Positions 1 through 20,251 of a stretch of DNA of 20,251 bases are shown here, piece after piece. Both the position numbers and the translations under genes were made by a program. Each line of letters begins with the position of its first letter. The first letter of the stretch is position 1. The stretch lies in the IMG/VR virus record IMGVR_UViG_3300042924_004570, positions 1 through 20,251 of that record, one strand, 5' to 3'. The notes under the pieces were generated by a model. The model searched no databases, was not told where the DNA came from, and was given only the letters and a program-made list of their open reading frames with translations. Source of the stretch: a virus.

Positions 1-1047
1 CTGTGTGTAATATATTGTGAGTGTGGTATTGTTTGGGGCTAATCCATAAGTTTTTGTGTACAAAAAATTAGATGGGTCTATATTTGGAGATGTTGATGAT
101 TCAATTCCAGTAAGAGATGAACCAATCAAATCTGGGTTTGGTATTAGTTCTTCATCGTCAAAGTCAGAAACACCAGCACCAAAACTTATTTCATAGGAAC
201 TGGTGAAGTTATTTCCAAAAGCTCTTGAAGAAAATCGTCTAGAAACCCTATTCAATTTCAACAAATAAGGTGTCTCAGTTCTATATGAACTCAGTTGTTT
301 ATCATTTCTTGGTATGTTTGCAACAGATTCAAAGATAGTATCTTGTGCGAGATAAGGCACGTGCGTCCATTTGTTTCCGTCTGAATCTATCGCATATAGT
401 ATTTCTATGATTCTATCGTCGTTCAGAATGACTTTATCATATGGTTTTGGGGAACCAAAAGAGTAACTTGAAGTTTTTATTACACCAGAAACTGCCTTTA
501 CAGACTTTTTCAGCAGATAAAAAGTTGGTTCCGTAGAATCTAAATCGTCTACCTCAAAAACAGTTACTTCAGTTGGTTCAAAAGAACTACTAAATCTAAA
601 ATCAAGATATTCTATTGTTCTAAATTGTATAGAGTTATCAGATTCGTCAGCAACAATCATACCAGGCTCTATTGCAAAAGCGTAACTCCAATCGGGAGTA
701 TTATTCACGCCAGTACCGATAGCAGGTACAATCTGAAATACGTCTATTGAAACATTAGCAGCAACAGAAGTCTTTGGTGTATAACCAAATGATTGAGCAA
801 GATTTATTATGTTTTGAGTTTCGGATGCCTGTAGTATCATTGACTCTTGGAGTGCAACATCCGTATAATACGAAAGCACATCGCCGACGTATGCAGACAT
901 TTCCATAAACATCATACCAGGTGATGATTCGTTGAAATCTTGGTATGAATTTGGAAAGTAGTTTTTTGCAAAATCTATAAGATTCTGTCTCAATGAACCG
1001 AAATCTCTTGAGAGATAACGAATATCCTTTTTTACTAAATCTGCCAT
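1..1047 (-). CDS. Baseplate wedge protein, gp6/J-like (3' end outside window)
   Basis: The frame is open for 349 codons from an ATG at 1047 to the window edge, so the C-terminus is missing. The start reads MADLVKKDIRYLSRDFGSLR, followed by a DFNESSPGMMFMEMSAYVGD stretch (about residues 38-57) and later SFGYTPKT. The DFN-E-S-PG-M pattern, then A-Y-GD and L-SYY, is characteristic of the N-terminal part of T4 gp6 and baseplate J proteins. These form the wedge ring that holds the baseplate together in contractile tails. The ATG overlaps the stop of the gp25-like gene by one base (TAATG), so the two are probably translationally coupled, and gp25 and gp6 are physical partners in the wedge. The family call is strong; the equation with gp6 itself rests on the gp25 neighbour and phage context. 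Confidence 0.88.
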   Translation of the reverse strand, partial: MADLVKKDIRYLSRDFGSLRQNLIDFAKNYFPNSYQDFNESSPGMMFMEMSAYVGDVLSYYTDVALQESMILQASETQNIINLAQSFGYTPKTSVAANVSIDVFQIVPAIGTGVNNTPDWSYAFAIEPGMIVADESDNSIQFRTIEYLDFRFSSSFEPTEVTVFEVDDLDSTEPTFYLLKKSVKAVSGVIKTSSYSFGSPKPYDKVILNDDRIIEILYAIDSDGNKWTHVPYLAQDTIFESVANIPRNDKQLSSYRTETPYLLKLNRVSRRFSSRAFGNNFTSSYEISFGAGVSDFDDEELIPNPDLIGSSLTGIESSTSPNIDPSNFLYTKTYGLAPNNTTLTIYYTQ

Positions 1048-1565
1048 TAGTTTTGAGCCTCTTCAATTACACGAATAGTTGCTGTTTCAGATATAAATAT
1101 CCTAACTGGCAAATATATGTTTGTTCCTGAAATTAATACACGTAGAAAAATACTAATTGCATGATTTGGATCATCAACTCTACCATCGTCGGAAATGTTC
1201 AGATTTACTGTTAGTTCTGTTACAATTAGATACGGTAACCAAATTGAAATTGCAGTCTCTATATCTCCTCGAATTCTATTTGTAAATTCTTCTTCATCGG
1301 TTATATTCTCAAATAATATAGATCTAATATCTGTTCCAAACTCTGGCTCAAAATATCTTTCACCTTTTGCAGTAAGTAAGAGATTCTTTAGATTACTCAG
1401 TACCTGATTCTTGTTTGTTGTACTCGTAAAGAATATACCATTCGGATTGTTGAACGGCAATGTTACCCCGATTGGTTTTATTACACCAGGTCTCCTCAAA
1501 TCTTGAACTTGAGATGTATTTGAGTCAGTTGGATTGAGTAATAGTGTTTTCCTGCGAAATGCCAT
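1047..1565 (-). CDS. Baseplate wedge protein, gp25-like
   Basis: The 172-residue product carries the GPW/gp25 signature TAKGERYFEPEFGTDIRSIL (about residues 65-84), followed by LFEN. The GER, a proline, FGT and LFE are the conserved residues of this family. gp25 is a small, universally conserved wedge component that helps trigger sheath contraction. The N-terminal 45 residues (RPGVIKPIGVTLPFNN and nearby) form an extension before the domain, as in several marine T4-like phages. The start has an AAGGAG Shine-Dalgarno 8 bases upstream, inside the end of the preceding gene, from which it is separated by two bases. It overlaps the gp6-like gene by one base. No catalytic claim is made: the old lysozyme label of this family is not supported by function. 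Confidence 0.92.
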   Translation of the reverse strand: MAFRRKTLLLNPTDSNTSQVQDLRRPGVIKPIGVTLPFNNPNGIFFTSTTNKNQVLSNLKNLLLTAKGERYFEPEFGTDIRSILFENITDEEEFTNRIRGDIETAISIWLPYLIVTELTVNLNISDDGRVDDPNHAISIFLRVLISGTNIYLPVRIFISETATIRVIEEAQN

Positions 1566-1567
1566 TA

Positions 1568-2008
1568 TTAGACTCCTTTTTTCTCATTTATTTTTGCCAT
1601 GAGAGCAGAATAATCACGAGTAAGTGCCTTTGATACTTCTGGTGTTATTTCTTCTTGATTATATCCATCTGGTATCATTCCATTATTCATTCTCCCTGAC
1701 ATAATCGAATCGGTATTGAATCGCATTTCCGGATATTCTTCTTCCTGCATCGCGTGTTCCATTGACATTCTTGTTTCATTTAGAATATCTTGAATACTAG
1801 ATAATCCAGTTTTTGAAGGTCTTGATGGTTTCATTTCCTTTTGAGGTTGCTTCTTCATCGAGGATAATTCTTTCATCAAAGACATACCGTGTTCTAATGT
1901 TTTTTTATCAGTAGTCTTTTTAGACTCATTGATTTTTTTATCAAGAGCATATTCGATTTCTTCTCTGATTATGACTCTTATCTGTTTGAGTAATTTATCT
2001 AAACTCAT
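1568..2008 (-). CDS. Unknown protein in the baseplate gene cluster
   Basis: The 146-residue product is not recognised. Residues 1-60 are highly charged and helix-prone (KLLKQIRVIIREEIEYALDK), likely a coiled coil. A Pro/Ser/Lys linker follows near 55-68, then a Met- and Glu-rich segment, and a compact C-terminal stretch ALTRDYSALMAKINEKKG. It lies between the large tail protein and the gp25-like gene, with 20 and 2 bases of spacing, so a virion or assembly role is inferred from position. A GGAG Shine-Dalgarno sits 8 bases before the ATG. A minor tail component or an assembly chaperone would both fit; nothing in the sequence decides. Confidence 0.7.
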   Translation of the reverse strand: MSLDKLLKQIRVIIREEIEYALDKKINESKKTTDKKTLEHGMSLMKELSSMKKQPQKEMKPSRPSKTGLSSIQDILNETRMSMEHAMQEEEYPEMRFNTDSIMSGRMNNGMIPDGYNQEEITPEVSKALTRDYSALMAKINEKKGV

Positions 2009-2028
2009 AATTAGTCTCCATAAGTTAT

Positions 2029-4776
2029 TTATGCCACAATATCTTTTAGTATGTTATATGCTTCACCAGTTATTGTTTTATCTGATTTGTCTTTTACTTT
2101 TTTGGCGTATTCATCATATGATTTTGTTCTTTTGACGCTAATACCAATTCCATTTGTGTATGGTTTTGAAGATCCTCTTTTTACAAGATACAATTTACCC
2201 CCACCAGCCCATCCTCCAGCAGTTCCCGCGCATTTGAATCCAAGTTGATAACCATTTCTATCTTTTTCACCAGCATCAGCTGCCGGATTTGATCTTGAAT
2301 TCAATGTAGAACTTATACCTGTGTTTCCACCTATTGTATAAAATTTGCCACTTTGTTTAAAGTGTAAAAGAACTTCGACGTGTCCATCTCTAACAGCATA
2401 TGCACCAGGCCAGTTTTTTATTTTATCCCAAAGTTCTTTTCCTTTTGCAGTTAGTGTGCCGTCGGCCGCAAAATGTATTCCTGGTTCAAAAAGTGCAACT
2501 GTGTTTTCTTCGTTATATTCTTTGAATGAACTTGTATTTCTATTAACGGCATCTAACTCTTTTTGTTTTGATAATATCGTTGAATTTGTTTTATCCAACT
2601 TACTTTTTACATTATCATATTCTCTTTCAGCGGCCACAATATTTGTATTTATTTGTGGTTTAATTCCAGTTGGACCTGATTTCTCCAATGCATCTTCTTT
2701 TGCTTTATATGCCCTATCTAATCTTTGTTTTTTATTGGCCAACTCTTTATTTAGAGATACCAAACTATCTTTTCTATTTCCGTTTTTCAAGTCTGCTATG
2801 TCTTTTTCTAAGTCTTTTTTTGCCAATTCAAAATAACCTTTAGTTATATTATAAGGAGAATCAACATAGTATGATAGTACGGATGATGTGCCAGTTATAT
2901 TCTTTACTGATGGGTCTGACTTGTAAATTCCATTACCACCCAAAACAAAATTTGTAAAAAATCCACACCAAAATGGTTCAGCACCCCAGTTTGCATTATT
3001 CCCATAAGTACCAATACCACCTTCGGATTCGCGTATAACACCGCTTATCATCAAAAGATGTATTTCAGAACCTTCTCCAAACAAATATGGAACATTTTTA
3101 TTGAATTGTCCGCTTTGAATACAATTCATAGCAAGTGTCACATCAATTGGAGATTCAAGCGATATTCCAGAAAAAAATTTCTTTACCTGTGAGCCGTATT
3201 CAAATAGATTTTTGAATCTTTTTTCTACAAGACCGGTTGTTATCGGTATTTTTGTTTGCTCGCCCGTTTTATATTTTGAATCTGATTTTCCACGATAGAT
3301 TATTCCATTTGGGTCGAAGCCGGCTCCATTTTTCCATTCTAAAAATGGTGGTGCCTGAGGTAGACCAGAAGTCTTTACGGGGTCTTCTGGTTTTTTATCT
3401 GGTATTTGATCTTTCTTTTCTTCTATTTTAGCGGATTTTCCTTCTGGTATATCAGGATTAGAACCATCGGGTGTTCCATTTGACTTTTCTTTTACATCTT
3501 TTTTTTCTAAAGAGTCTGCCTCTTCCGATTTCCTTTGTGATTCGGTTTGTTGTTTTTTCTGTTCTATTTCTTTATTTACTACTTCTTTATTTACTTCATT
3601 TCCAGGTTGCACTTTATCTTTAGACTGTGAATTCACTTTTTCAGTTTGAATCTGTTTTATTTGGCTTTCACTGTAATAGTCTTCAATAACAGGGTCATCT
3701 TCCAAAAATACAGTTGATAGATAATTTGAACTTCCCGTGTTCTCTGAACGTATGGTTATTTCGTCATCTTTTACAGACTCTATTGAAAGATATTTTCTAT
3801 TATTACCAGAAGTTCCATTTTGAGGTGTTGTATTAGTTTGTCCGGAATCTGTGGGTTGATTAGTTACATTACCACTTGTTCCAGTTGGATTGGTTACCCC
3901 ACTTGCATCAGTTACTCCACTAACACCAGTTGCACCAGCTCCATCAGTTACTCCACTAACACCACTTGTACCAACTGCACCATTTACCCCACTAACACCG
4001 CTTGTATCAGCACCTTGTGTTGTACCAAAAAGTGAATCCCATCCTTCTGGTTTTGGAAAAATTCTGTTGAATTTACCTTTTACACCACCAGCTTCAGTTC
4101 CATCCGGCAATTCAAAATAAGCATAAGTTATAACAGGTATAGAATCAACTGATAGGAATTTTGTATCTTCCAATTTTTCGTTTATACGTTCTATATGTGA
4201 AAAAAATCCTTGATTTTCACCTATGTATCTAATAGGATATGAAAATCCAGATAGTTTTTTACTTAAATCTGTATATGATTCAACTTTGAGTGTATCATAT
4301 CCTGGGGAACTTGGTGATTCTACAATAGAAGGATTTGTGTCATCTGGAAGTTTTAGTAACGATTTTTCAAATATATTTACTATAATTGGTTGTATAGTTA
4401 CAGTTTCTGGATTGACATATTCTCCGGAAAGCTCAGTAGGTAATGAAATACTTCCTACCACTTGTAAATAGGAAAATGGTTCACCTTTTACCGATAATTT
4501 GTTTTGAAAATCTGTTCGTATCTTACCAGCTTGAGTTCCAAGACTCAAGTTCATAAAATTCCACATCAATTCATCAGTAGGATATAAATCATTTGCAGTA
4601 TAGAATGCAGAAATATATGAAGAATCGACCAATCCTCGTTCTGGGTCTTGTTTTTGTATTTTAGAGTATCGTTTTATTTCTTGATTGATTTGCGAACTAA
4701 AGATACCCTGTAACTTCAGAAGTTTCTCTTTCCGGTCTTGTTTGTATTTTGCAATAAGTTCTTCTGCAGTAGCCAT
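2029..4776 (-). CDS. Large tail/baseplate protein with a CHAP-like peptidase domain interrupted by a coiled coil
   Basis: The 915-residue product is modular. Residues 1-245 form an N-terminal domain without a family I recognise. Residues 251-324 are a Gly/Thr/Ser/Val linker with repeated GVSGV units, collagen-like in look. Residues 370-470 are Lys/Glu/Gln-rich and probably disordered. Residues 480-645 contain PFWCGFFTNFVLGG with Cys604, resembling the nucleophile region of CHAP-like peptidoglycan hydrolases (TIGR02594 type). Residues 647-750 are strongly heptad-like and charged. Residues 784-865 supply GAYAVRDGHVEVLL (His799) and YTIGGNTG (813-820), the His motif and GGN motif expected downstream in the same family. 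A virion-bound wall-cutting role at infection is inferred. It starts four bases after the gp5-like gene. The domain assignment is moderately sure; the N-terminal role is unknown. Confidence 0.72.
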   Translation of the reverse strand: MATAEELIAKYKQDRKEKLLKLQGIFSSQINQEIKRYSKIQKQDPERGLVDSSYISAFYTANDLYPTDELMWNFMNLSLGTQAGKIRTDFQNKLSVKGEPFSYLQVVGSISLPTELSGEYVNPETVTIQPIIVNIFEKSLLKLPDDTNPSIVESPSSPGYDTLKVESYTDLSKKLSGFSYPIRYIGENQGFFSHIERINEKLEDTKFLSVDSIPVITYAYFELPDGTEAGGVKGKFNRIFPKPEGWDSLFGTTQGADTSGVSGVNGAVGTSGVSGVTDGAGATGVSGVTDASGVTNPTGTSGNVTNQPTDSGQTNTTPQNGTSGNNRKYLSIESVKDDEITIRSENTGSSNYLSTVFLEDDPVIEDYYSESQIKQIQTEKVNSQSKDKVQPGNEVNKEVVNKEIEQKKQQTESQRKSEEADSLEKKDVKEKSNGTPDGSNPDIPEGKSAKIEEKKDQIPDKKPEDPVKTSGLPQAPPFLEWKNGAGFDPNGIIYRGKSDSKYKTGEQTKIPITTGLVEKRFKNLFEYGSQVKKFFSGISLESPIDVTLAMNCIQSGQFNKNVPYLFGEGSEIHLLMISGVIRESEGGIGTYGNNANWGAEPFWCGFFTNFVLGGNGIYKSDPSVKNITGTSSVLSYYVDSPYNITKGYFELAKKDLEKDIADLKNGNRKDSLVSLNKELANKKQRLDRAYKAKEDALEKSGPTGIKPQINTNIVAAEREYDNVKSKLDKTNSTILSKQKELDAVNRNTSSFKEYNEENTVALFEPGIHFAADGTLTAKGKELWDKIKNWPGAYAVRDGHVEVLLHFKQSGKFYTIGGNTGISSTLNSRSNPAADAGEKDRNGYQLGFKCAGTAGGWAGGGKLYLVKRGSSKPYTNGIGISVKRTKSYDEYAKKVKDKSDKTITGEAYNILKDIVA
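3805..4026 (-). repeat. Tandem repeat coding a Gly/Ser/Thr/Val linker
   Basis: Inside the large tail gene, the 11-base string CCACTAACACC (plus strand) recurs at 3917, 3953 and 3989, a spacing of exactly 36 bases, with partly degenerate copies on both sides. The translated unit is 12 residues built around GVSGV. It corresponds to residues 251-324 of the protein and looks like a flexible or collagen-like spacer between the N-terminal domain and the rest. The exact period suggests growth by slippage or unequal recombination. Confidence 0.75.
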
Positions 4777-4780
4777 TGTA

Positions 4781-6112
4781 TTACTCGTTGAAAGTTACTG
4801 TACCGGATTTATCACCACCTTGTCTTTCTGGTAGCTTCACTACAAAATTATTCTTCTTGATTTCCGAAAACTTATTCTTATCAGCTTGAGAAGGACCACC
4901 TGAAAATTCATTTACGAATGCAAATTTACTTGCTATCTTTGGTAGTGAATTTATTAAACGTGAAAGTCCGTTGATGTAACTTACATAATCTCCACTATTT
5001 ATCGGAGTACCAGAAGGTCCAACCCCAGTCGGGTGTGTCATTTTTATGATGGACTGATTCATATCAACTAAAATATCCATCAAAGATTTCAGTACCTCTA
5101 TCAACCTATCTCCTAATATAATCGGAGATGTTGCGTTGAATCCCAAAGAAATCCTACCACCCTCAATCTCAACTATATTCTTGGCGTTTAGTGCTAAAGT
5201 TTTTTCCGTGGCAAACCCAATACCTTCTTTTGCAAAACCAACCAGTTCTTGTTTATTTGAGTTCAGAACTATTCTATCGGACGCAAGTATTATTTGATTA
5301 CCACCAAATAAGTTCTTTCTAAACAGACCAATCTCTTTATCAAAGATTGATGGCGTATATGTTGAAGACGGTGTAAATTTTACAGACTGACCGGATGTTA
5401 GCCAAATTGATGCATCGTCATCATCAGGACTTTCTATGTGAAATTGATTGAATGACTTTTCTATTTTCTTTGGATTTGTTCCATTAGAAATAATAGTTAT
5501 TGGATTACCTGTTGCACCAGTTCCAACTCCCCACTTTGGATTTAGTTGGTATTTACGTCTTGTATCAACGGTGGAACCAAGACGAATTGATTGTCCCCAT
5601 CTACCCTCTATAATAAGGTCACCAGAAAATGGTTGTATTGGATAAACATCATTTCTTTCTGGAAATGTTGGGTCTATTGTTTCCTTTATATCCGTTCTTT
5701 CCGAAAGTTTTTTTACTATACCGAGTGATGCATCCGTTGATTTCTGTGTGTTATTCCTGTCATCAAGAAGAACTTTATTTGCACCAGGAATTCCATTGTG
5801 GTGAACAGAAGACTGTATAGATATTGGATGTGTGTAGTAGTATTCTCGACCATATCCTGCACCAGAGTGATATGGGGTTGGTGCTTTACAAACTAAAACT
5901 ATCTCACCTTTTATTGGGATTTGTTTTATATTGGCATTTATTGCCCTAGCTTGAATCAAATCAGTTGGAGTTGCAGCAGACTCCGCATTCAAAAACTTAC
6001 ACTTTATGGTATACAGCCTACTTGGGTTACGTGTTTCATAATCAACCGAAACTACTTCAGCAGGAGCCCATTCATATTCTTGTGCATTAAGTATTATCTT
6101 TTGAAAGTTCAT
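4781..6112 (-). CDS. Baseplate hub/spike protein with gp5-like OB-fold
   Basis: The 443-residue product begins with an OB-fold-like segment (about residues 16-100): AEVVSVDYETRNPSRLYTIK, then RAINANIKQIPIKGEIVLV and YYYTHPISIQSSVHHN. This matches the N-terminal domain of gp5-type hub proteins in marine T4-like phages. FSGDLIIEGRWGQSIRLGS (162-180) and the beta-rich stretch to about 330 would form the central spike stalk. The C-terminus has a HPTGVGPSGTP turn (360-370). I see no lysozyme domain of the T4 gp5 kind, so wall cutting may be left to the next gene. I chose the ATG at 6112; an upstream in-frame GTG at 6139 would add nine residues and lengthen the overlap with the preceding gene. Even so it overlaps that gene by 26 bases. 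Confidence 0.78.
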   Translation of the reverse strand: MNFQKIILNAQEYEWAPAEVVSVDYETRNPSRLYTIKCKFLNAESAATPTDLIQARAINANIKQIPIKGEIVLVCKAPTPYHSGAGYGREYYYTHPISIQSSVHHNGIPGANKVLLDDRNNTQKSTDASLGIVKKLSERTDIKETIDPTFPERNDVYPIQPFSGDLIIEGRWGQSIRLGSTVDTRRKYQLNPKWGVGTGATGNPITIISNGTNPKKIEKSFNQFHIESPDDDDASIWLTSGQSVKFTPSSTYTPSIFDKEIGLFRKNLFGGNQIILASDRIVLNSNKQELVGFAKEGIGFATEKTLALNAKNIVEIEGGRISLGFNATSPIILGDRLIEVLKSLMDILVDMNQSIIKMTHPTGVGPSGTPINSGDYVSYINGLSRLINSLPKIASKFAFVNEFSGGPSQADKNKFSEIKKNNFVVKLPERQGGDKSGTVTFNE

Positions 6113-6458
6113 CTGACTCTGTTGCCTCGTGTGATTCACCTATTGTTTTGATCTCTTTTAGAAGAGCATCCTTTTCTTCATCTGTCAAGAATGAACTTCC
6201 TTCTTCCGTAGTCTTTGAAACCATACGTTGAATAACAGCGGCTAATTTTACAAGATGTTCATCATTCTTGACCGATACTTCCATATAATCTTTGATGACA
6301 GGAACAAGTAAAGCCGCATCACCTATATTTGTAATAAGCGGTTTCAAGTCCGCAATCAGAAGATTTATCTGGCGGTCTTTTTTCTTTTGGTTCTCGTAAA
6401 TGTCTTTTAGTAAGTCCGAGAACTTTTTATTTCCGAATATTTCTGCGTCAAAGCTCAT
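6087..6458 (-). CDS. Small helical protein of unknown function, conserved type in T4-like phages
   Basis: The 123-residue product starts MSFDAEIFGNKKFSDLLKDI, then YENQKKKDRQINLLIADLKPLI and NIGDAALLVPVIKDYMEVSVKNDEHLVKLAAVIQR. It is almost all helix and its pattern looks familiar from marine T4-like phages, but I know no function. No membrane segment or metal motif is visible. It sits between the late sigma gene and the hub protein, so it may belong to tail assembly. The last 26 bases overlap the hub gene. The start lacks a clear Shine-Dalgarno sequence. Confidence 0.75.
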   Translation of the reverse strand: MSFDAEIFGNKKFSDLLKDIYENQKKKDRQINLLIADLKPLITNIGDAALLVPVIKDYMEVSVKNDEHLVKLAAVIQRMVSKTTEEGSSFLTDEEKDALLKEIKTIGESHEATESDELSKDNT

Positions 6459-6472
6459 ATGATATAACTATG

Positions 6473-7204
6473 TTAGTCTTCAATAATGTCTTGTATTTCA
6501 AACCAATCCATATCTGCAATGTTTTGACCTTCCGAATATGCCTGATAAAGTCTGCCATATATGAATTTGAATTTTGTAATTACATTTGTTATGTACTGTG
6601 TTTTTATGCCTGTTCTTTCTCTAATCAGGATATAAAGTGCCTTTTTGTTATAGTTTTCTATATTTTCTCGCGCTTTGAATAGATAGAGAACAGAATCTGC
6701 AACTTGTAAGTCTCTTATTTTTGTAAATATAATTGGTAAAAATTGATCCATTATGTCCACAAAAATATCAATAAAATCCTTTTGTTCGTCTACAAACTCA
6801 CTTCGTAGTTGTTCATTTACGATGTTTCTTTCAGCGTCAATAGATTCTATTGTATGTCTCTTCTTGTAAAGATAGTAGTTTTTGTTATTCTCTGCAATAA
6901 GATAATTCTTAGCAACGATTGAGAAATAAGAGAATGCTTTGAATCCACTTTCCCCATCAAATTTACCGAGTTTCTCATGTAGAAAGGCAACAACTTCATG
7001 TTTTACATCTTCGTGTGATACGTCAAAGTTATAGAACTTGAATCGGTGAATCATTATCTCTGCAAGTTTATAGAATGCTGGGTGAATTCTTTTTGTGTAA
7101 ATGATATTTCGTTCAATAGGGTCTTCACAACGGTTATACTCATTTATAGCGTCTTCGGTTTCTTGTGTAAAGTAGACGTTCTGTTTTTTCTTTTTCACTT
7201 CCAT
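6473..7204 (-). CDS. Late-transcription sigma factor, gp55-like
   Basis: The 243-residue product resembles the gp55 family, which replaces the host sigma factor to read phage late promoters together with a sliding clamp. Residues 31-112 match sigma region 2: IERNIIYTKRIHPAFYKLAE, then EDVKHEVVAFLHEKLGKFD, then GFKAFSYFSIVAKNYLIAENN. The aromatic-rich FSYFSIVAKNYLI is the helix that in sigma factors binds core polymerase and the -10 element. A helix-turn-helix-like stretch lies at about 188-215 (KALYILIRERTGIKTQYITN). It is longer than T4 gp55 (185 residues). The ATG overlaps the stop of the preceding gene by one base (TGATG). It sits directly before the structural genes. I did not find a clear T4-type TATAAATA late promoter in the coding direction. 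Confidence 0.85.
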   Translation of the reverse strand: MEVKKKKQNVYFTQETEDAINEYNRCEDPIERNIIYTKRIHPAFYKLAEIMIHRFKFYNFDVSHEDVKHEVVAFLHEKLGKFDGESGFKAFSYFSIVAKNYLIAENNKNYYLYKKRHTIESIDAERNIVNEQLRSEFVDEQKDFIDIFVDIMDQFLPIIFTKIRDLQVADSVLYLFKARENIENYNKKALYILIRERTGIKTQYITNVITKFKFIYGRLYQAYSEGQNIADMDWFEIQDIIED

Positions 7205-7527
7205 CAGAACCTCTCTATTGTACCACGAATGTTTTTTTGATTTTCATCTTGCTCTTGTTCCAATTCAAGATAGATTGAAATATCGTTTATTATCTTCTTC
7301 AGTTCTTTGAAGAAATAACCAGTTTCATCATCAGATTCAAATGCACCTTTTCGGTCTAATTGTTTTAGATAAGACTGTTGACTGAGGACTCTATTTCTCA
7401 TTGACATAATAAAGTCTACATTTTCTTGTGCAATTGACTCTAACTGAGCATACTTCGTGTATAGATTATAAATGACATAACCGGCACCTAAAAGAAGGAG
7501 TATTAGAAACACAACTAAAAATTCCAT
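7204..7527 (-). CDS. Small membrane-anchored protein with coiled coil
   Basis: The 107-residue product begins MEFLVVFLILLLLGAGYVIY, one N-terminal transmembrane helix (about residues 3-20), followed by a long helical region with LESIAQENVDFIMSMRNRVL and FESDDETGYFFKELKKIIND. The start at 7527 is chosen because AGAGAGG lies 5 bases upstream; it follows the clpP stop by one base. A longer frame from 7566 would sit inside clpP without such a site. Its one-base overlap with the sigma gene suggests coupled expression. Function unknown; similar small proteins accompany gp55-like genes in other marine phages, as I recall. Confidence 0.78.
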   Translation of the reverse strand: MEFLVVFLILLLLGAGYVIYNLYTKYAQLESIAQENVDFIMSMRNRVLSQQSYLKQLDRKGAFESDDETGYFFKELKKIINDISIYLELEQEQDENQKNIRGTIERF

Positions 7528-7528
7528 G

Positions 7529-8188
7529 TCATCCTCTCTTGAATTTTGGCTCGATGATTGAATCAATTACACCAAGTCCGAGTGCCTCTTCAGGTGATAG
7601 ATAATAATCTTTGAGTGTTGTTTCTTTCCAAAACTTTGCATCCTTGTTTGAGTTTTCACTCATAATCTGAACAAGAACTTCTTCCAACTTTTCCATGTGT
7701 TGGACGTTTGCCTTCATATCGGATGACTTACCATAGATACCTGATGACATTTCATGGAACATGATTGTACTGTTCTTTGAAGCGGCACGAACACCTGTTC
7801 CTGAACAGAGAAGTAGAGCTGCGGCTGACATTGCACGTCCTCTACAAATTGTGTTTACCTTGACATTGAGTGATTGAATAAAATCAATCATACCGAGCGC
7901 CTCATATACATCACCACCGTCAGAATTGATAATAATGTTGATTGGATTATTCTTCTTCTCATCATCTCTCATGTGAAGAATTGCCTTTATTCTCAACATA
8001 AAATCATAAAGAGTTCCATCTGCAATATCACCAAACATATACAGAGTTGAACTTTCTACATCAATACCGTAGTCAATTTGGGAAAGAGCTTCTTTCCACT
8101 TCACAGGTAAGTCTTCACCTTTATCTTCTGTTTTCTTTACAGTTGACTTCTGTGTGTTTTCTTCTTCATCATCATAGAAACCTGCCAT
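7529..8188 (-). CDS. clpP: ATP-dependent Clp protease proteolytic subunit-like protein
   Basis: The 219-residue product has the ClpP fold signature and a complete catalytic triad: Ser121 in GRAMSAAALLL, His145 in STIMFHEMSSG, and Asp194 in LKDYYLSPEEALGLGVID. The substrate-strand motif NIIINSDGGDVYEALGMID lies at 84-102. Residues 1-30 are an acidic and Lys-rich extension that is longer than the usual ClpP N-terminus. ClpP forms a tetradecameric barrel fed by an AAA+ unfoldase such as ClpX. No unfoldase gene is in the window, so it may use the host's or work alone. A strong AAGGAG precedes the ATG. A prohead-protease role is possible for ClpP-fold phage proteins, but no capsid genes adjoin it here. 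Confidence 0.9.
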   Translation of the reverse strand: MAGFYDDEEENTQKSTVKKTEDKGEDLPVKWKEALSQIDYGIDVESSTLYMFGDIADGTLYDFMLRIKAILHMRDDEKKNNPINIIINSDGGDVYEALGMIDFIQSLNVKVNTICRGRAMSAAALLLCSGTGVRAASKNSTIMFHEMSSGIYGKSSDMKANVQHMEKLEEVLVQIMSENSNKDAKFWKETTLKDYYLSPEEALGLGVIDSIIEPKFKRG

Positions 8189-8201
8189 AATTCTACTCCT
8201 T

Positions 8202-8609
8202 TTATTTTTTCGTAGTTTTTTTCACGGTCTTTTTAGTAACTTTATTTTTCTTACCACTTTGAACTAACTTTGCAAATTCATCGGTAATTTTATCGTCTAT
8301 TGTTGTTTTCTTTTTTCTTTCTTTTGTTGATTCTTTTATTTCACTTGGTGGTAACGTTCCAAATAATTCAGGTTGTAATTCGCCTTTATGATATACATTA
8401 CCATCCTTATCAACAAATTCAGACATAAACTTCCATCCACGAGGATAACCACTAACCTTCTTCTCTTCAGGTGGTGGTAACATCATTGCAGTACACTTCC
8501 AACAAAGAACAGATTTGGTATGTTCTTCTACCAAAACTTCTTCATAACAACGTCTACCTTTGAAATACTTACTCGTAGGTTGACTATTTTGACACGTCAT
8601 ATATCTCAT
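8202..8609 (-). CDS. Small Cys-containing, possibly zinc-binding protein
   Basis: The 135-residue product has four cysteines near the N-terminus: Cys6 (MTCQN), Cys21 (GRRCYEE), Cys36 and Cys39 (VLCWKC). They are spaced as in a degenerate zinc ribbon. A GYPRGWKFMSEFVDKDGNVYHKG stretch follows, and the last 40 residues are Lys/Thr-rich. The MRYMTCQN...RRC...LC..C layout looks familiar from marine phages, but I know no function. The basic tail could bind nucleic acid. The ATG overlaps the stop of the membrane protein gene by four bases (ATGA), with GAGG 9 bases upstream. Confidence 0.72.
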   Translation of the reverse strand: MRYMTCQNSQPTSKYFKGRRCYEEVLVEEHTKSVLCWKCTAMMLPPPEEKKVSGYPRGWKFMSEFVDKDGNVYHKGELQPELFGTLPPSEIKESTKERKKKTTIDDKITDEFAKLVQSGKKNKVTKKTVKKTTKK

Positions 8610-9820
8610 ACAGAAATGCCTCGTGAATACCCCGTTGATGTTACTGCTGGTAATTGAGTGGGTTGAATTTCCTCCTCATAAAACTTCCTTTGTTCATCAT
8701 CACTAGATGATTCATCTAATATACTACTTTCCTCTGACTTTTTCAAATCTTTTGATTTTCTTTTCTTTCTTTCTTTCTTTGGTGTATCATCCACAATATC
8801 ACCAAGTGCAAGTTCTACTTCTGGTTCTTCAACAACCAGTTGTGGTTCCTCTCTAATCTGTGTAACAGAATCTGTAATCTGTGACTGTACGTGTAAGTGA
8901 GCCTGTGTAACCGAATCTGTAATTTGGTCATTTACAGCTGGTGGGAAACTTTGTTCTGGTTCTCCATATCCAATTCCTATATCTTGACCAATCTCACTCA
9001 ATTGATCTAATGTTTCTTTTTGTTTTTCTTTATCACTCAAATGATTAGCGGCTATTACCAAACTGACCGCAAGTGGGTCAAATACAATGACGAGAAATAG
9101 AATAAACCAATTGACAACACTATCCATCGGAATACCTGTGATACGACTCAAGTAGAGAAGTGGACCAAGTTCTGATGAAAATGTTTCGTTGTTGAGTGTT
9201 AGTTTTGTTTGTTCTATTGCAGCGATAGAATCTGAAAGTGCGAATGACTTTTGTGTAAGAGTGGAAATATCAGAGTTCAACCCTTCGGATGACTTATCTA
9301 TTGAAGCTATATTCTTTGATAAACCACCAGTTCCACGTTTCTGTGTTAGTTGTTGTGTGTAAGCATTTTGTTGTGATACACGGATTTGGTCAAGTGATTT
9401 TAGACGTGAATTTTTTTCTTCAACTGCTTTGTCTAACTGAATCTTTTGTTCTTCAAAGAGTTTTTTCTTTTGGTCAAGAAGTACAATCTCATTTTGAGTT
9501 TTGTAAACCACCTTCGCGGTTTCTTGGTACGAGTTTGTTAGATACCCATAAACACCAATAGATGTTATAATCATCAAAACTGCCGCGGCAGATAGAAGAT
9601 ACCCCTTGAAAAGAAGTCGGAGTGTTTTGAAGTTATCGTGTAAAAAAGTTACAACAACAAGTTTGGAAAGTTCCAACATTGCCGCCATACCAATAATTGA
9701 CCACGAACCACCTGAAAATAATTTGGATATACCGAATACGGAATAATATCCGGAGAATACTGCTAATCCAATCGCACAAAACCAAATAAGGTTTTTTAGA
9801 CTGAACAGTTTATTTGTCAT
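8606..9820 (-). CDS. Multi-spanning membrane protein with central coiled coil
   Basis: The 404-residue product has hydrophobic segments at about 10-31, 41-60, 73-94 and 235-258. A long charged coiled coil (about 100-210) lies between the third and fourth, followed by a cytoplasmic tail rich in Glu, Lys and Ser (260-404). AAMLELSKLVVVTFLHDNF and VLMIITSIGVYGYLTNSYQ resemble conserved membrane proteins of unknown function in marine T4-like phages. The tail has a repeated octapeptide QITDSVTQ at 299-306 and 314-321 and a KKERKKRKSK basic cluster. The order of membrane segments around a coiled coil recalls DUF4407 proteins, but I cannot show homology. GAGTGA precedes the ATG. A role in envelope remodelling or lysis timing is possible, not shown. 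Confidence 0.78.
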   Translation of the reverse strand: MTNKLFSLKNLIWFCAIGLAVFSGYYSVFGISKLFSGGSWSIIGMAAMLELSKLVVVTFLHDNFKTLRLLFKGYLLSAAAVLMIITSIGVYGYLTNSYQETAKVVYKTQNEIVLLDQKKKLFEEQKIQLDKAVEEKNSRLKSLDQIRVSQQNAYTQQLTQKRGTGGLSKNIASIDKSSEGLNSDISTLTQKSFALSDSIAAIEQTKLTLNNETFSSELGPLLYLSRITGIPMDSVVNWFILFLVIVFDPLAVSLVIAANHLSDKEKQKETLDQLSEIGQDIGIGYGEPEQSFPPAVNDQITDSVTQAHLHVQSQITDSVTQIREEPQLVVEEPEVELALGDIVDDTPKKERKKRKSKDLKKSEESSILDESSSDDEQRKFYEEEIQPTQLPAVTSTGYSRGISV

Positions 9821-9830
9821 AAATTCACTC

Positions 9831-10124
9831 TTACTGTTTTACCAACTCTACTTGTTTTGTACCAGAATGATTAGAAACAATCTTTCCACCTTCGTATGAA
9901 AGAGAATCTATGTACTTCTGAACTTCAGCTTCTGTTGTGTCCCAACTATAACGTATCTCCGCAAAGAAATCATTGAGTGAATCAAAAACATCTGAACCTG
10001 GTTCTATCTCTAATGTCTTACCAACATACTTGTATTTTTGATTCATAACATTTTGTGGTAAAGATTCAGAAACATAATTTTCTGTTATAATACCAGCGAG
10101 TTTTTGTAATCTCTTTCTATCCAT
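9831..10124 (-). CDS. Small protein of unknown function
   Basis: The 97-residue product starts MDRKRLQKLAGIITENYVSE and later has DVFDSLNDFFAEIRYSWDTT and KYIDSLSYEGGKIVSNHSGT. The LQKLAGI opening is seen on several small virion-associated proteins of T4-like phages, but I know no role. I chose the ATG at 10124 because GGAG lies 9 bases upstream; in-frame ATGs at 10139 and 10157 lack such a site. The first eight bases overlap the end of the UV endonuclease gene (ATGGATAG). It is followed after ten bases by the membrane protein gene. Confidence 0.65.
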   Translation of the reverse strand: MDRKRLQKLAGIITENYVSESLPQNVMNQKYKYVGKTLEIEPGSDVFDSLNDFFAEIRYSWDTTEAEVQKYIDSLSYEGGKIVSNHSGTKQVELVKQ

Positions 10125-11034
10125 TTTGAATTTCTCCATTGTGTTTACGATATTCAAGTAGTGCCAATTCTTTGGCTTTACATTCCAACATAATATCTAC
10201 GTTATGACTATAAGTATTTATTTTCTCCAAAATGTAATCCGCGTGAGCCTGTGGTTTATCCTTTGGATTACCTGACTCTTTTGGTTTCGATGATGAGTAA
10301 TGAACAACAGGAGTAATACCATCAGGCCATGTTGACATAGCAAGTTCAAGGGCTTCTTGTTCAGACAAACCGCCTGTGTTGAACGTGTGGTGGTGATAAT
10401 CAAATACGATTGGAATACCAATACGTTCGTGAATATACATCAGGTCTTTGACACTATACATACTCGCCTTATCATCATTCTCAACTGTAAGACGAGATTT
10501 GACAGACTCTGACAATCTGTCATAGTTGTCACAAAAACGTTGCATACTTGCAATTTTATCACCATATGTTCCGTTACAATGGATGTTTATCTTGTTGTAT
10601 GGTGTATGTGAAAGTTGGAGTAAGTCAAGAACCTTACCGTGGTTTTCTAAGTCGATGATAGTGTTCTGAGCTACTTTCTCATTTGGTGAACAGAGTACGT
10701 TGAAAGGGCCAGGATGACACCCTAAACGAACGTCATTGAGTTTTACATACTCACCTGTACGTTTCATTACCTCTCCAATTTCCTGTATGTTAGGGAGGTT
10801 TTCTATACCATATTCGGATGCCCACGGGAACATATCGGATGAGATACGGAAAAGTTTGATGTTGTTTTCTACGTTCCAATGAATAATAGTTTCCAAGTCC
10901 TTGACGTTTTGGAGACCAAGTTCAGCGGCATAATTGATGCCACGTTGAAGAAACGTTTTCTTTATCATTGACCGATTGGTGGTAATCTTCTTCTTACCGA
11001 GGGTCATATTGATACAGGCATAACCGAGATTCAT
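10117..11034 (-). CDS. uvsE: UV damage endonuclease UvsE/UVDE
   Basis: The 305-residue product matches the UVDE family, TIM-barrel metal endonucleases that nick DNA 5' of cyclobutane dimers and 6-4 photoproducts without light or other repair proteins. It opens with MNLGYACINMTLG and has RISSDMFPWASEYG at 63-76. The expected metal ligands are all visible: His107 (LGCHPGPFN), His152 (INIHCNG), Glu185 (LTVENDD), Asp212 and His215 (VFDYHHHTFN), His245 (PVVHYSSSK), His264 (QAHADY) and Glu284 (IMLECKAKE). Lys250, in SSSKPK, is in the place of the modified lysine of the Thermus enzyme. I chose the ATG at 11034, with AGGA 5 bases upstream and the family's usual N-terminus; the open frame extends to 11112 without support. 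Driven by its own promoter after a terminator. It would repair phage DNA damaged by sunlight. Confidence 0.93.
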   Translation of the reverse strand: MNLGYACINMTLGKKKITTNRSMIKKTFLQRGINYAAELGLQNVKDLETIIHWNVENNIKLFRISSDMFPWASEYGIENLPNIQEIGEVMKRTGEYVKLNDVRLGCHPGPFNVLCSPNEKVAQNTIIDLENHGKVLDLLQLSHTPYNKINIHCNGTYGDKIASMQRFCDNYDRLSESVKSRLTVENDDKASMYSVKDLMYIHERIGIPIVFDYHHHTFNTGGLSEQEALELAMSTWPDGITPVVHYSSSKPKESGNPKDKPQAHADYILEKINTYSHNVDIMLECKAKELALLEYRKHNGEIQNG

Positions 11035-11062
11035 AACAATCCTATGATGAATAATGTGAGTT

Positions 11063-11093
11063 CTAATATAAGGAAAAAAACAATGGGAAACAA
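11063..11093 (-). promoter_or_regulatory. Promoter of Bacteroidota type before uvsE
   Basis: Reading the minus strand, TTG (11093-11091) is followed by exactly 20 bases and then TATATTAG (11070-11063), five of six defined positions of TAnnTTTG. Transcription would start near 11056 and give a leader of about 20 bases before the uvsE ATG. The TTG lies inside the right-hand arm of the preceding terminator hairpin, so terminator and promoter share bases. Confidence 0.6.
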
Positions 11094-11113
11094 GAAAAAT
11101 CTTGTCTCCCATT
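11074..11113 (-). terminator. Hairpin terminator after the adhesin-like gene
   Basis: On the minus strand, AATGGGAGACAAG (11113-11101) and CTTGTTTCCCATT (11094-11082) form a 13-base stem with one mismatch around a six-base loop. A run of seven T follows after one G (11080-11074). It lies 24 bases downstream of the 11137-11772 gene and isolates it from the uvsE unit. Confidence 0.82.
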
Positions 11114-11136
11114 CAATTATTTTTATGTGTTATATC

Positions 11137-11772
11137 TTATCCCCAGTTTTCACTCGGACGGAATCCATTACTTCCAGTCCATGAACCAGAAAGTATAAGA
11201 CGGATTGAAAGACCCATTGTTTTTGGTGTATTTATTGAAATTGCAGATCTGTTAGACCAGTACAACTTATAAGCTATAGCATCACTTACAGATGCAGTTG
11301 TATTTGACCACCAGTTGCCACTCCAAGTCAAATCAAAAAACTCACCGTCAACAGTTTGGAATCCACCAGGGTTTCCTTTCCAACCAGAGGCATTGGAACC
11401 ATTTCCAGATATACGATTCAAAGTTCCCCAGTTTTCTGTATTTTTTAGTGGATGTCCTGCTGCTCGTGTACCACCCAAATAAGTTATGAGTGTGTTATAA
11501 TCAGAAGATGCCGGTACTTTGAACTGTGGATTCTCTACAATCGGATGGGCGGTTATTGATGCACTAACAACATACCAATTGTATAATTTTCCGTATGTAT
11601 CAGCATTACTCGAATCATCATTATAATATCTCCAAGCCGGTGTACCTGCTGTACAATAGTCTATCCATTGTTGAGAAGATGATGCCTGAGCAATAGATAC
11701 TCCATCACCAAAAGCATCAACGTCAAGATTTTGGTCGTCCCAAGTTTGTGTTCCAATAGTTACCAGTGCCAT
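11137..11772 (-). CDS. Fibrobacter succinogenes major paralogous domain protein, putative fibre or adhesin
   Basis: The 211-residue product carries the pattern of this domain (FISUMP, PF09603): an opening VTIGTQTWDDQNLDV, then AWRYYNDD, YGKLYNWYVV, VPASSDYNTLITYLGG, GWKGNPGGF and a closing MGLSIRLI. The domain is common in surface proteins of Bacteroidota and Fibrobacterota and occurs in phage tail or fibre genes. It covers nearly the whole protein; there is no signal peptide, so it is more likely a virion part than a secreted protein. An Ile/Leu-rich region is absent and the protein is rich in Trp, Asn, Ser and Gly. The gene stands alone between two terminators. GGAG lies 7 bases before the ATG. 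Receptor binding or host range is inferred only. Confidence 0.82.
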   Translation of the reverse strand: MALVTIGTQTWDDQNLDVDAFGDGVSIAQASSSQQWIDYCTAGTPAWRYYNDDSSNADTYGKLYNWYVVSASITAHPIVENPQFKVPASSDYNTLITYLGGTRAAGHPLKNTENWGTLNRISGNGSNASGWKGNPGGFQTVDGEFFDLTWSGNWWSNTTASVSDAIAYKLYWSNRSAISINTPKTMGLSIRLILSGSWTGSNGFRPSENWG

Positions 11773-11821
11773 TTAGTATCTCCATCTACTTCATAATAAA
11801 ATCATTCATTTCTACTATAAA

Positions 11822-11860
11822 TATAAAGTAAAATGGAAAACCATATTCTGATTTCCCATT
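11822..11860 (-). terminator. Hairpin terminator after the 11895-12287 gene
   Basis: On the minus strand, AATGGGAAA (11860-11852) pairs with TTTTCCATT (11840-11832) through nine pairs, one of them G-U, around an 11-base loop. A T-rich tail TTACTTTATATTTAT follows. It shares the AATGGGA arm with the terminator at 11074-11113. Function is inferred from structure and position. Confidence 0.6.
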
Positions 11861-11894
11861 ATAACTTATATCAAATGAAGTTTATCATTAGATT

Positions 11895-12287
11895 TTATTG
11901 TTGTTTCTTTGGCTTTTTACCCCTACCATCGTCATTCTTTTTTGGTGTGGATTTTTGAGAAGGTTGGTTATTATTCACATTACCACTCTTCTTTGGCCTG
12001 TTAGAATACCGTTTCTTTTTCTTTTCAGGATTAGGACTTGAAGTAACTGTTGTTGAAGTAACCGTCGTTGAACCGTGCCATCCATCATTTGCATCGAAAT
12101 TCTTGACTGATTCAATCACTATTTCTGATTCAGATGGTGTTGACAAGTGTCCACGGAAACTGTTGATGACTGCATTCTTGTCTTCAAGAGTTTCAGTCAA
12201 TGAATTGATTTGTCTACGATTGTAGAACCAAAATCCCACACCAGCAACAACTGCGGTAATAAGGACTATAAGTAAAGTAAGGGACAT
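11895..12287 (-). CDS. Single-pass membrane protein with basic tail
   Basis: The 130-residue product starts MSLTLLIVLITAVVAGVGFW, one N-terminal membrane helix, then FYNRRQINSLTETLEDKNAV, a short coiled coil. The last 50 residues are Lys/Pro/Asn/Ser-rich and disordered (for example PEKKKKRYSNRPKKSG). By the positive-inside rule the basic tail would face the cytoplasm. Function unknown. AAGGAAGAGG directly before TTATG is a strong ribosome site. It is the last gene before the terminator at 11822-11860. Confidence 0.75.
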   Translation of the reverse strand: MSLTLLIVLITAVVAGVGFWFYNRRQINSLTETLEDKNAVINSFRGHLSTPSESEIVIESVKNFDANDGWHGSTTVTSTTVTSSPNPEKKKKRYSNRPKKSGNVNNNQPSQKSTPKKNDDGRGKKPKKQQ

Positions 12288-12299
12288 AACCTCTTCCTT

Positions 12300-12845
12300 T
12301 TATTGTTTGAAAATACAAAAAACATAATTACCATCACCAAATTTTTTTACGGTGAATTTATCATAACTATTTACAAATTCCGTAAAAAGATAATTATCAT
12401 AATATCGAAGTGTTTCTGACTCGGTTATTCTTATAGTAAAAATAACACCTTTTCTAGAGTATTCGAGTGAATTTTGTACAACCTCGTTTATAAAACTGAA
12501 CTGATTGTTTTCATAAATTCCCGAATCAAATAGACCTGTTATTACAGTCCAGTCTGCATCATTGTCTTCAGAATCAATATACTCTTGAAGTGAACCTTCG
12601 AAATAAGAAACAGATTCTGTTTTGAATTTTTTTGATAACGATTTTATTCTTTTCTTATTAGGTTCGACTGCGGTTATGAGTTCATTACCAAGTGTACCGT
12701 TATAATCCAAAAGAGTTTCCAAAAACTTTCCTTCTTGATGACCAGCTCCAAAATTTACAACAGTATCATCTTCAAGAATTCCACAATTTACAATCTCATC
12801 AAAGATTGTTATTTCTTCTACATTAGTCATTGTTGTAATATCCAT
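12300..12845 (-). CDS. SAM-dependent methyltransferase-like protein
   Basis: The 181-residue product has the order of motifs of class I methyltransferases: DDTVVNFGAGHQEGK (27-40) as motif I, ITAVEPNKKRI (57-67) with acidic Glu61 that would hold the SAM ribose, ADWTVITGLFDSG (97-109) in the motif IV position, and RKGVIFTIRI (131-140) as the following strand. I see no NPPY or DPPY, so a DNA amino-methyltransferase of the usual type is unlikely. The substrate is unknown. Start choice is uncertain: ATGs at 12896, 12845 and 12830 are in frame. The first overlaps the upstream gene by 74 bases; I took 12845, which has TGGA 5 bases before it. Confidence 0.68.
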   Translation of the reverse strand: MDITTMTNVEEITIFDEIVNCGILEDDTVVNFGAGHQEGKFLETLLDYNGTLGNELITAVEPNKKRIKSLSKKFKTESVSYFEGSLQEYIDSEDNDADWTVITGLFDSGIYENNQFSFINEVVQNSLEYSRKGVIFTIRITESETLRYYDNYLFTEFVNSYDKFTVKKFGDGNYVFCIFKQ

Positions 12846-13134
12846 AAAAATCCATTGTCTTTTTTCTTCTACGATTGATACGTTTTTTTGTATCATTTGA
12901 TGAATAAAATTCAGTTCTCATTGGATGTGTTCTATTGAAATTTTGTGTCATCTTCAAACTCAAGTCAGCCATTTCCCATGCCTTTTGTGGGTCTTTGGTT
13001 GGAGGAAGTAGATGTTCTTCCGATAGATTCACTCCATTTACGTCAATATACAAATTTTTTTCGGAATCAAAAAGCATTTTTGCATTCGGTACTTTTTTTA
13101 GTACGCGTTTCATAATTTTTTCTGTTTCAGTCAT
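12823..13134 (-). CDS. Small unknown protein with basic C-terminus
   Basis: The 103-residue product is not recognised. It begins MTETEKIMKRVLKKVPNAKM, has LYIDVNGVNLSEEHLLPPTK and DPQKAWEMADLSLKMTQNF in the middle, and NDTKKRINRRRKKTMDF near the end; the Arg/Lys cluster may bind nucleic acid. Its ATG overlaps the stop of the preceding gene by four bases, and its 3' end runs into the methyltransferase-like gene. It belongs to the thyX operon by spacing. Confidence 0.65.
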   Translation of the reverse strand: MTETEKIMKRVLKKVPNAKMLFDSEKNLYIDVNGVNLSEEHLLPPTKDPQKAWEMADLSLKMTQNFNRTHPMRTEFYSSNDTKKRINRRRKKTMDFYGYYNND

Positions 13135-13376
13135 AACGATTTTTTCTCTCTTATTACTTTATGATATTTGTTTCTAACGGTTATTATATTATTTTGAATT
13201 ACTTGACATTTTTCAAATTCATCTTTTTCAAGAAAGTAGATATACATATCATACAATTCGTCTAGCTTTTGAAAGTCAGTCATTGAAGTCATCTCAATGA
13301 AATAGTTGGGATTTTCTTCTAACATTTCCCAATTGAAGTTTAGGGACTCTTCGTAAAACTTCTTCACGTCCCCCAT
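13131..13376 (-). CDS. Small protein with UVR-like helical motif
   Basis: The 81-residue product is acidic and helical. Residues 49-64 (LEKDEFEKCQVIQNNI) fit the pattern of the UVR motif of UvrB and UvrC, where a conserved E-F/Y-E is followed by hydrophobic and Arg/Gln positions and Ile; this motif mediates helix-pair contacts. A similar motif is in the protein at 14264-14626. Function unknown. It overlaps thyX by 13 bases, with GAGG seven bases before its ATG inside the thyX end, and shares an ATGA with the next gene. Confidence 0.65.
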   Translation of the reverse strand: MGDVKKFYEESLNFNWEMLEENPNYFIEMTSMTDFQKLDELYDMYIYFLEKDEFEKCQVIQNNIITVRNKYHKVIREKKSL

Positions 13377-14020
13377 CCGATTGCCTCAGAAATACTTGGG
13401 AAGTTCTGTGTGAAGATGTCTCGAATACCATTCGCAATATCTCGGTGTTCTTTCTGTGTGTCTTCGAGTGTACGGAGTTCAAGATAGTGAATCCAAGAAC
13501 GAAGTGAACCCTTCATATACATTGTTGTTTCTGTTGCAAGTGGAAGTACATCACGAGCAACTTCACGAGCGATACCAGCTTGAATCATCTCGTTGTAAAG
13601 ATTTAGGGATGCTTGAAAGTGACCAGATACAATATCCGATAACTTTACACCACCAACCCATTCAGGATTGTAAGCTTCCGCAGATGATTGACGATTCTTC
13701 TCTGCTTGTTTACGAAGTTCAATATCTTGAACAGATGTTGCAGAAGAATATCGTTGTGAAAATTCTTGGAATGAGAATGACTTGTGACGAAGAATTTGTG
13801 CGGCAATCGAACGTCTTGTTACAATTTCCACAGTCATATCAACAAACTCAAACGGAGACCAATGTTTGTGTTTGATGAGATAATTGATAAGACGTGGAGA
13901 TGTTTCTACATTCATCTGATTTGATGGATTAGATACACGAGCGATGTAAACAACAAACTCTTCAGGTGTCATCTGCTTCTCAAGAGATGGATGTGTAATT
14001 GAAACTAATTTGACTGACAT
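13364..14020 (-). CDS. thyX: Flavin-dependent thymidylate synthase
   Basis: The 218-residue product is ThyX, which makes dTMP from dUMP using FAD, NADPH and methylene-tetrahydrofolate, without the DHFR that ThyA needs. The ThyX signature appears at 78-91 as RHKSFSFQEFSQRY, where most members have RHR followed by S, E, S and R; the third residue is Lys here. ELRKQAEKNRQSS (101-113), and PLATETTMYMKGSLRSWIHY then LELRTLEDTQKEHRDIA (160-196), match the dUMP and FAD contact regions. The length is normal. The ATG follows the stop of the 64-residue gene directly, with GAGG just upstream. It would supply thymidine for phage DNA synthesis. Confidence 0.95.
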   Translation of the reverse strand: MSVKLVSITHPSLEKQMTPEEFVVYIARVSNPSNQMNVETSPRLINYLIKHKHWSPFEFVDMTVEIVTRRSIAAQILRHKSFSFQEFSQRYSSATSVQDIELRKQAEKNRQSSAEAYNPEWVGGVKLSDIVSGHFQASLNLYNEMIQAGIAREVARDVLPLATETTMYMKGSLRSWIHYLELRTLEDTQKEHRDIANGIRDIFTQNFPSISEAIGWGT

Positions 14021-14215
14021 TTATTCCTCGCCTTCTTCAAATTCCATTTCAATGACGTCATCATCTTCTTGAATTTGGAATTGATTTAGATTGATTTTGT
14101 TTTGTTTCCGACCTTTGTTTCGGTCGTAAGAATCTAACTTCTTTTCTTTGAACATTTCATATCCGTCTTCAAATCGTTCGGATTTCTTTGTCTTGTGTCT
14201 GTAATCTCGTCCCAT
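14021..14215 (-). CDS. Small, highly charged protein
   Basis: The 64-residue product begins MGRDYRHKTKKSERFEDGYE and is basic up to about residue 40, then acidic (EDDDVIEMEFEEGEE). No family is recognised. It is the first gene after the internal promoter at 14248-14278 and abuts thyX with no gap, so the pair is probably co-expressed. The ATG lacks a Shine-Dalgarno sequence and has an AT-rich leader of about 25 bases, which fits initiation in Bacteroidota. Confidence 0.62.
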   Translation of the reverse strand: MGRDYRHKTKKSERFEDGYEMFKEKKLDSYDRNKGRKQNKINLNQFQIQEDDDVIEMEFEEGEE

Positions 14216-14247
14216 AAATCTATATGTTGTGAATAATTGTGAATAGA

Positions 14248-14278
14248 ATAAACTACGAAAAAATTATGTAATTTCCAA
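14248..14278 (-). promoter_or_regulatory. Internal promoter of the thyX operon
   Basis: On the minus strand TTG (14278-14276) is followed by exactly 20 bases and TAGTTTAT (14255-14248), four of six defined positions of TAnnTTTG. The segment TTTTTTCGTAG before and within the box is shared with the promoter at 19461-19491. It overlaps the stop codon of the 14264-14626 gene. Confidence 0.5.
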
Positions 14279-14626
14279 ATTATATTTTTCAATCTGTTGT
14301 TTTATTACCGCGAGTCTTTCGTATTTTTCTGCCGCAAGTAATCTCTCAACATACGAACTAAATATCTTTTGGAAGTTGTCTTTGCGAATCATAACATCTA
14401 TTTGAGAACCACCTTCAACTCTTATGGTGGCAACTATAATTGCATTTATTTCATTCTCTAAACAGTCCACCATTGCATCGTAAACTTTATCAGATAATGT
14501 AAAGTTTACCTTGTCATCTGTTACCCAAGATAACATTTCTGCATTACTTCTAAAGTCTAAATTCTGATGTTTTATCCACACAGGAATATTATCAGATTTA
14601 GTGGTGTAGGAGTCGTTTCTTGACAT
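14264..14626 (-). CDS. Unknown protein with UVR-like motif at the C-terminus
   Basis: The 120-residue product is not recognised as a whole. The middle (about 35-80) is a likely beta domain with VNFTLSDKVYDAMVDCLENE and INAIIVATIRVEGGSQIDVM. Residues 97-112 (LLAAEKYERLAVIKQQ and the next I) fit the UVR-type pattern also seen at 13131-13376. The ATG lies 29 bases inside the preceding gene; no better start is available before residue 31. The stop codon is within the promoter for the thyX group. Confidence 0.62.
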   Translation of the reverse strand: MSRNDSYTTKSDNIPVWIKHQNLDFRSNAEMLSWVTDDKVNFTLSDKVYDAMVDCLENEINAIIVATIRVEGGSQIDVMIRKDNFQKIFSSYVERLLAAEKYERLAVIKQQIEKYNLEIT

Positions 14627-14876
14627 AGCTTGAAATGGTTTCGTAATAATCTTTTTTATATGGTTCTTTTTTTATGGCGTTGTTCATGTAGTCATCAATC
14701 ATAGATTCCGTGAGAGAGTTGTCTCCCGTTATATGTTGTTCTTCTATAATTCGTTCTGTTTCCATTATTGCATCGTTTACATGAAATTCATCGTAGTCAG
14801 AGTATTCTATATTGAAATCTCTCAAAATTTCTTCGAGGTTGAATAACCATTCGATATAGTTACTTCTTTCGTCCAC
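14598..14876 (-). CDS. Small acidic unknown protein, GTG start
   Basis: The 92-residue product begins with GTG (VDERSNYIEWLFNLEEILRD read as Met first) and is rich in Glu, Asp and Tyr. It ends KKDYYETISSYVKKRLLHH. No family is recognised. The GTG at 14876 overlaps the upstream gene by 17 bases and lies just after AAGAGAG; the next in-frame Met is residue 38, which would lose most of the N-terminal helix. It runs 29 bases into the following gene. Confidence 0.58.
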   Translation of the reverse strand: MDERSNYIEWLFNLEEILRDFNIEYSDYDEFHVNDAIMETERIIEEQHITGDNSLTESMIDDYMNNAIKKEPYKKDYYETISSYVKKRLLHH

Positions 14877-15354
14877 CTCTCTTCTTCTTTATTTTTTCAA
14901 GTCGAATGTGGGTGATATTTGCACCCTCTTCACTAATTACAACTTTGTGGTCGGCAGAATAAAGTAAGTCAGAAACCCATGTAATAAATTTTTCTATTTC
15001 TGGATTGACATTCATAAACCCAAAATTTTGCATTTCTGAGTTATCAAGTGGATGTCTAAATTTAGAAAGAGAATTCATATCTAATGGGAAAGATGTATTG
15101 TCATCCAATTCTTCATCTTTTTTTAGATTCTTGAAAAACGGGTCATCATTTTCTTCTGGATTGTCCAATTTATCCTTCAGTTTATCTCTTACTTTTTTCA
15201 GAATATCTTGAACCGCATATACATCGTAATTACGATTGAATGTGTCCAAGAAATTCTTTTGGTCTTTCTTGGTCATCTTTTCGTCCTTTACGGGTAACAT
15301 ATCAATCCCGTAATAGTTCAGCATAGATTTCAATTGTTTTTCACGATTTGTCAT
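14860..15354 (-). CDS. Unknown helical protein with basic C-terminus
   Basis: The 164-residue product begins MTNREKQLKSMLNYYGIDML, has DTFNRNYDVYAVQDILKKVR and a charged middle, then NPEIEKFITWVSDLLYSADH, and ends KIKKKRGGRKK. No family is recognised; the Lys/Arg tail suggests contact with nucleic acid. I chose the ATG at 15354, with GAGAG six bases upstream, over one at 15390, which would start within the end of the glycosyltransferase gene. A TATTTATA motif lies about 20 bases before the start. Confidence 0.65.
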   Translation of the reverse strand: MTNREKQLKSMLNYYGIDMLPVKDEKMTKKDQKNFLDTFNRNYDVYAVQDILKKVRDKLKDKLDNPEENDDPFFKNLKKDEELDDNTSFPLDMNSLSKFRHPLDNSEMQNFGFMNVNPEIEKFITWVSDLLYSADHKVVISEEGANITHIRLEKIKKKRGGRKK

Positions 15355-15386
15355 TTTATCTCTCGTTTGTTTATTATAAATAGTGT

Positions 15387-16208
15387 TCAAATATTTTGTA
15401 AATACAGAGAAGCTTCTCTCATTTCATCTTTATCTTTTATACCATGATAAAAGAATGTATTTTCGGTGTTCTCTACTTTTTCCCAATTTAAACCAAGTAA
15501 ATCATTTATACCACCTACAAAATTTCCAGCGGTTATACCTTCTTCTATTGATTTTATTGTTGATAACAAATGTGTATTTAGAAAAGCATATCCGAGATTT
15601 TTAGTTGCCCCTCGTTTCCAAAGACAGATATTGAATGGTGTTTCATCGGTAAAAGGAAAGAATTTTTTCTTTCTATCTAACAGATATTTGTTACAACAAA
15701 TTGAATACCATTCTTCTATAAAATCTCTGCAATTTTCGTTGAATGAAAAAAGACATGAGAAAACATATCTTTGGGTTCTATCAGGAACATTGAGATACTT
15801 CATCAATTCTGCCTCGGAATACTCGACGTATTTTCCATCTATGTGTTCCCAAGAGAAAAGATATTCATGTGGTCCGAAACTTGCAACAGGATATGATTCG
15901 GTATGTTTTAGATTTTCTGTTATAAGTCTTTTTGAGAATAGAACGTCGGTATCAGTAAAAACATAGTCTTCATTTGGAAATATATCCATTACCTTTAAAC
16001 AAATTTCTGGCTTGTAAAAATTGAAAGCAGGATATGTTGAGTTCTTCTCTATTCTTACTTTATGTAAGTTTCTAAACTCTAAATGGGAATCAAATCCAAC
16101 GGTAAAATAAACAATCTTTGTTTCCGTTGGTGTTCGTTTTTCTAATGTTCTAATGCAATTTTCAGCTTGATATTCGTAATTTTTATCGCTGTATAGGAAG
16201 AAAACCAT
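15387..16208 (-). CDS. Glycosyltransferase-like protein with DxD motif
   Basis: The 273-residue product looks like a GT-A fold glycosyltransferase. The first strand MVFFLYSDKNYEYQAENCIR and the metal/nucleotide-sugar motif DYVFTDTDVLFSKRL (DTD at 86-88) are in the usual places. GNFVGGINDLLGL (229-240) and FFYHGIKDK (252-260, His255) may close the metal site. No membrane segment is visible. Substrate unknown. Phage enzymes of this kind modify DNA bases, host surface sugars or phage proteins; nothing here singles one out. It starts with AAGAAG just before the ATG and is preceded by the small membrane gene. Confidence 0.75.
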   Translation of the reverse strand: MVFFLYSDKNYEYQAENCIRTLEKRTPTETKIVYFTVGFDSHLEFRNLHKVRIEKNSTYPAFNFYKPEICLKVMDIFPNEDYVFTDTDVLFSKRLITENLKHTESYPVASFGPHEYLFSWEHIDGKYVEYSEAELMKYLNVPDRTQRYVFSCLFSFNENCRDFIEEWYSICCNKYLLDRKKKFFPFTDETPFNICLWKRGATKNLGYAFLNTHLLSTIKSIEEGITAGNFVGGINDLLGLNWEKVENTENTFFYHGIKDKDEMREASLYLQNI

Positions 16209-16234
16209 TTTACTTCTTTTGTAAGTTTACTTTG

Positions 16235-16474
16235 TTATTTTCGTTTCAATGTTTCTAGAACTTCGGCGTATTCGTAATAACCTTCTTGAATTTTTATGAG
16301 GGAGTATTCTTTTAGATTTTTTCTCAGTCTATATGAATCTACATGACAATGTTCGGCAATTCTAACAATAGATTCTTTTTCAGGACACGTAGAACTTTGT
16401 TTCGATAACAAATCTTCTTTCGTCAGAATCCAATAACTAAAAAATCCAATAAGAAAAGTAACTATAAATTCCAC
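16235..16474 (-). CDS. Small membrane protein with helix-turn-helix-like tail
   Basis: The 79-residue product begins MEFIVTFLIGFFSYWILTKE with one membrane helix (about 2-18). The cytoplasmic part IVRIAEHCHVDSYRLRKNLK, then EYSLIKIQEGYYEYAEVL, resembles a helix-turn-helix plus wing. I took the GTG at 16474, preceded by GGGGG at 8 bases; the frame stays open to a TTG at 16510. The opening resembles that of the gene at 7204-7527. A membrane-tethered DNA-binding protein is possible, but the fold is a guess. Confidence 0.58.
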   Translation of the reverse strand: MEFIVTFLIGFFSYWILTKEDLLSKQSSTCPEKESIVRIAEHCHVDSYRLRKNLKEYSLIKIQEGYYEYAEVLETLKRK

Positions 16475-16523
16475 TTGTATTACCCCCGTTTGAAGTAAAT
16501 TGATTATCAATAAATATCACTCA

Positions 16524-16609
16524 TAAAAAATAAAAAGGGATAGAAGAACTAATTTGGTCGGTATATGTTGATGATGTTCTCATCACTCTATACAACGTTC
16601 TTCTATCCC
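16524..16609 (-). terminator. Large hairpin terminator after the transglycosylase gene
   Basis: An outer stem of 13 perfect pairs (16597-16609 with 16537-16549, arm GGGATAGAAGAAC on the plus strand) encloses a second stem of five pairs (16589-16593 with 16561-16565) and an inner stem TGATGA/TCATCA with a five-base loop. On the minus strand the outer stem is followed at once by TTTTTATTTTTTATG, a good U-tract. It starts eight bases after the stop codon of the transglycosylase gene. Confidence 0.85.
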
Positions 16610-16616
16610 CCAGTTT

Positions 16617-17105
16617 TTACATCTTTGCTAGATTACGTTCTTCTAGCTCCAAGTTTACCCTCTTTGACACTTTCTTCCAATACTTCTTTGTAGCACGTTT
16701 CATGTGTCCCTTTGGACCTCCATTCCACTTTCTCGCGAGGGTCGCCATGTCCTCTTTTGAAAGTGAATCTAAATTAAGGTCAGGGTTATAAAACTCCTGA
16801 TAAATCCAAAACATCTCCGCAGATTTGCGGGGATTCTTTCGGTCAGCAAGAGTGAACTTCTTATCAAGTCCTTGAATCTTACAGATTCGGTTTACTTCCT
16901 TGACCATAACAGGTTTGATTTGGACAATTCCAACAGACCCGTCTCTTGATTTTGCGTTTGCATTGCCTTTCGACTCAACCCAAACGATAGATGAATACAA
17001 CACGTCTTTTAGAACCTCACCCTTTGAGAAGGGTTTCATTGCGATTGTCACGAAGGCAGTCACAATGATTGAGACGGTTGCAACCCGTTTCCATTTGTTA
17101 GTCAT
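16617..17105 (-). CDS. Lysozyme-like lytic transglycosylase, probable endolysin
   Basis: The 162-residue product has an SLT/goose-type lysozyme-like domain. SSIVWVESKGNANAKSRDGS (38-57) places the catalytic Glu44, followed by VGIVQIKPVMVKEVNRI (58-74), LADRKNPRKSAEMFWIYQEF (86-105) and MATLARKWNGGPKGH (120-134). These are the ES-GN, G-Q-KP and A-WNGG positions of that family, which cuts the glycan strand of peptidoglycan. Residues 8-23 (VATVSIIVTAFVTIAM) form an N-terminal membrane segment, either a signal peptide or a signal-arrest-release anchor. It has its own promoter at 17221-17251, a leader of about 110 bases, AAGAGAGAG before the ATG and a strong terminator. Endolysin is inferred; a virion-bound role is the alternative. 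Confidence 0.82.
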   Translation of the reverse strand: MTNKWKRVATVSIIVTAFVTIAMKPFSKGEVLKDVLYSSIVWVESKGNANAKSRDGSVGIVQIKPVMVKEVNRICKIQGLDKKFTLADRKNPRKSAEMFWIYQEFYNPDLNLDSLSKEDMATLARKWNGGPKGHMKRATKKYWKKVSKRVNLELEERNLAKM

Positions 17106-17146
17106 ATCAACTCTCTCTTTTGTGGATAATATATGTTTTCATTCTT

Positions 17147-17192
17147 TGTGTCTAAAGACACAGGTGTATTACAACAACATTATACCGACCAA
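17147..17192 (-). promoter_or_regulatory. Structured leader of the transglycosylase transcript
   Basis: The leader holds TTGGTCGGTATA (17192-17181, minus strand), exactly complementary to 16554-16565 inside the terminator loop of the same transcript, and a hairpin TGTGTC/GACACA with a four-base loop (17162-17147). GGTATAAT also contains a -10-like TATAAT, without a matching -35 at 17 bases. A regulatory role is inferred. Confidence 0.45.
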
Positions 17193-17220
17193 GTATAAAT
17201 ATCAGTTGTTTTTGTTATTA

Positions 17221-17251
17221 CAATAATAAGAAATTTTTGGGACAATTCCAA
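17221..17251 (-). promoter_or_regulatory. Promoter of the transglycosylase gene
   Basis: On the minus strand TTG (17251-17249) is followed by exactly 20 bases and TATTATTG (17228-17221), five of six defined positions of TAnnTTTG. The upstream part TTGGAATTGTC is identical to that of the promoter at 19461-19491. It starts nine bases after the end of the preceding gene. Confidence 0.6.
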
Positions 17252-17259
17252 ATGATTTT

Positions 17260-17523
17260 TTAGCAGAGGCCGCCGTTGTCCCCAAGTTCAAATTCAGTAC
17301 CCTCGTATGTTTCACGAGATTCAGTAGGTACGACCTCTACATCATGAAACTCTGCGTCTTTTGCAGAAATACAACAATACCACTTACCGTCTTTGTTACG
17401 AAGTAATGTATCTGTTCCAAGATTATGATGGATTTGTGTAGCAGATTCTTGTGAAGTATTTTCATTCAGTATTCTTCTAACCAGATATACTTTATCTTCT
17501 GTTCTAATTATATTATTTATCAT
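17260..17523 (-). CDS. Small unknown protein, probably early
   Basis: The 87-residue product begins MINNIIRTEDKVYLVRRILN, continues with a likely beta domain containing RNKDGKWYCCISAKDAEFHD, and ends with an acidic tail and a C-terminal Cys. No family is recognised. It is the first and perhaps only gene under the promoter at 17641-17671, and AAAGG lies nine bases before the ATG. The heavy regulatory sequence upstream suggests controlled, perhaps immediate, expression. Confidence 0.62.
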   Translation of the reverse strand: MINNIIRTEDKVYLVRRILNENTSQESATQIHHNLGTDTLLRNKDGKWYCCISAKDAEFHDVEVVPTESRETYEGTEFELGDNGGLC

Positions 17524-17613
17524 ACTACATAACCTTTATATTACAGTTATACTATTACTTCTATTATTACTATTACTACTATAATAACTATAATAGATTA
17601 ACTCTTTTTTTAA

Positions 17614-17639
17614 GTGTTCACTCTTTTCCCGTGTTCACT
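17614..17639. repeat. Two direct copies of GTGTTCACT near the transcription start
   Basis: GTGTTCACT occurs at 17614-17622 and 17631-17639, 17 bases apart. Each has the dyad GTG-TT-CAC. A third, partial copy (AAGTGTT) lies at 17670-17676. They straddle the expected start site of the promoter at 17641-17671, a usual place for a repressor site, or they arose by local duplication. Confidence 0.55.
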
Positions 17640-17640
17640 G

Positions 17641-17671
17641 TAAAGATACAAAATAAATCAATACGAGTCAA
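17641..17671 (-). promoter_or_regulatory. Promoter of the 17260-17523 gene
   Basis: On the minus strand TTG (17671-17669) is followed by exactly 20 bases and TATCTTTA (17648-17641), five of six defined positions of TAnnTTTG. The same bases can also be read as TTGACT, 17 bases, TATCTT, an ordinary sigma-70 promoter. It lies in the gene-free block and has operator-like repeats on both sides. Confidence 0.65.
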
Positions 17672-17687
17672 GTGTTATTTTACATAC

Positions 17688-17704
17688 TGTCAAAATTATT
17701 GACA
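17688..17704. promoter_or_regulatory. Palindrome TGTCAA-N5-TTGACA
   Basis: A perfect inverted repeat with six-base arms and a five-base AT spacer lies 16 bases upstream of the TTG of the promoter at 17641-17671. It could bind a dimeric activator or repressor. No binding protein can be named. Confidence 0.45.
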
Positions 17705-17788
17705 TTTTGTAAATAGGCATCTTCAGATTCCGTAGGAATAAAAAGTGGTCATTTTAACACCTATAAACACCCCGTTTTTGACCCCCAC

Positions 17789-17813
17789 CGTCCCCGTAGG
17801 GACGTTTTTATTT
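17789..17813 (+). terminator. Plus-strand hairpin with T-tract
   Basis: CGTCCC and GGGACG (17789-17794, 17799-17804) form a perfect stem around CGTA, followed directly by TTTTTATTT on the plus strand. On the minus strand the loop becomes TACG, closed by C-G, a very stable tetraloop, but no T-tract follows. It is thus oriented against every gene in the window and would end a plus-strand RNA. The surrounding 424 bases hold no gene. Confidence 0.55.
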
Positions 17814-17879
17814 GATAACCCATATACGACTATACCCTGACCAATAAAACCCTCTTAAAAACGATTTAAACCCCGTATT

Positions 17880-17924
17880 TAAGTCCTTAAAAATAAAGGA
17901 CTTACGCCGATGACGTAAGTCCTT
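17880..17924 (-). terminator. Terminator with an alternative overlapping hairpin
   Basis: On the minus strand AAGGACTTACG (17924-17914) and CGTAAGTCCTT (17906-17896) form 11 perfect pairs around a seven-base loop, followed by TATTTTT. The second arm can instead pair with AAGGACTTA (17888-17880), giving nine pairs around the T-rich loop. It lies 24 bases after the stop of the 17948-18364 gene. Confidence 0.72.
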
Positions 17925-17947
17925 ATAAATCAACTACTTACGAGAAA

Positions 17948-18364
17948 TCAGTCGTTTCCACTCATTAGAACGTCAGGACGTTGGATATAGTCGATGTTCA
18001 ATTCATCAGACCATAAAATTTGTTTTTCATCCCATGAGATAACAAACTCTGGCACCATGCAACCGTATCGTTGATAGTATGTTTCATATTCATCGAATGA
18101 TTCATAGATGTCAAATTTATCATCGAAGACAGGAATGTCACCCACAGTTTCGGCAAGATTCGATTCCACTTCACCAAAGGTATTGAAGTATGAACCTTGT
18201 TCGTCACCTTCTTCTGTATTTTCAAAAATCCAATTCAGAATATCGTCACGAGTTTCTTCAACTGCAGAAAATGTTGATTCCACTTCTTCAAGATTTGAAG
18301 ACTGAGTAACGTCTTTCCATTGTTCGGAAAATCGTTCGAGTAGTTGTTTGAAATTATTGTTCAT
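17948..18364 (-). CDS. Strongly acidic unknown protein
   Basis: The 138-residue product has 34 Asp or Glu against 8 Lys or Arg by my count. Aromatic residues are frequent (for example FDEYETYYQRYG). It begins MNNNFKQLLERFSEQWKDVT. No family is recognised. Such charge is typical of DNA mimics that block restriction enzymes or other DNA-binding proteins, but composition alone does not prove it. I took the ATG at 18364, inside the end of the preceding gene (ATGAACAATAA), since a start at 18421 would bury 19 residues in that gene. It is the last gene of its unit. Confidence 0.68.
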   Translation of the reverse strand: MNNNFKQLLERFSEQWKDVTQSSNLEEVESTFSAVEETRDDILNWIFENTEEGDEQGSYFNTFGEVESNLAETVGDIPVFDDKFDIYESFDEYETYYQRYGCMVPEFVISWDEKQILWSDELNIDYIQRPDVLMSGND

Positions 18365-18560
18365 TGATATAGTCCACAATCTTTGATTCTGAAATAGTCT
18401 TGACCTCAAATGGGTCAACACACGTAGATAGATACTTGTTCACTTGAACTTCTGCATCTGTTACAGACACGGCATCAACCATGTATGAACGAGATTGCTT
18501 CTTCACCTTACCATTATCAGCGGTGATTTCAAATTGAACCTTTGCGAGATAGAAAGCCAT
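18354..18560 (-). CDS. DUF4494-like small protein
   Basis: The 68-residue product reads as a short member of the DUF4494 family: a beta start AFYLAKVQFEITADNGKVKK, then RSYMVDAVSVTDAEVQVNKY, and VDPFEVKTISESKIVDYI. The pattern of Y-VDA-S-TDAE is the core of that family, known mainly from Bacteroidota and their phages; the role is unknown. This is from memory of the family, not a search. AAGGA lies seven bases before the ATG. It is two bases from the upstream gene and overlaps the acidic protein gene by 11. Confidence 0.65.
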   Translation of the reverse strand: MAFYLAKVQFEITADNGKVKKQSRSYMVDAVSVTDAEVQVNKYLSTCVDPFEVKTISESKIVDYINEQ

Positions 18561-18562
18561 AA

Positions 18563-18820
18563 CTAATCCTTCTTTTTATAGATATTTGATAAATACTTTG
18601 CGTTTATTTGATTTGTTCCAATAAGAGAATGAAGTGGGAAATATCCTTTCGGTGTACCGACCATATCATTCTTCGTGCCAATATACAAACTTTCTCCGTC
18701 TTCCACAAGATAAATCGGTATGAAGTTTATCTGTAAATCGTTGTAGTCGTCGTTGTAACGAGCGAACGTCTTTTTACCGATAGTAAACTGATTAGTCTTG
18801 TTGGAAGTTGGCATAGTCAT
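18563..18820 (-). CDS. Small unknown protein
   Basis: The 85-residue product begins MTMPTSNKTNQFTIGKKTFA and has INFIPIYLVEDGESLYIGTK and GYFPLHSLIGTNQINAKYL, a likely small beta fold. No family is recognised. The start is chosen at 18820 for AAGG four bases upstream; ATGs at 18835 and 18814 are alternatives, and the open frame reaches 18907 within the preceding gene. It overlaps that gene by 29 bases. Confidence 0.6.
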   Translation of the reverse strand: MTMPTSNKTNQFTIGKKTFARYNDDYNDLQINFIPIYLVEDGESLYIGTKNDMVGTPKGYFPLHSLIGTNQINAKYLSNIYKKKD

Positions 18821-19157
18821 TGAACCTTGATTCATAAAGTGGTGCCATTGCAACATATACTTCCCAAAGTTGTTCAAGGAAGAACTCGTTTGCGTTGTAC
18901 GGTTCAAATGTACCGTCGTTGTTCCAATCGTCAGAACTTACTACCGCCATGAGAAATACATCCCTACCCTTCGTCTCCAATCCGTACACTTCAACGTCCT
19001 CGATTACTACAATCGGCTTCGGTGTACCTTCGTCGTCGTATGTATAATACTCACCACCTGCCTTATTGATAAGGGTATTCATACGAATAATTACTTGTTC
19101 CTTCAACGTCTTTGGTGTTACTACAATAGACGTGATGTGTGATGATGATTGACTCAT
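18792..19157 (-). CDS. Unknown acidic protein
   Basis: The 121-residue product begins MSQSSSHITSIVVTPKTLKE and has EYYTYDDEGTPKPIVVIEDV, VFLMAVVSSDDWNNDGTFEP and a C-terminal helix with WEVYVAMAPLYESRFNDYAN. No family, signal or membrane segment is recognised. GGAG lies eight bases before the ATG. It overlaps the preceding gene by four bases. Base composition here (18600-20200) is visibly richer in GC and CG steps than in the structural genes. Confidence 0.65.
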   Translation of the reverse strand: MSQSSSHITSIVVTPKTLKEQVIIRMNTLINKAGGEYYTYDDEGTPKPIVVIEDVEVYGLETKGRDVFLMAVVSSDDWNNDGTFEPYNANEFFLEQLWEVYVAMAPLYESRFNDYANFQQD

Positions 19158-19438
19158 CGGTTTACTCCAATAAAAATGTTGTAAATAAAAAAGAAAACTG
19201 GTATCATTGCGAGGACGAAGAATAATGTATCTCGTAACATCTGTTTCTTGTTTTCGAGACCTATAATTCGGTTATGGACTGCGAGAGAATTACAAAGTTC
19301 ATCCTTTGTGATTGACTTACCGAACGTCGTGTAAGCATTTGGGTCGGCGAGAAAAACTCTTTCTACACCTTCCCGTGATGGTGTCCGTGACCAATTGAAT
19401 GGTTCTACTTTTCGGACTTTCTTCATTGTGTTACCCAT
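19154..19438 (-). CDS. Small protein with C-terminal membrane anchor
   Basis: The 94-residue product has a soluble basic N-terminal part (MGNTMKKVRKVEPFNWSRTP, then VERVFLADPNAYTTFGKSIT) and one hydrophobic helix near the end (about 70-90, DTLFFVLAMIPVFFFIYNIF). It is probably anchored with the N-terminus in the cytoplasm. No family is recognised. It is the first gene after the promoter at 19461-19491; the leader has no Shine-Dalgarno sequence. An ATG at 19426 is a possible alternative start. Confidence 0.62.
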   Translation of the reverse strand: MGNTMKKVRKVEPFNWSRTPSREGVERVFLADPNAYTTFGKSITKDELCNSLAVHNRIIGLENKKQMLRDTLFFVLAMIPVFFFIYNIFIGVNR

Positions 19439-19460
19439 AAGGTTGTTGATTGATGTAATA

Positions 19461-19491
19461 CAAATCTACGAAAAAAATCTGACAATTCCAA
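19461..19491 (-). promoter_or_regulatory. Promoter before the 19154-19438 gene
   Basis: On the minus strand TTG (19491-19489) is followed by exactly 20 bases and TAGATTTG (19468-19461), a perfect TAnnTTTG. It begins three bases after the lipoprotein stop codon. It is the best match of the five promoters of this form in the window. Confidence 0.72.
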
Positions 19492-19494
19492 GCG

Positions 19495-19950
19495 TTATTT
19501 TTTGTCACGCCAAATAACGAGATAAATTGTATCTACCTTACCGGCAACGTGTACTCCGTCCTTTTGTGGAGTATTGAACACAGAAAGTGGTGTACGGTCG
19601 AGAACTTCTACGGTTTCAACAAAGTGGTCAGTTTCTCCACGATTGCGAAACCAATTCTTGAACGCAGTCTCGTGATAACGAATCTTCACCTTCCACCCAA
19701 GTGTTGCGGCAGAATCAAGAATCTTCACCACATTTTCATCTTGACGGTCATTATCAATTGAAAACTGAAACGTACTTGATGTGTTCATACCTGTTTGTGT
19801 CAGGTTCAATTCACCTTCCCAAGACTTCCAAATCAAACCGCGATTGGAAAACTTGGTAACGAATCCGATACGTTCACCGTTGGAGTAATTTTCACTACAA
19901 CCAACAAGTGTGAGAGAAAAAAGTGCGAGAGCGAATAGTGTGTTCTTCAT
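19495..19950 (-). CDS. Lipoprotein
   Basis: The 151-residue product has a lipoprotein signal peptide: MKNTLFALALFSLTLVGCSE with lipobox LVGC and Cys18 as the acylated residue. The mature part has GERIGFVTKFSNRGLIWKSW and EGELNLTQTG, then FRNRGETDHFVETVEVLDRT, a likely beta-rich domain; this opening resembles lipoproteins of unknown function in Bacteroidota. It would sit in the envelope of the infected cell. Some phage lipoproteins block superinfection, but here that is only a suggestion. AAAGGAAAC lies upstream of the ATG. It follows the small membrane gene after 14 bases. Confidence 0.78.
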   Translation of the reverse strand: MKNTLFALALFSLTLVGCSENYSNGERIGFVTKFSNRGLIWKSWEGELNLTQTGMNTSSTFQFSIDNDRQDENVVKILDSAATLGWKVKIRYHETAFKNWFRNRGETDHFVETVEVLDRTPLSVFNTPQKDGVHVAGKVDTIYLVIWRDKK

Positions 19951-19964
19951 TGTTGTTTCCTTTA

Positions 19965-20186
19965 TTATCGTGTACCCATGTACGAAGAATATGGACGAAT
20001 ATGTGAATTATCCTTTGACGTGTCCTTCGAGAAGGCACTCATTGCGGTAAAGAAACCAATTGTAAAAATGAGAAGTGCGGCAACACCGACCTTCATCTTA
20101 CTTACGTTGTTCAAGTAAGGTGCAACACGGTAGAATGTCTTTCCACTTGGTGTCTTTACGCGATTGAACTCAATTCCGATAACCAT
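19965..20186 (-). CDS. Small single-pass membrane protein
   Basis: The 73-residue product has a basic N-terminal part (MVIGIEFNRVKTPSGKTFYR), one membrane helix (about 32-51, KVGVAALLIFTIGFFTAMSA) and a short polar tail. No family is recognised. AAAAGGAAAAG lies before the ATG. With the lipoprotein and the next membrane gene it forms a run of three envelope proteins. Confidence 0.62.
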   Translation of the reverse strand: MVIGIEFNRVKTPSGKTFYRVAPYLNNVSKMKVGVAALLIFTIGFFTAMSAFSKDTSKDNSHIRPYSSYMGTR

Positions 20187-20212
20187 TGTCTTTTCCTTTT
20201 GTTTGTGGTAAA

Positions 20213-20251
20213 TTACCCGAAATAAATTTGAATCTGAGCAGAGTCGTCAGT
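20213..20251 (-). CDS. Possible 3' end of an upstream gene
   Basis: One minus-strand frame is open from the window edge for 12 codons (TDDSAQIQIYFG) and ends in TAA at 20215-20213, just before the ribosome site of the next gene. Too short to identify, and another frame is also open here. Confidence 0.3.
   Translation of the reverse strand, partial: TDDSAQIQIYFG

Follow-up and report, generated by a model that had tools for sequence, protein, structure and literature searches.

Promoters of Bacteroidota follow a published consensus of -33 TTTG and -7 TAnnTTTG (PMC6847099, PMC7366714, PMC9723704). The class 1 sites described here, which lie in the window (the whole 20,251-base fragment analyzed) and in related phages, resemble primary-sigma promoters of Bacteroides fragilis, B. 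thetaiotaomicron, and Flavobacterium in their -7 box, a TTG near -33, an AT-rich spacer, and short leaders, but their spacing is fixed at 20 bases (19 in a sister group) and they are sometimes fused to a terminator; in addition, the -33 TTG stands out in the phage sites, but a -33 motif is scarcely visible in F. johnsoniae (PMC6847099). The class 2 sites are comparable with the late promoters of T4 (TATAAATA, gp55): a single box, lacking a -35 element, sits a short distance ahead of virion genes, and the phage carries T4-type virion genes as well as a candidate gp55-like sigma factor. They differ from T4 in that the box is YATATTTAT, near the host -7 TATATTTG with its last G changed, and in that TATAAATA is depleted on the gene strand. 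The group also recalls the bS21-encoding Bacteroidetes phages, T4-like freshwater myoviruses with bS21 beside the virion genes and predicted Bacteroidetes hosts (PMC9723584). Every phage bS21 of that study has an aromatic residue at position 54 (PMC9723584), whereas Lys or Arg occupies it in all 76 loci related to the bS21 of the relatives Mel-JY01 and G001-G003, together with use of Shine-Dalgarno sites.

We are confident, short of certainty, that the window belongs to a T4-like myovirus that infects a member of the Bacteroidota, probably a flavobacterium, and that has a T4-style two-stage program rewritten for that host. In stage 1, host RNA polymerase, unmodified or lightly modified, would read TTG-N20-TAnnTTTG with the primary sigma factor (sigma-ABfr/sigma-A); such promoters would stand before early and replication genes, and the five window sites would belong to this stage. 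In stage 2, the phage gp55-like sigma factor would steer the same polymerase to YATATTTAT, a -7-type box without a -33 element, before virion genes. We show the two motifs with their strand, spacing, distance to the start codon, and division between gene classes; the pairing of sigma factors with boxes, and the timing, are inferred without transcript data.

Probable host-type promoters in the window

A first-pass annotation had proposed five promoters with a common 20-base spacing, in or beside gene gaps. All five 31-mers were found at the coordinates given, on the minus (gene) strand, as TTG, 20 bases, and an 8-base box (Table 1), the exact spacing in 5/5 being part of how the sites were defined, and the letters that they were said to share are present (TTGGAA in three, TTTTTTCGTAG in two). 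Four lie in or across gaps, with the site at 14248 running into the last codons of the preceding gene; uvdE relatives suggest that this gene starts at ATG 11031, which would also place the site at 11063 in a gap. Only the site at 19461 has a perfect TAnnTTTG box, the others differing at one or two positions. At 14248 and 19461 the third box position is G, which is virtually absent there from F. johnsoniae promoters (PMC6847099), a point against the host-type reading. The leaders from 17221 and 17641 are both ∼110 nt.

Table 1. Features assigned in the window (dG as noted)
Feature	Coordinates	Strand	Sequence	Matrix score or dG	Remark
Class 1 promoter of uvdE (start 11031)	11063..11093	-	TTGTTTCCCATTGTTTTTTTCCTTATATTAG, TTG-N20-TATATTAG	10.2	
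Class 1 promoter of 64-aa gene 14021-14215	14248..14278	-	TTGGAAATTACATAATTTTTTCGTAGTTTAT, TTG-N20-TAGTTTAT	14.0	
Class 1 promoter of SLT transglycosylase gene 16617-17105	17221..17251	-	TTGGAATTGTCCCAAAAATTTCTTATTATTG, TTG-N20-TATTATTG	24.6	
Class 1 promoter of gene 17260-17523	17641..17671	-	TTGACTCGTATTGATTTATTTTGTATCTTTA, TTG-N20-TATCTTTA	8.6	
Class 1 promoter of gene 19154-19438	19461..19491	-	TTGGAATTGTCAGATTTTTTTCGTAGATTTG, TTG-N20-TAGATTTG	34.5	
Intrinsic terminator	11082..11113	-	AATGGGAGACAAG-ATTTTT-CTTGTTTCCCATT-GTTTTTTT	dG -21.0	
Intrinsic terminator	11832..11860	-		dG -11.4	directly upstream of class 2 box 11817-11824
Class 2 box before Fib_succ_major-domain gene 11137-11772	11817..11824	-	TATATTTATA		
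Class 2 box	16510..16517	-	ATATTTAT		34 nt ahead of GTG start 16475 (start codon inferred), preceded by GGGGG
Class 2 box in SLT leader	17195..17202	-	ATATTTAT		kept in L014, L022, L030
Putative gp55-like sigma factor gene	6473..7204	-			fold resembles sigma factors and N-terminal part matches T4 gp55; evidence not conclusive

Scored with a matrix that drew its 33 sites only from other phages, none with a 20-mer in common with the window, the five sites ranked 1, 2, 3, 6, and 8 among ∼40,000 window positions, the site at 19461 being the highest of 40,416. Scores of at least 8 occurred seven times on the minus strand, once on the plus strand, and 0.6 times in shuffles. The five sites exceed chance; by the matrix, 19461 and 17221 are strong and 11063 and 17641 weaker. 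E. coli-type promoters were not enriched in the window (34 vs 37.4 expected), Rfam and tRNA scans of it found nothing, and megablast of its right half against phages gave no match.

Conservation in relatives was found for every site except that at 19461, where it could not be assessed this way because the downstream gene had no match in relatives. The uvdE site is kept in orthologs down to ∼71% protein identity, with a spacing of 20, or 19 in the sister group. The sites at 14248, 17221, and 17641 are conserved in closer relatives: TTGG..N20..TA at 14248 is kept in L014, L022, L030, and L033, the -7 region and flank at 17221 in L014 and L022, and the site at 17641 is identical in L014, with its downstream portion retained in L022 and L030.

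Beyond the window, TTG-N20-TAnnTTTG occurs in the gaps of G001-G003 13 times on the gene strand, once on the opposite strand, and 0.3 times after shuffling, and the corresponding counts for Mel-JY01 are 16/3/0.2. In Flavobacterium phage immuto, a cultured relative, the looser TTG-N20-TAnnTT[TG] was counted 27/4/0.35, with a spacing peak at 20. A lack of motif enrichment upstream of genes would have refuted the original proposal, and that is not what the relatives show. The -7 consensus in G001-G003 and Mel-JY01 is TATATTTG, while the immuto box is TAnnTTTA rather than TTTG. Class 1 leaders are short, the distance between box and start having its mode near 30 nt, and the motif precedes genes for clamp loader, SSB, primase, UvdE, and anti-restriction proteins. 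As controls, T4 had no N20 site and displayed its own TATAAATA (10/6/0.9), and RM378, a second phage with a proven host, had neither motif, its GC content and host being different. The gaps of a Flavobacteriaceae genome bin are enriched in TAnnTTTG (108 vs 33 shuffled), but the -33 spacing in this bin is diffuse, so the host alone does not simply account for the strict N20. The claim that the sites match the Bacteroidota -33/-7 form and are read by a host sigma factor is supported, and promoters for the primary sigma factor of a Bacteroidota host are the best reading of the five sites. Two points are weaker: the exact N20 belongs to the phages and is not the norm in the host, and the start sites are unmapped.

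This strictness, far greater than in the Flavobacteriaceae bin, leaves room for real promoters whose recognition depends on an activator or on a polymerase altered by the phage, as in T4 middle transcription, instead of on plain sigma-A holoenzyme. An array of near-identical sites in immuto, continuing as TTTAGGTATCAATAATTA, points the same way. We nevertheless regard such a mechanism as unlikely, given that G001-G003 and Mel-JY01 share their -7 box with the host consensus and that the immuto array precedes many small early-looking genes, at a time when only host polymerase would exist. Still harder to sustain, and in our judgment highly improbable, is the view that the conserved blocks are mainly terminators that look like promoters only because a hairpin is followed by a T tract. 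The -21 kcal/mol terminator does overlap the site at 11063, with the uvdE promoter's TTG inside its 3' arm and the T tract falling within the promoter spacer, and in immuto a hairpin with T tract accompanies 12 of 35 class 1 sites against one or two by chance. However, the same feature is seen at only 3 of 36 sites in G001-G003 and at none of 24 in Mel-JY01, nothing of note was found at the other four window sites, and TTG and TAnnTTTG hold their fixed spacing even without a hairpin.

A second box before virion genes

The second motif is YATATTTAT, with no -33 box, and stands 30 to 48 nt ahead of virion genes (mode 33-35 nt), including those for portal, tail tube, baseplate, tape measure, and fiber proteins. 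ATATTTAT was counted 61/4/7 (gene strand/opposite/shuffled) in the gaps of G001-G003 and, over 893 kb surrounding phage bS21, 322 times forward vs 14 reverse (contigs not dereplicated); the gaps of the Flavobacteriaceae bin showed no strand bias (14/14/9). All 14 distinct relatives listed retain a box before the Fib_succ_major gene, 35 to 47 nt from the start, and one of these has a second class 2 box at 69 nt. TATAAATA itself was ruled out as the late box, with one occurrence on the gene strand vs 23 on the opposite strand.

We infer that YATATTTAT acts as the late promoter for a gp55-like sigma factor that the phage itself encodes, although homology to gp55 is not conclusive. The hhalign comparison of the candidate gene with gp55 gave E 0.001 at a probability of 21%, PDB structure matches were above E 0.1, searching PDB sequences with the sigma profile gave no meaningful match, and a PHROG scan of the family returned only weak matches, including 'late sigma transcription factor' at E 0.5. 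This motif would provide a T4-type late box for Bacteroidota phages, of which no description was found in the literature searched. With both motifs, the host phylum of an uncultured phage can be predicted from its promoter grammar, and early genes can be told from virion genes without RNA data.

Shine-Dalgarno sites, bS21, and the host

Bacteroidota ribosomes conceal the anti-Shine-Dalgarno tail of 16S rRNA, in part via Tyr54 of bS21. The annotation had weighed the many Shine-Dalgarno sites mildly against a Bacteroidota host; the sites are real, but they track residue 54 of the phage bS21 and point to this protein, not to another host phylum. They occur in 192 of 595 start regions of relatives encoding bS21 with Lys or Arg at position 54 and in only 1 of 107 where the phage bS21 retains the aromatic residue (a spurious locus, L256, a helicase, was left out), and neither immuto nor a Flavobacteriaceae genome bin has them. 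The window itself lacks a bS21 gene, and a genome-contig scan with the phage bS21 found no relative. This pattern suggests that bS21 with Lys/Arg54 may unlock Shine-Dalgarno translation, an idea that is untested and confounded by ancestry. We tentatively entertain the possibility that these phages switch the host ribosome, the Lys/Arg54 protein freeing the 16S tail and virion genes having been given Shine-Dalgarno sites unlike host genes. If true, host-type early promoters, a private late box, and bS21 would amount to a coupled takeover of transcription and translation. The role of phage-encoded bS21, an open question, becomes simply testable: Lys/Arg54 with Shine-Dalgarno use, Tyr54 without.

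A host outside Bacteroidota, either a cyanobacterium or a member of another phylum that uses Shine-Dalgarno sites, would account for how frequent these sites are in the phage group and for the recorded host of Mel-JY01, a cultured relative, which is Microcystis elabens. Yet Mel-JY01 has the same promoters (16 TTG-N20-TAnnTTTG vs 0.2 expected) and an S21 gene, and Microcystis cultures frequently contain other bacteria. We consider such a host very unlikely. The predicted Bacteroidota host, probably flavobacterial, has no direct proof for the window and is strongly supported for its relatives: immuto, with the same TTG-N20 arrangement, was grown on Flavobacterium sp. LMO8, and among genome bins with a relative of the phage sigma gene, the three that carry a taxonomic name all belong to Bacteroidota (two Flavobacteriaceae, one Bacteroidetes). 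We also count DUF4494 and Fib_succ_major genes as host evidence; among 14 control genomes, DUF4494 had matches in Bacteroides only.

Probable host-type promoters in the window and its relatives

The window encodes gp25-type and gp6-like baseplate proteins, Clp protease, UvdE and ThyX, together with Fib_succ_major and DUF4494 proteins. It also encodes a sigma-like protein of 243 aa, which as a query identified 80 IMG/VR loci. Three of these lie in large records (G001, 177 kb; G002, 137 kb; G003, 77 kb), which were read in successive pieces. Among cultured phages, the relatives are Flavobacterium phage immuto (43% for sigma, 51% for portal) and Microcystis phage Mel-JY01 (53% for sigma, 76% for portal), with the portal query taken from G001. 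Gene calls rested on a simple longest-ORF rule, and some gaps and starts are expected to be wrong.

The first-pass annotation had proposed five 31-base promoters consisting of TTG, N20 and a TAnnTTTG-like box (class 1) on the minus strand, where nearly all of the window's genes lie. All five were found in place, three sharing TTGGAA and two sharing TTTTTTCGTAG as claimed. Because this pattern had been picked after seeing the sequence, it was tested on other phages before the window was revisited. Counts are given as gene strand/opposite strand/shuffled. The 94 dereplicated gaps of the loci gave 6/0/0.15, with no peak at other spacings, and in the gaps of G001-G003 a spacing of 20 gave 13/1/0.3 and one of 19 gave 7/1/0.3. 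Mel-JY01 gave 16/3/0.2, and immuto (host Flavobacterium sp. LMO8), using TTG-N20-TAnnTT[TG], 27/4/0.35; T4 had zero N20 sites and showed its own TATAAATA, as expected. The anticipated enrichment in gaps upstream of genes is seen in relatives, above the opposite strand and shuffled sequence. Using a matrix built from 33 sites, none from the window, the five sites ranked 1, 2, 3, 6, and 8 of 40,416 window positions. The reading of these sites as promoters is supported.

Features of the window, with strand and conservation where available
Feature	Position	Strand	Observation
Promoter before uvdE	11063-11093	minus	present in relatives, protein identity down to about 71%
Promoter	14248-14278	minus	conserved among closer relatives
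Promoter	17221-17251	minus	conserved among closer relatives
Promoter	17641-17671	minus	conserved among closer relatives
Promoter	19461-19491	minus	only perfect TTG-N20-TAnnTTTG of the five; no relative of its gene found, so no conservation comparison
Other high matrix match	18708	minus	inside coding sequence (114-aa frame 18563-18907)
Other high matrix match	8746	minus	inside coding sequence
CAGTGAACACGGGAAAAGAGTGAACAC	17605-17640	minus	directly past the 17641 promoter; kept in loci L014, L022, and L030, variant in L069
Inverted copies of TTGGTCGGTATA	16554-16567 and 17181-17193		on either side of the SLT transglycosylase gene
Class 2 boxes			before the transglycosylase, the Fib_succ_major gene, and a small membrane protein

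At uvdE, promoter and terminator are fused: the hairpin's 3' arm contains the TTG, and the spacer contains the T tract. Such fusions occur at 12/35 class 1 and 5/7 class 2 sites (below) of immuto (0-2 by chance) and are rarer in G001-G003 (3/36 and 8/53, respectively). No good hairpin was found that would account for the TTTTTTCGTAG shared by two window sites.

In a selected set only, proteins downstream of class 1 promoters include clamp loader, single-strand binding protein, primase, UvdE, and an anti-restriction protein. In L106 10900-27000 (immuto 60.9-77 kb), small genes are preceded by about 20 almost identical class 1 promoters, TTG-N20-TAnnTTTAGGTATCAATAATTA, many of them partly made by terminator hairpins. 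An inverted repeat, CTTGTAATTGTCACAAA .. TTTGTGACAAG, spans the class 1 promoter before the primase gene (L096, L103) in G003, with a similar one in G002, and is possibly an operator.

Class 2 boxes and a gp55-like protein

The proposed late box (class 2), ATATTTAT, is strongly gene-strand-biased in the gaps of G001-G003 (61/4/7), lies mostly 33-35 nt from the start codon, and has no -33 partner. Near phage genes for the ribosomal protein bS21, 322 forward and 14 reverse copies were counted (contigs not dereplicated). Downstream proteins, again in a selected set only, include those of the portal, tail tube, baseplate, tape measure, and fibres. We propose that the 243-aa sigma-like protein, which is gp55-like, reads these boxes. 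Its first 100 residues align in register with gp55 by hhalign (E 0.001, probability 21%); PDB fold comparison returned mostly sigma factors as best matches, none significant, and the best BFVD match was significant (E 2.7e-4) and unnamed. The SLT transglycosylase leader, containing GGTCGGTATA, is kept in relatives with protein identity down to 57%.

Shine-Dalgarno sites and phage bS21

Shine-Dalgarno sites, previously taken as a mild argument against a Bacteroidota host, are real in this phage group: G001, G002, and Mel-JY01 have a GGAG/GAGG peak at -10/-11, and no such peak is present in immuto or a Flavobacteriaceae bin. The window has a site in 11/29 genes, seven of them in the block at 1-8.6 kb, and in Mel-JY01 they occur in 16/60 genes of structural blocks versus 14/166 elsewhere (p 0.0008). 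bS21 is encoded by G001-G003 and Mel-JY01; no gene was found in immuto, and the window has none. In F. johnsoniae, bS21 Tyr54 helps conceal the anti-Shine-Dalgarno tail, and strong Shine-Dalgarno reporters are translated up to threefold more with Y54A (PMC9976891). Whereas all 47 bS21 phages of an earlier survey have an aromatic residue at position 54 (PMC9723584), 76/76 loci from our phage-bS21 search have Lys or Arg; position 54 was located by its distance from the conserved KPS, with a MAFFT alignment as a check. These 76 loci have a Shine-Dalgarno site in 192/595 unique start regions, and 21 loci with Tyr or His54 in 1/107. Among L155-L234 and L235-L255, Lys/Arg54 bS21 is accompanied by both Shine-Dalgarno use and ATATTTAT boxes, and Tyr/His54 bS21 by neither. 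The two sets are two clades, and ancestry and host lineage are therefore confounded with residue 54. A ribosome switch, in which Lys/Arg54 phage bS21 would free the anti-Shine-Dalgarno tail, is a possible reading from sequence alone.

Host assignment

The primary sigma factor of Bacteroidota has TAnnTTTG as its -7 box (PMC6847099, PMC7366714, PMC9723704). This box is threefold enriched in gaps of the Flavobacteriaceae bin, in which no -33 TTG at a fixed distance was seen. The sigma-like gene occurs in five genome bins (two Flavobacteriaceae, one Bacteroidetes, and two labeled just 'bacterium'). Bin placement of phage contigs is weak host evidence on its own. The sole contrary host record is the Microcystis label of Mel-JY01. 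Overall, we interpret the data as a T4-type programme that has been adapted to Bacteroidota. Mel-JY01 (L108-L111, PP395634.1) is listed as a Microcystis phage yet carries Bacteroidota-type promoters, and its host entry is worth rechecking.

What the first reader, a model, noticed from the sequence alone, without database searches (positions are those of the whole stretch)
16554..17192. Perfect 12-base complementarity between leader and terminator of the transglycosylase mRNA
TTGGTCGGTATA in the leader (17192-17181, minus) is exactly complementary to TATACCGACCAA in the terminator loop (16565-16554, minus). Both lie in non-coding parts of one transcript, on either side of the gene. Five of these bases also take part in a terminator stem, so pairing with the leader could compete with it. 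This could circularise the mRNA or time the making of a lysis enzyme.
Basis: partly seen in the sequence, partly recalled or inferred. Interest (0 to 1): 0.6.

Follow-up and report, generated by a model that had tools for sequence, protein, structure and literature searches.

The report
Phage lysis-enzyme mRNA that ties its ends
In a family of phages linked to Flavobacteria, the mRNA for a small wall-cutting enzyme carries a fixed 10-letter word near its front and the exact complement near its tail, and its start codon is predicted to pair with a site inside the gene, so the message probably folds up to control when the enzyme is made.

Summary
The 12-nt complementarity is real and is not a chance match. 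In 23 distinct loci (the window plus relatives from IMG/VR and one Flavobacteriaceae MAG, 56-94% protein identity), TGGTCGGTAT is the longest word shared by every leader. ATACCGACCA, its exact complement, is present in 22 of 23 3' UTRs; the other has one change that keeps a G.U pair. Sequence around the two words has diverged strongly. No relative lost only one side, and two relatives (L055, Mel-JY01) lack both. The system is larger than reported: ATTATCCA sits 25-26 nt before the ATG in all 23, and codons 1-9 and about 37-54 show almost no synonymous change. These two coding blocks form a covarying helix that pairs the start codon. My reading is that the mRNA is under fold-back translational control, working like the 5'-3' long-distance interactions of hok/AapA toxin mRNAs but on a phage lytic transglycosylase. 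The RNA-level structure is well supported; the direction of control is inferred. The core itself shows no compensatory double change, so a DNA or protein site is not fully excluded. The 'terminator' label holds only for the window's own subgroup.

The parts
17221..17252 (-). Promoter-like site: TTTG (17252-17249), 20 nt, TATTATTG (17228-17221); start of the transcript expected near 17215
   Evidence: Read by eye against the Bacteroidota consensus TTTG / TAnnTTTG (PMC6847099); similar boxes precede the leader in relatives. Not tested statistically.
17181..17192 (-). Leader element L (TTGGTCGGTATA; invariant core TGGTCGGTAT 17191-17182), in the loop of a small hairpin TTATAC (17198-17193) / GTATAA (17185-17180)
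   Evidence: Core in 23/23 leaders; hairpin seen in the folds of L001, L002, L004, L006 and L008
17147..17162 (-). Leader hairpin H2 (TGTGTC-TTTA-GACACA)
   Evidence: Equivalent hairpin covaries in group B, 8 two-sided changes, 0/500 shuffles; present in group A folds with changed stems
17123..17130 (-). Element R, ATTATCCA, 25-26 nt before the ATG
   Evidence: 23/23 at constant distance; absent in L041 and L055
17076..17105 (-). Element S: start codon and codons 2-10, 5' side of the start-codon helix
   Evidence: Synonymous constraint 0.97 against 0.41; covarying S:I helix
16971..17002 (-). Element I: 3' side of the start-codon helix inside the coding sequence (core 16997-16972, TATTCATCTATCGTTTGGGTTGAGTC)
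   Evidence: Identical in 22 of 23 loci with no synonymous change over most codons; pairs with S
16617..17105 (-). SLT-type lytic transglycosylase gene, 162 aa, N-terminal hydrophobic helix, Glu44 invariant
   Evidence: PF01464, alignment, AlphaFold2 model and PDB matches to MltE
16537..16609 (-). 3' hairpin: stem GGGATAGAAGAAC / GTTCTTCTATCCC with 47-nt loop, followed by a U-rich tail (16536-16525)
   Evidence: stem sequence differs between subgroups while the loop word is kept
16554..16565 (-). 3' element T (TATACCGACCAA; core ATACCGACCA)
   Evidence: Core in 22/23 3' UTRs, the other with a G.U-compatible change

Best explanation
The transglycosylase gene of these phages is read as a short, highly structured mRNA under fold-back control. 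The leader loop (L) and the 3' hairpin loop (T) pair over 10 to 17 base pairs and tie the two ends together. The start codon region (S) is clamped by a block inside the coding sequence (I). Shown here by computation: co-conservation of L, R, S, I and T, joint absence of L, R and T in two relatives, and covariation of the S:I helix and of the leader hairpin H2. Inferred: that L:T forms in the cell, that the folded full-length mRNA is the translation-poor state, and that opening it (refolding, or 3' trimming that removes T) lets this wall-cutting enzyme be made late or only in the right amount.
For: TGGTCGGTAT is the longest word shared by all 23 leaders; ATACCGACCA, its exact reverse complement, is in 22 of 23 3' UTRs. 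Flanks have diverged to 4-12 of 25 identical positions for window-to-group-B comparisons. The complete pair occurs once per contig; extra copies of the 9-mer are at about the chance level. L041 and L055 lack L, R and T, and their S and I equivalents pair less strongly. L:T duplex -17 to -23 kcal/mol. In unconstrained folds of whole transcripts L pairs with T in 9 of 16 group-B loci and in L007. T lies in a hairpin loop in nearly all loci although stem sequences differ between subgroups. Synonymous constraint peaks at codons 1-9 (0.97 against 0.41 expected) and about 37-54 (about 0.84 against about 0.42), with near-background values elsewhere. S:I is paired in 93% of cells against 34-42% for slid controls, with 11 two-sided changes and 0/500 shuffles; L008 changes A-U to G-C within it. 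H2 covaries. Start-site structure tunes translation in Flavobacterium (PMC6847099).
Against: The core of L:T has no compensatory double change, so pairing as the only constraint is not demonstrated. Extension of L:T beyond the core is not better than shuffled flanks (Fisher p 0.20). B-group leaders pair better with A-group 3' ends than with their own. In most group-A loci, including the window, nested folding leaves L in a local hairpin, so L:T there would have to be a pseudoknot or kissing contact. Blocking L in silico hardly changes predicted access to the start codon, so how L:T feeds into translation is not explained. S:I is weak in L004, L008 and L010. No transcript data.
Confidence: 0.55

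Rival explanations
1. DNA-level sites: L and T are two inverted copies of a binding site for a phage or host DNA-binding protein, for example a repressor that loops the gene; the RNA complementarity is a by-product.
For: The core is invariant on both sides with no compensatory double change, as expected for two independent protein sites; inverted repeats flank the gene.
Against: The word has no further copies in the phage contigs beyond chance. T sits in an RNA hairpin loop in nearly all loci. The two words are kept together with RNA elements that covary. The only core change keeps a G.U pair in RNA (L013).
Confidence: 0.18
2. Activation switch: in the nascent mRNA L pairs with R next to the start site and lowers translation; once the 3' end is made T captures L, frees R and turns translation on, so that only complete messages are used.
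For: R is invariant at a fixed distance from the ATG. L:R is the minimum-energy partner in six group-B loci; blocking L raises access of R in the nascent leader from 0.44 to 0.62.
Against: L:R is at the chance level in most of group A (-3 to -6 kcal/mol against a random mean of -4.3); the start codon itself is hardly affected.
Confidence: 0.15
3. RNA processing or stability device: the L:T duplex is a double-stranded cut site or end protector that sets mRNA lifetime, analogous to the RNase III cut in icaR, rather than a control of initiation.
For: A duplex of 10-17 bp joins both ends; icaR 5'-3' pairing makes an RNase III substrate (PMC3868564).
Against: Does not explain the start-codon helix S:I or R. 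The duplex is short for RNase III (own knowledge).
Confidence: 0.12

Closest known systems
hok and AapA type I toxin mRNAs (5'-3' long-distance interaction)
   Same: Pairing of the two mRNA ends, a further pairing between the translation start region and sequence inside the coding region (aSD2 in aapA3), and a product that would be harmful if made too early (PMC6733600, PMC8167048).
   Different: Product is a 162-aa SLT enzyme of a phage, not a toxin peptide. No antisense RNA or overlapping leader ORF is known here. L lies 80-89 nt upstream of the start codon rather than at the ribosome site. No described RNA family matches.
icaR mRNA of Staphylococcus aureus
   Different: In icaR the partner is the Shine-Dalgarno region; here it is a far-upstream leader loop, and extra coding-region elements are conserved.
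timP mRNA pseudoknot
   Same: Elements far upstream of the ribosome site control translation through mutually exclusive folds (PMC11228461).
   Different: There the pseudoknot is formed by stem-loops SL1 and SL3 of the timP mRNA and full-length mRNA is active without processing; here one partner lies beyond the stop codon.
Lytic transglycosylases of the SLT family (MltE-like)
   Same: Pfam SLT, conserved Glu44, predicted fold closest to MltE and leech destabilase.
   Different: Short, single-domain, with an N-terminal hydrophobic helix; solved relatives share only about 15-26% identity.

Membership tests
mRNAs controlled by 5'-3' long-distance interaction (hok/AapA type) | Conserved complementarity between 5' and 3' untranslated ends | tested here: met
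   Core complementary in 23/23 distinct loci, one with a G.U pair
mRNAs controlled by 5'-3' long-distance interaction (hok/AapA type) | Compensatory changes in the end-to-end helix | tested here: inconclusive
   Core invariant; only one wobble (L013) and variable flanking pairs; extension not significant
mRNAs controlled by 5'-3' long-distance interaction (hok/AapA type) | Full-length mRNA is translationally inactive and activated by 3' processing or refolding | not testable with these tools
   Needs probing, toeprinting and RNA end mapping
hok/sok family proper | Match to a described RNA family | tested here: not met
   No Rfam match at gathering score in window, L008, L025, L017
hok/sok family proper | Small toxic membrane peptide as product | tested here: not met
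   162-aa SLT enzyme
hok/sok family proper | Antisense RNA antitoxin | not tested
   No transcript data; an antisense ORF was checked and is not conserved
icaR-type 3' UTR to ribosome-site pairing | 3' motif pairs with the Shine-Dalgarno region | tested here: not met
   Partner L lies 80-89 nt upstream of the ATG
Intrinsic terminator | GC-rich stem followed by a U tract | tested here: inconclusive
   Met in the window and most of group A; U tract absent or weak in most of group B and no such hairpin in L010
SLT lytic transglycosylase | SLT domain above the Pfam cut-off with an invariant catalytic-type Glu | tested here: met
   PF01464 29.9 bits against cut-off 21.3; E44 invariant in 27 homologues; fold matches MltE

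The most novel reading that the evidence does not exclude
A new class of phage RNA element: an mRNA for a lytic enzyme that combines end-to-end pairing of its UTRs with a start-codon clamp written into its coding sequence, so that enzyme production is timed by folding of the whole message rather than by an antisense RNA or a protein regulator.
Probability: 0.4. Interest if true: 0.8.

Novelty: new variant of a known kind. Interest (0 to 1): 0.68.

Why it matters
Phage lysis timing is usually explained by holins and protein regulators. A whole-message RNA fold that controls a wall-cutting enzyme would be a new layer, in Bacteroidota, a phylum whose mRNAs naturally lack Shine-Dalgarno sequences and where start-site structure tunes translation (PMC6847099). 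It also gives a natural, phylogenetically supported example of 5'-3' mRNA pairing outside toxin-antitoxin systems, with defined 10-nt elements that can be mutated and restored.

Tried and rejected
Chance match: rejected by conservation. Reading TATAAT in the leader as a sigma-70 -10 box: rejected; relatives have Bacteroidota-type -33/-7 boxes further upstream and the hexamer is not kept in group B. Mobile cassette or invertible segment: rejected, because gene orientation relative to the repeats is constant and L041/L055 keep the gene without the repeats. A phage-wide regulator site: not supported, no further copies beyond chance. 16S rRNA as third partner: no 8-nt match that includes the GGTCGG part in two Flavobacteriaceae 16S loci; 23S could not be tested (searches failed). 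Antisense overlapping gene as cause of the synonymous constraint: the open antisense frame is broken in L010 and L027 and its middle is not conserved. L:R switch for the whole family: weak. Coevolution of flanking pairs around the core: not convincing. Conserved upstream mini-ORF: start, length and frame vary between loci (read by eye).

Full report
Observation. The leader word TTGGTCGGTATA (17192-17181, minus) and TATACCGACCAA (16565-16554, minus) are exactly complementary and unique in the 20-kb window. They lie 615 nt apart on either side of a 162-codon gene with an SLT transglycosylase domain. Markov-generated UTRs give a match this long in about 0.4% of trials. That is suggestive alone but weak, because many such regions could have been noticed.

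Conservation settles that it is not chance. Searches of IMG/VR and GTDB genome contigs gave about 30 relatives of 56-94% protein identity that carry it, including a Flavobacteriaceae MAG contig; with the window this makes 23 distinct leader/3' pairs. TGGTCGGTAT is in 23/23 leaders and ATACCGACCA in 22/23 3' UTRs. The exception, L013 (ATACCGGCCA), still pairs through G.U. Around these words the subgroup containing the window (A: window, L001-L008) and the larger subgroup (B: L010-L029, L121) are diverged. L lies 80-89 nt before the ATG everywhere; T lies 28-67 nt after the last sense codon. In 12 contigs examined the pair occurs once (in L013's contig the 3' copy is the wobble variant); further 9-mer hits are at about the chance level. 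Two homologues lack L, R and T altogether: L055/L057 and Microcystis phage Mel-JY01 (L041). L055 has an ordinary terminator with a tight loop. A protein tree places L055 beside L008 (92/83), which suggests joint loss, although its branch is long. No relative with one side only was found; L073 and L144 are cut by contig ends and show T.

The system is larger than the finding. A second leader word, ATTATCCA (R), is invariant and always 25-26 nt before the ATG. Comparing codons between groups A and B where the amino acid is the same, the same-codon rate is 0.97 (expected 0.41) over codons 1-9 and about 0.84 (expected about 0.42) over codons 37-54, but near expectation elsewhere. These two blocks, S and I, can pair in three helices that include the UG of the start codon. 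The duplex is stronger than with synonymous shuffles in each of three lineages tested (3.5%, 4.5% and 1.8% of shuffles as strong). On the alignment, 93% of cells pair against 34-42% for slid controls, with 11 two-sided changes and 0/500 shuffles reaching that; L008, the most diverged member of group A, changes A-U to G-C inside the helix. Some of these two-sided changes are one event on the A/B branch. Pairing probabilities are 0.5-1 in most loci but weak in L004, L008 and L010. The leader hairpin H2 between L and R covaries too. The region is therefore under selection as RNA.

Where T sits. In group A, T is in the 34-48-nt loop of a strong stem, in the window with a U-rich tail, a plausible terminator. 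In group B the stem is ACGAGAGA/TCTCTCGT, usually without a clear U tract. L073 appears to have CAGGGA/TCCCTG instead (read by eye; the automatic stem finder chose another stem there and in L016), and L010 has no such hairpin. What is common is a loop that displays the word, not termination.

Does L:T form? The isolated duplex is -17 to -23 kcal/mol. In nested folds of whole transcripts, L pairs with T in 10 of 23 minimum-energy folds, with R in six, and locally in most of group A. A loop-to-loop contact that leaves both hairpins standing is a pseudoknot, which these programs cannot score. Against over-reading: the core has no compensatory double change, flanking extensions are not better than shuffled flanks (p 0.20), and although matched pairs beat permuted ones on average, group-B leaders pair even better with group-A 3' ends, so this is not clean coevolution. 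Invariance on both sides needs an extra constraint, for example a protein that reads the loop or kinetic demands on loop sequence, or the DNA-site rival.

Mechanism. I favour fold-back translational control: ends tied by L:T, start codon clamped by S:I, enzyme production delayed until the fold opens. Precedents are the 5'-3' long-distance interactions of hok and AapA mRNAs, where the full-length mRNA is inert and 3' trimming activates it, with metastable hairpins including one inside the coding region (PMC6733600, PMC8167048), and icaR (PMC3868564). In Flavobacterium, mRNAs naturally lack Shine-Dalgarno sequences and start-site structure tunes translation (PMC6847099), so a start-codon clamp is a sensible device. 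The direction of control and the link between L:T and S:I are inferred; blocking L in silico hardly changes start-codon access. An activating L:R/L:T switch is possible in group B but L:R is at chance level in most of group A.

The protein. AlphaFold2 (mean pLDDT 89.5) gives an N-terminal helix of about 20 residues and a lysozyme-like domain; best PDB matches are E. coli MltE and leech destabilase, both modest (E about 1e-3, TM 0.5-0.6). Glu44 is invariant in 27 homologues. That it serves host lysis is inferred; it could instead act in another wall-related step.

Verdict. Observation confirmed; interpretation partly right; a new variant of a known kind, with good evidence for conserved mRNA structure and open evidence on mechanism.

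Noticed in passing
window 16944-16970 with 16972-16997; equivalent codons 37-54 in L001-L029: Block I can also pair with the following constrained codons 46-54 (A: CGTTTG/CAAACG; B: ATCGT/ACGAT and GGTTG/CAACC), in competition with the start-codon helix; possible bistable switch (fraction of I paired with this block 0.30).
   Followed up: partly
window 17123-17130; all 23 loci: ATTATCCA at a fixed distance before the ATG with no convincing partner in group A; function unknown.
   Followed up: partly
window 17203-17195, 16518-16510; CTATTTAT after the 3' hairpins of relatives: Recurrent GATATTTAT / CTATTTAT motif in intergenic regions; could be a late promoter of these phages. The 243-aa ORF at 6473-7204 looks by eye like a sigma-type protein but has no Pfam or PHROGs match.
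   Followed up: no
L041 (PP395634.1, Mel-JY01): Its transglycosylase and some neighbours (thymidylate synthase, 'major paralogous domain' protein) resemble this window, while a relative of the window lies in a Flavobacteriaceae MAG contig (L121); the stated Microcystis host deserves a check.
   Followed up: no
window 17896-17924: Perfect 13-bp hairpin with a T-rich tail in a 424-nt non-coding stretch upstream of the 87-aa ORF.
   Followed up: no
group B leaders, 3' arm of H2 (e.g. L010, L016, L025): A short mini-ORF ATG GTN NGT TAA is kept just before R in group B; absent in group A.
   Followed up: no
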